Shown here piece after piece: positions 1 to 64,000 of a stretch of DNA of 64,000 nt (within the stretch, counting starts at the first letter, position 1; every line of letters starts with the position of its first letter). The stretch is taken from contig CAIJRN010000014.1 of assembly GCA_903823115.1 (NCBI GenBank), positions 1-64,000 on the forward strand, written 5' to 3'. This stretch comes from an uncultured cyanobacterium (lineage in GTDB: Bacteria; Cyanobacteriota; Cyanobacteriia; PCC-6307; Cyanobiaceae). The notes beneath the pieces were generated by a model. The model was given only the letters and a program-made list of their open reading frames with translations. It did no database searches and was not told where the DNA came from. A program made the translations under genes and the position numbers.

Positions 1-1128
1 AAGCCCACCAGCCCCAGATAAACAGCCAGTTCTGGGTTGGCTGGCACTCCTAAACCTTTGGCGCAAGAGCCTGCTCAAAGGATGGACCTATAGCCTATAA
101 AGCAATCGTAAGAGCAAGGAAGGCCGGAAGTCAATGCTGACCAAGCGAGGCCCGCCGAAGTGCAACACATGACGGGCACGCTTGCCCTGGCTGACCAAGC
201 GAAAGAAAACCAGCATTCCCTCAGCAGGGATCAAGGCCACCGAACATCCAAGGGTGAAAATCCTGAAAAACTACAGGATGGACGCTAACGAGTCAGGCCA
301 TGGCAACGAGAATGAGGACCTTGACACTTGGCCCTCGAAGATACGAGCCTTCAAAATGCTTCCAATTGTGAACCTCAGTTGAGAACAGAACACGGGCGGG
401 ACACTGAGAGAAACACAAACATGCTCCGCCAAGACTGCAATCCCGATTAACAGAAAACCCGTTGGAGGATGGGCAAGCCAGCGACACATGTCGAGTGGCC
501 AAAGAACACAACAAAGCGGATCTCAACATCCTGTCAACGGGCCAATTCAAGCCGAGGCCCGCAACACCAAAGGCGCATTGTGGCAGCGACGAGGAGCCTC
601 AAAACATCACGACTTCTGCCGACAAAAAGCATTATGGATGCAGACCAAGTGCCCACCTTAAGCAGCAACAAAAAATCGATCTCGACAGGGTCATAGCGAC
701 AGGCATCACTCACCCAAAGCGACAACCACTGCATCGAAATAGACGTAGCACTCGAGGGGGAAATTGCGAGATCGAAGACAACCAGCAACAAATTTTGAAT
801 ACCAAGATACGTCATGGCCTCCACTGACAGAGGAGGTAATCCATGACGTTTTGGCGAATCGCTGATCGAGACACAATCCGAGGTAAATCAGGGGAGGAAC
901 GCAATGATCACGGTACGTCCCGCCAACAGTGCTGGCTAGCGCCGCAGCGACAATTAACAGCAACGAACAGGCAGTCGTCTCCCCAAGAGAAAGACTGCTC
1001 AAGGCTGTATTGGAGCACTGAACGGAAGTCCCCAGGCAGAAAACCGCTTTCGCTGCAGTCCCGAGGCAGGTCAACAGAACTGGGGCCGAATGGTCACTGA
1101 TCCGCCGATCAACAGCAGCGCGCTCCGC
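1..1128. other. Gene-poor left edge, no supported gene
   Basis: No open frame here resembles a known protein, and the short frames on both strands overlap each other. An imperfect inverted repeat sits at 809-849 (listed separately). A strong ribosome-binding-like sequence, GAGGAGGT, precedes an ATG at 843, but the 85-residue frame behind it is low-complexity and polar with no recognisable pattern. I treat this stretch as intergenic or decayed sequence. Confidence 0.5.
809..849. repeat. Imperfect inverted repeat (stem-loop)
   Basis: The arms ACGTCATGG (809-817) and CCATGACGT (841-849) are perfectly complementary. The stem continues with CCTCC (818-822) pairing with GGAGG (832-836), with TAAT bulged on one side. 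There is no T-tract on either side, so it does not look like an intrinsic terminator. Function unknown. Confidence 0.6.
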
Positions 1129-2427
1129 TCAGCGCACCAGCCGCCGAAAGGTCTTCTTGCCCAGTTGAAGCACCTTGCCCACCAGATCGTCGGGGGAACT
1201 GAATGGTTGATTGGAATCGGCCAGTTTCTCGCCATCAAGCTTGACACCACCGCCCTGGATCGCCCGCCTGGCCTCACTGCTGCTGGCACAGAGTCCCAGG
1301 GCCGCCAGCAGATAGAAGGCCTTGGCCGGAAAGTTCACCACAGCCAGAGAGGCCTCCTGGACCTCGGCATCAGCTGCTCCTGCTCCGGCGGCTCCCGCCA
1401 CCAGGGTGGCCGCATCGGCCTGGGCCGCCTGGGCCGCCGCCAGGCCATGGCGGGCGCGGGTCACCTCCAGAGCCATCAACTTCTGGCGCTGCCGAGGGTT
1501 TTCAGGCAGCGCCGCCAGGTCCAGGTCGGTGAGCAGGGTGAGATAGTCATTCACCACCGCATCGGGCAGCTTCTCGAGTTTTGAATACATCGAGAGCGGA
1601 TCATCGGAAAGCCCAACCGTATTCCCCAGGCTCTTGCTCATCTTCTGCACGCCATCCAGCCCGGGCAGGATCGGCAGCAGCAGACCGAACTGGGGCTTCT
1701 GGCCGTGGTGACGCTGCAGATCGCGGCCCATGGCCACATTGAACTTCTGATCGGTACCGCCCAGTTCCAGATCCGCCTCGATCGCCACGGAATCGAAACC
1801 CTGCAAAAGCGGATAAAGAAACTCATGCAGCGAGATCGGCGTCCCGGTGCCGTAGCGATTGGCGAAATCCTCCTTGGCGAGCATCTGGCCGACAGTGCTG
1901 ATACCGAGCAGATCGATCACAGCCGGCAGATCCATACCCGCCAGCCATTCACTGTTGCGCCGCACCTCCAGCCGCCCAGGGGTCGTGAAATCCAGCAACG
2001 CCCGTGACGGATCCTGACCCAGGCCCAATTGCACCAGATAGGTTTCGGCATTGGCCTCCACCTGCGCCGCACTGAGCTGCACCCGGGTGGCACTCTTGCC
2101 CGTCGGATCGCCGATGCGGGCGGTGAAGTCGCCGATGATCAGCACGGCGGTGTGGCCCGCATCCTGGAAAGCCCGCAGCTTGCGGAACAGGATCGAGTGA
2201 CCCAGGTGGATATCCGAGCCGGTGGGATCGATGCCCAGTTTCACCCGCAGAGGTCTGCCGCAGCCCTCTACCTGGCTCAGGCGGGCCGCCAGAGACTGGT
2301 TGGGATCGCTGAGCGCCGCGGGCGCGGTGGCGGCAGGAAAAAGGTCGACCAGACCGCGGCTCAGCCAGCCCGGCAGACCGGGGCGACTCGACAGGGAGCC
2401 AGGCTGCTCGTCCAGCTGCTCAACCAT
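1129..2427 (-). CDS. tyrS: Tyrosyl-tRNA synthetase
   Basis: Class I aminoacyl-tRNA synthetase that charges tRNA-Tyr with tyrosine in the cytoplasm. The 432-residue product has the HIGH-type signature IHLGHS at about residues 73-78, the tyrosine-site region around LGGTDQKFN (222-230) and the KMSKS loop exactly as KMSKS (262-266). A C-terminal S4-like RNA-binding domain covers about 370-430. Length and motifs fit the TyrZ-type bacterial enzyme. The ATG at 2427 adds about 20 residues before the conserved W-L-x-R-G-L-x-D-L-F start of cyanobacterial homologues, so the true start could lie slightly inside. It lies just downstream of the accessory amine cluster, separated by a probable broken gene. 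Confidence 0.95.
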
Positions 2428-2429
2428 GG

Positions 2430-2700
2430 GATCGCGGGAATTGATGCACCGTGCCGCCGGATCGTACTGAACAGAGCAGGCGATCCAACGGCAGCGGTTC
2501 GCTCATCACGTCGCCGCTCCGGTGGGCCCGATGATCAGCGGCAAGCGGTGGCACAGCCGTCTCCGCCGGAGCGTCATGGCAACGGGGAAACGGCAAATCC
2601 AGCAGCAAGGCCCGAGCAGGCTCCCCGTCCAGAGTCGTCGACCAGGGTTCTCGAGCAGAGTTCTCAAGCAGGATCATCGCCGGATCGCGAGGACAGAGAG
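2430..2700 (-). pseudogene. Possible remnant of a frameshifted gene upstream of tyrS
   Basis: Between the channel-like gene and tyrS the minus strand shows protein-like sequence that changes frame. One frame reads GEPARALLLDLPFP. The sequence then stays protein-like in a second frame (VAMTLRRRRLCHRLPLIIGP, down to about 2510) until two stops. It returns to the first frame with [17 protein letters not shown] near 2500-2440. The first frame alone stays open to a stop that overlaps the tyrS start by 8 bases, so a short intact gene (ATG at 2677) cannot be excluded. No family was recognised. I infer a host gene truncated when the neighbouring cluster arrived. Confidence 0.35.
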
Positions 2701-2721
2701 CCGCATCTCGGCAAAGGCATC

Positions 2722-3960
2722 TCAGGTGAACCAACAGATCGTCACCGAGATCATGCCAGCTAAAATCACAGCAGCCGGCCAATAATCATCGGCCTTGTCC
2801 AAACGATACAACGCCCTCTCCTGAGCAATGGGATCCTCAATCTTCAAAGCACTGTAATAGCGACGACAACCCCACAGCATCAACAGGAAAGAACCAAGCG
2901 TCAGCGAATAAGACACAACATAGACTTCGTCCAGGAAGGTGAGATAGGGAAGTCTTGGCATACCCGAATCCTGTGACTGCTGCAGGAAGACAAGCGTCAG
3001 CAACACCGTGACTGGCATCGTCAGCCGTACCTCCCATTGCTCCGGGTCCATTTTTGTGGCCCCCACCACCATCGCCATCACGATGGCCAACGGCACCAGA
3101 ATCTTCCAGAAAGCCGACCAGGGACCAGAAGCATATTTCACATCAAAAACAAGCTGACTGTAATCGGAGGCGCCCTCACCAAAACCAAAGTCAGTATCGT
3201 AATGATGCTTATATTCCGCCATCGACCAGCCCAAATTAACCCAACCCGTATTAGAATCAATATATTGACCAATTCCGCTTCCCTGAAGATCCGGGACAAT
3301 GCGCAAGTTGGCATAGCTCAGCAGTATGTCGTCCGCCTCCATCATGATCGGCAGGCTGAGCCTTGTGAAGGGATGAAGGCGAAAATCCTTGCGATCAATA
3401 TAGAACTTACCTTTGTAAGCCACCGTCTGATACCACTTGCCATCTTTCATTTTGATCGGCTTATCAGTACCGGTGGGGACCAACACCGTATCGGCGGATT
3501 GAGGGATATCAAGCAAGTTGACCGGAGTCATGACCTTCCAGATCTCCAGGCCAGTTTTTTGCAGGTATTGCTGCAATTCATCCCCCCACTTGAACCACAT
3601 GTAGCCTGTGCTTTCAAAGGAGGGGACTTCGGGGTCAATACCATAATTGTTCATGGCATAGATACCTACCGATATCTTCATTGGCGCGTCGTTAAACTGC
3701 TTGCGATCAAGCTGCAACTCGCGATGACTCGGCAGCCTGCCCCGATTCAGCAAATCCCCCATGCCACGATTGAGATGTCGACTTGATGGAGGCACGGAAG
3801 TCAATTCAAGATAATCTCCCGTCGTACTTGGACGATTATCAACGGAGAAAACGGCCAGTACCAACAGCAGGATCGAAGCCAGAGCCAAGAGCAAAGCCGC
3901 ACTGTTCCAGGGCTTCTGATGGGAGCGGCGAGGACGTGTTCGATCAACGGGCGTGGTCAT
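2722..3960 (-). CDS. Pentameric (Cys-loop-type) ligand-gated ion channel homologue
   Basis: 412-residue membrane protein with the layout of a prokaryotic pentameric ligand-gated ion channel. An N-terminal hydrophobic segment (about 20-40) is followed by an extracellular beta-rich domain (about 90-280). That domain has an early YAMNNYGIDPEVPSF stretch and the loop DFRLHPFTRLSLPI (192-205), at the place of the family F-P-F-D-x-Q loop. Four helices follow: M1 about 284-303, pore-type M2 about 311-328 (RLTMPVTVLLTLVFLQQS), the M2-M3 linker MPRLPYLTFLDE, M3 about 341-362, a short cytoplasmic loop and M4 about 393-411. Bacterial relatives such as GLIC and ELIC gate on protons or primary amines. It lies 44 bases after the MFS gene and ends the putative operon. 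Family assignment is from pattern; ligand and ion are unknown. Confidence 0.72.
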   Translation of the reverse strand: MTTPVDRTRPRRSHQKPWNSAALLLALASILLLVLAVFSVDNRPSTTGDYLELTSVPPSSRHLNRGMGDLLNRGRLPSHRELQLDRKQFNDAPMKISVGIYAMNNYGIDPEVPSFESTGYMWFKWGDELQQYLQKTGLEIWKVMTPVNLLDIPQSADTVLVPTGTDKPIKMKDGKWYQTVAYKGKFYIDRKDFRLHPFTRLSLPIMMEADDILLSYANLRIVPDLQGSGIGQYIDSNTGWVNLGWSMAEYKHHYDTDFGFGEGASDYSQLVFDVKYASGPWSAFWKILVPLAIVMAMVVGATKMDPEQWEVRLTMPVTVLLTLVFLQQSQDSGMPRLPYLTFLDEVYVVSYSLTLGSFLLMLWGCRRYYSALKIEDPIAQERALYRLDKADDYWPAAVILAGMISVTICWFT

Positions 3961-4004
3961 GGCTGGATGGCACTGGAGGGAAAGAGAAGACTTTGAGGGC
4001 CCGC

Positions 4005-5168
4005 CTATTCAGGCTGAAGCTGGGATAAACAGTAAATAAAATAGGCAAGTGCCGTCAAAACAGTGACATAAACAATGCCATCAGCGATTCCGGCACCCAT
4101 CAAAAAGCCAATCAAGATCACGGCGATGACTCCACCAAGATTATCCATGATGGAGTAGGCAACATTGGCAGAAACCTGGTCTTCCTGGCGAAAAAGATGA
4201 CCAACCGTGGCCAGGCCAGTGGCGTAGATACCGCCAGCCGCACCGCCCCAGACATAAAGAAGCCCAAGAGCAATTGGATAGTTGTAAATGCCAAGAGGAA
4301 GGTAGACAGCGCAGACAACTCCCACCAGCACGCAAGACACAGTCAACAGGGTCCTGTTAACATGATCAGAGAGAGTAGAAATCACCAGGCCGAGGGTTAC
4401 AGAACCCACCATAAAAGCCGTGAGCAACAAGGCTGCACGCTCGACGGAAAGGCCATTCATCATCCCGTACAAGGTGAGAAAGGCTGGTAGGCCGAAAAAG
4501 GTGACGCCTCCCACCAGGGCAGACATCATCGGCACCGTGGCCATGCGGATCACATAGCGAAGCCTGAGGCGCGGTTGCGTGCTGATCACAGGGGCAAACC
4601 GGAGCAGCGGCAGCACAACCAGAAAGCTGATGGCAACGATACCCATGCTGGCCTGAAAGGGTCTGGCACCACCGCCAACTCCAACCATGTTCAGAACAAT
4701 GGGACCACTGGCTGTCCCCAAAGAGAGGGCCGAGCTGAAGCAACCAATCACCAAACCTCGGTATCGCTGCAGCGGCACTCCATTGATCCAGGTCTGCAAG
4801 GCGATGAGAATAAGGTAGGTTGACAATCCGAAGACAAATATACTTATGCACCACAGCGGAAAACTATGAGTTTGCGATAAAATCAACAACATCAGCAGCC
4901 GCCCACCAGTGGCCAGCATTACGGTGCCGACCAAGCCAAGTCGGAAGATAATGCCATTAATAGAACCAACAATCACCAGGACAGAAGCCACCTCAAACGA
5001 GAGACATATACCGATCAGACTCTTGCTGAATCCATAATCCTCTAGTCGAACAGGGAACAGCACGGTATTGAAACCGACGGCTGCCTGGACGATCGCAGTG
5101 GCCACAATCAGACCCACCACCACAAAAGGAACCCAGCGTTCAGATTGCGCTTTAGCGAGATTCATCAA
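4005..5168 (-). CDS. Major facilitator superfamily transporter
   Basis: 387-residue integral membrane protein with about twelve hydrophobic helices and almost no soluble domain, typical of compact MFS permeases. A basic loop after helix 6 (RLRLRYVIRM, about 200-210) separates the two six-helix halves. STLSDHVNRTLL around 265 resembles the second-half MFS loop motif. The start codon directly abuts the stop codon of the upstream sensor gene, so the two are almost certainly co-transcribed and possibly translationally coupled. By context it may move histamine, histidine or a related amine across the inner membrane; the sequence itself does not reveal substrate or direction. Confidence 0.85.
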   Translation of the reverse strand: MMNLAKAQSERWVPFVVVGLIVATAIVQAAVGFNTVLFPVRLEDYGFSKSLIGICLSFEVASVLVIVGSINGIIFRLGLVGTVMLATGGRLLMLLILSQTHSFPLWCISIFVFGLSTYLILIALQTWINGVPLQRYRGLVIGCFSSALSLGTASGPIVLNMVGVGGGARPFQASMGIVAISFLVVLPLLRFAPVISTQPRLRLRYVIRMATVPMMSALVGGVTFFGLPAFLTLYGMMNGLSVERAALLLTAFMVGSVTLGLVISTLSDHVNRTLLTVSCVLVGVVCAVYLPLGIYNYPIALGLLYVWGGAAGGIYATGLATVGHLFRQEDQVSANVAYSIMDNLGGVIAVILIGFLMGAGIADGIVYVTVLTALAYFIYCLSQLQPE

Positions 5169-7010
5169 TCAGCTCTCGATGTACTTTTTGAATGGAATCA
5201 TAACAATCAGTTGATGTCTTGAATCTTCCGGATGCTCAAAACGAATCGAGCCGGAAACAGCACGAATCTGTTCGCAGCTTGCGGCATAGGTGAGTCGCTG
5301 TTCATCGCTGACATGACTGACCAGATCAGGCTCCTCAACGATCTCTGCCAGCTCTGATCGGTTGGCATCAGGGCCCCGATCGTCTTTCCTCAAGGCCCTG
5401 TTGTTCACCGTGCCGTCTGCGTTGTAAATAGTGCCAGTACCGTCATCCTTGATGGTGGCGATGCCAGACGCAGCTTCGCCAGCATCGGCTATCGCCTTGA
5501 GTGTGAACGTTTCAGCTTCTTCAAAAAGATCGTCCTGCTCGCTGGAGATGTCGACACGAACAAGAAGAACTCCCTCAGCCGGAATCATGGGGCGATTGCC
5601 TGCAGTACCATCCCAGGAATATGTGATCCAATACTTCCCGCCATCGCTGGAGTACTCAAGACTGAAATTGGTAATAGTGGCGTCGTTGTCTGTGGTATCT
5701 GCGGTATTGCCTAGGACCAGGCTCAGCACCTGACTCTCAATGCCTGTGATCGAGAAGACGGCATAGGTCGAGGCCTCATTGACGGTGGGGCTGGAGATCC
5801 TCAGGGCATGCGTCTCCTCTTCAGCCTGATAACCGAGCCTGATCACAAGATCCAGAGCGTTCAGAGATTCGTGTTCAATATCAACGTCGACATCCGCCAG
5901 AATGCCCAGGTTTGCCCTGGCGAAGGGATGGGTCGCCAAGATCGTCAGGTTGTCGCGGAGATGATCGGCTGAGCCGCAAAGGAGCTTGGGCACGTTGCGG
6001 TTGATCTGCAACGGGATCGGATGCTGGGAGTCATGCTGGAAGGCGGCCTCAAGCACCGATGCGAGTTCAAAATTGACCATCTCGACAGGAGCTTGCCTGA
6101 GCCTGGCCTGGGCGTATTGCTGCAGAGCCTGTCCATAACCTGGCGCAACTGCTGTTGAACGGCTGTCCTCGATGGCACCGGGACCTTGCTCTGCGAGCCT
6201 TTCGGCAACAGCCGCCAATTGCATGGCGGCGGCTCTGCGATCCTGGCTGCGACCGGAGGCGATGGCATCGAGTTCGGATTCAGCCTGGAGCCGACCTTGC
6301 AGCAGGCTTTTGTTGGTGCGACGGAAATACCAGACCGTCGTGCCAAACAGCACTGCCAGAATTCCAGAGGTGAACGCAGCCCGTTGGGCAGCCACCCCAA
6401 TCGGGACCAGACGGGCCTGGAGCGTCACCAGCTCCAGATCCATACCCAGGGTTCCGACAAAACTTCCCTTTGAGTCATAAAAAGGAGCATAAGCACTATA
6501 GAAAGTTCCCCATACATCGGTATAAGGCTCTTCATCCACCGTCGCTTTGTGCTTCGTCAAGGCCTGCAGCAGGGCCTTGCCAGCATCCGGGTATGGATCC
6601 ATCAACTGGGGGGCCTCGTCAGGGCGCCCATCCTTATTGTTATCGTTCTGGGGACTGCCATTGACAACAAAATAAACTTTTCCCGAGTCAATTACGTTAG
6701 TATAAAGATAGCGAACATCCTTGGACGCCTTGCGCAGGGCTTCCAGTCTTTGGGTTAGATAGCTATATGCAGGGTCGGTTTTTGACGCCTTTGACTTGAA
6801 CTTCCTGTGCTGGTCGCCATCGATGATCGTGGCCGCAGCACTGACATTTCGCAGCAAACCATCGCGGATTTCTTCCTTAACCGCCTCCACGGCGCGCAAA
6901 TAAATAAAATGGATTGTTATATTGGTAACCGCAAGCCAAAGAACAGCAAACAAAACTCCCTGGGCTGCTGGACTCTTGAATCGCTGAAGCCAGGTACGCG
7001 ATAATGACAT
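5169..7010 (-). CDS. Cache-domain membrane sensor with degenerate kinase core and inserted Calx-beta-like domain
   Basis: 613 residues. A membrane helix at about 17-38 leads to a periplasmic Cache-type sensor domain (about 40-205, with VRYLYTNVID and YTDVWGTFYSAYAPFYD followed by G-T-L-G-M-D). A second helix lies at about 211-229. The cytoplasmic part begins like a kinase dimerisation/ATPase region (PKLLCGSADHLRDNLTILAT, about 341-360) and ends like an ATPase C-terminus (SCEQIRAVSGSIRFEHPED, about 578-596). There is no H-E-x-R-T-P phosphoacceptor motif and no clear N or G boxes. Between these parts, about 405-530, sits a beta-rich Calx-beta/adhesin-like domain with FEEAETFTLKAIADAGEAAS. It is probably a catalytically dead sensor. 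It sits between the decarboxylase gene (129-base gap) and the transporter gene (no gap). Confidence 0.7.
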   Translation of the reverse strand: MSLSRTWLQRFKSPAAQGVLFAVLWLAVTNITIHFIYLRAVEAVKEEIRDGLLRNVSAAATIIDGDQHRKFKSKASKTDPAYSYLTQRLEALRKASKDVRYLYTNVIDSGKVYFVVNGSPQNDNNKDGRPDEAPQLMDPYPDAGKALLQALTKHKATVDEEPYTDVWGTFYSAYAPFYDSKGSFVGTLGMDLELVTLQARLVPIGVAAQRAAFTSGILAVLFGTTVWYFRRTNKSLLQGRLQAESELDAIASGRSQDRRAAAMQLAAVAERLAEQGPGAIEDSRSTAVAPGYGQALQQYAQARLRQAPVEMVNFELASVLEAAFQHDSQHPIPLQINRNVPKLLCGSADHLRDNLTILATHPFARANLGILADVDVDIEHESLNALDLVIRLGYQAEEETHALRISSPTVNEASTYAVFSITGIESQVLSLVLGNTADTTDNDATITNFSLEYSSDGGKYWITYSWDGTAGNRPMIPAEGVLLVRVDISSEQDDLFEEAETFTLKAIADAGEAASGIATIKDDGTGTIYNADGTVNNRALRKDDRGPDANRSELAEIVEEPDLVSHVSDEQRLTYAASCEQIRAVSGSIRFEHPEDSRHQLIVMIPFKKYIES

Positions 7011-7139
7011 TAAGGTTAATCCTGATTTAGTAGAATTAGGCTGGATGGACTTGGCGCAATGGCAATCAATGCCGTAGCACCAGCCTGGGCAAGGCGTGGT
7101 TCGACAACCCTGGTCTTCCCGAAAATCCTGAGGACAAGC

Positions 7140-8351
7140 TTACTCATTTTTTAGGTCAACTATCAATTCAGTGATGAAAGTTTTCAGCATCGCTTCTGTA
7201 ACACCTGGCAAAGTCACGATATGGGCCAAATCGCCGCGGGTTGCCAGTTGCCATTTTCTGGCCAAATCGACGCTGGGCCTCGGGAAAACAACAATATTGC
7301 CAAAGGGATGGTGAATGCACTCAATCCCGGCATCCCGAAGCCAGAGCACGGCATCCTCAGCCAGCTGCAGCGATTGCTGGGCCAGCTCTGCCATGCCATT
7401 GCCTTTAAGCCGGGTGATCAAGGTCCATAAGATCAAGGCGGAAACGCCATCTCTGGAGCCTGAAAGAGTTGTGTCCACAGACCCCACATACTCGGCGCTG
7501 CTGCCAAACCTGGGATCTTGCTTACGATCACAGAGCACCAGGCCGCAGGGGATCGGCGTCCCCAGGAACTTATGGCCGGAGAACGAGAGGCTATGAATCG
7601 GCAGTTGGAAATCAAAGCTGGGAGCCCCTTCGATGAAAGGCAGCATCGGACCGTAGAGCGCCGCATCGACGTGAAGGTAGTACTCCTTGCAGCCCTGGCG
7701 ATCCAGGATGTTGAGCACCTCTGCTGGCGATTCAATCGCGCCGTGGAAGGTGGTTCCGACGCTGAGGTTGATGACACAGGGCTTGCCGTTGAGATCCTTG
7801 ATCTGAGAAGCGAAGGCCTCCAGATTCAGCTTGCCATCAGCATGGCAAGGGACAACGGAATGGGGCATGCGCAACAGATGGGCAATCTTCGTGAGGGAGT
7901 AATGGGATTCCTCCGAAAAGATCAGCTGGGCATCGGGGTAAGCATCCCGTCCCCGGACGATGGCATACATATTGCTCTCCGTACCACCATTGGTGATATA
8001 ACCCCAGCCCTGATTCAAGTCCAGGTGGAAAATTCCAGCAAAGAACTCCAGAACTTCCCGCTCAAAATCGCAGGTGTTGATGCCGGAATTGGGATGCCAG
8101 GGATCGCCAATATTGTTTATATTGAACTTCAGGAAATCAGCAAGAATTTTGAAATCAAAAATTCTGCTATTAGGAAAGCCAATATAATGGGCAGACCGTT
8201 CAATCAGCTGCTCGTGTAAATCATGCAGCCGGTTTTCCTGGTCAGCAGCTGGATATCGCTGATCGTTGGTCGCCCAGGGATTGTAAGTGACTCTCGATGC
8301 GATTGTGAACGGCCTCGGCTGGATCGATAAGGGACTGGATTCACAACCCAT
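7140..8351 (-). CDS. hdc: PLP-dependent histidine decarboxylase
   Basis: Group II pyridoxal-phosphate decarboxylase, most like bacterial histidine decarboxylase (histidine to histamine plus CO2). The 403-residue protein has the cofactor phosphate motif YITNGGTESNMYAI (118-131), the ring-stacking His in SEESHYS (about 150), the cofactor Asp in HVDAAL (227-232) and the Schiff-base Lys in SGHKFLGTPIPCG (258-270, Lys about 261). That SGHK plus P-I-P-C-G block is characteristic of histidine decarboxylases. It is the first gene of the minus-strand cluster, divergent from recD2 across 172 bases that must hold both promoters. Another amino acid substrate is possible, but histidine is the best guess. 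Base composition is lower in GC than the flanking core genes. Confidence 0.85.
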   Translation of the reverse strand: MGCESSPLSIQPRPFTIASRVTYNPWATNDQRYPAADQENRLHDLHEQLIERSAHYIGFPNSRIFDFKILADFLKFNINNIGDPWHPNSGINTCDFEREVLEFFAGIFHLDLNQGWGYITNGGTESNMYAIVRGRDAYPDAQLIFSEESHYSLTKIAHLLRMPHSVVPCHADGKLNLEAFASQIKDLNGKPCVINLSVGTTFHGAIESPAEVLNILDRQGCKEYYLHVDAALYGPMLPFIEGAPSFDFQLPIHSLSFSGHKFLGTPIPCGLVLCDRKQDPRFGSSAEYVGSVDTTLSGSRDGVSALILWTLITRLKGNGMAELAQQSLQLAEDAVLWLRDAGIECIHHPFGNIVVFPRPSVDLARKWQLATRGDLAHIVTLPGVTEAMLKTFITELIVDLKNE

Positions 8352-8523
8352 CTGTGACTGCCAGCCCCAATACCAAGTGAATCCAATCTGAGGAATCCTA
8401 GGCTAAGCCCGTCGCGGCTCGATAGAACGGCTTTGGAGTCCAGTCCAGGCCCCAGCAGCCTGCCATCGCCAACGGCGTTGAGGCGGGCGTCAGCCCCAAC
8501 GCCGTTCATACCGGATCCGCGAC

Positions 8524-10899
8524 ATGGCCCCAGCAGCTGATCACCCCAAAGCAGGGGAACAGGCGGGCCAGCCGACCGAGAGGCAAAGCACCGAGATGCA
8601 GGGCACCGAGGTGCTGGCGGGCTCCATCGAACGCGTCACCTACCACAACCCCAGCAACGGCTTCTGCGTGCTGCGCATCAAGGCCCGCGGCCATCGCGAT
8701 CTGGTCACGGTGGTGGGCCACGCCGCCGAGATCAGCGCCGGCGAATGGGTGACGCTGAGCGGCACCTGGGTGAACAGCCGCGAGCATGGCCAGCAGTTCA
8801 AGGCCTCGTTCCTGCGCGCCTCAGCACCCACCAGCGCCGAAGGAATTGAAAAGTACCTGGGCTCGGGGATGATCCGCGGCATCGGCCCGATCTATGCCAG
8901 CAAGCTGGTGATTGCGTTCGGGGCCCAGGTGTTCGAGGTGATCGAACAGTCACCCGAGCGGCTGCGGGAGGTGCCGGGCATCGGCCGGGTGCGCGCCGGC
9001 CGGATCGCCACCGCCTGGGCCGATCAGAAGGTGGTGCGCGAAATCATGGTGTTCCTGCACAGCCATGGCGTCGGCACGGCGCGGGCGGTGCGGATCTTCA
9101 AGACCTACGGCAATGACGCCGTGCAGGTGATGGTCGAGAACCCCTATCGCCTGGCCCGCGACATCCGCGGCATCGGCTTCCGCACCGCCGATGCCATCGC
9201 CGCAAGGCTCGGCATCGCCCCCGACGCCATGATCCGCCTGCGGGCCGGAATCAGTTACGCCCTGCTCGAGGCCAGCGGCAATGGCCACTGCGGCTTGCCC
9301 AGCGCCGAGCTGCTCAGGCAGGCCGGCGAGCTGCTGGCCGTGGAGCGGCCGGCACCAGCAGCCACCGATCCGGATGGCTCAACGCCTCTGGACCGTCCAG
9401 GCTCTGCGGCAGCGGGCGCCACCAGCCGGGTTGCGCTCGAGCCGGAACGGATCCAGGGCGCCCTCGATCTGGAGCTCAGCGAAGGCTCCGTCGTCGCTGA
9501 CACCCTGCTGGCTGAAGCGGCCATCTTCCTGGCCCACCTGCACCGCGATGAACGCCGCATCGCCGAGGCCTTGCTGGAGCTGAGCCGTGGCTCTCCGCCC
9601 TGGGGCTCGATCGACACGGCCAAGGCCATCCCCTGGGTGGAGCAGAGGCTGGCCCTGGAACTGGCTGCCAGCCAGAAGGCGGCCGTGGCCCAGGCCCTGG
9701 CCAGCAAGCTGCTGGTGATCACCGGTGGTCCTGGGGTGGGCAAGACCACCCTGATCAACGCCATCCTGCGCATCCTGGCCGCCAGGAAGCTGCGCATCCA
9801 GCTCTGCGCCCCCACCGGCCGGGCCGCCAAACGCATGGCCGAGGCCACGGGCCTGGAGGCCCGCACGATCCACCGCCTGCTGGAGTTCGATCCAGCGGCC
9901 CATGGCTTCCGCCGTGGCGCTGAACTGCCGTTGGAGTGCGATCTGCTGGTGGTCGATGAAACCTCGATGGTGGATGTGCCGCTGATGGCCTCGCTGCTGG
10001 CCGCCATCCCAGCCGAGGCGGCCCTGTTGCTGGTGGGCGACGTGGACCAGCTGCCCTCCGTTGGACCGGGCCAGGTGCTGGCTGATGCGATCAGCAGTGG
10101 CGCCCTGGCCGTGGCAAGGCTCAGCGAGGTGTTCCGCCAGGCGGCCAGCAGCCGCATCATCACCACCGCCCATGCCATCAACGCCGGCACCATCCCCGAT
10201 CTGCGCTCACCCAGCGATGGCTCGGCGACGGATTTCTATTTCCTGCCCGCCGAGACGCCCGAGCAGGCGGTGGCCCTGATTCTCAAGGTGGTGGGCGAGC
10301 GCATCCCGGCGCGCTTCGGCTTCGATCCGATCGGCGAGGTGCAGGTGCTCTGCCCGATGGCCCGCGGCGGCTGCGGCTCCCGTTCGCTCAACATCGAACT
10401 GCAGAAACTGCTCAACCCCGATCCGGCTGAGCAGGTGGAGCGCTTCGGTTGGCGCTTCGCGCCGGGCGACAAGGTGATGCAGATCGCCAACGACTACGAG
10501 AAGGATGTGTTCAACGGTGATGTCGGCAGCATCGATGCGATTGACGCCGACAACAGCGAACTGAGTGTGCTGTTCCCCTGCAGTGAAGCCGGGGTGCAGG
10601 GTAGCCGGGTCGTGGTCTACGGCTGGGGTGAACTGGATCACCTGGTGCCGGCCTACGCCTGCACGATCCATAAAAGTCAGGGCAGCGAATACCCGGCCGT
10701 GGTGATCCCCCTGCTGACACAGCACTACGCGATGCTGCAGCGCAATCTGGTGTACACGGGCCTCACCCGCGGCAAGCAGCTGGTGGTGTTGGTGGGCCAG
10801 AAAAAGGCCCTGGCGATGGCCATCAAGAATCATCTGAGCCGCCGCCGTTACACCAAACTGGCCGAATGGCTGGCTGCGCAACAGGACGTTGCCGGGTGA
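8524..10899 (+). CDS. recD2: ATP-dependent DNA helicase, RecD2/RecD-like family
   Basis: Superfamily 1B 5'-3' DNA helicase of the RecD2 type that acts in DNA repair without RecBC. The 791-residue product begins with the N-terminal small beta domain typical of RecD2 (SIERVTYHNPSNGFCVLRIK). Helix-hairpin-helix segments follow (IRGIGPIYASKLV, REVPGIGRVRAGRI, IRGIGFRTADAIAARLG). Walker A is GGPGVGKTT (about 401-409), motif II is VVDETSMVD (about 478-486), and motif VI-type sequence TIHKSQGSEYPAVV and the TGLTRGK region lie near the C-terminus. It is divergent from the decarboxylase gene. The 30-40 residue Ala/Pro-rich linker before the helicase core is probably a flexible insert. Confidence 0.93.
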   Translation: MAPAADHPKAGEQAGQPTERQSTEMQGTEVLAGSIERVTYHNPSNGFCVLRIKARGHRDLVTVVGHAAEISAGEWVTLSGTWVNSREHGQQFKASFLRASAPTSAEGIEKYLGSGMIRGIGPIYASKLVIAFGAQVFEVIEQSPERLREVPGIGRVRAGRIATAWADQKVVREIMVFLHSHGVGTARAVRIFKTYGNDAVQVMVENPYRLARDIRGIGFRTADAIAARLGIAPDAMIRLRAGISYALLEASGNGHCGLPSAELLRQAGELLAVERPAPAATDPDGSTPLDRPGSAAAGATSRVALEPERIQGALDLELSEGSVVADTLLAEAAIFLAHLHRDERRIAEALLELSRGSPPWGSIDTAKAIPWVEQRLALELAASQKAAVAQALASKLLVITGGPGVGKTTLINAILRILAARKLRIQLCAPTGRAAKRMAEATGLEARTIHRLLEFDPAAHGFRRGAELPLECDLLVVDETSMVDVPLMASLLAAIPAEAALLLVGDVDQLPSVGPGQVLADAISSGALAVARLSEVFRQAASSRIITTAHAINAGTIPDLRSPSDGSATDFYFLPAETPEQAVALILKVVGERIPARFGFDPIGEVQVLCPMARGGCGSRSLNIELQKLLNPDPAEQVERFGWRFAPGDKVMQIANDYEKDVFNGDVGSIDAIDADNSELSVLFPCSEAGVQGSRVVVYGWGELDHLVPAYACTIHKSQGSEYPAVVIPLLTQHYAMLQRNLVYTGLTRGKQLVVLVGQKKALAMAIKNHLSRRRYTKLAEWLAAQQDVAG

Positions 10900-11522
10900 G
10901 GCCAACGCGCTCGGAACAACAAGCAAAAACCAGCGCAGGCTTCCCCTCTGGACTGGATCAGGCCGGAGCGACTGGCAAGCTCAACGGCCTTCAGAAGCCA
11001 GGCGGTGCGGCCGACTGCGGATTGACGGCAACGCAGCCAGCGACGTTCGCGCCGAGGCCCCATGGGACAGGAGACTGCTGGTTGCCAGGCCAAGAAATGG
11101 AAGGCGCAATCAACCGATCGATCCTGCTGATCTTGGGCTTCTGAATCAGGCAACAAAAGCCGGAAATGCCGTCATCAGAAACAATCCCTGAGTGTCTCTC
11201 TTCAGCCCCGCTGTTCCCTGAAGTCCCACCTGCTGATGCGGCCGGGACCACCCCGCTGGAGCCCCAGCCGACGGCCTCAGACCATGCAGATCTGGCATCG
11301 ATCGAGCCCAGGACGGCGACAAGCTGCCAAGCTGGTTCAAGGGCCTGGCCAGTGTCGGCAGAGCGATGACCAGCACAACCACCATGATCTTCAGGCCAAC
11401 CGGGCGGCAGGTGGCATCGACAGCGCCCTACCCGCCGGCGAAGATCGTTGCATCAAGGACGTGGCTGACGTGATCAGCGATCGCTTGCGCGCCTGGGACG
11501 GGCGAGTGGAGCGTCATCCCTG
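10900..11522. other. Intergenic stretch with no supported gene
   Basis: About 620 bases between recD2 and the next membrane protein gene. Short frames exist on both strands, but none shows a family motif, a transmembrane pattern or a plausible ribosome-binding site. No RNA gene was recognised. Confidence 0.5.
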
Positions 11523-12362
11523 ATGGATCAGCAGAATGTCGGTTGTGGCATGGTGCTGGTCCTGATCGGACTGGGCCTGATTGTGGCCTTCTGGCAGTAC
11601 GTGCTGGCGATGCTGCTGCTGGTGGGGTTGGTCTTGCTTCTCGCCAACGTCGTGGCGGCACTGTCCCTGGCCAAACTCAACAGCATCGTTGAGGCGGCAG
11701 ACAAAAGATTCAGCGGTGATGTCTGTCACCTGGGAGATGGTTACGCCATCATCGAACAGATTCAGAGTCAGGAAAAAGCAGGTCAGGCCAGAATCCACGT
11801 GCTCACCGCCCGGATCAGCAACGCCGACGATGGCTTCAGTCTGCAACGCGATCAACAGGTGCTGACGCCACCGTCCGACCTCAACACCATCGCCAGCAAT
11901 CTGGCCTTCTCACGTTATCTTGAAGATCAGGGAATTGAGATGGTGAATGACCTCTCGGTGGAAGCCAAGGCCACCAAGGCTGCCATGACCTGCCTGCAGG
12001 AAGCCGAATGGGCGCAGAAATCCTCAGGCAAAATCCAGGGCCTGATCCGATCGGCCAAGGACACCTTGGCCAAAGCCCAAGGCAATGAGTTGCTGGAGCC
12101 TTCGATCCCGCAGTTACAGGAAGCTCTGAGCGCCTTCCGCTCAGAAGAGCAGAAGCTGAATAACTATCTGGACGAGTCTGCCTCGATGCTACGAAAACTG
12201 TCCGATTTCCTGAGTGTGCCCGAAGCCATCCGACCGATCCTCAGCTTTGATCTCGATGACTTGTTCGACCCCTCACGCTTCAAGGAGCTGGAAGCTTCCT
12301 TCGAAGAAGTGGTCACACTCAATGAAGTGTTCCGCGAACTATCACGGGATAAGTTGAGCTGA
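11523..12362 (+). CDS. Hypothetical membrane-anchored helical protein
   Basis: 279 residues, family not recognised. Two adjacent hydrophobic helices (about 8-25 and 29-48, MVLVLIGLGLIVAF and LAMLLLVGLVLLLANVV) are followed by a long, mostly helical, charged region. The likely topology is therefore an N-terminal hairpin anchor with a cytoplasmic tail. The tail has heptad-like stretches (about 185-225 and 245-275) that could form coiled coils. Nothing catalytic is visible. It stands alone between an intergenic stretch and DUF1825, with no obvious operon partner. Confidence 0.7.
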   Translation: MDQQNVGCGMVLVLIGLGLIVAFWQYVLAMLLLVGLVLLLANVVAALSLAKLNSIVEAADKRFSGDVCHLGDGYAIIEQIQSQEKAGQARIHVLTARISNADDGFSLQRDQQVLTPPSDLNTIASNLAFSRYLEDQGIEMVNDLSVEAKATKAAMTCLQEAEWAQKSSGKIQGLIRSAKDTLAKAQGNELLEPSIPQLQEALSAFRSEEQKLNNYLDESASMLRKLSDFLSVPEAIRPILSFDLDDLFDPSRFKELEASFEEVVTLNEVFRELSRDKLS

Positions 12363-12599
12363 AGCAGGGCTGATCCCACAGCTTCAGGTGAAGCTGGAAC
12401 GGCGGCGTTTCCCAGAGTCTCGATATTGAGATCCCGCTCTGCAGCATTGATCAAGACGCTGAGCGAAAAGATTCCATCGGCAAGCAAAAATTGTGGCGAT
12501 CTCTCGACATGATGCATCCAGGCCTGAGTGGCCACCTCCAAAGCCCAGCGAAGACAGCACCTCGGATCACGACCTCGCCCATCCAGACAACATCCAGCT

Positions 12600-12923
12600 T
12601 CAGACCTGCTGGTCCAGCTGGCTTTTCATGCGCTCAAGCGTCTGGTTCATCTGGACGAACATCGTCTCAGGCGTGAGGCCGAACTGTCCCAGCTGGGTGC
12701 GCAGCTGCTCCACGGTGAGTTTGGCCTGGAAGTCTTCGGAAAGCTCGAAGCGTTTCATGAACACGCGATAGCGATCCATCATTTCCTCCATGCGCTCGAT
12801 GTAGAGCTTCTTGCCCTCCCGATCGAACTTGCCGTATTCACCCCCAAGCTGCATCAGGCTCTGATAATCGCCGAACAGGCGTTTGGCTTCGTCCTGAACG
12901 ATCTCGGATTCGAAGAAAGCCAT
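12600..12923 (-). CDS. DUF1825 family protein
   Basis: 107-residue conserved cyanobacterial protein of unknown function. The product begins MAFFESEIVQDEAKRLFGDY, the characteristic start of this family, and continues with RMEEMMDRYRVFMKRFELSED and a C-terminal QLGQFGLTPETMFVQMN segment. It is almost entirely alpha-helical and soluble. The frame is open further upstream, but the conserved N-terminus fixes the start at the ATG complementary to 12921-12923. It is divergent from the LuxR-type regulator, leaving a short shared promoter region. Confidence 0.9.
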   Translation of the reverse strand: MAFFESEIVQDEAKRLFGDYQSLMQLGGEYGKFDREGKKLYIERMEEMMDRYRVFMKRFELSEDFQAKLTVEQLRTQLGQFGLTPETMFVQMNQTLERMKSQLDQQV

Positions 12924-13068
12924 GGCACCGGCGCCGCTCGGGTAGTGGGTGGACGTGTTGGCGATTCTGCTCAAGGCAGCCACTCCTGGGGAGTTCGGAT
13001 CCACGTATGCCGCCGCTGGAAGCTGCAGCATGGGGCCAGGCCATTCGCACCCCGCTGGATCGCTGACC

Positions 13069-13776
13069 GTGGATTTCACACCCCTGCTGGCCCAGGTCCG
13101 CGCCTACAACCTGCGCACCCACGACCTGCTGCGGGGCGCCCGCGTGGTGCTCTGCCTCGGCAGCCGGGCCCAGATCAGCTTTCTGATGGGCTCAGTCGAT
13201 GCTCCCGAACTGATTCTCGGCGCCGCCACCACCGAAGCGGAGGGACTGGAGTTGGTGCGGACGCTGCAACCGGATTTCCTGTTCACCAGTGACCAGCTCG
13301 AAGCCGGCTGCGGCATCGAGCTGGTCATGGCGGTCAAGCGGCGCCACAGCGCCACCCGCACCCTGCTGATGATCTGCCAGCAGCCCCAGCGCAGTCGCCT
13401 GCAGCGGGCGATCGAGGCCGGCTGTGATGGAGTGCTGCTTGAATCCCAGATGGGTCTGGGAACGGGACTAGCGGCCATCCGCACGGTCTGCGGAGGCGGC
13501 ATCTACATCGAGCGGGAGCTGGTTGAACTGTTCCGCGTCGCTGGCTGCACCGAGACGGGCTCTGGCGTGCAGCGGCTCACGGTCCGGGAAACCGAGGTGC
13601 TGGCCCGACTGGTCACCGGCGAGAGCAACAGTGACATTGCCCGTCAGCTGGTGGTGTCTCACGACACCGTCAAGACCCACATCAGCAACCTGCTGAGCAA
13701 GCTGCAGGCCCGCGATCGCACCCACGCCGCCGTGATCGGCCTCAGGCTCGGCCTGATCGACTGGCCCGATGCCTGA
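13069..13776 (+). CDS. LuxR-family transcriptional regulator with receiver-like domain
   Basis: About 235 residues. The N-terminal half has the fold pattern of a response-regulator receiver (ARVVLCLGS, then QPDFLFTSDQLEAG and RAIEAGCDGVLLES). The residue at the usual phosphoacceptor position appears to be Ser, with Asp next to it, so ordinary phosphorylation is doubtful. The C-terminal half is a clear LuxR/NarL helix-turn-helix (LTVRETEVLARLVTGESN, SHDTVKTHISNLLSKLQARD). The GTG at 13069 starts at the conserved domain boundary; ATG 13030 and GTG 12949 are also in frame. The stop overlaps the start of the helix-hairpin-helix gene by 8 bases, implying an operon of three. Confidence 0.85.
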   Translation: MDFTPLLAQVRAYNLRTHDLLRGARVVLCLGSRAQISFLMGSVDAPELILGAATTEAEGLELVRTLQPDFLFTSDQLEAGCGIELVMAVKRRHSATRTLLMICQQPQRSRLQRAIEAGCDGVLLESQMGLGTGLAAIRTVCGGGIYIERELVELFRVAGCTETGSGVQRLTVRETEVLARLVTGESNSDIARQLVVSHDTVKTHISNLLSKLQARDRTHAAVIGLRLGLIDWPDA

Positions 13777-14569
13777 GAACACCGCTACGTTCGGTGCCGT
13801 CCTCTGCGCGGTTCAAGCCAGCATGGCCCAGCGGCACTGGCTGGATCCCCTCGCCCGTCAGCTGCTGATCGCCAGTGGTCAGCTGCCGAGGCCGGATCGG
13901 TCGCCCGCCAATCCCCCCGAGGTGGCTGGGGCGCTCGGGGCAAGGCCGGGCTCCAGCCGTCAGGACCCGGCCCCTGGCCACGAGAGCGCCACTGGCCAGG
14001 ACGATGGGATCGAACGGGATCTGCTGGCCCTGAAACTGGCCCACGAACCGGGCCGTCGCCTCAGCAGCGCCGAAGAGGTGCGCCATGCGGCCGCCCTGGG
14101 TTGGCGCCTCGATGTCAACCGCGCCACCGCCGCCGACTGGCTGCGCCTGCCGGGCTGCCGCGCTGAGCAGGTGGATCTGCTGCTGCGGCTGCAGGCCGGC
14201 GGCGTGCAACTGAGCGGCCCGGATGATCTGCAGCGCCTGCTGGCCCTGAGCGAGGCCGAACTGCATGGCTGGCAGCCCCTGCTGGAGTTCCGCTGGTACG
14301 GAACCGCCCCCCCGGCCGCCAGTGGCTGCGAGGCGATCGCCGTCAATCAGGCCGGCGCCAGGGAGCTGGAACGACTGCCCGACATCGGCGCGGAGTTGGT
14401 GGGCCGGCTGCTGCGGGAGCGGGCTCGCCGCCCCTTCAGCGATCTGGCCGATCTGCAGCAGCGCCTGCAGCTGAGCGCCGCGATCGTGGAAGCCTGGATC
14501 GGCCGGGTGGGATTCCAGAACGCCCCGGCCGGTCCCGTGCTGCCCCCGGCCAACCGGCCGGCCCCATGA
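13769..14569 (+). CDS. Helix-hairpin-helix (ComEA-like) DNA-binding protein
   Basis: 266 residues, no signal peptide, Pro/Ala-rich linker at about 40-75. At least two helix-hairpin-helix type repeats are visible: DVNRATAADWLRLPGCRAEQ (about 112-131) and VNQAGARELERLPDIGAELV (about 192-211), the latter continuing with GRLLRERARRPFSDLADLQQ. The I/V-N-x-A pattern matches ComEA-type HhH domains, which bind double-stranded DNA non-specifically. The lack of an N-terminal membrane anchor argues against a classical ComEA uptake receptor. It overlaps the regulator upstream by 8 bases and the GIY-YIG gene downstream by 4 bases, so all three are probably translated from one message. Confidence 0.75.
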   Translation: MPENTATFGAVLCAVQASMAQRHWLDPLARQLLIASGQLPRPDRSPANPPEVAGALGARPGSSRQDPAPGHESATGQDDGIERDLLALKLAHEPGRRLSSAEEVRHAAALGWRLDVNRATAADWLRLPGCRAEQVDLLLRLQAGGVQLSGPDDLQRLLALSEAELHGWQPLLEFRWYGTAPPAASGCEAIAVNQAGARELERLPDIGAELVGRLLRERARRPFSDLADLQQRLQLSAAIVEAWIGRVGFQNAPAGPVLPPANRPAP

Positions 14570-15225
14570 CAACCCCCCGGGGGCGCCAGGGCGATCTGTT
14601 CGCGGCGGCTGGCGCGGCGGCCGGCCCAGCGCCACCGCCAATGCCGCCACCGCTGCTGCGCCGGCAGCTGCTCAGCTGGCAGGAGCGCCTGCTGGCGCAC
14701 CAGGCCCCCCTCTTCGCCAGGGCGGCCTCAGGCTCCGCAGCCGCCCTGGCCACCGGAGCGCGTCAGGGCGTGCTGTTCGCTGCGGCGGACACGGCCGTTG
14801 CAGCGGGCGGCGAAGCCGCTGCGATCGAGCTGGCCAGCCGACTCAATCCCCTAGAGCTGCGGGCCCAGAGCCTGGCCTTCTGGCGTTGGCCCAGTGCGCC
14901 CCAACAGGGTGCCGCCATCTATCTGGTGCTGGATCGCCCCGCCGATTCCGCCTCTCCCCTGCTGCTGTACGTGGGTGAGACCGGCTGTGCTGACCGCCGC
15001 TGGAAAGGGGATCACGACTGCAAGCACTACCTGGCGGCCTACAGCGAGGCCCTGGGCCTCGCTGAGCTGTCCACCAGCCTGAGCATCCGGTTCTGGTGCG
15101 ATGTGCCCAGCGACAGCCGGGGCCGCCGCCGGCTGGAGCAGATCCTGATCCGCCACTGGCTGCCGCCGTTCAACAAGGAAACCCGGGAGCGCTGGGCCAC
15201 CCCCTTCACCGCGGATCCCGGCTGA
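14566..15225 (+). CDS. GIY-YIG-like nuclease domain protein
   Basis: 219 residues. The N-terminal 100 residues are Ala/Pro-rich. From about 118 the sequence reads AAIYLVLDRP, then LLLYVGETGCADRRWKGDHD, which fits the two short motifs and following Arg of GIY-YIG nucleases. A C-terminal segment RRRLEQILIRHWLPPFNKET supplies a Glu and an N-K pair typical of the family end. Such domains make single-strand cuts in DNA. The ATGA overlap with the upstream helix-hairpin-helix gene suggests a functional pair, DNA binding plus cleavage. Activity is not proven; the GIY motif itself is degenerate (IYL). Confidence 0.7.
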   Translation: MTTPRGRQGDLFAAAGAAAGPAPPPMPPPLLRRQLLSWQERLLAHQAPLFARAASGSAAALATGARQGVLFAAADTAVAAGGEAAAIELASRLNPLELRAQSLAFWRWPSAPQQGAAIYLVLDRPADSASPLLLYVGETGCADRRWKGDHDCKHYLAAYSEALGLAELSTSLSIRFWCDVPSDSRGRRRLEQILIRHWLPPFNKETRERWATPFTADPG

Positions 15226-15290
15226 GCGGCCCGGGCCGGGGCCACCGGCCAGCCATCGCTACGATCCCAGCTCAGCCCCGTGCAGGATTC

Positions 15291-16781
15291 ATGGATTTCC
15301 GCTGTGTGGCCCCCGGCGGCCATCCCCTCGAGAACTGGAGCGGGGACACTCTGGCGGTGGGCCTGTTCAGCGGCTCCGACCATCCCGGCCGCCGCCAGCT
15401 CTCGGAGCTGTTCGGCGAGGCCCTGACCGACCTGCTGGAGCTCCGGCGCTTCAAGGCCAAGCCGGGCGAACTGCTCTGCATCGAACGGCTGGGCCAGACA
15501 CCGGCCAACCTGATCGTGGTGGGGCTCGGTGAGGCGGCGGAGTTTCACCTCAGCGGCCTGCGTCAGGCCTGCGCCAATGTCGCCCGCAACAGCGCCAAGC
15601 TGGGCACCCGCCAACTCGGGCTGTTGATGCCGGTGGAGGCCCTGGGAACCGCCGCCGCAGCCGCCGCCATGGCCGAGGCCACCCGGCTGGGTCTCTATGT
15701 GGACCGGCGCTTCAAGAGCGAAGCCGAGCCCCAGAACCTGCCCGAGGAGGTGAGTCTGCTGGGCCTCGGAGACGAGGGCTGGGAGGGACTGGCCCACCTG
15801 GATGCCATCTGCGGCGGCGTCGAGCTGGCCCGCCAGCTGGTGGCCGCGCCGCCGAATGTGGCCACGCCGGCCGCCCTGGCCGACATCGCCGCGGCGATTG
15901 CCCAGGGCTTTGGCCTGGAGCTCAAGGTGCTGGAGCGCGCCGACTGTGAGGCGCTCGGCATGGGGGCCTATCTGGCGGTGGCCCAGGGCTCCGATCTGGA
16001 GCCGAAGTTCATCCATCTCACCTACCGCCCCTCTGGTGAGGTGAAGCGGCGCGTGGTGTTGGTCGGCAAGGGGCTCACCTTCGACTCCGGCGGCTACAAC
16101 CTCAAGACGGCCGGCGGCCAGATCGAGATGATGAAGTACGACATGGGGGGCAGCGCCGCGGTCCTGGGGGCGGCACGGGCCATCGGTCAACGCCGCCCTG
16201 AAGGGGTCGAAGTGCACGTGATCGTGGCCAGCTGCGAAAACATGATCAGCGGCGGCGCCGTGCACCCGGGCGACATCCTGACGGCCTCGAACGGCACCAC
16301 GATCGAAATCAACAACACCGATGCCGAAGGCCGCCTCACCCTGGCCGATGCCCTGGTGTATGCCTGTCAGCTGGAGCCGGACGCGATCGTCGACCTGGCC
16401 ACCCTCACCGGTGCCTGTGTGATCGCCCTGGGCGACGAGATCGCCGGCCTCTGGAGCACCAGCGACGTGCTCGCCGATGGCCTGCTGTCCGGGGCGCGCA
16501 TGGGCGGTGAAGCCCTGTGGCGCATGCCGCTGCAGGCCAGCTACCGCTCAGGCCTCAAAAGCACCCTGGCGGACATGAAGAACACCGGCCCCCGTCCGGG
16601 CGGATCGATCACCGCGGCACTGTTCCTTCAGGATTTCGTGACCAAGGGGATCCCCTGGGCTCACCTCGACATCGCCGGCACGGTCTGGAGTGAGAAAGGA
16701 CGGGGTCAGGATCCGGCCGGTGCCACCGGCTTCGGCGTCCAGACGCTGGTGAACTGGATCGCGGGAGGGGCCCCGGCCTAG
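15291..16781 (+). CDS. pepA: Leucyl aminopeptidase (M17 family)
   Basis: Cytoplasmic dinuclear-metal aminopeptidase that removes N-terminal residues from peptides. The 496-residue product has the M17 metal-site block GKGLTFDSGGYNLK followed by MMKYDMGGSAAVLGA, and the signature NTDAEGRLTLADALVYA. The catalytic Lys and Arg sit in these motifs. The frame is open for 65 codons upstream, but those codons antisense or overlap other genes; the ATG at 15291 gives the family N-terminus MDFRCVAPGG. It is followed by a small membrane protein 26 bases downstream. Confidence 0.95.
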   Translation: MDFRCVAPGGHPLENWSGDTLAVGLFSGSDHPGRRQLSELFGEALTDLLELRRFKAKPGELLCIERLGQTPANLIVVGLGEAAEFHLSGLRQACANVARNSAKLGTRQLGLLMPVEALGTAAAAAAMAEATRLGLYVDRRFKSEAEPQNLPEEVSLLGLGDEGWEGLAHLDAICGGVELARQLVAAPPNVATPAALADIAAAIAQGFGLELKVLERADCEALGMGAYLAVAQGSDLEPKFIHLTYRPSGEVKRRVVLVGKGLTFDSGGYNLKTAGGQIEMMKYDMGGSAAVLGAARAIGQRRPEGVEVHVIVASCENMISGGAVHPGDILTASNGTTIEINNTDAEGRLTLADALVYACQLEPDAIVDLATLTGACVIALGDEIAGLWSTSDVLADGLLSGARMGGEALWRMPLQASYRSGLKSTLADMKNTGPRPGGSITAALFLQDFVTKGIPWAHLDIAGTVWSEKGRGQDPAGATGFGVQTLVNWIAGGAPA

Positions 16782-16807
16782 GTTGACGGCCAGCGACCAA
16801 CGGAGCC

Positions 16808-17080
16808 ATGGCCGTTCAGAAGATCCGCTGGTATGTCAAAGCCCAGCTGGGGGTTCTGCTCCTGCCAGCGGGGCTTTGCGTCTTCGGCGAAGCGGTGATC
16901 CGCAAAGGCATCCAGACCTGGTCACAGCTGGCGATCAACAGTGGCTCCGGTCAGCCGCTGCCCCAGGCCGGCCCCTGGTTCTGGTACGGCACCCTGGGCC
17001 TGGTCCTGATCACTGCCGGGGTGGGACTGATGATCGAAAGTGGGCTGTTGCGCGGTTACCCGAGGAAAGGGCAGAACTGA
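16808..17080 (+). CDS. Small two-helix membrane protein
   Basis: 90-residue protein of unknown function. Hydrophobic helices at about 12-30 (AQLGVLLLPAGLCVFGEAV) and 57-78 (FWYGTLGLVLITAGVGLMIE) flank a short polar loop, with basic residues at both ends that would keep both termini in the cytoplasm. The ATG at 16808 follows a good purine stretch (CGGAGCC). It probably belongs to the pepA transcript. I do not recognise a named family. Confidence 0.7.
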   Translation: MAVQKIRWYVKAQLGVLLLPAGLCVFGEAVIRKGIQTWSQLAINSGSGQPLPQAGPWFWYGTLGLVLITAGVGLMIESGLLRGYPRKGQN

Positions 17081-17090
17081 ACGCCGCAAC

Positions 17091-17282
17091 TCAGGCCGCC
17101 GCAGCCAGCGGCTGAACGTCGCTGGTCCGGCGACCAGGGGCTTCAAGCTCGTGAATCTGCCAGTGGGCCCGTTCGCCGCACTGGGCCAGCAGCCCATCAA
17201 GGTCATCGGCCGCCTGGGCGGGACTGGCATAGGGACCGATGTGGCGGGTCTGCAGACCGTCACGGATGGTCAGCAGATACAT
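17091..17282 (-). CDS. Small conserved-type hypothetical protein
   Basis: 63-residue soluble protein starting MYLLTIRDGLQTRHIGPYAS, with a pattern of alternating strands and a helix (PAQAADDLDGLLAQC). It resembles a compact alpha/beta fold rather than random sequence. It converges with the small membrane protein gene, with 10 bases between the two stops. No motif gives a function. It is called real because of its clean amino acid composition and lack of any competing gene. Confidence 0.55.
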   Translation of the reverse strand: MYLLTIRDGLQTRHIGPYASPAQAADDLDGLLAQCGERAHWQIHELEAPGRRTSDVQPLAAAA

Positions 17283-17420
17283 ACACAGTCTTGCGATCAG
17301 AACCCGGAATGTAGGGGGCTCAGCCAGGGGGCACCAGGATGCAAATCCGCTTCTGGCAAGGATTCCCAGACATTTCAGCGCCAGACCCCTTCAGAATTTC
17401 CACAGATTTGCCCGAAGCGC

Positions 17421-18047
17421 TCAGCTGCTTTTCCAGCGATCCGAGCTGCGGGCCTTCGCCCCCCAGACCTTGTCCAGGCGGCGATCGCGACCACAGGCGA
17501 AGCGGTAGTAGCGATAGCGGAGATTGTTGAGCCTGGCGAAGTTCTGGTGATACAACTCCGCGGGCCAGAAGCGGGTGAGCGGCTTGATCGACACCTTGAT
17601 CGCGGAGGCCGGCCTGCCCAGTTCCCGAGCGGCGGCCAGCAGGCTGTTGCGGGCCTCCACAGCCTGGTTGGCACTGGTGGTGAAGATCACCGGACGATAG
17701 GAATCGCCCCGGTCGCAGAATTGGCCCTTGCCATCGAAGGGATCGATGTTGCGCCAGTAAGCGCGCAGCAGAACCTCGTAGCGGATTCTGGTGTTGTCGA
17801 AGCGCACCCGCACCGACTCCTGATGGCCGGTGGTTTCCGAAGAGACCTGCCGGTAGCTGGGGTTGGCGAGCTTGCCGCCGCTGTAGCCGCTCTCGACATC
17901 CAGCACCCCGGCCAGATCTTCGAGGTCGTGCTCCAGGCACCAGAAGCAGCCCCCCGCCAGCACCGCCTCCTCGGTGGCGGCCTGGGCGGGCGCCAGGGGA
18001 CCTGCCAGCAGCAGGAGCAGGCTCAGCAGCAGGGCGAACAGACGCAT
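17421..18047 (-). CDS. msrA: Peptide methionine sulfoxide reductase MsrA, exported
   Basis: Reduces methionine-S-sulfoxide in proteins. The 208-residue product carries the catalytic motif GGCFWCLEHD (Cys of G-C-F-W-C at about residue 35), then DVESGYSGGKLANPSY, TGHQESVRVRFD and LYHQNFARLNN, all family hallmarks. An N-terminal signal peptide ([23 protein letters not shown]) indicates a periplasmic or lumenal location. The start ATG at 18047 shares its A with the lpxB stop codon, so it ends the envelope operon and is probably translationally coupled. A longer open frame upstream overlaps lpxB and is rejected. Confidence 0.92.
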   Translation of the reverse strand: MRLFALLLSLLLLLAGPLAPAQAATEEAVLAGGCFWCLEHDLEDLAGVLDVESGYSGGKLANPSYRQVSSETTGHQESVRVRFDNTRIRYEVLLRAYWRNIDPFDGKGQFCDRGDSYRPVIFTTSANQAVEARNSLLAAARELGRPASAIKVSIKPLTRFWPAELYHQNFARLNNLRYRYYRFACGRDRRLDKVWGAKARSSDRWKSS

Positions 18048-19261
18048 CAGACGCAGGAAGCGGCAGGGAGAGCCACAGCGGCCGCCTGCACCTGATCCAG
18101 AATCGCGGCCGCCGCACGTCGGGTGACGCCGGGTTCCCCGAGCCTGAGGCGCAGACGCCGATAGCCCTCCCGCATGGTACGAACCGCCGCCCCGTCGACC
18201 GCGAGCAGGGGCTCCACCGCCGCGACGATCGCCGCCGGCGTCAGCCCGTCCTGGAGCAGTTCCGGCACCAGACGCTCCTCCAGGATCAGATTGACCGGAG
18301 AGATATGGGCCACGTTGAAGCGCAGCAGACGGCGGGCCACAAAGGCCGTGGGCCGGCTGACGCGGTAGCCGGTGACCTGGGGCACCCCCCGCAGGGCCAG
18401 CTGCAGATTGGCCGTGCCGGACTTGGTCAGGGCCACATCGGCCGCCGCGCACAGCTGGGGCCACTGGCCATCGGCGGCGGCGTCGGCGATCACCCGGGCC
18501 CGCACCCCGGCCCGCTGCAGGGCGGCCTCCAGCAGCGGCTCGAAACCGGCCTGCCCCGCCGGCACCAGCACCTGCAACCCCGGATGGCGCCGCTGCAACT
18601 GGGCGGCGGCCGCCGCCATCGGTGGCAGCAGATAGCGCAATTCCTGACGCCGGGAGGCCGGCAGCAGCAGCAGCACGGGCTGATCCGGATCCAGATTCAG
18701 CTGGGCGCGGGCCTCCTGGCGGGAGGGCATCTCCCCCAGGGTGTCGATCAGGGGATGGCCGACCCAGGTGACGGCCGCACCATGGGATCCGTAGAAGCGC
18801 GCCTCCTCCGGAAAGATCGCCAGGATGCGATCGGTGAAGCCGATCAGCCGGGTGGTGCCGCCATCACCCAGGCGCCAGGCCCACTCCTGGGGGGCGATGT
18901 AGTACACGATCGGCAGCTGCGGATAGCGGCGGCGCAGACGCAGGCCCAGATTGACATTGGCCCCCATGTAATCGATCAGCACCACGCCATCGGGGGGATG
19001 GATCTCCAGCCAGCGCCGCAGGCGGGCCTGCAGCTTCAGGGTGGGAAGCACCAGGGGCAGGGCCTCCAGCAGACCGATGGCTCCCATGCTCACGGTGTCA
19101 GCCAGCAGCTCGGCACCGGCCTGGCGCATGCGTTCGCCGCCCAGGGCCACCACCTCCAGGGCCAGCTGCCGCGCGGCCGCCTCCTCATGCAGGGCCCGAA
19201 TCAGCAGGCCCCCCTGCAGATCCCCGGACACTTCACCAGTGCTCACCAGCAGGCGCACCAT
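18047..19261 (-). CDS. lpxB: Lipid-A-disaccharide synthase
   Basis: Glycosyltransferase (GT19) of the Raetz pathway that joins UDP-2,3-diacylglucosamine and lipid X into lipid A disaccharide at the inner membrane. The 404-residue protein starts [18 protein letters not shown], the LpxB N-terminal glycine-rich signature. It has [13 protein letters not shown] (about 120-132), [30 protein letters not shown] and the C-terminal [20 protein letters not shown] nucleotide-sugar site. Its start overlaps the lpxA stop and its stop overlaps the msrA start by one base each. Confidence 0.95.
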
Positions 19262-20082
19262 CAGCGCTGGGCCGGCAGCGGTCCCCGTCGTCCCGGTCCG
19301 ACGGACGCCTCAAGGAAACGGCAGAGTTCATCGGCGGCCGGCAACAGGGGCAACTGGCGCGCTGAGCGCAGCGCATCGGCCAACACCAGATCACTGCGGT
19401 AGAGGAGCGCCCACACCTCCTGAAGCTGGCGCAACTGGGCGCCATCGTCCTGGTCGGCCATGCCGCTGCGGCGCAGCCCGATGCGATTGAGACCGCGGAT
19501 CCGACCTGGATGACCCTCAATCATCGTGAAGGGGGGTACATCGCGATCGATGCGACTCATGCCACCCACCATGGCCAGGGTGCCGATATGGACGAACTGG
19601 TGGATGCCGAGCACGCCGCCGATCACGGCCCGATCGCCGATCACCACATGGCCGGCCACCGCCACGCCATTGGCGATGACGATGCGATCACCCAGGTGGC
19701 AATTGTGGCCGATATGGCAGTAGGCCATCAGCAGATTGCCGCTGCCCAGCCGCGTCTGTTCGCCCTCATGGGTGGCCCGATTGATGGTGACGCACTCGCG
19801 GATCGTGTTGTCGTCGCCGATCACCACCTCGGTGGGGGCGCCGCCGTACTTGAGATCCTGGGGCTCTAGGCCGATGCAGGCACCGGGGAAGATGCGGTTG
19901 CCACTGCCCATCCGCACCCGTCCGTCGATCACCACATGGGGCCCGATGCGGCTGCCAGCACCGATCTCAACTTCGGGACCGATGACGGCATAGGGGCCGA
20001 TCTCGACGCCGCTGCCGATCCGTGAGCGGGGATCGACCACCGCCGTGGGATGCACCGAGGGGGCCATGGCTGCACTGGTCAT
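19261..20082 (-). CDS. lpxA: Acyl-ACP--UDP-N-acetylglucosamine O-acyltransferase
   Basis: First enzyme of lipid A synthesis, transferring a hydroxyacyl chain from acyl-ACP to UDP-GlcNAc. The 273-residue protein begins with many hexapeptide repeats ([20 protein letters not shown] and similar, residues about 20-180) that form a left-handed beta helix. It contains the catalytic His region in [11 protein letters not shown] (about 130) and the C-terminal [15 protein letters not shown] segment typical of LpxA. It lies 4 bases after fabZ and overlaps lpxB by one base, the standard fabZ-lpxA-lpxB order. Confidence 0.95.
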
Positions 20083-20086
20083 CGGT

Positions 20087-20704
20087 TCAGTCCACCAATG
20101 AGAACATCAGCTCGCCCGAACAGACGAGCTCCCCGGCCACGGTGGCCTGGGCGCGAACCTTGCCGAAGCGTTTGCGCTTGAGGCTGAGCAGCTCACAGGT
20201 GATGCGCAGCTGGTCGCCGGGCACCACCGGACGTCGGAAGCGCACACCATCAATACCGGCAAAGACAAACAGGCCCTTGGGCAGATCCGGCATCTGGGTG
20301 ACGATCAGGCCACCCACCTGGGCCATGGCTTCGACAATCAGCACCCCGGGCATCAGCGGCCGTCCGGGGAAGTGACCCTGGAACTGGGGCTCATTGAAGC
20401 TGACATTCTTGATCGCCACCGCCAGACGGCCGGGCTCATAGGCCACCACCCGATCCACCAGGGCGAAGGGATAGCGATGGGGCAGCAGATTGAGGATCTG
20501 CTCGCAGGCCAGCACCACCGGCTCAGCGGCGGGACCTGCCGCGGCCAGGGAGAAGGGATCCACAGCCACACCAGGCGCTGCGGGGTCTGTTCGTGTCGCA
20601 GCAGAGCCGGTTGCAGCGGCCGCCGCCTCGGTTGAGGCTGCGGCCGTCACGTCCTGGGCTTCGGAGCCGGCGGGGGCGGTGGTGGCTGGTGTCGTGACGG
20701 TCAA
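20087..20704 (-). CDS. fabZ: 3-hydroxyacyl-[ACP] dehydratase FabZ
   Basis: Hotdog-fold dehydratase that makes enoyl-ACP in fatty acid synthesis and sits at the branch point to lipid A. The core from about residue 65 carries [18 protein letters not shown] (catalytic His in L-P-H-R-Y-P-F), [19 protein letters not shown] (catalytic Glu region) and EAMAQVGG. At 205 residues it is about 50 longer than usual because of an Ala/Thr-rich N-terminal extension that looks unstructured; a start inside this extension is possible. It sits between lpxC (8-base gap) and lpxA (4-base gap). Confidence 0.93.
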
Positions 20705-20712
20705 GAGGGTTT

Positions 20713-21579
20713 TCAGACAGGCGCGGGGAGAACTCGATCGCTGGCGGAGCTGAGGGCCGCAGCCAGGGCGGTGTGCAGGCCGTGGGAGCCGCGATAAGCG
20801 AAGACCTGGGCCTGCGGCAAACCCGCCAGGGCCAGATCTCCCAACAAGTCCAAGAGCTTATGGCGGACCGGTTCATCGGCGAAGCGCAGGGGCGGGTTGA
20901 GCCAGCCCTCGCCATCACAGACCAGGGCATTGTCGAGAGCGCCGCCCCGGATCAGACCAGCGCTGCGCAGGGCCTCCACCTGGTCGCGGAAGCCGAAGGT
21001 GCGGGCAGGGGCGATCTCGCGCACAAAGCTCTCGGGGGTCAGGGTCAGGGAGTACAGCTGGCGGCCGATGGCCGCCTGGGGGAACTCGATGGCGGCGCCG
21101 ATCTGCAGGGCTTCGGCGGACAGAGCCGTGATGAAACTCAACCCCTGGCGCAGCACGATCGGTTCGCTCAACGGCGGCGGCGGCTGGCGGGGGCCGAGGC
21201 AACGCAGACCGGCCTCAGCGATCGCCTCCACCCAGGGCAGGGCGGAGCCATCGAGCAGGGGAATCTCATCCCCCTCCACCAGGATCCGGGCCTGGCTGAC
21301 GCCACAGCCGGCCAGGGCGGCCAAGAGATGTTCGACCGTGGCCAGCCGCCGCTGCCCCAGGCGCAGGGCCGTGCACAGCTGGGTGTCGCTGACCTGGCCC
21401 GGCTCCAGCCGCTGGGGAGGCAGCTCGGGGGCATCGAGCCAGCCAACCCAGTAACCGGGGGCCTCACTGCCCAGGAGCCTCACCCGGGTGCGCTCACCGC
21501 CATGCAGAGCGACGCCCTCGCGCTCAACGGCCCTGGCCAGGGTCCAGGCCTGGCCGTAATCGCTTGGCCAGGGGGCCAT
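20713..21579 (-). CDS. lpxC: UDP-3-O-acyl-N-acetylglucosamine deacetylase
   Basis: Zinc deacetylase that commits sugar nucleotide to lipid A synthesis. The 288-residue protein has the N-terminal [20 protein letters not shown], the first metal-ligand region [16 protein letters not shown] (His of E-H-L-L-A-A-L), [19 protein letters not shown], the [14 protein letters not shown] block and the second metal motif [19 protein letters not shown] (H-K-x-x-D). Its ATG shares a base with the upstream bamA stop. Domain order and length match the family. Confidence 0.95.
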
Positions 21580-24182
21580 CAGAACTTCCAGCCGACGCCG
21601 AGGTTGAAGCGCCAGTTGCCGGTGAAATCCTGGCTGGCCACCTCAAGGCGCAGCGGCCCCACCGGGGTGGTGACGATCAGACCCGTGCCCACCGAGAAGC
21701 CTTCGCCGGGCTTGCCCAGCAGACCACCGGGATTGCCGGGCACGTTGGCCTGACTGCCGAAGGTGGTGCCGCCATCGACGAACAACTCACCGCTGATCAT
21801 GCTGAAGATCGGGAAGCGATATTCAATCGTGGCCTCGCCGAAGTTGCGACCCACCCCCAGATCGCAGTCGTAATAACCACGAACCGAGTTGCCACCGCCC
21901 AGACAGAAGGCTTCATAGGGGGGGAGATCGCCGATGACACTGCCGGCCGACACCTGGAAGGCCAGGGCCTGCTTGCAATCGGCAGCTTCACCGGCCTTGG
22001 GCTTGCAACCCTTGTAGAGCTTCAGCCAGTTGACGGGGATGTAATGGGTGTAGCTGCCGCGCAGGCGGTTGAAGGTGGGCGAATCCGGGCCCACTGAGAT
22101 GAACTGCTCGGTGCCGAGGCTGAGGAAGTTGCCCTTGGTGGGATTGCGAGGATCATTGAGATTGTTCATCGTCGCCGCAATGCGGACGCCGAACAACTGG
22201 TTGTGGGTGGCACAGTTGTAGGCCAGGCAGATCACGGACCCGGTCGGGACCTGGCTGCCGTTGTTGTTGAAATCGTTACTGGAGACGCCATAGCGACTGG
22301 AGGTGCCGGCGAAGTCCATCGGCGTGGCCTCCTGGCCACTGAGGCCGAGGATGATGCTCCAGGGGGCCCGCTTGAAGGGGTTACCACCGTTGAGCGGTCG
22401 CACAAACTGAAGGTTGCCACCCGCCCGTTGAATGACGACGGAATTGCCGACGTAATCCAACCAGCTCAGACCGCCGGATGCATTGATGGCATCCTGAATC
22501 GAGCCAAAGGTTTTACCTAAGGGGTTGTTATTATTGTTAATATTATAGGCCAGCGTGGTTCCCGACGGCTGGTAAAAATCGCCGGCCGTCAGGATGTTGC
22601 CGTTGTTCTGGCTCTGGAAGATCTGGGGAACATCGCGGCTGAGGAAGGCCTTGGCCCGGAAAGCGGTGCGATAGCGATCGCCCTTGATCCAGGGATCGGT
22701 GAAGGTGAGATCCACCAGGCCACCGAACTGGCCATAGGTGAAGCTGGTGGACAGATCCCAGGCGCGGCCCAGCATGTTGCTGTCCTGCAGCTGGATCTGG
22801 CCGAACACCCCTTGGCTCTGGCTGTAGCCAAGGCCACCGGAGAGGGAACCGGTCGATTGCTCAACGATGCCGAGCACGATCGTGATCCGCCCCGGATTGT
22901 CCGGCACGGGCCGCAGGGTGACCTTGACGTCACTGAACAGACCGGTGCCGTAGAGGCGCTTGAGATCTTCCTCGAGGTTGCGGCGGTTGAACACCTGGCC
23001 GGGCTTGAGCGAGATCTCCCGGGTGATCACCCAGGGCTTGGTCTTGCCGCGGATCGGCTGGCCCTTGTCGTTGGTGGTCGAGGCCTCCTTGTTGATGAAT
23101 TGCACCTCCACCCCCTCGACGATCCCCTGGCGGATCACCAGTTGCACATCGCCATCGGGGCTGATGCGACTGGGCCCGGTCACCCGAGCCAGGGAATAGC
23201 CCTGATCCCCATACCACTTCTGCAACTCCTGCATGCGGGTCTGCAGGGTGTTGAGATTGAGGGTCCGGCCCAGATCGGCGGCGAAGGTGTCCTGCACCAC
23301 CTGCTTGGGCACCTCGGCATCGGCGGGATCGAGGCTGATTTTGGTGAGCACGGGGTTGGGAACCACCTGCACCTTGAGCCGCACCCCCAGGGGGCCATCC
23401 ACGGGCTCGATGCGCACATCGGCAAACCAACCGGTGGCATAGATGGCGGCGAGATCGGTGCGCAGCTCGCTGCGGGTGATCTCGGTGCCGGGGGTGACGT
23501 TCATCGCCCCGTAGGCCGCCAGCTCGAGCCGCTCCCGTTCGGGATGGCCATCGAGACCCTCAATCACCACCTCACTGACCAGGACCCGTGGCTCCTGGCT
23601 GGCCTGGGCGGCAGGCGCACTAGGCGCGGGCTCGGCATTGAGCGGGCTGGCCGGAGCCGGGCTCGGGGGTGCCGCCCCCATGCCGGGAGGGACCATTGGA
23701 TCGGCCGCTGGCGCCGCTGGTGTGGCTGCAGGCGCCGCTGGCGTGGCTGCAGGCGCCGGAGACGGAGCTGCTGCGGGGGCCTGGGCCAGCAGGGTCGTGG
23801 TGGCGGCTCCAGAGCCGCTGGGGCGGGCGCTGGCGAGAGCTGGGGCGGCAAGCGCCGTGCCGCTGGCTTGTGCTGGCCTGGAAGCAGCCTGGCTGGCAGC
23901 GACAGGAGTGGGTGACGCCGCCGCCGGAACGGGCAGAAGCGACGGAGCCGAAACCCCGCTCTGGGGGGGTGCTTCGGCGACTGACGGGAGGCCGATCGGA
24001 ACGGCCGCCCCTGCCTGGGCGGCCCTTTCAGTCTGCTGAGCCGCCTTCTCTCCAGCCTCCTGGGCGGCGATCGCCCGATCTGGAGCCAGCAGCACCAAGA
24101 CCGCCAGGGGCATCGCTCCGGCGAGCAGCGGCAGGGCGACGCCGGGGGAGAGAAGCGACCTGCGGAGGCGGAGGCCTGGCAT
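21579..24182 (-). CDS. bamA: Outer membrane assembly factor BamA / Omp85
   Basis: Omp85-family outer membrane protein that inserts beta-barrel proteins. The 867-residue product has a signal peptide (PLLAGAMPLAVLVLLAPDRA) and a Pro/Ala-rich linker to about residue 185. POTRA domains follow (about 195-420; VLVSEVVIEGLDG, GTEITRSELRTDLAAIYATG, VKVTLRPVPDNPG). The 16-strand barrel (about 430-867) includes GGGNSVRGYYDCDLGVGR, the lid-loop VRGY motif, and the C-terminal strand NLGVGWKF with terminal Phe. Cyanobacterial homologues share the Pro-rich linker and three POTRAs. The frame is open upstream into purC, but the ATG at 24182 precedes the signal peptide and lies 43 bases after purC. Confidence 0.93.
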   Translation of the reverse strand: MPGLRLRRSLLSPGVALPLLAGAMPLAVLVLLAPDRAIAAQEAGEKAAQQTERAAQAGAAVPIGLPSVAEAPPQSGVSAPSLLPVPAAASPTPVAASQAASRPAQASGTALAAPALASARPSGSGAATTTLLAQAPAAAPSPAPAATPAAPAATPAAPAADPMVPPGMGAAPPSPAPASPLNAEPAPSAPAAQASQEPRVLVSEVVIEGLDGHPERERLELAAYGAMNVTPGTEITRSELRTDLAAIYATGWFADVRIEPVDGPLGVRLKVQVVPNPVLTKISLDPADAEVPKQVVQDTFAADLGRTLNLNTLQTRMQELQKWYGDQGYSLARVTGPSRISPDGDVQLVIRQGIVEGVEVQFINKEASTTNDKGQPIRGKTKPWVITREISLKPGQVFNRRNLEEDLKRLYGTGLFSDVKVTLRPVPDNPGRITIVLGIVEQSTGSLSGGLGYSQSQGVFGQIQLQDSNMLGRAWDLSTSFTYGQFGGLVDLTFTDPWIKGDRYRTAFRAKAFLSRDVPQIFQSQNNGNILTAGDFYQPSGTTLAYNINNNNNPLGKTFGSIQDAINASGGLSWLDYVGNSVVIQRAGGNLQFVRPLNGGNPFKRAPWSIILGLSGQEATPMDFAGTSSRYGVSSNDFNNNGSQVPTGSVICLAYNCATHNQLFGVRIAATMNNLNDPRNPTKGNFLSLGTEQFISVGPDSPTFNRLRGSYTHYIPVNWLKLYKGCKPKAGEAADCKQALAFQVSAGSVIGDLPPYEAFCLGGGNSVRGYYDCDLGVGRNFGEATIEYRFPIFSMISGELFVDGGTTFGSQANVPGNPGGLLGKPGEGFSVGTGLIVTTPVGPLRLEVASQDFTGNWRFNLGVGWKF

Positions 24183-24225
24183 GGGTATCGGGGGCTGAGC
24201 GGCCAGGCCGCAAATTTTGCCGACC

Positions 24226-24981
24226 TTACCCGTAGACCCGGGGTTCCGGACATACCCCTTGGACCCGTTTGAGGACCTCCCCGTAGGCCTCGACCACGCC
24301 GCCGAGATCCTGGCGGAAGCGATCCTTGTCCAGAATCCGATCTTCGCTGTCGCTGATCGCCCGGTCCCAGAGCCGGCAGGTGTCGGGACTGATCTCATCG
24401 GCCACCACCAGCTCACCGGTGCCGGTGAAGCCCAGTTCGATCTTGAAATCGACCAGCTCCAGCCCCACCTGGGAGAACAGCTCGCCCAGGGCGATGTTGA
24501 CCCGCAGCGCCATTGCTCGGATGCTGTTGAGCTCCTCGGGGCTGACCAGAGCAAGTCGCTCCAGGCGGGCCTCGGACAGCAGGGGATCGCCGAAGGCGTC
24601 GTCCTTGTAGTACAGATCGATCAGGGGGGGCTCGAGGCGGCTGCCGGCGGCGATCGGCATCTGGCGGCAGAGGGAGCCGGCGGCGATGTTGCGCACCACC
24701 ACCTCCACCGGAATCACCCGCACCGGCCGCACCATCATCCAGAGGGAATCGCGCACCCCCAGGTAGTGGGTGGGTATCCCGCCGCGCTGCAGATGCTCGA
24801 ACACCAGGGCCGAGATGCGGCAGTTGAGTGCTCCCTTACCCGTCAGCTGGGCCTTCTTGAGGGCGTTGAAGGCGGTGGCGTCATCCTTGTATTCGACCGC
24901 CACCAGATCGGGCTGATCGGTGGCGAAAACCCGTTTGGCCTTGCCTTCGTAGAGGAGAGCTCCGATCGCGACGGCAGTCAT
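24226..24981 (-). CDS. purC: SAICAR synthetase
   Basis: Catalyses the ATP-dependent joining of CAIR and aspartate in purine synthesis. The 251-residue protein has the N-terminal [14 protein letters not shown] (ATP loop), [20 protein letters not shown], the signature [14 protein letters not shown] and [19 protein letters not shown] (second signature region). Length matches the short bacterial form. It overlaps the upstream secreted-protein gene by 4 bases and is followed by bamA, so a purine gene is embedded in an envelope operon. purD lies divergently just beyond. Confidence 0.95.
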
Positions 24982-26219
24982 GGTGACGACTTGGAGGGGG
25001 CTGAGGTGGGAACTGGCGCCGGATTGGCAGGGGCGTCAGGGCCCGGTCCCGGCTTGGGCAGATCGGCGGCGTGTCCCCCGGGAGCCCGGGGCGAGCGCAG
25101 TTTCTGCTCCAGCTCGAGGCTACGGGCTGCGGCGCCCGGATCCTGCCGCCGCAGCCGCCATTCGCCGTAGGCATCGTCCAGCCGGCGCGTCAGCCGCAGC
25201 TGCCGTTCGACTGCCCGCTGCGAACCGCTGACGGAGGCGGGCAGGGCCGCCTGGGTGGTCAGCAACTCCGAAACCAGACCCCAGGCACCAGCTGCCGCGG
25301 CCTGCTCCAGGGCCCGCTCCAGCAGGGCATCCAGCTCCTGGGGAGGCAGGTCGGCCAGCAGCCGGATCGCCTGCTGCAGCCGGGTGGCGGCAGTGGCATC
25401 GTTCTGGCGGCTGAGTAACAGCAACTGACCGGCGGTGCGGCGCTGTCCGAGGGACTCCAGATGGTCCGCCATCACCTCAAGGGCGGAACGGGTGATGACG
25501 CTGCCGTCCGATCGGCGCTGGATCGGCAGAGCCAGGGACTCCAGCTGGCCGTAGCGCTCGGCCGCGAGACGCTCAAGGGCCAGGGCGGCGCGTGAATGGT
25601 CGAGGGCGGCATTGGCGGCACGCCATTGCAGGGTGAGCCACTGCACCTGCTCAGCTCCTGGGGCGGGACCGTAGCGGTCGAGAACCTGCAGAGCCCCATC
25701 GGGAGCCTGGCAGCTGAGCAACACATCGGCGTTGGCCAGCACCACCGCCAGCGGCTGGGGGGCCGGCAGCATGGTCAGCAAGCGCTGACGCACCAGGCGC
25801 AGCCTGGCGGTGGCCTTGTCCTCAGCCAACTGGCGGCAGAGCGGATCGAGGGTCTCGAGACTGGCCGCCGCGATCAACTTGTTGAAAGCCACATCGGAGA
25901 GCACCGGCGCCGGTGCCGGCAGCCCGGGCGCCGTACCGGCAGGGCTGACGATCGCGGCCGGTGGCGGCAGCGACGTCGGACCTGCTGGAGTCCCGGACTG
26001 GGCCGGGAGAGGGGACAGGGGGGAGGGTCCGGACTGGGAAGAGGAACCGGTCTGGGCGATCGCACTGGCCCCAGCGGGCGCCGCTGGCCGGGCGCCGCCA
26101 GCGGCCCTGGCTGCCAGCGGCGCCTGGGACAGAGCCGGCAACCAGAGGACGATGAGCAGGGCGCTCAACCCCGGGGCAGGCCGGCGGCGGCGCCGTGCCA
26201 CAGCTGCGGTGCCGGTCAC
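24978..26219 (-). CDS. Secreted helical-repeat protein of unknown function
   Basis: About 413 residues. A twin of basic residues and a hydrophobic core ([20 protein letters not shown], cleavage near A-A-R-A) form a signal peptide. A low-complexity Ala/Pro/Gly/Ser linker (about 35-115) leads to a long helical region with TPR- or ARM-like spacing ([58 protein letters not shown]). The C-terminus is again Pro-rich. No catalytic motif is visible. The GTG at 26219 is chosen because it precedes the signal peptide; GTG 26243 is an alternative. The stop overlaps purC by 4 bases, making this the first gene of the envelope operon. Confidence 0.7.
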
Positions 26220-26303
26220 GGACAATGGCGGGATCGATGGCACGCCGCTCAACTTACCGGCGTCGCCACCGGCCGGCCCGTTCCCCGTGGTGAGTCCCCC
26301 TCC

Positions 26304-27701
26304 ATGAGTCCGTTCAGCGCCCCCACCACCGCGACTGCTCCCAGTGCCACCCCCGCCAGCGCCGAAGCCAACGGCGGGGTGCCGACGCCGCAGCGCGTCC
26401 TGGTGGTGGGCGGCGGCGGCCGCGAGAACGCCCTGGCCTGGGCCCTGGGCCGCTGCCCAGGGGTGGAAGGGGTCTGGCTGGCACCGGGGAACGGCGGCTC
26501 CGCCGCCATCGCCGGCTGCCATCCCCTGCCCCTGGCCGAAAACGACACGCCGGGGTTGCTGGCCGCCTGCCGGGAGCTGGCCATCGATCTGGTCGTGATC
26601 GGGCCTGAGGCCCCGTTGGCGGCGGGGCTGGCCGATCGCCTGCGCGAGGCGGGACTGGCCGTCTTCGGGCCGGGGGCGGACGGGGCCCAGCTGGAAGCCA
26701 GCAAGCAGTGGGCCAAGGCCCTGATGGTGGAGGCCGGCGTCCCCACCGCCCGCCACTGGCCGGCCGACGACCTGAACACCGCCCTGGAGGCCCTCGAAGC
26801 CCACGGCCAGCCCCTGGTGGTCAAGGCTGACGGCCTGGCAGCCGGCAAGGGCGTCACCGTGGCCGCGACGCTGGCGGAGGCCCGAACGGCGATTCATGAG
26901 GTGTTCGCCGGTCGCTTCGGTGCGGCCGGCAGCTCCCTGGTGCTGGAGGAGACCCTGCAGGGCCCGGAGGTCTCGGTGTTCGCCCTCACCGACGGGGAGC
27001 GCATGGTGCTGCTGCCCCCCGCCCAGGATCACAAGCGCATCGGCGAAGGTGACACCGGTGCCAACACCGGCGGCATGGGGGCCTACGCCCCCGCCCCCCT
27101 GCTGGATGCGGCCGGCCTGGAGGAGACCCGTCGCCTGGTGCTGGAGCCCACCCTCAGGGCCCTGCGGGCCAGGGGCATCGACTATCGCGGCGTGATCTAC
27201 GCCGGCCTGATGCTCACCGCCGACGGGCTGCGTGTGATCGAGTTCAACTGCCGCTTCGGCGATCCCGAATGTGAGACCCTGATGCCCTTGCTCGGCCCTG
27301 AGTTGGCCCAGGTGCTGCTGGCCTGCGCCACCGGACAGCTGCAGCAGGCCGCTCCCCTCTCGATCCTGCCCGGCTGCAGCGCCTGTGTGATCGCCGCCGC
27401 CGAGGGCTATCCCGGCAGCGTGCGCAGCGGCGATGTGATCAGCAGCGAGATGGAGGCCAGCGAGGATCGACAGCTGTTCCATGCCGGCAGCCGCCTCGAT
27501 CAGCAGGGCCGCTGCCTGACCGCCGGCGGCAGGGTGCTGGCGCTGGTGGCCCAGGCCGACGACTTCGACACGGCCTTTGAGCGGGCCTACGACGGGCTGG
27601 CCCAGGTGCATTTCGAAGGCATCACCTATCGGCGCGACATCGGCCACCAGGTGCGGCGCAAGCTCAGCGCGGCTGCGCTCCCCAGCCCCGGCCGGCCATG
27701 A
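26304..27701 (+). CDS. purD: Phosphoribosylamine--glycine ligase
   Basis: GAR synthetase, second step of purine synthesis (ATP-grasp). The 465-residue protein has RVLVVGGGGRENALAWAL near the N-terminus, the signature RFGDPECETLMPLL (residues about 317-330), the ATP-grasp lysine segment LVVKADGLAAGKGVTVAAT and GEGDTGANTGGMGAYAP. A 30-residue Ala/Thr/Ser-rich N-terminal leader precedes the core, as in several neighbours. The gene is divergent from the secreted-protein/purC operon and overlaps nblS by 4 bases (ATGA). Confidence 0.95.
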   Translation: MSPFSAPTTATAPSATPASAEANGGVPTPQRVLVVGGGGRENALAWALGRCPGVEGVWLAPGNGGSAAIAGCHPLPLAENDTPGLLAACRELAIDLVVIGPEAPLAAGLADRLREAGLAVFGPGADGAQLEASKQWAKALMVEAGVPTARHWPADDLNTALEALEAHGQPLVVKADGLAAGKGVTVAATLAEARTAIHEVFAGRFGAAGSSLVLEETLQGPEVSVFALTDGERMVLLPPAQDHKRIGEGDTGANTGGMGAYAPAPLLDAAGLEETRRLVLEPTLRALRARGIDYRGVIYAGLMLTADGLRVIEFNCRFGDPECETLMPLLGPELAQVLLACATGQLQQAAPLSILPGCSACVIAAAEGYPGSVRSGDVISSEMEASEDRQLFHAGSRLDQQGRCLTAGGRVLALVAQADDFDTAFERAYDGLAQVHFEGITYRRDIGHQVRRKLSAAALPSPGRP

Positions 27702-29752
27702 GCCCGAGCAAGGCTCTCCCAGCCAAACCAACCCGGGCCAGCACCCAGGAGCAGGGCAGCGACTGGCTGCTGAGACTGGGTCGCTGGTGGGCCGAGTTCA
27801 GCCTGCAGACCAAGTTGCTGGCGGTGGCCACCCTGGTGGTCAGCCTGCTGATGACCGGCATCACCTTCTTCGCGCTCAACGGCATCCAGCGCGATGCCCA
27901 GATGAGCGACACCCGCTATGCCCGCGATCTCGGCCTGCTGCTGTCGGCCAATGTGACGCCCCTGGTGGCGGAGGGCAACGACCGGGAGCTGGCCTCGGTG
28001 GCGGAGCGCTTCTGGCGATCGAGCCGCAGCCTGCGCTACATCGTCTTCGCCGATGCCGAAGGGGTCATCTACCTCGGTATTCCGATGGGCAACGGCAACA
28101 GCACCAACTCCGCCAGCGGCGAGGAGTTGCTCAGCCGCAGGCTCGAGCTGCCAGCCGATCTGCAGCGCCGCCCCGACAACCCCCTGATCCGCCAGCACCT
28201 CACCCCGGATGGCCTGGTCACCGATGTGTTCGTGCCGATCGTGTTCGCCGATCGCTATCTGGGAGTGGTGGCCCTGGGCATCAATCCGAACGAGACGATG
28301 ATCGCCAGTGCCGCCCTGACCCGGGAGGTGACGACGGCGGTGTTCATCTCGATCTGGGTGCTGGTGATCCTGGGCTCGGTGTTCAATGCCCTGACAATCA
28401 TCCGGCCGGTGAAGGAGCTGCTGCGGGGAGTGCGCCAGGTGGCTGGCGGCAACTTCGAAACCCGCATTGCCCTGCCGGTGGGTGGCGAGTTGGGGGAGCT
28501 GCTGGAGGGCTTCAACACCATGGCCTCCCAATTGGAGGTCTACAAGGCCGCCAACATCGAAGAACTCACCGCCGCCCAGGTGAAGCAGCAATCGCTGATC
28601 GCCACCATGGCCGATGGGGCCATACTGCTCGACGCCGATGGCCGCATCGTCCTCGTGAATCCCACCGCCCGGCGCCTGTTCCGCTGGGAAGGCCGCAACC
28701 TCGAAGGCAATGAACTGGTGGGGGAATTGCCCGATCGCCTGGCGATGGAGCTCCATAGCCCCCTGCTGGCCCTGATCGCCAATGAACGGGACACCACCGA
28801 TGTGCGCTGCAGCTTCGGTGAACCGGCCCGCACCCTGCGGATCGTGCTGCAATCGGTGCGGGATGCCAGCGGCGAAAGCCTCAAGGGCATCGCCGTGACC
28901 ATCCAGGATCTGACACGAGAGGTGGAACTGAACGCGGCCCAGAGCCGTTTCATCAGCAACGTCTCCCATGAGTTGCGCACGCCGCTGTTCAACATCAAGA
29001 GCTATGTCGAAACGCTCTACGATCTCGGCGACCAGTTGAGTCCGGAGGAGACCAAGGAGTTCCTCGGCATCGCCAACGCCGAAACCGATCGCCTCACCCG
29101 CCTGGTCAACGATGTCCTTGATCTCTCGCGCCTGGAGGCCGATCGGGTGTGGGAGCTGGAGGCGATCGCGATCACCCCCGCCATTGAGCAGACCCTGCGC
29201 ACCTACCGGCTCAATGCCGAGGACAAGGGCGTGCGGCTGCACTTCGAAGCCCAGGATCAACTGCCCAGGGTTCTGGGCAACTGGGATCTGCTGCTGCAGG
29301 TGTTCGACAACCTGGTGGGCAATGCCCTCAAGTTCACCCCCCGCGGTGGCCACCTGACCCTGCGCGCCTACCCCTGGCCCGATCAGTGTCCCTTCGACCC
29401 CAGCACCGGCCCTGGCGACAATCCCAATTGCCCCCTCACCTCACCGCTGCCGAGGCTGCGCATCGAGATCGCCGATACGGGCTATGGCATCTCGCCGGCG
29501 GACCAGGAGCGCATCTTTGATCGCTTCTTCCGGGTGGAGAACGCCGTGCACACCGAGGCAGGCACCGGCCTGGGCCTCTCGATCGTGCGCGGCATCCTCG
29601 ACAAACACGGCACCCGCGTGCGCATGGCCAGTGAGCCGGGCGTGGGCACCACCTTCTGGTTTGACCTGCCCCTGGAGCACTCCGACACCGATGAGCTGGC
29701 GGTGCAGGCCGAACGGCGCGAATACAACAGCCTGGAGCTGATCAACGCATAG
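27698..29752 (+). CDS. nblS: NblS/Hik33-type sensor histidine kinase
   Basis: Membrane histidine kinase of the NblS (Hik33, DspA) group, which adjusts photosynthetic gene expression to high light, nutrient and cold stress. The 684-residue protein has helix 1 at about 38-60, a periplasmic sensor domain (about 61-208), helix 2 at about 212-233, HAMP (about 234-285), PAS (about 295-420), HisKA with FISNVSHELRTPLFNIKSY (phospho-His in S-H-E-L-R-T-P), and HATPase with VFDNLVGNALKFTPRGGH, IADTGYGISPADQERIFDRF and GTGLGLSIVRGIL. The start overlaps the purD stop by 4 bases. It converges with kaiC, 17 bases between the stops. Confidence 0.92.
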   Translation: MSPSKALPAKPTRASTQEQGSDWLLRLGRWWAEFSLQTKLLAVATLVVSLLMTGITFFALNGIQRDAQMSDTRYARDLGLLLSANVTPLVAEGNDRELASVAERFWRSSRSLRYIVFADAEGVIYLGIPMGNGNSTNSASGEELLSRRLELPADLQRRPDNPLIRQHLTPDGLVTDVFVPIVFADRYLGVVALGINPNETMIASAALTREVTTAVFISIWVLVILGSVFNALTIIRPVKELLRGVRQVAGGNFETRIALPVGGELGELLEGFNTMASQLEVYKAANIEELTAAQVKQQSLIATMADGAILLDADGRIVLVNPTARRLFRWEGRNLEGNELVGELPDRLAMELHSPLLALIANERDTTDVRCSFGEPARTLRIVLQSVRDASGESLKGIAVTIQDLTREVELNAAQSRFISNVSHELRTPLFNIKSYVETLYDLGDQLSPEETKEFLGIANAETDRLTRLVNDVLDLSRLEADRVWELEAIAITPAIEQTLRTYRLNAEDKGVRLHFEAQDQLPRVLGNWDLLLQVFDNLVGNALKFTPRGGHLTLRAYPWPDQCPFDPSTGPGDNPNCPLTSPLPRLRIEIADTGYGISPADQERIFDRFFRVENAVHTEAGTGLGLSIVRGILDKHGTRVRMASEPGVGTTFWFDLPLEHSDTDELAVQAERREYNSLELINA

Positions 29753-29769
29753 GGAACGCGGAGAGAACC

Positions 29770-31308
29770 TCAGCTCTCACTTTCGACACTGCGCACAATC
29801 CGGGCCAGATCGGCACGTTCATCGGTGGTGATGCGATGGGGCACTCCGCTGATGATGCGCTCGAAGTTGGAGAAAGAATCCTTGATTTCCGGGCCGTTGC
29901 CGGTGATCACGAACTCACGGATGCCCTTGTCGTGCCAGGAGCCGCGCATCTTGAACACATTCAGGGCCCGGGCCATCTCGCCGCGAATCTCCACATACTG
30001 GAGCAGCAGGATGGTGTCAGTGATCGTGGAGATGTGGGAATCAGTGATCGAATGACTACCCATGAACTCCTCAGAGGTGTTCGTGAAGAAGCCGGCAATC
30101 TCCTCCTGCTTGGCATAGCCGGTCACGCCGATCACGAATTGGCGAAAGGCATTGTGGCTCACCCCACGGGCCAAGGCGCTGAGGGAATCGATCGCCATGC
30201 GGGTGGGCTTGAACTGACTGATCTCGGTCTTGATGATCTGCAGATGATCCTCAAGGCCCGTGGATTCGGGGTAGGCACAGATGATCTTCAGCAGTCCGTC
30301 CTGCTCCATCTGCTCAAAGTCGATGCCCCAGCTGGTGGCGTTGCGTAGCAGCTGGGACCTGGATTCCTCATAGGCAAACAGAATCGCCCGCTCCCGATTG
30401 CGGCAGGCATCCTCGACGAACTTGGACACCAGCAGGGTCTTGCCGGTGCCGGTGGCCCCCGTCGCCAGGATGATCGAATCCTTGAAGAAACCGCCACCGC
30501 ACATTTCATCGAGGCGCGGCACACCGGAGCTGAGCCGCACATTCGAGGAGCGCTGGGTGAGGCGCATGGCACCGAGCGGAAAGATGCTGACACCGTGGGC
30601 ACCCATGGTGAAGGGGAACTCACCCTTCATGTGAGTGGTACCCCGCAACTTGAGAATTTCCACCGTGCGCCGGCGCCGCTCGCCTTCGAGCACATTGCGC
30701 AGGATGACGACGTTGTCGGAGACAAACTCCTCAACGCCATAGCGAGCGATCGGGCCATATTCATCGATGCGCTCGGTGGTCATCACCGTGGTGACACCGA
30801 TCTCCTTGAGCCGGGCAATCAGGCGGAAAATCTCCCGCCGCACCACAGAAACCGCATCATATTGCTGGAATACCGCCGTGATCGAATCGATCGCCACACG
30901 CCGGGCTTTGTATTTACGGATGGCGTAATTGATGCGCTCGATCAATCCGGAAAGATCAAAGCTACCCGCCACATCCTGGCCGTCAGGATCCGGCGAAGCA
31001 TCGAGGATGAAGAGTTTATCCTGCTCCACCATCTCCTGCAAATTCCAGCCAAAGCTGGCGGCATTACGCAGGATATCGAGCGGCGATTCCTCAAAGGTGA
31101 CGAAGATACCGGGCTCGTTGAAATCGCGAATTCCGTTATAGAGAAAATTCAGCGAGAAAACAGTCTTGCCGGTGCCAGAAGTGCCGCTGATCAGGGTGGA
31201 TCGAGCGATGGGCAGACCCCCATGGAGGATGTCGTCAAAGCCCTCCATCCCCGTGGGCAGCTTCTGCACCTGCATCGGCGGTGTGCTGGTGAGAATTTGA
31301 TCCGGCAT
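29770..31308 (-). CDS. kaiC: Circadian clock ATPase KaiC
   Basis: Central clock protein, a double RecA-like hexameric ATPase with autokinase and autophosphatase activity. The 512-residue protein has CI Walker A GTSGTGKT (about 42-49), CII Walker A GATGTGKTLLVSKF (about 286-299), and catalytic glutamate pairs in VTFEESPLD and AYEESRSQ. The phosphorylation site HISTITDT has Ser-Thr equivalent to S431/T432 of S. elongatus, near 427-428 here. The C-terminal A-loop region FERIISGVPHRITTDE, where KaiA binds, is intact. It is the last gene of a kaiA-kaiB-kaiC set, 64 bases after kaiB. Confidence 0.97.
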   Translation of the reverse strand: MPDQILTSTPPMQVQKLPTGMEGFDDILHGGLPIARSTLISGTSGTGKTVFSLNFLYNGIRDFNEPGIFVTFEESPLDILRNAASFGWNLQEMVEQDKLFILDASPDPDGQDVAGSFDLSGLIERINYAIRKYKARRVAIDSITAVFQQYDAVSVVRREIFRLIARLKEIGVTTVMTTERIDEYGPIARYGVEEFVSDNVVILRNVLEGERRRRTVEILKLRGTTHMKGEFPFTMGAHGVSIFPLGAMRLTQRSSNVRLSSGVPRLDEMCGGGFFKDSIILATGATGTGKTLLVSKFVEDACRNRERAILFAYEESRSQLLRNATSWGIDFEQMEQDGLLKIICAYPESTGLEDHLQIIKTEISQFKPTRMAIDSLSALARGVSHNAFRQFVIGVTGYAKQEEIAGFFTNTSEEFMGSHSITDSHISTITDTILLLQYVEIRGEMARALNVFKMRGSWHDKGIREFVITGNGPEIKDSFSNFERIISGVPHRITTDERADLARIVRSVESES

Positions 31309-31372
31309 CGAAGGAGTGGCTTAAAAGCGAAAGAAAGGAATCGGCGGGGAAGGCTGCGACTGCGGCCGAAGC

Positions 31373-31771
31373 TCAGGGCGAGCCCGGCTCCGGCTGCGAA
31401 AATAATGCGCCCTTCGGCTGATCGGGAGCATCGGGGAGGGGGGAGAGCTCCTCCTCGCGGCCATAGTCATCCTCAAACAGCTCCTCATAGAGCAGATCAA
31501 GTCCGATCAGCACCCGCTCCCGATCGGAGAGATCGCCGATGATGCGTCGCACTGGGGGCGGCAGGATCTTGGCCAGGGTTGGAGTCGCGAGAATCTTGTC
31601 CTCCTCGGCCAGCTGAGGATTCTTGAGCACGTCGATCACCTTGAGCGCATAGACGCCACGGAACTCGGTCTCAAGGATATTGCGCAGCGTTTTAAGGGCC
31701 CGCATTGAGTTGGGCGTGTTTCCTGCCACGTAAAGCTTCAGGATGTAGGTCTTACGAGTCGTCATGGTCAA
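31373..31771 (-). CDS. kaiB: Circadian clock protein KaiB
   Basis: Fold-switching, thioredoxin-like clock protein that binds the KaiC CI ring and sequesters KaiA. The core reads [40 protein letters not shown] and [20 protein letters not shown], almost canonical. At 132 residues it is longer than the usual 100-120, because of an acidic, Pro-rich C-terminal tail after LYEELFEDD. Its ATG overlaps the kaiA stop by 4 bases. Acidic tails of variable length are known in the family; its role is not clear. Confidence 0.96.
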
Positions 31772-32670
31772 TTCAGTTCGGTTGAGCGCAGGGGCGTCAC
31801 CGATCGTGACGAGGTGGCCAGGCGGTAGGGATCGGAGCTGGCAGGAGTCAAGGCCAAGGGGGCATCGGGGGGGATGGAATGTCGATACATTTCACAGAGA
31901 TGGGCCATCACATCCAGCAGGGCAAGTCGATAATCCTGGAGGAAATCTTGTTGATGTCCCTCCAGCCGGAGCTGCTTCCAGAAACCTTCGATCAGGTTCA
32001 TATGAATCTCAACCGTTTGCGTGATCGGCAGATCGATGAAGAAGGCCGTATTCACGTAACTCTCAAGCGCCTGGTTGGCGGCGGCCGGATCGCGGAAGTA
32101 GCTGAGCAGAAGGTCGCGATAGGTACGCATCAATGATCGCAGCAACTCCTCCCGTTCAGCGGCGGGCAGATTGCGCAGGAAGCGATCGGGATCGCGCTTG
32201 TAATAAACGCCCAGATAGCTCAGCCGCCCCTTGAGCCGATTGGCCAGCTTCCAGCGATCTGAGTTGCCCTCACCACGGCCGGGGGGAACGCTGGCGGCGC
32301 TGAGCAGGCCCCGGCGCACAAAACGCGAAAGCGCCGCATCAAGGCTGTAACCCAGCTGCTCGAGCTGGTCCGGTGGCAGATGCACCTCGGCATCGTGGTA
32401 TTCCACCTGGCCGCTCACTTCGCCGATCACCACTGCCGGCAGCAGCAGCCCCATCTGATTGAGCTGATGGTAGGTCTCGCCCTTGAACGAGCCCTTCTCC
32501 AGCAGCACCGCATCGAAATCCTCCCGGCGGCGATCCAGGATTGCAGCCGGATCGGTGGCGGGATCGAAGCGCTCCACCTGGTAACGGCTGGCGCTGAGCC
32601 AATGGCCGCAGACCTCGGCCAGCGCCGGGTCACGGATCAGGCAGGCGATGGTGAGAGCCGGTTCGGGCAT
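31768..32670 (-). CDS. kaiA: Circadian clock protein KaiA
   Basis: Activator of KaiC autophosphorylation. The 300-residue protein has an N-terminal pseudo-receiver domain (about 1-135; starts [17 protein letters not shown], with [20 protein letters not shown] where the phospho-Asp would be) and the C-terminal four-helix KaiC-binding domain (about 175-285; [17 protein letters not shown] split as in homologues, [33 protein letters not shown]). The full-length N-terminal domain is present. The frame is open further upstream, but the ATG at 32670 matches the domain start. A 20-residue Ser/Thr tail ends the protein. It is divergent from rplU. Confidence 0.94.
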
Positions 32671-32845
32671 CGATTCGGATCGGGGGCCGCGCTGGGGAAC
32701 AGCCTGAATGTTGACGGAGGCCGGGCCGGGAAGGCAAACTCTTTGTTTGTCTTCCAATTGCTGTGAGCCCAGGCTCAATGGCTCCAGGCGAGAGATCTCC
32801 AGATCATCCTCTGCCGAACGCCAGCCTGGCCACGCCCCCACGCCC

Positions 32846-33259
32846 ATGAGCGAGTCCACCTCCACCAGCCCCGCCGGCGCCACTGCCAGCGGCAACGAAG
32901 CCAGCAGCAGCGAGACCTCCACCACCGGCGCTTACGCCATCGTCGAGGCCTCCGGCCAGCAGTTCTGGCTCCAGAGCGAGCGCTACCTCGACCTCGACCG
33001 CATCGCCGCCGAGGAGGGCGAGACGGTCATCCTCGAAAACGTGCTGCTCGTCAAGAACGCCCAGGGCACCACGGTCGGCCAGCCCTACATCAGCGGCGCC
33101 AAGGTGGAGCTGACGGTCATGGCCCATCGCCGCGGGCCCAAGATCATCATCTACAAAATGCAGCCCAAGAAGAAAACGCGCCGCAAGAACGGCCATCGCC
33201 AGGAGCTGACCCGCGTGATGGTTCAGTCGATCACCGTCGACGGCAAGCCGATCGGCTGA
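32846..33259 (+). CDS. rplU: 50S ribosomal protein L21
   Basis: Large-subunit ribosomal protein. The conserved domain starts at about residue 31 with YAIVEASGQQFWLQSERYLD and continues through EGETVILENVLLVKN and VMAHRRGPKIIIYKMQPKKK to the basic C-terminus. The 137-residue length includes a 30-residue Ser/Thr/Ala-rich N-terminal extension (ATG at 32846) not found in most L21 proteins. An internal start cannot be excluded, but no good one precedes the core. It forms the usual rplU-rpmA pair. Confidence 0.95.
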   Translation: MSESTSTSPAGATASGNEASSSETSTTGAYAIVEASGQQFWLQSERYLDLDRIAAEEGETVILENVLLVKNAQGTTVGQPYISGAKVELTVMAHRRGPKIIIYKMQPKKKTRRKNGHRQELTRVMVQSITVDGKPIG

Positions 33260-33334
33260 GCGCCTCCGGCCCCAATCAGGGCCGAGCCGCCCCTGCCGGT
33301 TCCCGTCCACCACACCCCTTCGCTTCCCCACCCC

Positions 33335-33598
33335 ATGGCCCACAAGAAAGGCACAGGCTCCACGCGCAACGGCCGCGACTCCAACTCCAAGCGCCTTGGC
33401 GTCAAAACCTTCGGCGGTGAAACCGTTACGGCTGGCGCCATCCTGATCCGCCAGCGCGGCACTTCCGTGCTGCCCGGCAACAACGTGGGCCGGGGCTCCG
33501 ACGACACCCTCTTCGCCCTCACCGCTGGAGTGGTGAACTTCGAGAGCATCAAGCGCGGTCTGCGCAACCGCAAACGCATCCACGTCGCCGTCGCCTGA
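33335..33598 (+). CDS. rpmA: 50S ribosomal protein L27
   Basis: 87-residue ribosomal protein near the peptidyl transferase centre. The sequence begins [20 protein letters not shown] and continues [20 protein letters not shown] and [20 protein letters not shown], all canonical for L27. The N-terminus lacks the cleavable leader of firmicute L27. It lies 75 bases after rplU and 17 bases before truB, so it is probably in one transcript with both. Confidence 0.97.
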
Positions 33599-33615
33599 GC
33601 TGCGGCCCGGCAGCG

Positions 33616-34629
33616 ATGCTTCCCCCTGCGCTCCCGGCCATCCCGGTTACCACGCCTGCCAACGGCACGCCTGAGCTGGCAGCCACCGGCGATGGCGGGG
33701 GCCAGCCAACGCCGACGGCGTCAGCCGTGACAGCCACCGCAGCCCCCTCAGGGTCCTGCGGTTTTTTGTTGCTGGATAAACCGGCCGGGCTCACCTCCCA
33801 TGCCTGCGTCGCCAAGGTGAGACGCTGCTACGGGTTGCGTCGCGTCGGCCATGGCGGCACCCTCGATCCCGCCGTCACCGGGCTGCTGCCGATTGCCATC
33901 GGTCCGGCCACCCGCCTGCTGCCCTACCTGAACAGTGGCAAAAGCTACCGAGGTGTGGTGCGTTTGGGGGTGACCACCAGCACCGACGATCTTGAGGGGG
34001 AGCTCCTGGCCCATTCCCCCGTGCCGACCCTGGATCACCAGGCCCTGGAACAGGCGCTAGCCCACTTCCGGGGGGACATTCTGCAGCGACCGCCGCAGGT
34101 GTCGGCCGTGCATGTGGACGGTGAGCGGGCCTACGTGCGCGCCCGCCGCGGCGAAGCGATGGAGCTGGCCCTGCGGCCCGTCACCGTTCACAGGCTGGAG
34201 CTGCTGGCCTGGGATGGCGAGCGCTCGGAACTGGAACTGGCCGTCGACTGCTCCGCAGGCACCTACATCCGCTCCCTGGCCCGGGACCTGGGGGAACGGC
34301 TCGGCTGCGGTGGCGCCCTGGCACGGCTGCGGCGCACCGCCGCCCTGGGCTTTGACCTCAGCGACGCCATCCGCCTGGAGCGCCTGGAGCTGGCCCCGCC
34401 GCCGCCGCTGCTCGATCCGCTCGCGGCCCTGAACCACCTGGGCCGCCGCGCCCTGAGTGACGCCGAACTGGTCTCCTGGCGCTGCGGCCGGGCCCTGGAC
34501 GACAGCGACCTGCGGCCCGCCCATACAGCCATCGCCGTGGTCGGCCCGGATGGCCAGCTGGCCGGCATTGCCCGGGCCGATGGCAACGGGCTGTTGCAGC
34601 CGAGGCTTGTCCTGGCGGCAGCCGGCTGA
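33616..34629 (+). CDS. truB: tRNA pseudouridine(55) synthase
   Basis: Makes pseudouridine 55 in the T loop of tRNAs. The core starts at about residue 48 with [20 protein letters not shown], followed by the catalytic Asp segment [20 protein letters not shown] (G-T-L-D), [39 protein letters not shown] and [20 protein letters not shown] 47-residue Ala/Pro/Thr-rich N-terminal extension precedes it. The 337-residue total is slightly long for the bacterial family. It follows rpmA closely. Confidence 0.95.
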
Positions 34630-34772
34630 GTCCGGCTCCCTTCCACAATGGCTGCATCGCCCCAGGTATCGGCTGGGTCCAGCACCGGATCCAGAGCCCG
34701 CTCGCTCGGCCCGGAGTCCAGGGCCGCCAAGCCTCTCCCTTCTCCCCGTTTCTCCGCCTCTCCCTGACCGCG

Positions 34773-35558
34773 ATGGCCGGCCACAGCAAATGGGCCCAGA
34801 TCAAACGCACCAAAGCGGTGGTGGATGCCCGCCGCGGTGCCGTGTTCACCCGATTGGGCCGCGAGATCATGGTGGCCGCCAGGGCCGGAGCCGATCCGGC
34901 CGGCAACTTCCAGCTGCGCACGGCCATCGAGAAGGCCAAGGCGGCCGGGGTGCCCAACGCCAACATTGAACGGGCGATCAGCAAGGGTTCGGGCCAGGCC
35001 GGCGGCGAAGCGGAGCGCTTCGAGGCGGTGCGCTACGAGGGCTATGGAGCCGGCGGCGTGGCGGTGCTGGTGGAAGCCTTCACCGACAACCGCAACCGCA
35101 CCGCCGCCGAGCTGCGGCTGGCCTTTGGCAAGAACGGCGGCAATCTCGGTGAAATCGGCTGTGTCAGCTACCTGTTCGAGCAACGCTCCGTGGTGCGGCT
35201 GCGGCCCGAGGAGCTGGACGAGGAGCAGCTGCTCGAACGGCTGCTCGCCCTGGAGGAGGCGGGGGGGCCTTCCGTGTTGAACTACTGCCTCGAAGCCGAC
35301 AGCATCGAGGTGCAGGGCGCCTTCGCCGATCTGGAGGCCCTGCAGGATGGCCTGCGTCACCAGGGCCTGAGCGTCGAGAGCTGGGAGCATCGCTGGCTGG
35401 CCGGCACCAGCTGCCGCATCGACGATCCCGAGACCCTGCAGGCCTGCCTGCGCCTGCTGGATGTGTTGGAGGAACTGGAGGACGTCCGCAGCGTCACCGC
35501 GAATCTGGAGGCCGAAGAGTCGCTGCTGGAGGCGGTCCTGGGCCATCCCCAGGGCTGA
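34773..35558 (+). CDS. yebC: YebC/PmpR family protein
   Basis: 261-residue member of the YebC family, described as DNA-binding regulators and, more recently, as translation factors acting at difficult peptide motifs. It starts [20 protein letters not shown], the family signature, and has [40 protein letters not shown] and [20 protein letters not shown]. It lies 143 bases downstream of truB on the same strand and converges with nagB (20-base gap). Confidence 0.94.
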
Positions 35559-35578
35559 ATCCGGCTCTGATCCTGCAA

Positions 35579-36370
35579 TCAGCCGTTCTCGCCGCAGCCC
35601 AGGGCAGCCCGATCAGCGACCACCATCACCCGCCGATGGCGATGCAGCCAGCTGGCCGGCAGCTCCGGCGTGGCAGGCCCCTGCAGAATCCAGCGCAACA
35701 CCCCGGCCTTCGCCGCTCCGGTCACCACCAACAGGATGCTGCGGGCCGCCAGGATCTCCCGCAACCCGAGGGTGATGGCCCGCGCCGGCACCGCTTCCGG
35801 ATTGCCGCCAAAGGCCGGTGCATTGGCCGCCCGCGTTGAGGCGGAGAGGTTGACACAGCGGCAACGCACGCCGACATCACAGGGCGGTTCGTTGAAGCCC
35901 ACATGGCCATTGAGCCCCAGGCCCAGCACCTGCAGGCCGACGCCTCCGGCAGCCTCCAGCTCGCATCGATAGCGGTTCGCTTCGGCGTCGGGGTCGGCGG
36001 CGCTGCCATCGGGCAGGCGCACCCGCTCGGGATCGAGCCCCAGGGGCAGCACCAAGCGGGCCATCATCGCCGCCCGGAAGGAGCGGGGGTCGTCGGCGGC
36101 GAGGCCCACGTATTCGTCGAGGTTGAAACTGAGCCAGCGCTCCCGCAGGCGCTCGCCTTCGGCAAAGGGCAACAGACTGAGCTGGCGGGCAAGGGCCAGG
36201 TAGATCGGATCCATGGTGCGCCCGGTGGCCAGACCCAGGGGCAGCTCCGGCCGCCGCCGGCGCTCATTGAGCAGCAGTGCCGCCACGTGGTCGGCCACGG
36301 CACTCGGATCGCTCAGCTCGATCAGCTCGAGACTGGAGGACGCGGAGCTGCAACGGGGTTCCTGGTTCAA
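35579..36370 (-). CDS. nagB: Glucosamine-6-phosphate deaminase
   Basis: Converts glucosamine-6-phosphate to fructose-6-phosphate and ammonia. The 263-residue protein has LPLGLATGRTMDPIYLAL, FNLDEYVGLAADDPRSFRA (catalytic D-E-Y region), VLGLGLNGHVGFNEPPCDVG (G-x-N-G-H-x-x-F-N-E-P with the active-site His) and ARAITLGLREILAARSILLV. These separate it from 6-phosphogluconolactonases. It overlaps the upstream SpoIID-like gene by 4 bases, linking amino sugar recycling with cell-wall processing. Confidence 0.9.
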   Translation of the reverse strand: MNQEPRCSSASSSLELIELSDPSAVADHVAALLLNERRRRPELPLGLATGRTMDPIYLALARQLSLLPFAEGERLRERWLSFNLDEYVGLAADDPRSFRAAMMARLVLPLGLDPERVRLPDGSAADPDAEANRYRCELEAAGGVGLQVLGLGLNGHVGFNEPPCDVGVRCRCVNLSASTRAANAPAFGGNPEAVPARAITLGLREILAARSILLVVTGAAKAGVLRWILQGPATPELPASWLHRHRRVMVVADRAALGCGENG

Positions 36371-37962
36371 GGGCTGACGTAGGGCTTGATGTCCACACCG
36401 CGGTAGTAATGCCGCAGGATCTGGTCATAGGAGCGGCCCTGCAGGGCCATGGCGTAGGCCCCCCACTGGCTCATGCCCACACCATGGCCGAAGCCGCGGC
36501 CTTCGACCACCAGCTCCAGGGCCGGCGGCGAGGGCTCGGCAGTGATGGTGGCACCCTCGACAGCGCGGGCTCCCCTGGGAACGGAAAGCGGTGGTGGGGG
36601 TGTCAGCAAGCTGGCAATGGCTCCCGTTGCCGAATCCTGCAGGGCCTCGGCCTGAGGCGGCTCCGCCGGCCCGGAGGATCGCCCTGCTGAGCGCGAGCCC
36701 GAACGGGTGGCCAGGCTCAGCCCCCCCGGTTCTGCCCTGACTGTCGTCGGTACGGCTGGAACCCCGGCGGCGCCCCAGGAAACCGCAGCGAGCTGAGTCC
36801 CCGACAGCACCTGGCCGACGGCACCGACCACCAGACCAGGGCGATCCGTAGCCACCGGCTCCAGCCGGAACCCCTTCACCAGGGTGCTGCGCAGGCCCAG
36901 CCGCTGCCGCAACTCGGCACCACTGAGTTCCAGGCTGCCGGCGGGCCCGCTCACCCGGGCCCGCCGGATGCGCCCCGTACGGCTGACGGCGAGCACATCA
37001 ATGCGGCTGACCCCGTCGGTCTCGCGGAAGACACGGCGCAGCTGGTCCGGTTCGATGCGCTGTTGCCACTGATGCATCGGCGAGTGCTCGTCGAAATCGG
37101 GCACGCTCACCAGATAGGGGAACTGCCGGCTCCAGACCTCGCCACTGTTCTCGGTGCTGCCGCCGCTGCTGCTGTGGAACACGGCATTGATCAGCGAATT
37201 CCCCTGCATCAGAACCTGGGAACGGGTGCTGGCCACCGCCTCGCGCGTCGAATCCGTTTCCGAGGCCACTCCCCGATACACCTGGCTGTCCACGGTGGCC
37301 TTGAGATCGAACAGGGCCGTCGATCTGAGCTGACTGAGGGCATAGGTGCGGGCGGCGACCGCCTGGGCCCGCAGGGCCGCCGGCGGCCAGGCCGCCGGCA
37401 TTTCACTGCCCACCACACTGGGCAGATAGCGCTCCAAGGGCAGCTGGTTGATCACCAGCAGCCGGCCATCACCGCCAGCCCTGACCAGCAGCCGGCCGCG
37501 ATAGAGCTGCCCCTCGACCGTCACCAGGGGCGAGCGCCCCGGAGCCGGCAGGGGCACGATCCAGAGATCGCCCGCCACGGGTAGCAGGGTCTCACCAGAG
37601 CCAGCGGCGCCGGGTATCACGACCACCAGAGCAGCCTGCTCCTGCCGCAGCCGGAAGGGCTGCTCGGCGGCGATCTGGCCCAGGGGCTGCCCCTGGGCAT
37701 CGGTCAACCGCAGCGGGGAGGCTGCCGCCGCCAGGGCCAGAGCGCTCTGCTGGCGAATCAGCACCCGCACCAGGGGCCGTGCCTCAGCTGCGGCCCCTGG
37801 CGAGGCCACAGCCATCGCTGCGGACCTGGGCGCTGCGGACCTGGGCGTGGAATCGGCAGCCGCCAACACCAGGGGCACGGCCCCGACCAGTCCCACACCG
37901 GCCGCCAGGAGAGAGAGAAACGCCAGGGAGACACCCAGGCGCCGGGGGCCGAAGGAAGGCAT
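36367..37962 (-). CDS. SpoIID/LytB-domain cell-wall protein
   Basis: 531-residue exported protein related to SpoIID lytic transglycosylase and LytB amidase enhancer. An N-terminal hydrophobic segment ([20 protein letters not shown]) acts as signal or anchor. The SpoIID domain (about 165-360) has [20 protein letters not shown] with the catalytic-type Glu, [20 protein letters not shown], and [16 protein letters not shown] Ser/Pro-rich insert (about 410-480) precedes the C-terminal [20 protein letters not shown]. SpoIID cleaves denuded glycan strands. It is upstream of nagB with a 4-base overlap and divergent from rnz. Confidence 0.88.
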
Positions 37963-38068
37963 TCAGAACCGGCTGCGGCGGCACGAGCAGCTCATTGTGA
38001 CCGCGCCCGGGCCGACAGGCCACCCTCGAACACCAGCTGGACCCGCGCCGCCCGGACGACGTGGCAGC

Positions 38069-39055
38069 ATGCGGCCCAACAAGCAACGGGCCGTGCAGGT
38101 CACCTTTCTGGGCACGAGCTCGGGCGTACCCACCCGCGCGCGCAACGTATCAGCCGTGGCCCTGCGGCTGCCACAACGGGCTGAACTGTGGCTGTTCGAC
38201 TGCGGCGAAGGCACCCAGCACCAGTTTCTGCGCAGTGATCTGCGGGTCTCGCAGCTGCGGCGGATCTTCGTCACCCACATGCATGGTGACCATGTCTTCG
38301 GCCTGCCCGGGCTGCTGGCCAGCCTCGGACTGGCGGGGGTGAGCAAGGGGGTGGATCTCTACGGGCCCGACCCGCTGCGCGAGTTCCTCGATGGGGCGCT
38401 GCGCACCTCCTCCACCCGCATCGGCTACCCGCTACGCACTCATCGGGTGCGGGAAGCGGCCCACAGCGGCGCCCTGGTACTCGACGACGACGACCTGACG
38501 GTGCGCTGCACGCCCCTGAACCACCGCGTGCCTGCCTACGCCTACCGGGTGGATCAGAAGCCCCGTCCAGGGCGCTTTGACGTGGCCATGGCCAGGCAGC
38601 TGGAGATCCCCCCCGGGCCGATCTACGCCGAGCTCAAGGCCGGCCGCACCGTCTGTCTCGACGATGGGCGCGTGATCCGCGGCGAGGCCCTCTGCGGTCC
38701 TCCCAGGCCAGGCTGCAGCGTCGTCTACTGCACCGACACCGTCTTCAGCGAGGCGGCCGTGGAACTGGCCCGCGGCGCCGATCTGCTGATCCACGAATCC
38801 ACCTTCTGCCATGCCGAAGCGGAGCTGGCGATCGCGCGGCAGCACTCCACCAGCACGATGGCCGCCCAGACGGCCCTGGAGGCCGGGGTCAAGCGCCTGG
38901 TGCTCACCCATCTCAGTCCGCGCTACATCAGCGGCAATGCCATGACCCCCGACGACCTGGTGGCCGAAGCGCGGGCGATCTTCCCTGAGACCCAGGTGGC
39001 CAAGGATTTCCTCAGCATCGATGTGGTCGCGGCGGAACCGCCGCAGCAGGTCTGA
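38069..39055 (+). CDS. rnz: Ribonuclease Z
   Basis: Metallo-beta-lactamase-fold endonuclease that trims the 3' ends of tRNA precursors. The 328-residue protein has [37 protein letters not shown], the metal motif [16 protein letters not shown] (H-x-H-x-D-H type), [24 protein letters not shown] and VLTHLSPRY. The upstream open frame has no family similarity; the ATG at 38069 gives the standard start. It is divergent from the SpoIID gene across about 100 bases. Confidence 0.95.
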
Positions 39056-39151
39056 GCCTGCAACAGTTCCTGTGATTCCCCAGCGGGGGACCCATCGGCC
39101 GTGATACAAGGTCTCAGTCGCGGTCTCACCGCCATTTCACCGGCTTCTTCC

Positions 39152-39664
39152 ATGGCCCCCTTCCTTCGCTCCGCCCTTCGAGCCGCAGCCCGGATCCTGC
39201 TGATTCTGCCCCTGGCGTTGCTGCTCTGTTTCGCTGGCCCTGCCAACGCCGCCCAGTGGAGCAGCGAGCAGCTCACCGTGCCCTCCACCGTCGATGGCAC
39301 TCTCGTCACCTTCAGCGAAAAGGACGTCAAAGCCGGTCGCAAACTGTTCAACACCAGCTGCGGCACCTGTCACGCCGGCGGCATCACCAAGACCAACCAG
39401 AACGTGGGCCTTGACCCCGAAACCCTGGCCCTGGCCACCCCTCCGAGGGATTCGGTCGACTCGCTGGTCGACTACCTCAAGGATCCCACCTCCTATGACG
39501 GCGAGTACAGCATCTCCGATGTGCACCCCAGCCTGCGCAGCAGCGATGTGTTCGTGCAGATGCGCAACCTCGACGACGACGACCTGCGCCTGATCGCCGG
39601 CTACATCCTGGTGGCGCCCAAGGTGCAGGGCCTGCAGTGGGGCGGCGGCAAGATCTACTTCTGA
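39152..39664 (+). CDS. psbV: Photosystem II cytochrome c550
   Basis: Extrinsic lumenal haem protein that stabilises the oxygen-evolving complex. The 170-residue precursor has a signal peptide ending near GPANA-AQWSS (about residue 34). The haem site is SCGTCHAGG (C-x-x-C-H), the second axial His is in SISDVHPSLRSSD, and the C-terminus is GLQWGGGKIYF, a PsbV hallmark. The ATG at 39152 gives a compact signal peptide; an upstream in-frame ATG at 39101 is less likely. A strong terminator follows at 39769-39793. Confidence 0.95.
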   Translation: MAPFLRSALRAAARILLILPLALLLCFAGPANAAQWSSEQLTVPSTVDGTLVTFSEKDVKAGRKLFNTSCGTCHAGGITKTNQNVGLDPETLALATPPRDSVDSLVDYLKDPTSYDGEYSISDVHPSLRSSDVFVQMRNLDDDDLRLIAGYILVAPKVQGLQWGGGKIYF

Positions 39665-40081
39665 ACCTCTGATCGTTTGAACCTCTGATCGTTGCGATCC
39701 GGTTGCCGCCTCAGCCCGGGGCTGCCGCCATCAGGGCCGATCCCCGCCCGCTGATCCAATCCGACACCGGCCCTCCCAGGGGGCCTTTTTTTTGCCTTGA
39801 ATCCCGGGGGCCTCGCGGCCGATCCGACAGGCGCCACGGCAGGGGCCAGGGCAAGGCCCGGAGCTCGGCGCAAGCGAAGCGATCCGACGAGCTGCCGAGC
39901 CCACCACGAGACTGAGCTCCCAGCCTTGGCGGCCTGCCGCCCCCAGGGGCACCTGCACGTCCAACGGAAAGTCCATCCAGGCCGTGAGGGACAACGCTGC
40001 AGCTTGTCGCGCCCGCAGGACGCCAGCTTCGGTTTGACGAATCCACGTCACTCCCTGGACTTTGCAAGGCAACCTTCCAGC
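39665..40081. other. Intergenic stretch holding the psbV terminator
   Basis: About 417 bases between psbV and a convergent small gene. A direct repeat of TGATCGTTTGAACCTC-like sequence lies just after the psbV stop (39664-39690) and a terminator at 39769-39793. The remaining 290 bases contain no frame I can support. Confidence 0.5.
39769..39793 (+). terminator. Intrinsic terminator of psbV
   Basis: A GC-rich stem formed by GGCCCT and AGGGGGCC arms is followed immediately by eight T residues. It lies about 105 bases after the psbV stop, in the sense orientation. Confidence 0.85.
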
Positions 40082-40474
40082 TCAGGTCGCCTGTTCGGGC
40101 GTTGCCGGGGTGGGTGGCGTGAGATTGCGGGGCTCCATCGAGGCCGGCTGCTTGCTGTACCACCACTCCTGCAGGGCCGGCGCCAAGCGCTGCGGAAACA
40201 GGGTGATCACCGTGCGGGTCGGCCTGGCACCGGGCTGGAGCAGCTCGACGGCATAGGAGGGGCAGCGGCGTGCGGCCAGATCGGCCACGAAGCGGCGACC
40301 CACCCGCCGCCAACTGGGTTCCTTGCTGCGCCAGGCCAGCCGGCAACAGGGCCAGGGCAGCTCCTCGCGATCAAACAGGCGGCAGCAAGGTCCAAGCACG
40401 CGATAGCTGTACTGACCGCCGGGACTGACGTGCTCGCTGCCGGACACCAGCACGGAATGCACCTGGACGGACAT
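40082..40474 (-). CDS. Conserved-type hypothetical protein, Cys/Arg-rich
   Basis: 130-residue soluble protein of unknown function. It starts MSVQVHSVLVSGSEHVSPGG and has a Cys-rich centre (YRVLGPCCRLFDREELPWPC and CRLAWRSKEPSW), followed by RRFVADLAARRCPSYAVELL and a polar, Pro-rich tail. The four clustered cysteines could bind a metal or be redox active, but no known motif is met. The ATG at 40474 lies one base after the T-run of a strong terminator-like hairpin, so there is no conventional ribosome-binding site. A GTG a few codons inside may be used instead. It lies downstream of petF on the same strand. Confidence 0.65.
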   Translation of the reverse strand: MSVQVHSVLVSGSEHVSPGGQYSYRVLGPCCRLFDREELPWPCCRLAWRSKEPSWRRVGRRFVADLAARRCPSYAVELLQPGARPTRTVITLFPQRLAPALQEWWYSKQPASMEPRNLTPPTPATPEQAT

Positions 40475-40475
40475 G

Positions 40476-40499
40476 AAAAAAGCCACCCCGCAGGGTGGC
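40476..40499 (-). terminator. Intrinsic terminator downstream of petF, abutting the next start codon
   Basis: On the minus strand a perfect 7-bp stem (GCCACCC and GGGTGGC, loop of four bases) is followed by six T residues. It lies about 130 bases after the petF stop, and the T-run ends one base before the ATG of the next gene. It may act as a terminator or as an attenuator for that gene. Confidence 0.8.
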
Positions 40500-40626
40500 A
40501 GAAACAGACGATGGACGCAAGGCGTAAGCAGGGAGTCCGAAGCCAGCAATCACGAGAACCCAGGCTTGGAAGGGGGCTGGCAGGAGCCAACCCGCACCTG
40601 AAATCCGGACTGCAGCTGGAGCGAAC

Positions 40627-40926
40627 TCAATAGAGCTCTTCTTCAGAGTGGGTCTTGATGGTCACGTCGGAGGTGGGGTAAGCCACGCAGGTGAGCACGA
40701 AACCGGCTTCGATCTGGTCGTCATCCAGGAAGCTCTGATCGGACTGATCGACGGTGCCGGAGGTCAGCTTGCCGGCGCAGGTGGAGCAGGCACCGGCGCG
40801 GCAGGAGTAGGGCAGATCAATGCCCTGCTCCTCAGCGGCGTCGAGGATGTACTGGTCATCAGGAACCTCGATCGTCTTGTTGAGGCCTTCGCTCTCATTG
40901 ACGAGGGTGACCTTGTAGGAAGCCAT
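40627..40926 (-). CDS. petF: [2Fe-2S] ferredoxin (plant type)
   Basis: Soluble photosynthetic electron carrier that receives electrons from photosystem I and passes them to FNR, thioredoxin reductase and other enzymes. The 99-residue protein has the cluster ligands in [15 protein letters not shown] (three Cys) and [11 protein letters not shown] (fourth Cys), plus acidic patches ([21 protein letters not shown] at the C-terminus) that dock partners. Length and motifs are those of ferredoxin I. It is monocistronic or followed weakly by the Cys-rich small gene through a terminator. Confidence 0.97.
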
Positions 40927-41050
40927 GGAAGAGTTAGGGGCTCACAGGGATCCGGTGGCCAGGACCCTGTAGGACCCGCCCTTCCTACATCCGACAGGGG
41001 ACATTCCCGTCGATCTGGGGCCCGCAGGCCGGGAAGGCCAATCAAAGCCA

Positions 41051-41068
41051 GGGCACTGATCAGTGTGC
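41051..41068 (-). terminator. Possible terminator hairpin of the serA-prmA operon
   Basis: Just after the prmA stop the sequence holds the 12-base palindrome CACTGATCAGTG inside longer GGCAC/GTGCC arms. A short CTTTG follows on the minus strand rather than a real T-tract. It could be a weak terminator, or a binding site upstream of petF. Confidence 0.4.
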
Positions 41069-41069
41069 C

Positions 41070-42035
41070 TTATGCAACAGTCTGATGACGCCGGATCGTC
41101 ATCAGACCCCAGGGCTGTTGCGACGCCGTCAGCTCACCGTGCCAGCCGGCCGCCGCCAGCGTCCGGATCAGCGACGGCGCCTGATCCACCAGCAAGCCGC
41201 TCAGCAGCCCCAGGCCATCGGCCGCCAGCACCTGGCTGAAAGCCGGTGCCAGGGCCTCGATCACCGGCGCCAGGATGTTGCAGAGCAGCAGATCGGCAGG
41301 TCGCCCGGCCAGCAGCTCCGCCAGCGCCTCCACCGAGCCCTGGGCCACCGTCAGGGTCAGCCCGTTGAGGCGGGCGTTGTCGCCGCTGGCCCGCACCGCC
41401 AGGGGATCGGTGTCGCTGGCCACCACCGAGGCCGCCCCCAGCCGCAGGGCGGCCAGAGCCAGGACACCGCTGCCGCTGCCGAGATCGGCCACCCGCAACC
41501 CCGCCAGGCCCGATCCGGCGGCCGCCAGGCCCTCCAGTGCCTCCAGACAGAGGCGGGTGGTGGGATGGCTGCCGGTACCGAAGGCGCTGCCCGGATCCAT
41601 GCGGATCACCAGCCGCTCGGCGTGCTCCTCGGGCAGCTCCAGCCAGGCGGGCAGGATCAGCAAACGCTCACCGACCGGATCGGCCTGCCAGTGCCGTTTC
41701 CAGCTCAGGCTCCAGTCTTGCTCGCCCTGCTGCTGCCAGAGCAGCGGCGGCAGGGCCAGATCAAACGGTTCGCCAAGGGGGGCCAGAGCCCTCTCCAGGG
41801 CCTGGCGCTGGGGCTCGGGCCAGTCGATCTCGGGCAACCAGGCGAGCAGCTCCTTGCGCTGGGGGGTCTCCGGCCGATGGCGCACGGCCACCCGGGGAAT
41901 GCCGAGGATCTGCAACTTCCAGAGCAGCGACTCCTCCAGCTCCGGCGGGCAGGCCATCTCCAGTCGCCACCAGCCCGGAGCACCAGGCGAGCTCTCGGGC
42001 ACTGGAACGGGCCCAGGGCCGGGGGAGGCCGCCAT
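41070..42035 (-). CDS. prmA: Ribosomal protein L11 methyltransferase
   Basis: SAM-dependent methyltransferase that trimethylates L11. The 321-residue protein has a small N-terminal substrate-recognition domain (about 1-95). The Rossmann methyltransferase domain follows with MDPGSAFGTGSHPTTRLCLE, the SAM motif RVADLGSGSGVLALAALRLG, VVASDTDPLAVRA and LLLCNILAPVIEAL (the N-I-L-A motif of PrmA). The ATG shares one base with the serA stop, so the two are translationally linked. Confidence 0.93.
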   Translation of the reverse strand: MAASPGPGPVPVPESSPGAPGWWRLEMACPPELEESLLWKLQILGIPRVAVRHRPETPQRKELLAWLPEIDWPEPQRQALERALAPLGEPFDLALPPLLWQQQGEQDWSLSWKRHWQADPVGERLLILPAWLELPEEHAERLVIRMDPGSAFGTGSHPTTRLCLEALEGLAAAGSGLAGLRVADLGSGSGVLALAALRLGAASVVASDTDPLAVRASGDNARLNGLTLTVAQGSVEALAELLAGRPADLLLCNILAPVIEALAPAFSQVLAADGLGLLSGLLVDQAPSLIRTLAAAGWHGELTASQQPWGLMTIRRHQTVA

Positions 42036-43621
42036 CAGAGGGTGACCGGATGGGCTTCCTGGATGCCGTTGATCTGGTGGATCGTGGCCAGGAGGCTGGC
42101 GGGAATCGGATCGTCGAGGCTCAGCACCATCACGGCATCGCCGCGGACGATGCGGCGCCCCACCTGCATCGAGGCGATGTTGACGTTGTGCTCGCCGAGC
42201 ACCGAGCCCAGCTGGCCGATGATGCCGGGCATGTCCCGGTGACGGGTGAACAGCATGTGGCGGCTGGGGGCCACATTCACCGGGAACTCGTCAATGGTGG
42301 TGATCCGCAGTTCGCCGTCGGCGAACACTGCTCCGGTGACGCTGTGGTTGCCCTTGCTGCCGCGGCAGCTGAGCTGCAGGGAGCCGCCGGCGAAATCGCG
42401 GCTGGCCTCGTCCTTGACCTCGAGCACGTGGATGCCCCGTTCCTTGGCCTCCAGACCGGCATTGACGTAGTTGATGCTGTCGCCGAGGGCCGTGGAGAGG
42501 ATCCCCTTGAGCGAAGCCACCACCAGGGGCTGGGCCGGCAGGGAGGCGAACTCACCCTGGAGGCGCACCTCAAGTTCACTGATCTGCCCGCCGGCCAGCT
42601 GGCTGAGCAGCTGACCCAGGGTCTCGGCCAGCTGCAGATGGGGCTTGAGCTGCTCCATCAGCTCGGCGTTGAGGCCGGGGATGTTGACGGCGCTGCGGGC
42701 AGGCAGACCCAACAGCACGTCACGGATCTGCTCGGCCACATCGATCGCCACATTTTCCTGGGCCTCTTCGGTGGAGGCGCCGAGATGGGGGGTGAGGATC
42801 AGGCGCTCCTTGACGGCCCGCAACGGCGAATCGGCCGCCAGGGGCTCCTTGGCGAACACATCCAGGGCGGCGCCGGCGATCACACCGTTCTCGACCGCCT
42901 CCGCCAGGGCTGCCTCGTCGACGATGCCGCCGCGGGCGCAGTTCACCAGGCGTGCCGTGGGCTTCATCGTGCGCAACAGCTCGGCATTCACCAGGTTTTC
43001 GGTATCCGGCGTGCGGGGCAGGTGCAGGGTGATGTAGTCAGCTTCGGCGAACAGCTCGGGCAGGCTCAGAAGCCGCACCTGCATCTGCTGGGCCCGCTCC
43101 GGTGACACGAACGGGTCGTAGGCGGCCACATCCATGCCCATCGCCCTGGCGACGCGGGCCACATGGGAGCCGATCTTGCCGAGACCGACCACGCCGAGAA
43201 TTTTCTTGTAGAGCTCATTGCCCACGTAGGTCTTGCGGTCCCAGCCGCCGGCCATGGTGCTGGCGTGGGCGTGGGGCACGTGGCGCGACAGCGCCAGCAT
43301 CAGCGCCAGGGCCTGCTCCGCCGCCGCAATCGTGTTGCCCTCGGGCGAATTCACCACGATCACGCCGCGGCGGGTGGCGGCGGGCACATCGACGTTGTCG
43401 ACGCCGACGCCGGCGCGGCCGATGATGCGCAGCTTGGTGGCGGCCTCGATCACATCGGCCGTCACCTGGGTGCCGGAGCGGATCATCAGGCCGTCGTAGT
43501 CGCCGATGATCGCCTTGAGCTCCTCAGGTGGCAGCCCGGTGCGCACATCCACCTGGGCCACCTGAGAGAGGATGTCGATCCCCGTTTGATCAATGGGATC
43601 GGAAACCAGAACCTTCGTCAT
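42035..43621 (-). CDS. serA: D-3-phosphoglycerate dehydrogenase
   Basis: First enzyme of serine synthesis. The 528-residue protein is of the long type. It has a substrate domain starting MTKVLVSDPIDQTGIDILSQ, a nucleotide-binding domain with ILGVVGLGKIGSHVARVARA (G-x-G-x-x-G), and active-site segments NCARGGIVDEAALAEAVENG and LTPHLGASTEEAQENVAID (catalytic His). An allosteric substrate-binding domain and a C-terminal ACT domain follow (about 455-528; HMLFTRHRDMPGIIGQLGSV). Upstream open frame is rejected; the ATG at 43621 fits the family start. It is divergent from the next conserved gene. Confidence 0.95.
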   Translation of the reverse strand: MTKVLVSDPIDQTGIDILSQVAQVDVRTGLPPEELKAIIGDYDGLMIRSGTQVTADVIEAATKLRIIGRAGVGVDNVDVPAATRRGVIVVNSPEGNTIAAAEQALALMLALSRHVPHAHASTMAGGWDRKTYVGNELYKKILGVVGLGKIGSHVARVARAMGMDVAAYDPFVSPERAQQMQVRLLSLPELFAEADYITLHLPRTPDTENLVNAELLRTMKPTARLVNCARGGIVDEAALAEAVENGVIAGAALDVFAKEPLAADSPLRAVKERLILTPHLGASTEEAQENVAIDVAEQIRDVLLGLPARSAVNIPGLNAELMEQLKPHLQLAETLGQLLSQLAGGQISELEVRLQGEFASLPAQPLVVASLKGILSTALGDSINYVNAGLEAKERGIHVLEVKDEASRDFAGGSLQLSCRGSKGNHSVTGAVFADGELRITTIDEFPVNVAPSRHMLFTRHRDMPGIIGQLGSVLGEHNVNIASMQVGRRIVRGDAVMVLSLDDPIPASLLATIHQINGIQEAHPVTL

Positions 43622-43732
43622 GACCCGGCGTGTGAAGTAGCGCCGCAACGGCGCAGTGAGCAGCACCGCCCCGAAGGGCTGGCCGGAGGTGCAGTGTAGA
43701 GAGCGACGTCGTGGCCAAAGCGGAGGCAGAAG

Positions 43733-44236
43733 GTGACGCTGTGTGTGGTGGTGGTGCTGGATGACCACAAACGTCTGGAACAGCTGCGCCAGCAGCTCGC
43801 GGCCCAGCAACCGGCGCCGACCCAGCTGGTGGCGATCGGCAGCGGTGAAACGCCCATGCTTTCTGTGGACCGGCTCAATCCGGCCACGGCACGGCGCCAG
43901 CGGCAGCGGAGCATGGCCCGCTGGCTGATGCCCTTCGGCTTCCTGGCCGGGCTGACCTTCACCCAGATCACCGATCTGCACACCTTCGATCTGTTCGGTC
44001 CCTGGGGCGAACCGGTGATCGGCGGGCTGCTGGGGATGGGGTCAGGACTGATGGGAAGTTTCGCCGCGGCGGCGAGCGTGGTCTCTGAGGAGGAGGACCG
44101 GCTGCGGATCCTGCGCAATCGGCTGGAGGAGGGCAACTGGCTGCTGCTGCTGGAGCAGGCCAGCGGCCAGGAGGTGCCCTGGACCCTGGTGCAGCAGGCC
44201 CGCCCCAAGGCGGTGATCCGCCTGGGAGAGGACTGA
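43733..44236 (+). CDS. Conserved cyanobacterial-type membrane protein
   Basis: 167-residue protein. A short alpha/beta N-terminus (MTLCVVVVLDDHKRLEQLRQ) leads to two hydrophobic segments, about 65-80 (WLMPFGFLAGLTFTQI) and about 92-112 (EPVIGGLLGMGSGLMGSFAA). The central glycine-rich hairpin suggests a membrane-embedded or membrane-associated hairpin. The C-terminal helix region is charged. No enzymatic motif is visible. It lies 3 bases upstream of the PSII S4 gene on the same strand, so a role near the photosynthetic membrane is a reasonable guess only. Confidence 0.75.
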   Translation: MTLCVVVVLDDHKRLEQLRQQLAAQQPAPTQLVAIGSGETPMLSVDRLNPATARRQRQRSMARWLMPFGFLAGLTFTQITDLHTFDLFGPWGEPVIGGLLGMGSGLMGSFAAAASVVSEEEDRLRILRNRLEEGNWLLLLEQASGQEVPWTLVQQARPKAVIRLGED

Positions 44237-44239
44237 ACC

Positions 44240-45025
44240 GTGCTGCCCCTGGAATCACTGCTGCAGGGCTCCAGCCAGCGCCAGGAGCTGCTGCCGATCG
44301 TGGCGGCTGCCGAAACGGCCTTGCGCACCTGGGAACCCACCTGGACCCCCCTGCTGGCGGCGGCGCTGCGGGAGGAGGCCGAGCAACGGTTCGCCGCCCT
44401 CAGCGATCTCAGCCTGGCCAGCGCCGGCGGCTACGCGGGAGCGGAGCGCCGGCGGCTGCTGCTGCAGCGCTCCGAACTCGCCCAGCCCGTCGAAGAGCTC
44501 GATGCCGGCCTGGGGGGCCTGGAGATCAGCGGCAACTTTTTGTTTGATCCCGCTGAGCCCAGCGATCTGCGCGAGGGATTGCGAGCCGCGGGCGCCGCGG
44601 CCGGCGAGCTGGGCGACCTCTGGATCCGCGGCGATCGGGGCGGCCAGGCGATCGTCTCAGCCGAGCTGGCCCAGCGCCTCAATGGCCAGCTCGGCCGTGT
44701 GCGCAGCGTCGAGGTGCGCTTTGAAGTGCGGCCGATCGCCGAACTGCAGCTACCGCCGGAGCGGATCGAGCGCTCGTTGACGACGGTGGAGGCCTCCCTG
44801 CGCCTCGACGCGGTCGGCTCGGCCGGCTTCGGCCTCTCCCGCAGTCGCCTGGTGGAGCGGATCCGCCGCGGTGAGGTGCGCGTCGACTGGCAGCCGGTGA
44901 CCAGCCCCAGCCGGGAACTGGCGCCGGGCCAGCGGGTGCAGCTCGAAGGCCGGGGCGAACTGCTGATCGAAACGGCCGAACCCACCCTGCGGGGCCGCTG
45001 GCGGGTGGTGATCAAACGCCGCTGA
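44240..45025 (+). CDS. Photosystem II S4 domain protein
   Basis: 261-residue RNA-binding-type protein known in cyanobacteria and plastids as the photosystem II S4 domain protein; its role in PSII is inferred from phylogenetic distribution. The N-terminal 160 residues include ALSDLSLASAGGYAGAERRR and a YlmH-like segment. The C-terminal S4 domain reads LDAVGSAGFGLSRSRLVERI, RRGEVRVDWQPVTSPSRELA and GQRVQLEGRGELLI. The start is GTG at 44240, only 3 bases after the previous stop, so both genes form one unit. tRNA-Val follows about 250 bases later. Confidence 0.85.
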   Translation: MLPLESLLQGSSQRQELLPIVAAAETALRTWEPTWTPLLAAALREEAEQRFAALSDLSLASAGGYAGAERRRLLLQRSELAQPVEELDAGLGGLEISGNFLFDPAEPSDLREGLRAAGAAAGELGDLWIRGDRGGQAIVSAELAQRLNGQLGRVRSVEVRFEVRPIAELQLPPERIERSLTTVEASLRLDAVGSAGFGLSRSRLVERIRRGEVRVDWQPVTSPSRELAPGQRVQLEGRGELLIETAEPTLRGRWRVVIKRR

Positions 45026-45155
45026 GAAGCACGGAGGGCAAGGCCTCGGCAGCGTCCCTCCTGAACCCTCGGCAGCGGGTTGTCGCATCATGGGGAGCGG
45101 ACCGTCTGCCGGGGCTTGCGAGGGTTCGCGATCCGGCCTTGAAGCGGTTGAGCCT

Positions 45156-45170
45156 GGCTGCTGAGCAGCC
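45156..45170. repeat. Small stem-loop between the S4 gene and tRNA-Val
   Basis: GGCTGCTGAGCAGCC forms a near-perfect hairpin about 130 bases after the S4 gene stop and 100 bases before tRNA-Val. No T-tract follows. It could be a processing or termination signal. Confidence 0.35.
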
Positions 45171-45272
45171 GCCCCGGGGGCCCGTGAGCCGACTGCTAGG
45201 TTGTGACCTCGAAGGGGGCGATCTCGATCATTCGATCCGGATCCAACCTGTCCCGTTGGACTTTGTTCCTAC

Positions 45273-45344
45273 GGGCGATTAGCTCAGAGGTAGAGCACTA
45301 CCTTGACACGGTAGGAGTCACTGGTTCGATTCCAGTATCGCCCA
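45273..45344 (+). tRNA. tRNA-Val (anticodon GAC)
   Basis: A full cloverleaf can be drawn. The acceptor arms are GGGCGAT and ATCGCCC with discriminator A. The D arm is GCTCAGAGGTAGAGC. The anticodon arm is CTACC-TTGACAC-GGTAG with anticodon GAC, and the T arm is CTGG-TTCGATT-CCAG. The 3' CCA is not encoded. The variable loop is short. Confidence 0.97.
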
Positions 45345-45663
45345 CTTTCGTCCAGTCCCATGCGCGATCCGACGCCCCCAGCTGGCCGTTTCGCCGCACC
45401 TGGCGCCATCCTCTTCCAGTGCCGCCGCTGCCCCCTTGCCCCATCCGGGCGGCAGCCAAACGCCGGCAACTGTGGCTGCGCCGCTGCAGAACATCGGCCA
45501 ACCCAGCTGGACCAGGCCAGCCGTTGACAGGCCAGCCGTTGAACCGTGGCCGATCCAGTCGGCCAGCTTGCCCCGGAGCCCATCCGTCCACCGAAAGCGA
45601 CCCTCAACCGCATCGCCACGGTTCACCGTCTCAACGCCCCTCAGCACTTCCAGCCAGCCGACC
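45345..45663. other. Repeat-bearing stretch between tRNA-Val and murD
   Basis: About 320 bases. A 15-base unit AGGCCAGCCGTTGAC is repeated in tandem at 45514-45543, and TCCAGCCAGCCGAC occurs at 45649 and again at 45718. The stretch is open in the murD frame from about 45436 and would encode a Pro/Ser/Thr-rich extension. I consider most of it non-coding leader, but this is uncertain. Confidence 0.5.
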
Positions 45664-47112
45664 GTGTCAACGCCGTCACCCGTCTTCAACCAACCGAACA
45701 CAACGCCGCCAGGTGAGTCCAGCCAGCCGACGGTGATCCTCGGCCTGGGCCGCTCCGGCATCGGTGCCGCTCGGCTGCTCCACCACCAGAAGCAGCCGGT
45801 GCTGCTGCTGGAAAGCCGCGACAACGCCGAGCTCCAGGCCCGGGCCGCCGAGCTTCGCGGCGAGGGCATCGCCGTCCAACTGGGCACGCCCCTGGCCCTC
45901 ACCAGCTTTGAGAACCTGCCGCAGCCCCCCGCCGCCGTGGTGGTCAGTCCCGGCATTCGCTGGGATCACCCGGTGCTGGAACAGCTCCGCGCCCAGGGCA
46001 TCCCCGTGCAGGGGGAAATGCTGATTGCCTGGCAGGCCAGCCGCGATGTGCCCTGGATCGGCATCACCGGCACCAACGGCAAGACCACCGTCACCTATCT
46101 GGTGCAGCATCTGCTCAGCCAGGGCGGACTGGATGCGCCCCTGTGCGGCAATGTCGGCTTCTCGGCGGCGGAACTGGCCCTGGAACGCCTGCAGAGCGGC
46201 CAGCGGCGGCCCGACTGGCTGGTGGTGGAACTGAGCAGCTATCAGATCGAGGCCACCCCGGAGCTGGCTCCCGCCATCGGCCTCTGGACCACCCTCACCC
46301 CGGACCATCTCGAGCGCCACGGCAGTCTCGACAACTACCGGGCGATCAAGCGCCGGCTGCTGGAGAGCTCCGCCCTGCGCCTGCTCAACGCCGACGACCC
46401 CGACCTGCGGAGCCACGCCGCCAGCTGGGATACGGCCGAGTGGATCACCGCCGGGCGCCGTGAGGGCCTGCCGCCCTCGATCGATCCGCTGCTGTGGATC
46501 GAGAACGGCCTGGTGTGCGGGCGTCAGGGGGGCCTGTTCGCGGCGGACTGCCTGGCGATGCCGGGTGAACACAATCGCCAGAACCTGCTGCTGGCCACCG
46601 CCGTCGCTCTGGAGGCGGGCATCGAACCGGCCATGATCGAAGCCGCCTGCCGCCGCTTCCCCGGGGTGCCGCACCGGCTTGAGCGGCTGCCTGAACGGGC
46701 CGGAATCAGCTGGTTCAACGACAGCAAGGCCACCAACTACGACGCTGCCGAGGTGGCCCTCAAGGCGCTGGCCGGCCCCTTGGTGGTGCTGGCTGGCGGT
46801 GAATCCAAACAAGGTGACGCCAGCGGCTGGCTGGCCCAGTTGCGGCGCCAGGCGGCGGCGGTGGTGCTCTACGGCGCCGCCCGTCAGGAATTGGCCGCCC
46901 TGCTCGCGGCCAGCGGTTATGGCGGCAGCGTCGTCGAGGTCAAAGGGCTGGAGCAGGCGGTGCCGATCGCCGCCGAGCTGGCCCCGGCCCACGGCTGCTG
47001 CAGTGTGCTGCTCTCACCGGCCTGCGCCAGCTTCGATCAATACAGCGATTTCGAGGCCCGCGGCGATCATTTCCGCCAAATGGTGGCAGCGCTGGAGGCA
47101 GCGCCGGCCTGA
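45664..47112 (+). CDS. murD: UDP-N-acetylmuramoylalanine--D-glutamate ligase
   Basis: Adds D-glutamate to UDP-MurNAc-L-Ala in peptidoglycan synthesis. The protein has an N-terminal nucleotide-binding start VILGLGRSGIGAARLLHHQ, the ATP loop WIGITGTNGKTTVTYLVQHL, VVELSSYQIEATPELAP, TLTPDHLERHGSLDNYRAIK, FPGVPHRLERL and the C-terminal WFNDSKATNYDAAEVALKAL, all MurD/Mur-ligase hallmarks. The start is uncertain: GTG 45664 (482 residues) leaves a 23-residue leader, GTG 45733 begins at the core itself, and the frame is open from 45436. It follows tRNA-Val on the same strand. Confidence 0.93.
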   Translation: MSTPSPVFNQPNTTPPGESSQPTVILGLGRSGIGAARLLHHQKQPVLLLESRDNAELQARAAELRGEGIAVQLGTPLALTSFENLPQPPAAVVVSPGIRWDHPVLEQLRAQGIPVQGEMLIAWQASRDVPWIGITGTNGKTTVTYLVQHLLSQGGLDAPLCGNVGFSAAELALERLQSGQRRPDWLVVELSSYQIEATPELAPAIGLWTTLTPDHLERHGSLDNYRAIKRRLLESSALRLLNADDPDLRSHAASWDTAEWITAGRREGLPPSIDPLLWIENGLVCGRQGGLFAADCLAMPGEHNRQNLLLATAVALEAGIEPAMIEAACRRFPGVPHRLERLPERAGISWFNDSKATNYDAAEVALKALAGPLVVLAGGESKQGDASGWLAQLRRQAAAVVLYGAARQELAALLAASGYGGSVVEVKGLEQAVPIAAELAPAHGCCSVLLSPACASFDQYSDFEARGDHFRQMVAALEAAPA

Positions 47113-47158
47113 AGGCCATCCCTACACTCCCCCCAGACTGATCAGGGGAGCGCAGGCC

Positions 47159-47620
47159 ATGGCCTGGTGGTTGATGAAGAGCGAGCCGGAGGTCTACGGC
47201 ATTCAGCACCTAGAGGCTGAAGGCACCACGCTGTGGGATGGCATCCGCAACTACCAGGCGCGCAACTTCATGCGCACCATGGCCGCCGGTGATCAGGTGT
47301 TCTTCTACCACTCCAATGCCAAGCCCCCGGGAATCGTCGGGCTGATGGAGGTGATCGAAACCGGCATCATCGACCCCAGCCAGTTCGATCCAATCAGCAA
47401 GTATTACGACCCGGCCTCCAAGGCCGAGGCGCCGCGCTGGGATTGCGCCAGGCTTCGCTACGGCCGCAGCTTCGCCACCATGCTCAGCCTCGACAGCCTG
47501 CGCGAGCAGTTCAGCGTCGAGGAACTCTCGGTGGTGCGCCGCGGCAATCGTCTGTCGATCTTGCCGGTGAGCGAGGCGAGTGCCGGACGCATCCTGGAGC
47601 TGCTGGGGGAACCAGCCTGA
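47159..47620 (+). CDS. EVE domain-containing protein
   Basis: 153-residue soluble protein, a single EVE (PUA-like) domain of the kind thought to recognise modified bases in DNA or RNA. It starts MAWWLMKSEPEVYGIQHLEA, the EVE signature W-L-x-K-S-E-P-x-x-Y, and has WDGIRNYQARNFMRTMAAGD, QVFFYHSNAKPPGIVGLMEV and SKYYDPASKAEAPRW. Family length is typical. It lies 46 bases after murD and 11 bases before the protein kinase gene, on the same strand. Confidence 0.9.
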   Translation: MAWWLMKSEPEVYGIQHLEAEGTTLWDGIRNYQARNFMRTMAAGDQVFFYHSNAKPPGIVGLMEVIETGIIDPSQFDPISKYYDPASKAEAPRWDCARLRYGRSFATMLSLDSLREQFSVEELSVVRRGNRLSILPVSEASAGRILELLGEPA

Positions 47621-47631
47621 AGATCCACGCC

Positions 47632-48498
47632 ATGGACGCCGATGGGGCCGGCCCGGAGATCTGGCCCGCAGCGGGCAGCCTGCTTGGAGGCGGAGAGCAT
47701 CCCAGCTACCGGGTGGGCCGGCTGATCCACCAGGCGGAATCGGCCCTGATCTATGCGGCCAGCAACGAATTCGGCCGTCCCCTGGTGCTCAAGGTCTACC
47801 GACCGCAACCGATGCAGGGGGAGAAGCCGGCGGTGCAATGGCAACGGGAACGGCAGATGCTGAGCCTGGTGAACCATCCCCAGGTGCTGCGCCTGCACGA
47901 TGCCTTCAGCTGCGGCGATCTGCTCTATCTCGCCCTTGAGCCTGCTGACGCCAATCTGGAGGAATGGATCAGCCGCCATGGCCCCCTCGCCGATCCGGCC
48001 GTGCGGGAGTTGGCCAGGCAATTACTTGAAGGACTGCACGCGATTCACAGCCGCGGCATCGTGCATCTCGATGTCTCACCGCTGAATGTGCTGGTGCAAT
48101 CCCCTGGGGCCGGGGCCCAGCCGCCGCGTTTCAAGATCACCGACTTCGGCATCAGCGTGTTGCTGAGCGAAGGGGTGCTGCTCAGCCGGCCGCCGGACCA
48201 CTGGGCCCATCTGCCGCCGGAGCTGCTGCTGCCGGGATCCCGCCGTCCCACGCCCCGCTGCGATCTCTATGGCCTTGGCCTCACCCTGCTGCTGGCCCTG
48301 AGCGGCTCGGTGCCCCTGACGAACGCCCTGCCCCTGACCCTGGTCGAACACCAGGTGCTGCAGGGACTGCCCAGCCGACAGGCGGCCGCGTTGACACCCC
48401 CGCTGGGCCCCTTCATCGCCAGGCTGCTGCAGGTCAGACCCGAGGATCGCTACGGCTCAGCCCTGGAGGCCTGGCGGGCCCTGAAGGATCTGGGCTGA
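47632..48498 (+). CDS. Serine/threonine protein kinase, single-domain
   Basis: 288-residue Hanks-type kinase domain with no sensor or membrane part. The VAIK-type Lys is in LVLKVYRP (about 54). The catalytic loop is GIVHLDVSPLNVL (about 141-153; H-L-D in place of H-R-D, N retained). The Mg site is KITDFGIS (about 166-173), and the A-P-E-like segment reads HLPPELLLPG. The Gly-rich loop is weak (GRLIHQAESALIYAA). The non-Arg H-L-D motif suggests activity without activation-loop phosphorylation. The 11-base spacing to the EVE gene suggests co-transcription. Substrate unknown. Confidence 0.85.
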   Translation: MDADGAGPEIWPAAGSLLGGGEHPSYRVGRLIHQAESALIYAASNEFGRPLVLKVYRPQPMQGEKPAVQWQRERQMLSLVNHPQVLRLHDAFSCGDLLYLALEPADANLEEWISRHGPLADPAVRELARQLLEGLHAIHSRGIVHLDVSPLNVLVQSPGAGAQPPRFKITDFGISVLLSEGVLLSRPPDHWAHLPPELLLPGSRRPTPRCDLYGLGLTLLLALSGSVPLTNALPLTLVEHQVLQGLPSRQAAALTPPLGPFIARLLQVRPEDRYGSALEAWRALKDLG

Positions 48499-48701
48499 AA
48501 CCCGGCCCCCTGGCAGCCAGCGGGAGGGGGGTGCGATTCAGGTCAGGCCAGCCGCCGCTGACACCACGTTCTCCACAGCTACGCCGCCATCCCTTGCTGG
48601 GACAGCAACACAGCTGGGGAGAACCGGGGAAAACGATTCTCAGGGCTGGGGAAAAGCAACGATCAGCCCTCTGGATCAGGGGCGATGTTGGATTCTGAGA
48701 T

Positions 48702-49109
48702 TCACTCCAGCGGCCCCAGGCGCCCCTCCAACCCCTCCAGGGCTGCCGCAAAGGGCCCACTGGCAGCCAGGCTCCAGGCTCCCTCGAAGGCCCGCAGATC
48801 ACCGCCGGGACACAGGACGAAGCGCAGGGACCAGTCCCGGCGATCCCCCTCAAGCGCCACCCAGAGACTGCCCGACGGCCCTGAGGCCGACAGGGGGAGT
48901 TCCAGCTCCAAGGCAATGCTCTCTTCGGCCATCAACTGATCCACCAGTTCCGCGTGCTGGCGGCGCAGGCGGCTGATCGCACGCCAGAGGGCGATCAGCT
49001 CATCGCTGGTCAGCTCCGCAGCCCAGCCATGACCTCCGATCAGCGCAAAAAAGGGGTGGCGGGTCGGGTCGATGCCCAGCCGCCACCCCTCCCCTTCACG
49101 GACCTCCAC
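48702..49109 (-). CDS. DUF1818 family protein
   Basis: 135-residue conserved cyanobacterial protein of unknown function. It begins with REGEGWRLGIDPTRHPFFAL and IGGHGWAAELTSDELIALWR, the family's conserved start, followed by a helical segment (RLRRQHAELVDQLMAEESIA) and strand-rich LWVALEGDRRDWSLRFVLCP. No catalytic motif is seen. It lies 13 bases downstream of rpoZ, as part of one minus-strand unit. Confidence 0.87.
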   Translation of the reverse strand: MEVREGEGWRLGIDPTRHPFFALIGGHGWAAELTSDELIALWRAISRLRRQHAELVDQLMAEESIALELELPLSASGPSGSLWVALEGDRRDWSLRFVLCPGGDLRAFEGAWSLAASGPFAAALEGLEGRLGPLE

Positions 49110-49122
49110 GACCCTGAACCGA

Positions 49123-49353
49123 TCAGCCGGGCAGCAGATCAGGCTGATCCTGCTCGTCGCTGAGCTCGATGATGGCTCGTTGCACCGGCTTGATCATCGA
49201 ATCTTCCAGCAGACCGTCGAAATCATCAAACCGGCGCTGCTTGGCCCGATAGGCAATCCGCACGGTGGTGAGATAGCGATTGCTGGAATGGCGGATCAGG
49301 CTCTCGGCGCGCTGGGCGAGTTCCTTGGGATTGAGATCGGCGCTGCTCTGCAT
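49123..49353 (-). CDS. rpoZ: RNA polymerase omega subunit
   Basis: 76-residue protein matching the short cyanobacterial omega subunit (also called Ycf61). It has [40 protein letters not shown] and [13 protein letters not shown]. Omega chaperones the beta-prime subunit and, in cyanobacteria, affects sigma factor recruitment. It is transcribed with the DUF1818 gene and diverges from the Hsp70-like gene. Confidence 0.9.
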
Positions 49354-49437
49354 GCTGCTCTGAAACTCCTATTGGATCCTCGATCCGCCACCTTAGGCCA
49401 GCAGCCTCCCTAGAAAGGGCCAGACCGCCAGAGCTCC

Positions 49438-51033
49438 ATGCCCGGCACCCTCGCCATCGACCTGGGCAGCAGCACCACCGTGGTCGCCTGGCAAGAGCAC
49501 GGCGAACCGGCCCGATTGCTGGATCTGCCCCCCTACAGCGTCGCCGGGGCCTGCGTGGTGCCCAGCCTGCTGTGGCTCAGCGCACCAGAGGATCAACGGC
49601 CTCTGATCGGCCGCCAGGTGCTGGAGGCCGGCCTGGCCGAAGCGCAGGGGCCGGCCCTCTGCCGCGACTTCAAGCGCCTGATCGGAGCCGAGTCGACCGG
49701 AGAATCGGCCGGGGAGAGGGCCGCTGCAGCGCCGGGCCAGGCCCCTGGCTGGCTGGCACCGGAGGCGGCTGGAGCCCTGCTGCTGCAGCGCCTCTGGCAA
49801 GCCCTGCCCGCAGACGTGCAGCCCCAACGCCTGGTGCTCACCGCTCCGATCGAGACCTACCGCGGCTATCGGGCCTGGCTGCAGCACCTGAGCCGGGACC
49901 TGCCGGTGGCCGAGGTGGCTCTGGTTGATGAACCGACGGCTGCCGCCATCGGTGCCGGACTGCCAGCGGGCAGCCGGGTGCTGGTGGTGGACCTGGGCGG
50001 CGGCACCATCGATCTGGCTCTGGTGGCCCTGGAAGGAGGCGAAGGCCGCGCCGCCCCGATCGCCCAGCTGCTGCGCTTCGCCGGCCGGGAGCTGGAACGC
50101 AGCGGCCAGGCCCTGCGGACCGCCCGGGTGATCGCCAAGGCCGGCCTGCCCCTCGGCGGCCGCGACATCGACCGCTGGATCGCCGCTCACCTGGTGCCGG
50201 ACCACCCCCCCTCGGGCTCGCTGCTGCAGGCGGCGGAACGGCTGAAATGGGACTTGAGCGCCACCGACGACGATCGCGAGGAAGCCCTCCAGCTCTGGTC
50301 GCCCCCTGATCAGAGCAGCCGGGAACTGCGGCTGAACCGGCGCCAGCTGGAGGGCCTGCTGCGCAGCCATGGCCTGGTGGAGCAACTGGATGCCCTGCTG
50401 GAGAGCGTCCTGGCCGGTGCCCGCCGCGAGGGACTGGGCCTGGCGGCCATTGACGCCGTGCTGCCGGTGGGGGGGAGCAGCCGCATGCCCCTGATCCGCC
50501 ACTGGCTGCAGGAGCGCTGCGCCGGGGTGCCCCTGCGGGGTGAGCGCCCCGTGGAGGCCGTCGCCCTGGGCGCCCTGGCCCTCACTCCCGGCGTCCGCCT
50601 GAGGGACGTGCTGGCCAGGGGGGTCTCGCTGCGCTGCTGGGATCGGCGCCTGGGCAATCATCACTGGCATCCCCTGTTCGTGGCGGGCCAGAGCTGGCCC
50701 ACCGAGACCCCCCTGGAGCTGGTGCTGGCCTGCAGTAACGACGATCAACAGGAACTGGAACTGCTGCTGGGGGAACCCCTGCCGGAGGAGCGGGGCGAGG
50801 TGATCTTCGAGGCGGGCCTGCCGCTGCTCAGGCGCCGACCGGCCGGCGCCGCCCAGGTGGAGCCCTGGCCAGGCCCCCCCCCGGCACTGCCCCTGACCAC
50901 ACCCAGCCAGAGCGGGGTGGATCGAACGCGACTGCGCTTCTCGATCAATGACGAGGGAATCCTGATTCTGGAGGGCGAAGATCTGCTGAACGGCCAGCGC
51001 CATGGCCCCACACCCCTGGGACCGGTGCGCTGA
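49438..51033 (+). CDS. Hsp70-like (DnaK family) ATPase, shortened
   Basis: 531-residue Hsp70 relative. The actin-like ATPase domain has TLAIDLGSSTTVVAWQEHGE (phosphate 1), VALVDEPTAAAIGAGLP, VLVVDLGGGTIDLALVALEG (phosphate 2) and AVLPVGGSSRMPLIRHWLQE (adenosine motif). The substrate-binding part is short (about 385-510, RLRDVLARGVSLRCWDRRLG) and there is no helical lid or E-E-V-D-type tail, compared with about 630 residues in DnaK. It is divergent from rpoZ and followed by a membrane protein gene that may be its partner. Confidence 0.87.
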   Translation: MPGTLAIDLGSSTTVVAWQEHGEPARLLDLPPYSVAGACVVPSLLWLSAPEDQRPLIGRQVLEAGLAEAQGPALCRDFKRLIGAESTGESAGERAAAAPGQAPGWLAPEAAGALLLQRLWQALPADVQPQRLVLTAPIETYRGYRAWLQHLSRDLPVAEVALVDEPTAAAIGAGLPAGSRVLVVDLGGGTIDLALVALEGGEGRAAPIAQLLRFAGRELERSGQALRTARVIAKAGLPLGGRDIDRWIAAHLVPDHPPSGSLLQAAERLKWDLSATDDDREEALQLWSPPDQSSRELRLNRRQLEGLLRSHGLVEQLDALLESVLAGARREGLGLAAIDAVLPVGGSSRMPLIRHWLQERCAGVPLRGERPVEAVALGALALTPGVRLRDVLARGVSLRCWDRRLGNHHWHPLFVAGQSWPTETPLELVLACSNDDQQELELLLGEPLPEERGEVIFEAGLPLLRRRPAGAAQVEPWPGPPPALPLTTPSQSGVDRTRLRFSINDEGILILEGEDLLNGQRHGPTPLGPVR

Positions 51034-51104
51034 GCGTCCGCCGGCAGGGGCGATGGGGGCTTTGGCTGCATACAACGGGGTGCAGCGCTTCCCGGCTCCC
51101 CACC

Positions 51105-51932
51105 TTGGCCCTCCGCCAGCACAGGCTCCCCCGTTTCTGGCTGGCCATCACCCTGGGTTCGGTCGCGATCAGCGTCGGTCTTGTCTACTGGTGGGAACGG
51201 CAGTTGCCGAGCCGGATCGAACGGGCAGCGGCGACGGGCCAACTGGATGACTGCCTGCGCTACGGCGAGCAGCTGGCGGCCCTCAGCTGGCTGCCTGGCG
51301 GATCTCCCCAGGAGCGGGGCCGCTGCCAGCGCCAGCGCGCCGAGCAGCTCTGGCAGTCTCAGCAATGGGGCCAGGCCCTGACCATGCAGCGCCAGCTGGT
51401 CCACTCCCCGGCCGCCAGCGCCGGCGACCGCCGCCGCCTGAACCTCTGGCAGCAGGTCCTGCACCAACGGGCGATAGCCCGCTTCGAGGCCGGGGATCTC
51501 AACGGGGCCCTGGTGGCCCTTCAACCCCTGGGCGAGGGGCCCCGGGGCGATGGCAACACCCTGGGCGATGAACTCACCGAGAACTGGAACCGCAACCGGC
51601 TCCAATTACAGCGAGCCGAGCAACTCACCGCCCAGGCCCGCTGGTGGGAGGCCCTCGATGCTCTCAACCGCATCGACCACCCCTGGTGGCAGCAGCGCAG
51701 CGCTGCTGTGCGACGGCGCCTGGAGCAGGGGATGAAGGCCCTCAAGGGAGCCGATCGCGAGCATGAAAGCCATGGCGACCTGCCCGGTGGCGTCGATCCC
51801 GGCAAGCTCGATCAGATCGTGCAGAAGCACATCGCCGCTGGCATGGACGAGTGGAAGGCTTTTGAGACTGGGTGCAAACAGCTGGGGGGTCGGGTGGTGG
51901 AGGCCGGACCGGAAACAACCTGCCAGCGATAG
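51105..51932 (+). CDS. Membrane-anchored TPR-like protein
   Basis: 275 residues. An N-terminal helix (about 11-28, FWLAITLGSVAISVGLVYWW) anchors a long helical domain with repeat-like units (LDDCLRYGEQLAALSWLPGG, RQRAEQLWQSQQWGQALTMQ, IARFEAGDLNGALVALQPLG, QLTAQARWWEALDALNRIDH) suggesting TPR repeats. The C-terminus (about 225-275, VDPGKLDQIVQKHIAAGMDE) is a separate small domain with two cysteines. The start appears to be TTG at 51105, 71 bases after the Hsp70 gene; no better start lies in frame. No named family; association with the Hsp70-like ATPase is inferred from position. Confidence 0.72.
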   Translation: MALRQHRLPRFWLAITLGSVAISVGLVYWWERQLPSRIERAAATGQLDDCLRYGEQLAALSWLPGGSPQERGRCQRQRAEQLWQSQQWGQALTMQRQLVHSPAASAGDRRRLNLWQQVLHQRAIARFEAGDLNGALVALQPLGEGPRGDGNTLGDELTENWNRNRLQLQRAEQLTAQARWWEALDALNRIDHPWWQQRSAAVRRRLEQGMKALKGADREHESHGDLPGGVDPGKLDQIVQKHIAAGMDEWKAFETGCKQLGGRVVEAGPETTCQR

Positions 51933-51952
51933 GGACCAGGCCTGCCGCGCCC

Positions 51953-52207
51953 ATGACAGGATTGGGATCAAAGACAGACCCGGTGCCCATGCAGCCAGGC
52001 GATCAGGTGACAATCAGCCAGAGCGTGGTGGTCTACAACCACCCGGAGCATCGCGGTGAGGCCTTCGATCTCGAAGGTCAGCAAGGGGTTGTGCACCAGG
52101 TGCTCAACGACTGGAAAGGCCGGCCGATCAGTCCGAACCTGCCCGTCGTGGTGGCCTTTGGCCGCTACCGCGCCCACTTCCGCTCTGAGGAGCTGACGAC
52201 AGCCTGA
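51953..52207 (+). CDS. ftrV: Ferredoxin-thioredoxin reductase, variable chain
   Basis: Small SH3-like subunit that clamps the catalytic FTR subunit and passes light-derived electrons from ferredoxin to thioredoxin. The core reads VVVYNHPEHRGEAFDLEGQQ, GVVHQVLNDWKGRPISPNLP and VVVAFGRYRAHFRSEEL, matching the family closely. Total 84 residues from ATG 51953; the ATG at 51989 (72 residues, MQPGDQVTIS) is equally plausible and closer to usual family length. It converges with pyrR. Confidence 0.9.
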   Translation: MTGLGSKTDPVPMQPGDQVTISQSVVVYNHPEHRGEAFDLEGQQGVVHQVLNDWKGRPISPNLPVVVAFGRYRAHFRSEELTTA

Positions 52208-52225
52208 GCCGCTCTGGGGGCTCAG
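52204..52225. terminator. Possible bidirectional hairpin between ftrV and pyrR
   Basis: CTGAGCC (52204-52210) and GGCTCAG (52219-52225) form a 7-bp stem with an 8-base loop that spans the converging stop codons. There is no T-tract on either side, so termination would be weak or factor-assisted. Confidence 0.4.
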
Positions 52226-52857
52226 CTCCGCAACAGATACACCCCCTCTTCGCCATCGATGGCCTGGAGGCAGAGCTCGATCGTCTCCTGGCGTGCGGTG
52301 GGTACCACCCGGCCGCAGAAATCGGGCTGAATCGGCAGCTCGCGATGGCCCCGATCCACCATCGCCAACAGCAGAACCCGGCGCGGCCGGCCCCAGGCCT
52401 GCAAGGCCTCCAGGGCCGCCCGCACGGTGCGGCCGGTGAAGATCACGTCATCCACCAGCACCACCTGGCGCCCGTCAAGACTGCCTGGCAACTGGGTGGC
52501 CTCCACCAGGCGGGTTCCGACCCGCTCCAGATCGTCGCGATGAAAGGTGGGATCGAGGCTGCCGTGGGCGATCGGATGGCCACAGATCGCCTCCAGCCGG
52601 GATGACAGGACCCGGGCCAGGGCCACGCCACGGGTGGGAATACCGAGCAGCACCAGCTGCTGACTGTCCGCCACCTGCTCCAGCACCTGGGAGGCCAGAC
52701 GATCAAGGGTTCGACCCAGTTCCTCGCCGCTGAGCAGCTCCAGCCGCACCGAAGCACCCCCAACCGCCGCCACCTCCGGCCGGGCCGAGCCATTCGCCTC
52801 AGGGCCAGAACCGCAGGGGATACCGGCGGACGGCAAAGCGTCACTGGAGCTGGACAT
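52222..52857 (-). CDS. pyrR: PyrR bifunctional regulator / uracil phosphoribosyltransferase
   Basis: Phosphoribosyltransferase-fold protein of the PyrR family, which in other bacteria attenuates pyr genes by binding mRNA and also has UPRT activity. The 211-residue protein has LVLLGIPTRGVALARVLSSR, the PRPP motif QVVLVDDVIFTGRTVRAALE (V-D-D-V-I-x-T-G-R-T), and LLAMVDRGHRELPIQPDFCG, a PyrR-specific stretch. The N-terminal 35 residues are a low-complexity extension. Whether it regulates RNA in this organism is not shown. A long intergenic region lies upstream. Confidence 0.9.
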   Translation of the reverse strand: MSSSSDALPSAGIPCGSGPEANGSARPEVAAVGGASVRLELLSGEELGRTLDRLASQVLEQVADSQQLVLLGIPTRGVALARVLSSRLEAICGHPIAHGSLDPTFHRDDLERVGTRLVEATQLPGSLDGRQVVLVDDVIFTGRTVRAALEALQAWGRPRRVLLLAMVDRGHRELPIQPDFCGRVVPTARQETIELCLQAIDGEEGVYLLRS

Positions 52858-53230
52858 GGTGCACCAAGAGGTGATGGGAGCCTGATGGCGCCGATGCTAG
52901 TAAGCCCCCAACGCCAGGGCAGAGCGGCCAGATCCTGATGCAGGCGGCTACCTGGGCAATTCTGGCTCGAACAGAGTCAGGGGCGGTTGCGGCGGCGACA
53001 GCTTCCCCCCTCCTCGCTCGCCGGCAGTCGAGAAGACACTGGAAGGTGCTGCAGATTGATTGCGGCAGCGACTGGAGACAGAGCCAACCTGGTTGGGCCG
53101 GCAACACCCCGATGGTCAGGCAAAGGAGCTGATCGGCAGGGAAACCGGCATCGCCTTGCAAGCGTCCAGTGCTGGTTGAGCAGCGTGGTCCATCGCGATC
53201 ACAAGAGACATTGCCTCCAACCAGTTGACG

Positions 53231-53285
53231 TCCAATCTTGTTATCCAGATCTCTTGGTCCAAATCTCTTGATCCGAATCTCTTGA
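53231..53285. repeat. 14-base tandem repeat, about four units
   Basis: Units of the form TCC(A/G)-x-ATCTCTTG-x follow each other without gaps: a 13-base diverged copy at 53231, then 14-base copies at 53244, 53258 and 53272. The last two differ at one position. They lie in the pyrR-gpmI intergenic region. Confidence 0.8.
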
Positions 53286-53557
53286 GCCGAACCGTTTTCA
53301 GCCAAGCCCTTTTCCCCTCAACCTTGGCCAACCGATACAAGCGACGACAGCATCGCCAGATCGCCATGCCCATGATCCAAACCTGACGCCCTGACCTGCC
53401 AGGGCTGAGCCAGCAGTCAGGGCGATTTCCATCTCCCTTGTCAGCTGTTCAGAGCTTCGAAGACAGGGATCACGAGGGGCGCAAACGGGCTCTGTGGCTC
53501 GGATCAGCAGCCAATCGGTGCGCCTGAGCCGTGTCACCAAAGCCTGACGCCAACCCG

Positions 53558-53592
53558 CTCCCCTGGGTTGCTGACAGAAGGCGCTGTAAGAT
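53558..53592 (+). promoter_or_regulatory. Candidate gpmI promoter
   Basis: A TTGCTG element near 53568 and a TAAGAT hexamer at about 53587-53592 resemble -35 and -10 boxes, although the spacer is shorter than ideal. If TAAGAT is the -10 box, the in-frame ATG at 53591 cannot be the gpmI start and translation should begin at the GTG at 53636. Confidence 0.35.
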
Positions 53593-53606
53593 GGAGTTCG
53601 AAAGAC

Positions 53607-53620
53607 GTCGTATTTACGAC
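53607..53620. promoter_or_regulatory. Perfect palindrome in the gpmI leader
   Basis: GTCGTATTTACGAC is a perfect inverted repeat (6-base arms, 2-base centre) lying between the candidate promoter and the GTG start. It could be an operator or a small leader hairpin. No known consensus was matched. Confidence 0.5.
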
Positions 53621-53635
53621 ATCCGGATTAATCGG

Positions 53636-55330
53636 GTGACTGCCATTTCCTCCTCCCAGTACGCCTCCAAGGGCCCCGGCGGCGCCAGGGCCCAAGGGAA
53701 TCCCGGCAGCGGAGTCCCACCCACCCTGGGAGGATCAGATCCCGTAGCACCTGTGGTTCTGGCCATTCTCGATGGCTGGGGTTACCGCCACGACAGTGAT
53801 CACAACGCCATTCGTTCGGCCCACACCCCGGTGATGGACGCCCTCTGGCATGCCTATCCGCACACCCTGATCGAGGCGAGCGGAGCGGCGGTTGGTCTGC
53901 CGGACAACCAGATGGGCAATTCCGAGGTGGGGCACCTCACCATTGGTTCAGGTCGCATCATCCGCCAGGAACTTGTTCGCATCGGCCAGGCCGTACGCGA
54001 TGGCAGCCTCGCCAGAAATGGCGCCCTCAATGACCTGGCCGACACGCTTCTGGCCGATGGTGGCACCCTGCATCTGATCGGCCTCTGCTCCGACGGCGGC
54101 GTCCACAGCCACGTGGATCACCTCGCCGGCCTGCTGCGCTGGGCCGCCGGCCGGGGGCTGCACGATGTGGCGATCCATGTGATCACCGACGGCCGCGACA
54201 CCGCGCCCAACAGTGCCCAGCTGTTCCTGGAGCGCATTGAGCAGGCGATGACCGAGGCCGGAGTCGGACGGATCGCCACCCTCTGCGGCCGCTACTGGTC
54301 CATGGATCGCGACAACCGCTGGGATCGCACCGAAAAGGCCTACCGCCTGCTCACCGAGGCAGCGCCGATCACCAGCATCGCCAGCTGGGACGACATCCTG
54401 GTGAACTCCTATGCCGAGGGGATCACCGACGAGTTTCTCGAGCCGGTGCGACTGGCACCGGGTCAGCTACAACCTGGCGATGGCCTGGTCTGCTTCAACT
54501 TCCGCCCTGATCGGGTGCGACAACTGATCCGCGCCCTGGTGCTACCGGAGTTCAACGACTTCGAGCGCACCCTGATCACGCCCCTGCATGTGGTCACCTT
54601 CACCCAGTACGAGCAGGGACTGCCCGTGCGCGTGGCCTTCCCACCTGAATCCCTTGATGGGCTGCTGGGTCAGGTTGTCTCCCAGCACGGGCTTCGCCAG
54701 TTCCGTACGGCCGAAACAGAGAAATATCCCCATGTCACCTATTTCATGAATGGCGGCATCGAGCAGGCCTTCCCCGGTGAAGACCGCCATCTGGTTCCAT
54801 CTCCGCGGGTTGCCACCTATGATCTGGCCCCGGAGATGTCCGCAGCCCAGCTCAGCGATAGCTGCATTGCCGCCATCAACAAGGGCATCTATTCGTTGGT
54901 GGTGATCAACTACGCCAACCCCGACATGGTCGGCCACACCGGCCAGATGGCTCCCACCACCGAAGCCATTGCCATGGTGGACCGCTGCGTCGGCCGGCTG
55001 ATGGAGGCCACCAATCGCATGGGTGGCACCCTGCTGATCACCGCCGACCACGGCAACGCCGAACTGATGCAGGGCCCGGACGGACGCCCCTGGACAGCCC
55101 ACACCACCAACCCGGTGCCCGTGATCCTGGTGGAGGGAGAGAAGCGCAAGCTGCCGGGCCACGGCACCGATGTCACCTTGCGTGAAGGCTGTGGTCTGGC
55201 CGACATCGCCCCCACCCTGCTCGAGTTGCTCGATCTGCCCAAACCCGAACGCATGACGGGCAGCTCCCTGGTGGCAGCGGTAGCCAGCGACATCAGCAGT
55301 GGCCGCATGGCCCAGGTGGCAGGGGCCTGA
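53636..55330 (+). CDS. gpmI: 2,3-bisphosphoglycerate-independent phosphoglycerate mutase
   Basis: Interconverts 3- and 2-phosphoglycerate with two metal ions. The protein (564 residues from GTG 53636) has [20 protein letters not shown], the phospho-Ser region [73 protein letters not shown] and [20 protein letters not shown], which include the metal ligands. The frame is open to 53531, but the low-complexity Ser-rich start [15 protein letters not shown] after GTG 53636 is my preferred N-terminus. A relic of its 3' end lies 1.5 kb downstream. Confidence 0.94.
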
Positions 55331-55358
55331 ACGACAAAATCAAGGCTGTCAAAAACCT

Positions 55359-55569
55359 CCAAGAGAGAGGAAGGCCTTGAGACGTGACTTCAAGTCCCGA
55401 AGCCGAGCCCTCAATCGAGGGCTCCACAAGCACGGCGGCAAGGCATTTAACGATTTCGCAGAGCTGCCTGAGGCCGGGAAGTCCAGGCTGGAACCCCGCC
55501 TCCAAGCTCTGCTACACTGGCTTCAAAGGAGTTTTCAAGCTCCAGCTAAGCCCTTAAGACACTGCTACC
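55359..55569 (+). repeat. Leader copy A, paralogous to 57981-58196
   Basis: The 211 bases before gene A share order and many blocks with the leader before gene B, for example CCAAGAGAGAGGA at the start, CTTGAGA-like and GACTTCAA/GACATCGA-like blocks, TGCCTGAG, then CTGCTAC. A hairpin GAGCCCTC-AATC-GAGGGCTC lies at 55405-55424 in this copy only. These leaders probably contain the promoters of the two surface-type genes. Confidence 0.7.
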
Positions 55570-56580
55570 ATGGCCACCCTCACCCTTTCCAGCACCCTGA
55601 CCACGGGTCAGTACGTGAGGACGCTGCCGGTTTACACAACAGCGCCATCGCCAAACTACGAAAACAAGAATCAGAATAATGTCTACAATCAATATATCGC
55701 TCCAAATCTGACTGGGGCCAAGAATCAGACCGTCAACGCGATGGTGCTCGGCGCAGGAGATGGGTTTACAGATTCAGTGGCTCCCAACACTTATATTTCC
55801 AACAACAAAACCTCGGGAATTACGTTTCTTGTATTTAATAGGGTCACCAACATCAAGGGCGTCAATCTCAACGTTGGCCCCAGCAATGGCTCCGGCAGCA
55901 CTCAAGACTTCGGCGACAGTGTCTACATCGAAACGGGTGACCACTCCACGGGTAACAATGCTAGCACCATAGTCGGCGGCGTAAGTACCTTAACAAAACC
56001 TGTCAATTTTATTGGCTCCACGATCATCACTGGCGACGAAACTTCGCCTACAAATGACAATGACCTAGTTGTCTTTGGTTCAGATCAATCGCAGGATGGT
56101 CAAACTTACTCGATCAGTCAAGGATCATTCAAGGCAACAATCAATGGGTTGCAGGCATCATCATCAACCCCCGCCACCCAGTCGCCGCTTACATTGCAAT
56201 CCAGCACTGTCCAAACGGGCAACGGCAACGACTCTCTGATCTTTGCCAATACTAATCCTTTCACAAAAATTGGTGGCTCTGCAGGCGAAGGAAATCTCTT
56301 TGACCTTGGCGAGGGCTCAGATGTTGTCTATTTTGCAGCACCCAATACAATCTACGGCAACAACGTCATCAATATCGGTAAAAAAGATGGAAGCGTTGAT
56401 GGTCAAGCTGATAGCTTAGTCTTCAACGGCACTAACTTCACCAATCTCAACGGAACCACAGCTTACCTCCAAATCAAAGGATTTCAAAATACCAAAGACA
56501 GCCTCTTTTATAACGGTGTTCAGTATCAAGACAAAACAACGATCAGTACAGCAACCGGCAACAAAATTCAATTCGCCTAG
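55570..56580 (+). CDS. Beta-rich, probably secreted protein A (paralogue of the gene at 58197)
   Basis: 336 residues, no recognised family. It begins MATLTLSSTLTTGQYVRTLP with no signal peptide or membrane helix. The body is rich in Asn, Thr, Ser, Gly and Asp. It contains segments reminiscent of RTX or parallel beta-helix proteins (QTGNGNDSLIFANTNPF, LFDLGEGSDVVYFAAP, NTIYGNNVINIGKKDG). The composition suits type I secretion, which needs no N-terminal signal. Many N-x-S/T triplets are present. Codon and base use is more AT-rich than the flanking core. It is almost identical over long stretches to the 327-residue protein B downstream. Confidence 0.85.
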   Translation: MATLTLSSTLTTGQYVRTLPVYTTAPSPNYENKNQNNVYNQYIAPNLTGAKNQTVNAMVLGAGDGFTDSVAPNTYISNNKTSGITFLVFNRVTNIKGVNLNVGPSNGSGSTQDFGDSVYIETGDHSTGNNASTIVGGVSTLTKPVNFIGSTIITGDETSPTNDNDLVVFGSDQSQDGQTYSISQGSFKATINGLQASSSTPATQSPLTLQSSTVQTGNGNDSLIFANTNPFTKIGGSAGEGNLFDLGEGSDVVYFAAPNTIYGNNVINIGKKDGSVDGQADSLVFNGTNFTNLNGTTAYLQIKGFQNTKDSLFYNGVQYQDKTTISTATGNKIQFA

Positions 56581-56988
56581 TCTCGGAGCCTCTTTCAGTT
56601 TTCTGTTAAATCTTCACGATCTTAATCAAGCCGAAATTGCAGATATATCACGCTCAAGTCTTTCCAAATAATCCAGGAAATATGTGATTTGAAAACCTGT
56701 TCAAACCGAAAGTGACACAATTCTTCAACGATTGTCGTCGACCTCGAAAATATTTTTCACTCCAATACTGGTTTCAAATGCCTGACCGGCAGTTCCTTGG
56801 TGGCCGTGGTGTCCAGGGCCTTCAGTAGTGGCCGCATGTCCAAGCTGCAGGGGCCTCAAAGACGAACGGATGGCTGTCCATAGCCTCGAGATCCTGCTGG
56901 CGCAGATCCGCCCCTGCGCTCTCCCCAGACGCCCGCCAATCTGCCCAGACCTCAGTGATGGCAATCGATCTGGGTGAGAAGGTGGACC
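56581..56988. other. Intergenic stretch with a gpmI relic
   Basis: About 200 AT-rich bases follow gene A without a supported frame. From about 56781 the sequence matches the 3' end of gpmI (separate entry). The last 100 bases lead into the transposase relic. Confidence 0.6.
56781..56890 (+). pseudogene. Relic of the gpmI 3' end
   Basis: The stretch translates in frame as LTGSSLVAVVSRAFSSGRMS, against [20 protein letters not shown] at the gpmI C-terminus. The similarity continues past the stop into the 3' flank (GGGGCCT-AACGACAAA-like block and GGCTGTC). This shows that the segment copied along with the surface-type gene began inside gpmI. Confidence 0.85.
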
Positions 56989-57856
56989 ATGGCCAAACCC
57001 AAGGACCTCCGCCCCTGGGTGCCTGAGCAGACGCTGCTCTTGCCGCCCTCGCTGATCGATTGGCTGCCGGAGGGCCATTTGGTCTGCTTCTTGCTGCAGC
57101 TGCCGGCTGCGCTTGACGTGGCTCCGCCACGCTGGCCTGGGGCTAGGTAGCCACGTGCTCACCGGCAACCAGCAGCTGGACCACAGCCGCATCAATGAGT
57201 TCCACCGCCGCAATCTGAGTGCGTTGGCGTAGCTCGTCGTTCAGATGTTGGGCCTATGCCAGAAGGCGGGGCTCAGGAGCGATTGCTCTGGCCCGAAGGG
57301 CTTCTGCGAAGCAGTAGGCAGAGGCACAGCTGCAGGCCGAGCTGGCCGCGCTGCTGTGCAAGGCCAGAGCGAGGGCAGCAGGCCCCGGCACTGGAAGCCA
57401 GCGCTGGAAGCCAGCGCTGATCCCCCGGTGATGCTCAGCCGCACCCTGCCCACCGACCCTGCGTGCCAGCCCAGGGGCAACGGCCCGGACAGCCCCATCC
57501 TCAGAGGTGGGGACGGCTCGATCCTGCAGGCCAGTGAGGCCCCCCATCTCCTGTCCATGGTGGAGCGGATCGTGGCCAACACCGGCCAGCTGCCGGCCAT
57601 GCTGATCGCAGGTGCGGGACACCGGATGGACCGCAAGATCCGCGCCAAGGCCCGCCAGGCGATCTACGCCTTGCGCAAGACGATCGTCGAGCCGGTGTTG
57701 GGCCAGATCAAAGCAGCCAGAGGCCTGGATCGCTTCCGCTTGCGCGGCCTGGACAAGGTGAATGGGGAATGAGGAATGGGGAATGGGGAATGGCACTGGA
57801 TCGCCATCACCCACAAGATCCGCAAGCACCACAGGTCAGCACTGGCGGGAGCCTGA
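56989..57856 (+). pseudogene. Decayed IS1182-family transposase
   Basis: Fragments in order match an IS1182-type transposase. The N-terminus has LRPWVPEQTLLLPPSLIDWL followed by PEGHLVCFLLQL. The middle has QQLDHSRINEFHRRNLSALA, a TAG, then LVVQMLGLCQKAGL. The C-terminus has IRAKARQAIYALRKTIVEPV and LGQIKAARGLDRFRLRGLDK. The catalytic centre is largely missing. A heptamer expansion (AATGGGG, 57761-57793) adds bases in frame, but one G-to-A change creates a TGA. The frame then resumes as WHWIAITHKIRKHHR and ends at 57856. No terminal inverted repeats were identified. Confidence 0.8.
57761..57793. repeat. AATGGGG heptamer tandem repeat
   Basis: Four full units (AATGGGG, AATGAGG, AATGGGG, AATGGGG) and a partial fifth lie inside the 3' part of the transposase relic. 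One unit is the ancestral K-V-N-G-E-W codons; the extra 21 bases look like slippage expansion. Confidence 0.85.
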
Positions 57857-58196
57857 AAGGCGGGGCGAAGGAAGGAGGTCCTCACTGAGCCAGAGCCACA
57901 GCGTCCAGTCTCCAGTGTCAAGTCTCCAGTTCGGAGCCGTGGGGAGCTGGCGTGGGGCCTGGGGGCATGGGAGACCAACGCCAAGAGAGAGGAGTTCCTT
58001 GAGAAATGACATCGATTCCGGACGACAAGCCACCCATCAAGTGCAGCACAAGCCCAACAAATATGCATCTAACTAGTCTGCAGATCTGCCTGAGTTCAGG
58101 GCCTCCAGAGTGGAACTCCAACTCAAAAATCTGCTACCGTTTCTCCATTGAGGGCCGCCTGGGCCCAGATCCAGATCCCTTAGGGCACTTATCGCC
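57857..58196 (+). other. Leader region of gene B
   Basis: After the transposase relic come short imperfect repeats of CTCCAGT (57901-57935). From 57981 to 58196 the sequence is the paralogue of the gene A leader, ending in CCATGGCCACC at the gene B start. No gene is supported. Confidence 0.6.
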
Positions 58197-59180
58197 ATGG
58201 CCACCCTCACTCTTTCGAGCACCCTGACAACTGGCCAGTACAAAAGAACGCTACCCGTTTACACGGCTGCAACCACTGGTGTTGATAATCAATTTATCGC
58301 CCCAAATCTGACTGGGGCCAAGTTTCAATCTGTCAATGCGATGGTTCTCGGGGCAGGAACTGGGTTTACAGATTCAGTGGTTCCCGGCGATTACATTTCA
58401 AACAATAAAACCTCAGGGATTACTTTCCTTGTATTCAACAGGGTCACGAACATCAAGGGTGTCAACCTCAACGTCGGCCCCAGCAATGGCTCCGGCAGCA
58501 CTCAAGACTATGGCGACAGCGTCTACGTGGAGACAGGCGATCACTCCACTGGCGACATTGCAAGCACTAAAGTCAATGGCGTAAGTACTTTAACAAAACC
58601 CGTCAATTTCATTAATTCTAAAATCATTACTGGCGACGAAACTTCGCCTACAAATGACAATGACCTGGTTGTCTTTGGTTCAGATCAATCGAAGGATGGT
58701 CAAACTTACTCGATCAGCCAAGGATCATTTAAAGCAACGATCAATGGACTATTGGCATCTTCGTCAGACGTCCCGAACCAGTCGCCTCTTACATTGCAAT
58801 CCAGCACTGTTCAGACGGGCAACGGCTCCGACAGCCTGATCTTTGCCAATACCAATCCTTTCACAAAAATTGGTGGCTCTGTGGCCGAAGGCAATCTCTT
58901 TGACCTCGGCGAGGGTGCAGATGTTGTCTATTTTGCAGCACCCAACACAATTTATGGCAACAACGTCATCAATATCGGCAAGAAAGACGGAACAGCCGAC
59001 TTAGAGGCTGACAGCCTAGTCTTCAACGGCACTAACTTCACCAATCTCAACGGAACTACAACTTACCTCCAAATCAAAGGATTCCAAGATACTAAAGACA
59101 GCCTTTTTTACAACAACATTCAGTACCAAACCAAGGCAGCCATTATCACCGCGACTGGCAGCAAGATTCAATTCGCTTAA
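58197..59180 (+). CDS. Beta-rich, probably secreted protein B (paralogue of the gene at 55570)
   Basis: 327-residue near-duplicate of protein A, with long identical blocks such as NKTSGITFLVFNRVTNIKGV, TGDETSPTNDNDLVVFGSDQ and NPFTKIGG. Differences cluster in the N-terminal 40 residues (a 9-residue shorter segment lacking the YENKNQNNV-like insert) and in scattered substitutions. RTX-like pieces (QTGNGSDSLIFANTNPF, LFDLGEGADVVYFAAP) are kept. No signal peptide or membrane segment. It has its own copy of the leader and precedes a glycosyltransferase gene by about 575 bases. Function unknown; surface or secreted protein is inferred. Confidence 0.85.
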   Translation: MATLTLSSTLTTGQYKRTLPVYTAATTGVDNQFIAPNLTGAKFQSVNAMVLGAGTGFTDSVVPGDYISNNKTSGITFLVFNRVTNIKGVNLNVGPSNGSGSTQDYGDSVYVETGDHSTGDIASTKVNGVSTLTKPVNFINSKIITGDETSPTNDNDLVVFGSDQSKDGQTYSISQGSFKATINGLLASSSDVPNQSPLTLQSSTVQTGNGSDSLIFANTNPFTKIGGSVAEGNLFDLGEGADVVYFAAPNTIYGNNVINIGKKDGTADLEADSLVFNGTNFTNLNGTTTYLQIKGFQDTKDSLFYNNIQYQTKAAIITATGSKIQFA

Positions 59181-59755
59181 TCTCCCAGCCCCCTCCAATT
59201 CATCGAAATACCGCCAACAGCTCAATCCTGCATTGGAATAGTTTGCCTTCAGTCGCTGCACTCATATCAAATATATCGAAAATCTGCGGAACCTAAAACC
59301 GCAGAGCCATGGCCATGTTTTTCTCGCCATCTAATGCCAAAGGCGAATTTAGTCCCAAAATTTCATCGAGGATTTTAACAGCGTCAATTTCCCCAGCCAT
59401 CTTGTCGGCGTGAGTTCTCAAGCAGTCGCTGAGATGGTTTGCTGATTTGACTGGTCAAGATAGCCCCAGGCCCAACGGGTCTCTGTCTCTAAGAAGGCTT
59501 TGCAACACCTGGGATCCCAGGGTCGGGGAAGTGAAATCCAACGTTGCGCTGCGCGAAGTGCACAGGTCCCTTGACGGGATGATCCGCAGATTGCCAGCTG
59601 AGCGATCCGGAACTGCCGATCGGAGCAGAATCTCCTGGCGCATGAGGCAAATCGGTAGCCTGCGTTGTTGAGCAGCTCACTGTCCTGGCTCTGCTGGGCC
59701 GTGTGCTGCCAGGCTGACCACTTCTGGCCGTCCATCGATTCCAGCAGCCTGAACC
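59181..59755. other. Intergenic stretch after gene B
   Basis: About 575 bases, AT-rich for the first 230. A short minus-strand frame (59293-59400) is noted separately. A 105-residue minus-strand frame across 59418-59735 shows no family pattern and unlikely composition, so it is not called. Confidence 0.5.
59293..59400 (-). CDS. Very short ORF or gene fragment
   Basis: A 35-residue frame starting MAGEIDAVKILDEILGLNSP and ending in ALDGEKNMAMALRF has a protein-like amphipathic pattern (helix in the first half). In-frame sequence upstream (SANHLSDCLRTHADK) extends it by about 18 residues to a stop, so it may be the 3' remnant of a larger gene. No family recognised. Confidence 0.3.
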   Translation of the reverse strand: MAGEIDAVKILDEILGLNSPLALDGEKNMAMALRF

Positions 59756-61135
59756 GTGAGCCAGCATCCCTTCAAGCCACCTGGCCTCGCTGACGAACTG
59801 AGGCCTTACAGCCCTGGTCAACAGGATGGAGCCCCATTGGCTCATGCGGCAGTGGTTGAGGACCTGCGTGCGGCTCTGCGGCTCAATCCCGGCAATCCCC
59901 GGTTGTGGGCCAAGTTGATGCACCACCTCTGGGTGCTGGATCGTCCCCATGAAGCCCTGGACATCTGGCGACAGACCGAAATCCACCTGCCTGAGCCGCA
60001 GCGGCCCTATCTCGTCCTCGGCAACGTGCAACGGGATCTCAATGCCTTCGAGGCCGCCGCCGAGGCCTACGCCCGGGAGACGGAGCTGGGCGATGGCGCC
60101 AGGCAATTGGCGGTGGCCTGGAACCACAGCCAGATCCTGATCGGCCTGGAGCGTTACAGCCAGGCCTTCGCTCTGGCCGAACGTCGCTTTCAGCTCAGCC
60201 ATCACCAGGCCTGGCGCCCGCCCCCCTACTGGCAGGGTTGGCCCGGAGCCATGCAGACAGGCCAACCTTTATGCGATACGGCCCCATCGCTGACGCTCTG
60301 GAGTGAACAGGGCATCGGTGACACGCTCCAGTACCTGCGCTGGCTGCCGCCTCTGATTCAGCTGGGATGGAACGTGCGCCTGGAGGTGGAGCCACCGCTG
60401 CTGCTGCTGCTGAGGCAGGGCCTGGCCTGGCTGGGGCCCAAGCTCACCGTCGCACCGAAAGGAATCGGGCCGCTGCCCCTGGCCAACCCCTGCCAGGGAT
60501 CCTTGCTCAGCCTGCCCTGGCTGCTGGGAGGAGCGCCCCTGACGGAAGTGTTTGACTGCCATCGCAGCGGCTCCGATCAGGCCACGGGCTACCTGCGCTC
60601 ACCCCACTGGCCGCCGCCGGCGCCGACAAGGCAGCGGCAGCCCCGCATCGGCCTGGTCTGGGCCGCCGGCCGCAAAGACGATGACGCCTTCATCCACAGG
60701 GAATACGAGCGTCGCAGCCTGCCGGCTGCGGCCCTGATTGATCTGCTGAAGGGCCTGGAGAACTCCGGAGCGGAGTTGATCTGCCTCCAGTACGGCGATA
60801 TCGATCGCCAGCGATCAGCAGGCTGGAGCGGCTGCTTCGCCGACACGTTGGCCGATGGCGTCAGCCTGGCCGATAACGCCCGCTGGATCTCGGCCCTGGA
60901 TCTGGTGATCACGGTGGATACGGCCACCGCCCACCTGGTGGGGGCCATGGCCAGACCGGGCTGGGTGCTGCTGCCCTGGGGCTCCGATCCCCGATGGCTG
61001 CGCCAGCGCGATGACAGCCCCTGGTACCCGACCCTCACCCTGCTGCGACAACCTGGTCATCAGGACTGGCACGGACTCGTGCAACTGGTATTGGAGCGCT
61101 TCCAGCTCTGGCTGGCCGCTTGGTCTAGCCCCTGA
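59756..61135 (+). CDS. TPR-containing glycosyltransferase (GT9/GT41-like)
   Basis: 459 residues. The N-terminal third has TPR-type helices (VVEDLRAALRLNPGNPRLWA, DRPHEALDIWRQTEIHLPEP, RDLNAFEAAAEAYARETELG). The C-terminal part is a GT-B-like glycosyltransferase with SLTLWSEQGIGDTLQYLRWL (acceptor region), RIGLVWAAGRKDDD and the donor-site stretch LVITVDTATAHLVGAMARPG followed by WVLLPWGSDPRWL. Proteins of this architecture often modify surface glycans or proteins. The start is GTG at 59756. It converges with the GT4 gene, the 3' ends overlapping by 11 bases. Proximity to proteins A and B suggests, but does not show, that they are targets. Confidence 0.82.
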   Translation: MSQHPFKPPGLADELRPYSPGQQDGAPLAHAAVVEDLRAALRLNPGNPRLWAKLMHHLWVLDRPHEALDIWRQTEIHLPEPQRPYLVLGNVQRDLNAFEAAAEAYARETELGDGARQLAVAWNHSQILIGLERYSQAFALAERRFQLSHHQAWRPPPYWQGWPGAMQTGQPLCDTAPSLTLWSEQGIGDTLQYLRWLPPLIQLGWNVRLEVEPPLLLLLRQGLAWLGPKLTVAPKGIGPLPLANPCQGSLLSLPWLLGGAPLTEVFDCHRSGSDQATGYLRSPHWPPPAPTRQRQPRIGLVWAAGRKDDDAFIHREYERRSLPAAALIDLLKGLENSGAELICLQYGDIDRQRSAGWSGCFADTLADGVSLADNARWISALDLVITVDTATAHLVGAMARPGWVLLPWGSDPRWLRQRDDSPWYPTLTLLRQPGHQDWHGLVQLVLERFQLWLAAWSSP

Positions 61136-62327
61136 GCACCGCTTCGTAGGCATCGGTGCAGGCCTCCAGCTCGTAGTGCTGCTCCACCGTGGCCCTGGCG
61201 GCGGCCGCCAACCGGCTGCGCAGATCGCCATCCTCGAGCAACTGCAACAGCGCCTGAGCGAGCTGCTCCGGGCTGTTGAAATCCACCAGCAGGCCATTCT
61301 CTCCATCGCGGATCACCTCCTCCACCGGCAGCCCGCGGGAGCCCACCACGGGGGCACCGCACGCCATCGCCTCCAACAGGCTCCAGGAAAGGGCATAGGG
61401 ATAGGTGAGATACACATGGGCACTGCTCACCTGAAAGATGCCAAGCAGCCGCTGGTAGTCAGTACGCCCGACGAAATGAAGCCGCTCCTGATCGAGCCGC
61501 CCCGCCAGCTCCTCCAGGATGGCCCCCTGATGCCCGCCTGGATGCTCACTCGCAGGTCCATAGCCCTTGCCGTTCTCGCCGACGATGATGACCTGGACGC
61601 TCGAATGGAGCTGTTGCAGCAACGACACGGCGCGCATGAAGGTGGGGAAGCCGCGCAACGGTTCGAGATGGCGGCTGCAATAGGTCACCACCGGGTCCCC
61701 GGGCCTCAGCGCCAACTGACTGCCCATCAGCAACCAGCGATCCGGATAGGGAGCGATCGAGCCGACATCGACTCCCTCGTGAATCACATGAAAGCGCTGC
61801 CGAAGATGGGAGGGAAAGCTGTCCCGTTGATAGTGGGTTGGGCAGATCAGGGCATCGCTGCTGGCGATCGCCGCCTGGGACAGCAGATTCAGGTGATGCA
61901 TGGAAATGCTCAGATCCGGGGGCACCGGCCCGAGACTCTGATCGAAGCCATAGCCCATCACCAGGGGACTGCCATAGAGCTCCGGATAGGCCACCAGTCG
62001 CTGCTCGGGCCAGACATCCCTTAGATAGAGGCCCTCCCCCCAGCTGCAGTGATACAACACGGCATCGGCGATCCAACCGCCCTCGCGCAGGAGCTGGCTC
62101 GCCCGGCGCACCTGATAGGCCCGGTGCAGGGCCTGCTCAAGGTGCCGATCACACCCGTCCCAGCTGGGCTCGAGCTCCTCGATGGAATAGAGCCCATAGG
62201 TGATGCCCTCCGGCATGGCACCCGTGCGCCGACCGAGGGCCACCACATCGTGACCACGGGCCATCAAGCCACCAGCCAGGTGCCGGAACTGACCAGGAAA
62301 ATTCTGATGGATCAGCAGGATACGCAT
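61125..62327 (-). CDS. Glycosyltransferase family 4 protein
   Basis: 400-residue GT-B glycosyltransferase. It begins MRILLIHQNFPGQFRHLAGG and has YCSRHLEPLRGFPTFMRAVS at the domain junction. The donor-binding block includes HFVGRTDYQRLLGIFQVSSA, SWSLLEAMACGAPVVGSRGL and PVEEVIRDGENGLLVDF (E-x(7)-E type motif). No membrane segment, so a cytoplasmic enzyme acting on lipid-linked or protein acceptors is likely. The frame is open for 19 codons upstream, but ATG 62327 matches the fold start. Substrate unknown; the neighbourhood suggests surface glycan synthesis. Confidence 0.9.
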   Translation of the reverse strand: MRILLIHQNFPGQFRHLAGGLMARGHDVVALGRRTGAMPEGITYGLYSIEELEPSWDGCDRHLEQALHRAYQVRRASQLLREGGWIADAVLYHCSWGEGLYLRDVWPEQRLVAYPELYGSPLVMGYGFDQSLGPVPPDLSISMHHLNLLSQAAIASSDALICPTHYQRDSFPSHLRQRFHVIHEGVDVGSIAPYPDRWLLMGSQLALRPGDPVVTYCSRHLEPLRGFPTFMRAVSLLQQLHSSVQVIIVGENGKGYGPASEHPGGHQGAILEELAGRLDQERLHFVGRTDYQRLLGIFQVSSAHVYLTYPYALSWSLLEAMACGAPVVGSRGLPVEEVIRDGENGLLVDFNSPEQLAQALLQLLEDGDLRSRLAAAARATVEQHYELEACTDAYEAVLRG

Positions 62328-62541
62328 CGCTTCAGCGCGTAACCTTGAACTTGTTGAGTTCGCCTGATCGACGCGGCCGCACAATCACGATGTACGGAAG
62401 CGAAGGGCAGGGAGTTCATTCCAGCCAGATCCGCGTCCATCTCCGAATTCCGGGGATGCCATGGTGAGGTTCGGATGGTTCATTCCATCATGACCCGCTA
62501 CGGTCCCATCCTCAGCCCCAGCCAGTCCCTGCCACAAATCA

Positions 62542-63675
62542 ATGTTCCGTCGTCTGCTGAATCGCATCCGCCGCAGACCAGAACCGATGACCGCGGGGGT
62601 CAATCTGGTCCAGGAGGACGGCCCTCCCTTGCTGCCACCGCCGCAGAACATCGGCATCACCGAAACTCCCCAGGCAATGCCCTGGACCGTGTCCCGCATC
62701 GAACGCATCGTGCGCCGCGCCAACGCCCAACCCAGCGATGGCCTGTGCCTGCTGGAAGCGCGCCATGCCCGTCACTGCCTGTCGCGCTTCTGGCTGCATG
62801 CCCCGATCGACCAGCTCGAGGAGCTCTACGGCGGCCCGATTGGCGAAACCTATCGGCTGCTGCTGCGGGGGCCGTTGCCCGCCCAGACCCTCTCTGGCGA
62901 TGAAAGTGAGTGGAAGCAACAGCTGGCGCGGCAACTGGAAACCAACTTCGATGCCCCCGAGCGGCTCAATCTGCTGCTGGCGGTGATGACCTACTGCGCC
63001 CCGGGCAAGATGCGGCTCAGTGAAGCGGCCGACAGCCTGCCTCGCTGGCTGCTGGACGACTATGTCGCCTGCTTCGACCCCGAGCTGGCTGCGGAGCTGG
63101 GCCTGCCGATCGGCCTGTTCGACCAGCCCAGCCCCACCACAAGCGCCCCCCTGACGACAGGCCGACCAGCGACTGTCCAAGTGGCGGCCGCGCCGAATCC
63201 CGATCCCGCCCCCTTGCCCCAACTGATCAGCACCGGCGGCAGCGAAGCCTTCGCCCAGTTCCAGGACGAGGAATTCGTCAACCGCATGGTGGGATTGATC
63301 AACCTCTACGTCATCGACCGCAGCGACGCCGAGGTGAAGATGGAACTGGCCCGCCTACGTTGTCTGATCGGCCAGATCTGGCTGGATGTCTCAGTCGCCA
63401 GCCTCGAAGCCCTCTATCGCACCAGCCTGGGAACGATCTATCGAGCGCTGCTGTCCAGCAACTTCGGCAACGAACCGCTCTCCCTGGAGGATGAACAACA
63501 CTGCAGGAGCCTGACCGCCGCCGCCGTGGACATGCAGCATCCAGCCATGGCCCAGGCACTTCTGGCTGCCATGCCCTTTCTGCCCCAGGGCAAGATGCGC
63601 CTGGGGCAAGGGCAAAGCCGACTGCCCCTGTGGTTGCAGGAATCCTTCAACACCCTGGCCGGCCTGGCCAACTGA
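62542..63675 (+). CDS. Protein with an internal domain duplication, function unknown
   Basis: 377 soluble residues. Two related units are visible. Unit 1 (about 50-175) has RIERIVRRANAQPSDGLCLL, LEELYGGPIGETYRLLLRGP and TYCAPGKMRLSEAADSLPRW. Unit 2 (about 245-370) has FVNRMVGLINLYVIDRSDAE, LEALYRTSLGTIYRALLSSN and PFLPQGKMRLGQGQSRLPLW. Each unit ends in the pattern P-x-G-K-M-R-L, then L-P-x-W-L. A Pro/Thr-rich linker (about 195-235) joins them. Neither half matches a family I know. It is divergent from the GT4 gene. Confidence 0.75.
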   Translation: MFRRLLNRIRRRPEPMTAGVNLVQEDGPPLLPPPQNIGITETPQAMPWTVSRIERIVRRANAQPSDGLCLLEARHARHCLSRFWLHAPIDQLEELYGGPIGETYRLLLRGPLPAQTLSGDESEWKQQLARQLETNFDAPERLNLLLAVMTYCAPGKMRLSEAADSLPRWLLDDYVACFDPELAAELGLPIGLFDQPSPTTSAPLTTGRPATVQVAAAPNPDPAPLPQLISTGGSEAFAQFQDEEFVNRMVGLINLYVIDRSDAEVKMELARLRCLIGQIWLDVSVASLEALYRTSLGTIYRALLSSNFGNEPLSLEDEQHCRSLTAAAVDMQHPAMAQALLAAMPFLPQGKMRLGQGQSRLPLWLQESFNTLAGLAN

Positions 63676-63714
63676 ACGACGGCGAATCGACAACCGCAAC
63701 CAGAGCCGCCAGCC

Positions 63715-64000
63715 TCAACGATGGAACTCATGCCAGGCCAGCACATAGGCCAGGTAAGCCACCGGTGGCACCAGCAACACCGGCAACAGGGCATAGGCCG
63801 AGAGATGGGGTTGGCCGATCAACAGGGGCAGCAGGCAAAGCAACAAGTAGAAGGCCAGAATCAACAGGATGCGATGCCTCCGTAGCCTCAACCAAGCCAT
63901 CACACGCATGCGACGGATCTGCCAGAGCCGTTGAGCCCGCTCGGCGACAGGGACATGGCGCCACCAGGGATGCTGCCACGGTTGGCTTCTGAGCGGTTTC
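63715..64000 (-). CDS. Small membrane protein, truncated by the window edge
   Basis: The frame is open from the right window edge to a stop at 63715, so the start is not visible and at least 94 residues are encoded. The N-terminal visible part is basic and Trp-rich (SQPWQHPWWRHVPVAERAQR). Two hydrophobic helices follow, HRILLILAFYLLLCLLPLLI and LLPVLLVPPVAYLAYVLAW. An internal ATG at 63909 could give a 64-residue protein, but the upstream in-frame sequence looks coding. Unknown function. Confidence 0.6.
   Translation of the reverse strand, partial: KPLRSQPWQHPWWRHVPVAERAQRLWQIRRMRVMAWLRLRRHRILLILAFYLLLCLLPLLIGQPHLSAYALLPVLLVPPVAYLAYVLAWHEFHR

Follow-up and report, generated by a model that had tools for sequence, protein, structure and literature searches.

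The closest known gene neighbourhood is that of the well-studied channel ELIC of Dickeya (Erwinia chrysanthemi), a bacterial member of the pentameric ligand-gated ion channels (pLGICs). In the text available of the paper concerned, a putative amino-acid decarboxylase lies beside the channel gene, the annotation of this neighbour is cited as glutamate decarboxylase, primary amines including GABA are reported to open ELIC, and its natural opening ligand is described as not known to the authors (Zimmermann and Dutzler, 2011; PMC3119659). A second neighbourhood comes from Rhodopseudomonas, in which a stand-alone Cache gene and a pLGIC gene share a predicted operon. As far as its available portion goes, the same study proposes pLGICs as chemoreceptors, names a Na+/H+ symporter as the transporter partner in Microbulbifer and, in contrast to the locus described here, contains no occurrence of a decarboxylase (Tasneem et al., 2004; PMC549065).

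This work examines a four-gene set from an uncultured cyanobacterium which consists of a decarboxylase, a sensor in the membrane, a transporter of the MFS and a pLGIC homologue, the last being related to the channels of nerve receptors. Its channel has its fold in common with GLIC and sTeLIC, which the titles of their PDB entries describe as proton-gated and gated by alkaline pH, respectively. An earlier, sequence-only reading of this DNA was not aware of any previous account of such a linked set. Among the matches listed, literature searches on the complete set returned two partial precedents only, i.e., the accessible parts of PMC3119659 and PMC549065. To the extent of the literature searched, that remark stands for the whole conserved four-gene set and falls for two of its pairings, as both the decarboxylase neighbour of ELIC and the pairing of a Cache gene with a pLGIC were already known.

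Composition of the set

The window (the whole stretch of DNA analysed, 64,000 nucleotides) carries the set on its minus strand between positions 2722 and 8351. The positions of the four open reading frames, all intact, together with their family matches bear out what had been proposed from the letters, namely four co-directional genes in the order decarboxylase, sensor, MFS protein and channel, separated in the direction of transcription by gaps of 129, 0 and 44 bases. The features are as follows:

7140-8351, minus strand: first gene of the set, a PLP-dependent decarboxylase of amino acids from the histidine-decarboxylase family (403 aa; NF002748, Pyridoxal_deC, phmmer)
5169-7010, minus strand: membrane sensor with a periplasmic Cache/PDC part and a histidine-kinase-like cytoplasmic domain (613 aa; alignments, AlphaFold2 model of the L033 homologue, structural matches, histidine count)
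5361-5810, minus strand: VCBS-type insert of about 150 aa inside the kinase-like domain of the sensor (homologue alignments; tblastn)
4005-5168, minus strand: MFS transporter (387 aa; TTG start; MFS_1; strong matches restricted to set-bearing genomes among 23 chosen)
2722-3960, minus strand: divergent pLGIC homologue of a cyanobacterial clade (412 aa; phmmer match to ELIC, LGIC_1 below cut-off, AlphaFold2 model, Foldseek, ligand-box residues)

The decarboxylase scores above the cut-off of NF002748, the histidine-decarboxylase model of NCBIfam (390 bits against 305; 359 and 336 bits for its homologues), matches Pfam Pyridoxal_deC (4.8e-18) and retrieves serine and histidine decarboxylase structures by phmmer at about 1e-75 to 1e-78. 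Its likeness to the bacterial PLP histidine decarboxylase (PDB 7eru/7erv), an enzyme for which we know of no channel or Cache sensor neighbour, consists of that family match and an alignment of 260 bits, although among PDB structures a plant serine decarboxylase matches about equally well (266 bits). Plant-type serine/alanine decarboxylases have Tyr or Phe at their specificity site (Tyr111 of AtSerDC and Phe106 of CsAlaDC in the available text of PMC11407765); the window enzyme, which reads GFPN where the aligned plant enzymes read GYPF or GYPY, lacks this feature. The predicted product of the enzyme is most likely histamine, formed from histidine.

The transporter matches Pfam MFS_1 (2e-27), and its strong matches among the 23 chosen genomes fall in exactly the eight that bear the set. 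Plasmids searched with the homologous MFS protein of a Flavobacteriaceae genome (L079, see below) gave 26 records, at most 27% identical among the matches listed.

The sensor is assigned to the Cache proteins because of the Pfam matches of its relatives and the model of a homologue, its own match to the Pfam Cache models being below the cut-off (E 0.034). The L079 sensor narrowly passes MCP-like_PDC_1, and that of L034 matches dCache_1 at 2.6e-5, below the cut-off. The AlphaFold2 model of the L033 homologue shows a PDC fold between two predicted membrane helices and matches the sensor domains of CitA, DctB and DcuS with Z 11.7-13.3 (residues about 40-205 against CitA: Z 13.3, rmsd 2.7, 130 aligned; DctB: Z 12.9, rmsd 3.6, 167 aligned). 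The periplasmic part, of about 165 aa, has the size of a single module; dCache_1AM amine sensors have a double Cache domain with an amine motif (PMC10104139).

The sequence-only reading missed the C-terminal histidine-kinase-like domain of the sensor and the VCBS-type insert that it contains. The cytoplasmic part has structural matches to GacS, RetS and ETR1. Across 10 sensors the only invariant histidine is His68, in the periplasmic part, and in the helices preceding the catalytic-like domain no column holds a histidine in at least 6 of the 10; an ordinary histidine kinase was rejected for want of a conserved phospho-acceptor histidine. The insert of about 150 aa is common to the window, L075, L076 and L078 and is missing in homologues of 458-462 aa. 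It gave nothing above the cut-off in Pfam, which lends no support to a Calx-beta domain, whereas a tblastn search of plasmids found 49% identity to one repeat of a VCBS-domain protein.

The window channel has no significant match in Pfam and stays below the cut-off of NCBIfam LGIC_1 (38.7 of 500 bits, 7.5e-10), while phmmer retrieves ELIC (2.7e-13) and GLIC (1.8e-7). Its AlphaFold2 model (pLDDT 81.7) comprises an extracellular beta-sandwich followed by four membrane helices within residues 280-411. The best PDB match of this model in Foldseek is an ELIC entry (E 2.7e-18, TM 0.75 by target; the alignment behind the model included four ELIC-like rows), and the best 50 matches listed are all pLGICs. 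The protein carries what we take to be the hallmarks of the family, i.e., the Pro-loop with its PF motif, the ligand-box aromatics and the M2-M3 proline. Residues P197, Y120, E208, Y254, Y267 and P335 align with ELIC, and P197, E208 and P335 are invariant across 31 channel sequences. Counterparts of ELIC Tyr38, Glu131, the Tyr at 174/175 and the aromatic at Phe187/188 are kept, an acidic residue stands one place from the pore-mouth glutamate of ELIC, and Phe133, Asn103 and Glu77 are changed to Asp, Thr and Thr, respectively. Channels outside the four-gene set have the ligand-box residues to the same extent, so that these do not show amine specificity. In a quick tree (support of the deepest split, 85) the window channel lies outside the ELIC clade, in a separate cyanobacterial clade; loci L037, L072, L073, L077 and L103 (duplicates, fragments or loci without a channel) and matches covering fewer than 200 model positions were left out of this tree.

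Conservation in cyanobacteria and recurrence around ELIC

Clusters of these four protein types occur in three phyla, and the genes of the window have been inherited together. The linkage that had been expected in related genomes is indeed kept: the complete order decarboxylase, sensor, MFS protein and channel was found in eight cyanobacterial genomes including the window, a ninth has it split over two contigs, and two other phyla contain the set, once around ELIC. Carriers of the set include Synechococcus sp. GreenBA-s and Vulcanococcus limneticus LL. Among 201 genomes of the family, orthologues of the decarboxylase (at least 55% identity) and of the sensor occur in the same five. All other matches listed were far weaker. 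Those to the decarboxylase, present in most of the 130 genomes with a match, were about 23-40% identical with at most 59 bits and were dropped as other enzymes of the fold; sensor matches below 100 bits in other genomes of the family were dropped as general sensors. The scan of genome contigs used two short peptide patterns and misses distant sets that lack them. Viral contigs scanned with the sensor alignment yielded six stretches matching the pattern and no relatives.

All four genes are under purifying selection in the two pairs tested (dN/dS 0.05-0.18, rough for two genes of one pair with dS above 1), which rejects the set as a relic. Conservation by chromosomal position only was likewise rejected, since the cyanobacterial sets lie in five flanking contexts with no common neighbours in the stretches compared. 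In L075 and L076, a degraded tyrS fragment close to the set suggests integration.

Most of the pLGIC loci examined have no Pyridoxal_deC-type decarboxylase nearby, in a screen with this type of model only, which misses other folds. Two genomes of one genus (G032 and G074) have a related channel (60% identity; 72% over a fragment), and the stretches retrieved from them contain neither the decarboxylase nor the sensor. An Orn/Lys/Arg decarboxylase lies at most three genes from 9 of 37 channel ORFs of the family (one representative scanned), and a periplasmic-binding-protein-like gene is found beside 17 of them. These 37 are the channel ORFs that a greedy selection of genes retained from the loci and from the window; overlapping ORFs displaced a few channels.

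Outside the cyanobacteria, the order is decarboxylase, channel, sensor and MFS protein, both in the Flavobacteriaceae genome RhTr2 (L079; gaps -17, 12 and 6) and in two Enterobacteriaceae genomes (L213 and L214; gaps 1, -4 and -4). In the latter two the channel is either ELIC or closely homologous to it (for L213, a near-identical protein with 701 bits over 322 residues) and the enzyme is methionine-decarboxylase-like. The nearest solved structure to the neighbour of ELIC is L-methionine decarboxylase (219 bits); glutamate decarboxylase was rejected as its identity (27 bits against a cut-off of 380). A glutamate decarboxylase occurs in L079 and in L102, the latter having a decarboxylase and channel only. 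All four ELIC-clade loci found (L079, L102, L213, L214) have the decarboxylase immediately upstream of the channel.

The ELIC neighbourhood resembles the window in that a PLP decarboxylase adjoins a pLGIC and, as found here in L213 and L214, in that Cache sensor and MFS genes also follow. The window has the four families of the ELIC-type set, clustered and co-directional, but its channel is last instead of second and only 21-23% identical to those of the ELIC sets. Between the phyla, conservation extends to the transporter (38-42% identity) and the Cache part of the sensor (39-44%), but the channel (20-26%) belongs to another clade and the decarboxylase to another type. Plasmids searched with the L213 sensor gave no match; with the L079 channel they gave one distant channel on a Legionella plasmid, with no decarboxylase annotated or detected in that stretch.

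Interpretation of the set

Because the linkage is kept in nine cyanobacterial genomes and two other phyla, a unit that synthesises an amine, transports and senses it and uses it to gate a channel is a well supported reading, and the four genes are probably one such functional unit, the cyanobacterial version of the set surrounding ELIC. The decarboxylase would convert one amino acid to a primary amine, in the window most likely histidine to histamine, and the MFS protein may move this amine across the inner membrane or exchange it for the amino acid. Amine in the periplasm could then have two readers: a slow one, the Cache sensor with its degenerate kinase-like domain, and a fast one, the pLGIC, whose cation pore would open and change the membrane potential or ion content. 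Between lineages the transporter and sensor are constant and the decarboxylase and channel vary, the pattern expected of an enzyme and its matched receptor. We suggest, tentatively and with slightly less than even confidence, that this is an exchangeable transmitter cassette in which a fixed core of MFS protein and Cache pseudo-kinase is combined with swappable decarboxylase/pLGIC pairs, the channel being the receptor for the amine of its neighbour: histamine in the window, GABA in L079 and, for ELIC, the product of the methionine-decarboxylase-like enzyme rather than GABA.

A role in acid or energy homeostasis is less likely. Decarboxylation would consume protons, the MFS protein would exchange amino acid for amine, the channel would act as an amine-triggered cation leak balancing charge or limiting build-up, and the sensor would regulate the process, with no intercellular signalling. 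A decarboxylase paired with an antiporter is a known acid-resistance design, and glutamate decarboxylase, the enzyme of L079 and L102, is the classic example; however, the classic acid-resistance antiporters known belong to the APC family and not to the MFS, and two likely readers of external ligands (Cache sensor and pLGIC) exceed what homeostasis needs.

Scavenging of amines or amino acids from the environment, in which the channel and sensor would respond to nutrients outside the cell and an amino acid imported by the MFS protein would be the substrate of the decarboxylase, appears improbable. The proposal of pLGICs as chemoreceptors, in the portion available of PMC549065, and the binding-protein-like genes beside 17 of the 37 kept channel ORFs agree with a channel ligand that is a nutrient and not a product, but none of the four genes encodes an amine-degrading enzyme, and a decarboxylase type that varies against a constant transporter and sensor better fits a match of product and receptor. 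Chance neighbours or hitch-hikers on a mobile piece, to which the changing location of the set and the tyrS remnant might point, are very hard to reconcile with an order kept in nine cyanobacterial genomes (one split), with purifying selection and with recurrence in three phyla as overlapping or tightly spaced genes.

Implications for bacterial pLGICs

A set kept in three phyla with a lineage-specific channel and amine-making enzyme gives direct, testable predictions of the ligand of each channel. The presence of the four-part set around ELIC in unrelated bacteria suggests a built-in kit of signal and receptor, so that the natural trigger of ELIC becomes testable, and the arrangement may be the bacterial counterpart of the way in which animal synapses combine transmitter, transporter and receptor.

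Four genes of the set and their products

Contig C14 of the draft cyanobacterial genome G000, whose family includes Synechococcus sp. GreenBA-s, holds the window and carries four minus-strand ORFs that match the coordinates given in the sequence-only reading for its decarboxylase, sensor, transporter and channel cluster, with the intergenic gaps it had reported (129, 0, and 44 bases).

Genes of the four-part set in the window, in transcription order
7140-8351, minus strand, decarboxylase, first gene (NCBIfam histidine-decarboxylase model, 390 bits against a cut-off of 305)
5169-7010, minus strand, membrane sensor, second gene
4005-5168, minus strand, MFS transporter, third gene (Pfam)
2722-3960, minus strand, channel (pLGIC homologue), fourth gene (sequence matches to ELIC and GLIC; AlphaFold2 model)

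The curated model score places the first product, as proposed, in the histidine decarboxylase family. Serine is disfavoured as its substrate because an Asn occupies the site of the Tyr or Phe of plant serine and alanine decarboxylases.

A Pfam scan of the window channel gave no significant match, and its assignment as a pLGIC homologue is upheld by sequence matches to ELIC (2.7e-13) and GLIC (1.8e-7) and by an AlphaFold2 model (mean pLDDT 81.7; alignment of 31 sequences, 4 of them ELIC-like) for which an ELIC entry was the top PDB match (E 2.7e-18, TM 0.75 by target length). Tyr38 of ELIC is kept as Y120, Glu131 as E208 (invariant in all 31 aligned sequences) and tyrosine 174/175 as Y254, and the position of Phe187/188, written doubly as sources differ by one in numbering, holds the aromatic Y267. 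Phe133 is changed to Asp, Asn103 to Thr, and Glu77 to Thr. The ELIC positions other than Glu77 are taken from PMC3119659. Channels outside the set also have the residues mapped here in the window channel. The acidic E310, one position off the ELIC pore-mouth glutamate, suggests a cation-selective channel.

A quick maximum-likelihood tree of 101 channels groups the nine channels of the cyanobacterial sets together (support 100); this group adjoins the channel of locus L036 and sits within a large clade of cyanobacterial channels. The ELIC group, joined by the two Flavobacteriaceae channels (L079, L102), is a separate clade (support 99). Support for the deepest division between these two sides is 85 and the tool warned of long branches; identities in the same alignment point the same way (approximately 40–60% to neighbouring cyanobacterial channels vs. 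approximately 18–21% to the ELIC group). The window's genome encodes a second, very distant channel homologue (G000:C42:132287-132961, L071; E 4e-6), in whose fetched stretch the other set parts were not found.

The sensor model was built for the homologue from L033 (10 sequences, pLDDT 79.7, pTM 0.46). Its PDC domain resembles CitA at Z 13.3 (rmsd 2.7 over 130) and DctB at Z 12.9 (rmsd 3.6 over 167). Its kinase-like part matches GacS at Z 14.9 (rmsd 8.8 over 253), RetS at Z 14.0 (rmsd 4.5 over 182) and the catalytic domain of ETR1 at Z 13.7 (rmsd 3.1 over 136). Since the sole invariant histidine among ten sensors lies in the periplasmic part, the protein is expected from its sequence to be a pseudo-kinase acting by contact. 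In the window, the kinase-like domain contains a 150-aa insert (5361-5810, minus strand) resembling a repeat of VCBS-domain proteins (49% identity to a repeat encoded by a plasmid of Eleftheria terrae); an assembly error is unlikely because the insert is in frame and also occurs in L075, L076, and L078 (62–75%).

Occurrence of the set in cyanobacteria and other phyla

pLGIC homologues occur in 57 of the 201 family genomes; decarboxylase orthologues (at least 55% identity) and sensor orthologues are found in the same five (G000, G062, G105, G150, G189), the next best among the matches listed being far weaker (59 and 99 bits, respectively). A pattern-based scan of a species-genome collection with the sensor alignment as query returned eight loci, three of which are contigs of G150, G189, and G105 and one of which belongs to Flavobacteriaceae bacterium RhTr2 (L079).

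The linkage is conserved in related genomes: the complete order decarboxylase-sensor-MFS-channel is present in eight cyanobacterial genomes, namely the window, L032 (Vulcanococcus limneticus LL), L033 (Synechococcus sp. GreenBA-s), L034, L074, the close relatives L075 and L076, and L078. In a ninth (G105, L073) the set is divided between the ends of two contigs, and the decarboxylase (contig C2, L103) has one in-frame TGA, which may be a genuine interruption or an error in the sequence. Comparison of flanking ORFs (at least 110 aa, E ≤1e-15, within the stretches compared) gave five groups without shared neighbours (the window, L075, L076, and L078; L032 and L033; L034; L074; L035/L073). The dN/dS ratios (NG86) of all four genes in two pairs are 0.05–0.18, two of those of the window-L075 pair being only rough because dS exceeds 1.

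Upstream of the set, L075 (8055-8278) and L076 (8089-8277) carry a degraded 5' part of tyrS, with an intact tyrS downstream as in the window, an arrangement that resembles the remnant of an integration event at this gene. A second channel, 36–42% identical to that of the window, adjoins the set in L075 (7287-7982), L076 (6572-7993), and L078 (7895-8917), each time beside a periplasmic-binding-protein gene or piece; the channel tree assigns two of the three to the family's other clade.

The homologues also stay adjacent outside the cyanobacteria, in L079, L213, and L214. In L079 the decarboxylase (401 bits on the glutamate-decarboxylase model, cut-off 380), a channel resembling ELIC (268 bits against ELIC itself), the sensor (44% over 226 aa) and the MFS protein (39% over 377 aa) form a single co-directional run. 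This channel had matches in two of 249 Flavobacteriaceae genomes; in the second (L102) a glutamate decarboxylase gene (479 bits, passing the model) overlaps the channel gene by 14 bases, and a profile screen found neither sensor nor MFS gene near the pair. A DUF2589 gene lies within approximately 4 kb at both loci (L079 6162-6626, L102 13714-14169).

In the E. coli family the channel is present in two of 198 genomes (L213, L214), both with the order decarboxylase-channel-sensor-MFS and gaps of 1, -4, and -4 bases. The L213 genome is almost certainly Dickeya, judging from the alignment of its channel with ELIC (701 bits over 322 residues); the L214 channel is 72% identical to it.

Decarboxylases beside ELIC and a close homologue
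L213 7455-8825, minus strand, beside ELIC, methionine-decarboxylase-like (glutamate-decarboxylase model 27 bits)
L214 7503-8849, plus strand, beside the close ELIC homologue (glutamate-decarboxylase model 17 bits)

The nearest solved structure to the L213 enzyme is L-methionine decarboxylase (219 bits); the L213 enzyme scores 27 bits on the glutamate and 203 on the histidine model, both below cut-off. Judged by model score (27 and 17 bits against a cut-off of 380), neither enzyme is a glutamate decarboxylase.

Channels outside the set

Profile screens for a decarboxylase of this (Pyridoxal_deC) type found none near the channel in Bacteroidota (20 stretches from 18 genomes, matching genome G748 lying outside the screen), in 12 other gammaproteobacterial stretches, in 20 stretches from further cyanobacteria, or at family loci other than those of the set (40 family stretches, beyond which lie some weaker channel matches of the 201-genome search). 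G032 and G074, of one genus, each encode a related channel (60% identity in one case, 72% over a fragment in the other) and show neither decarboxylase nor sensor in the fetched stretch, the G074 contig being only 4.8 kb.

Among 37 channel ORFs retained by gene selection (L032-L071 and the window), a Peripla_BP_6-type cluster protein is the direct neighbour of 17 and an Orn/Lys/Arg-decarboxylase-type protein (PF01276) lies within three genes of nine (one representative of each scanned), mostly within a block of conserved gene order. Another channel clade (L040, L068, L069, L070) is flanked by dnaJ-type and delta-aminolevulinic acid dehydratase genes (L070 proteins scanned), and the cyanobacterial loci L189 and L192 have channel ORFs in neighbouring pairs.

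Mosaic composition and proposed function

Some precedents exist. PMC3119659 describes ELIC as opened by primary amines (GABA EC50 2.4 mM), reports a putative amino-acid decarboxylase next to it and has no occurrence of histamine; PMC549065 reports a Cache gene and a pLGIC in a predicted operon, and domain fusions involving PBP and Cache, with no occurrence of decarboxylase. A term search of PMC4795631 returned neither operon nor decarboxylase. Among the literature matches listed (subscription papers mostly lying outside the search), none describes the four-part set or its cross-phylum recurrence; the remark that such a linked set is undescribed is right only in part, given the decarboxylase-ELIC and Cache-pLGIC pairs.

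Between the cyanobacterial sets and those of Flavobacteriaceae and Enterobacteriaceae, the MFS proteins are 38–42% identical and the sensors 39–44% over the first 223–262 aligned residues (31–34% where the BLAST alignment covered most of the protein); the channels share 20–26%, counting L102 and in many cases over only part of their length. The decarboxylases share 21–33% and are of another type, yet all are Pyridoxal_deC proteins. Among 23 chosen genomes the set MFS protein occurs in eight, exactly the set-bearing ones (best others 28–29%, 53–58 bits). Judged by sequence, a single transporter and sensor type is accompanied by two channel types distant from each other and by three types of decarboxylase, from which we infer that channel and enzyme were replaced or separately recruited between lineages.

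An amine made in the cell would reach the periplasm via the MFS protein, where the channel would read it fast, through cation flux, and the sensor slowly, through protein contact. Rated next to this amine-sensing reading is a role of the set in keeping charge or pH balanced during a cycle of decarboxylation and antiport. Since replacement or separate recruitment of channel and enzyme would otherwise be pointless, a pLGIC and an amine maker would both be needed.
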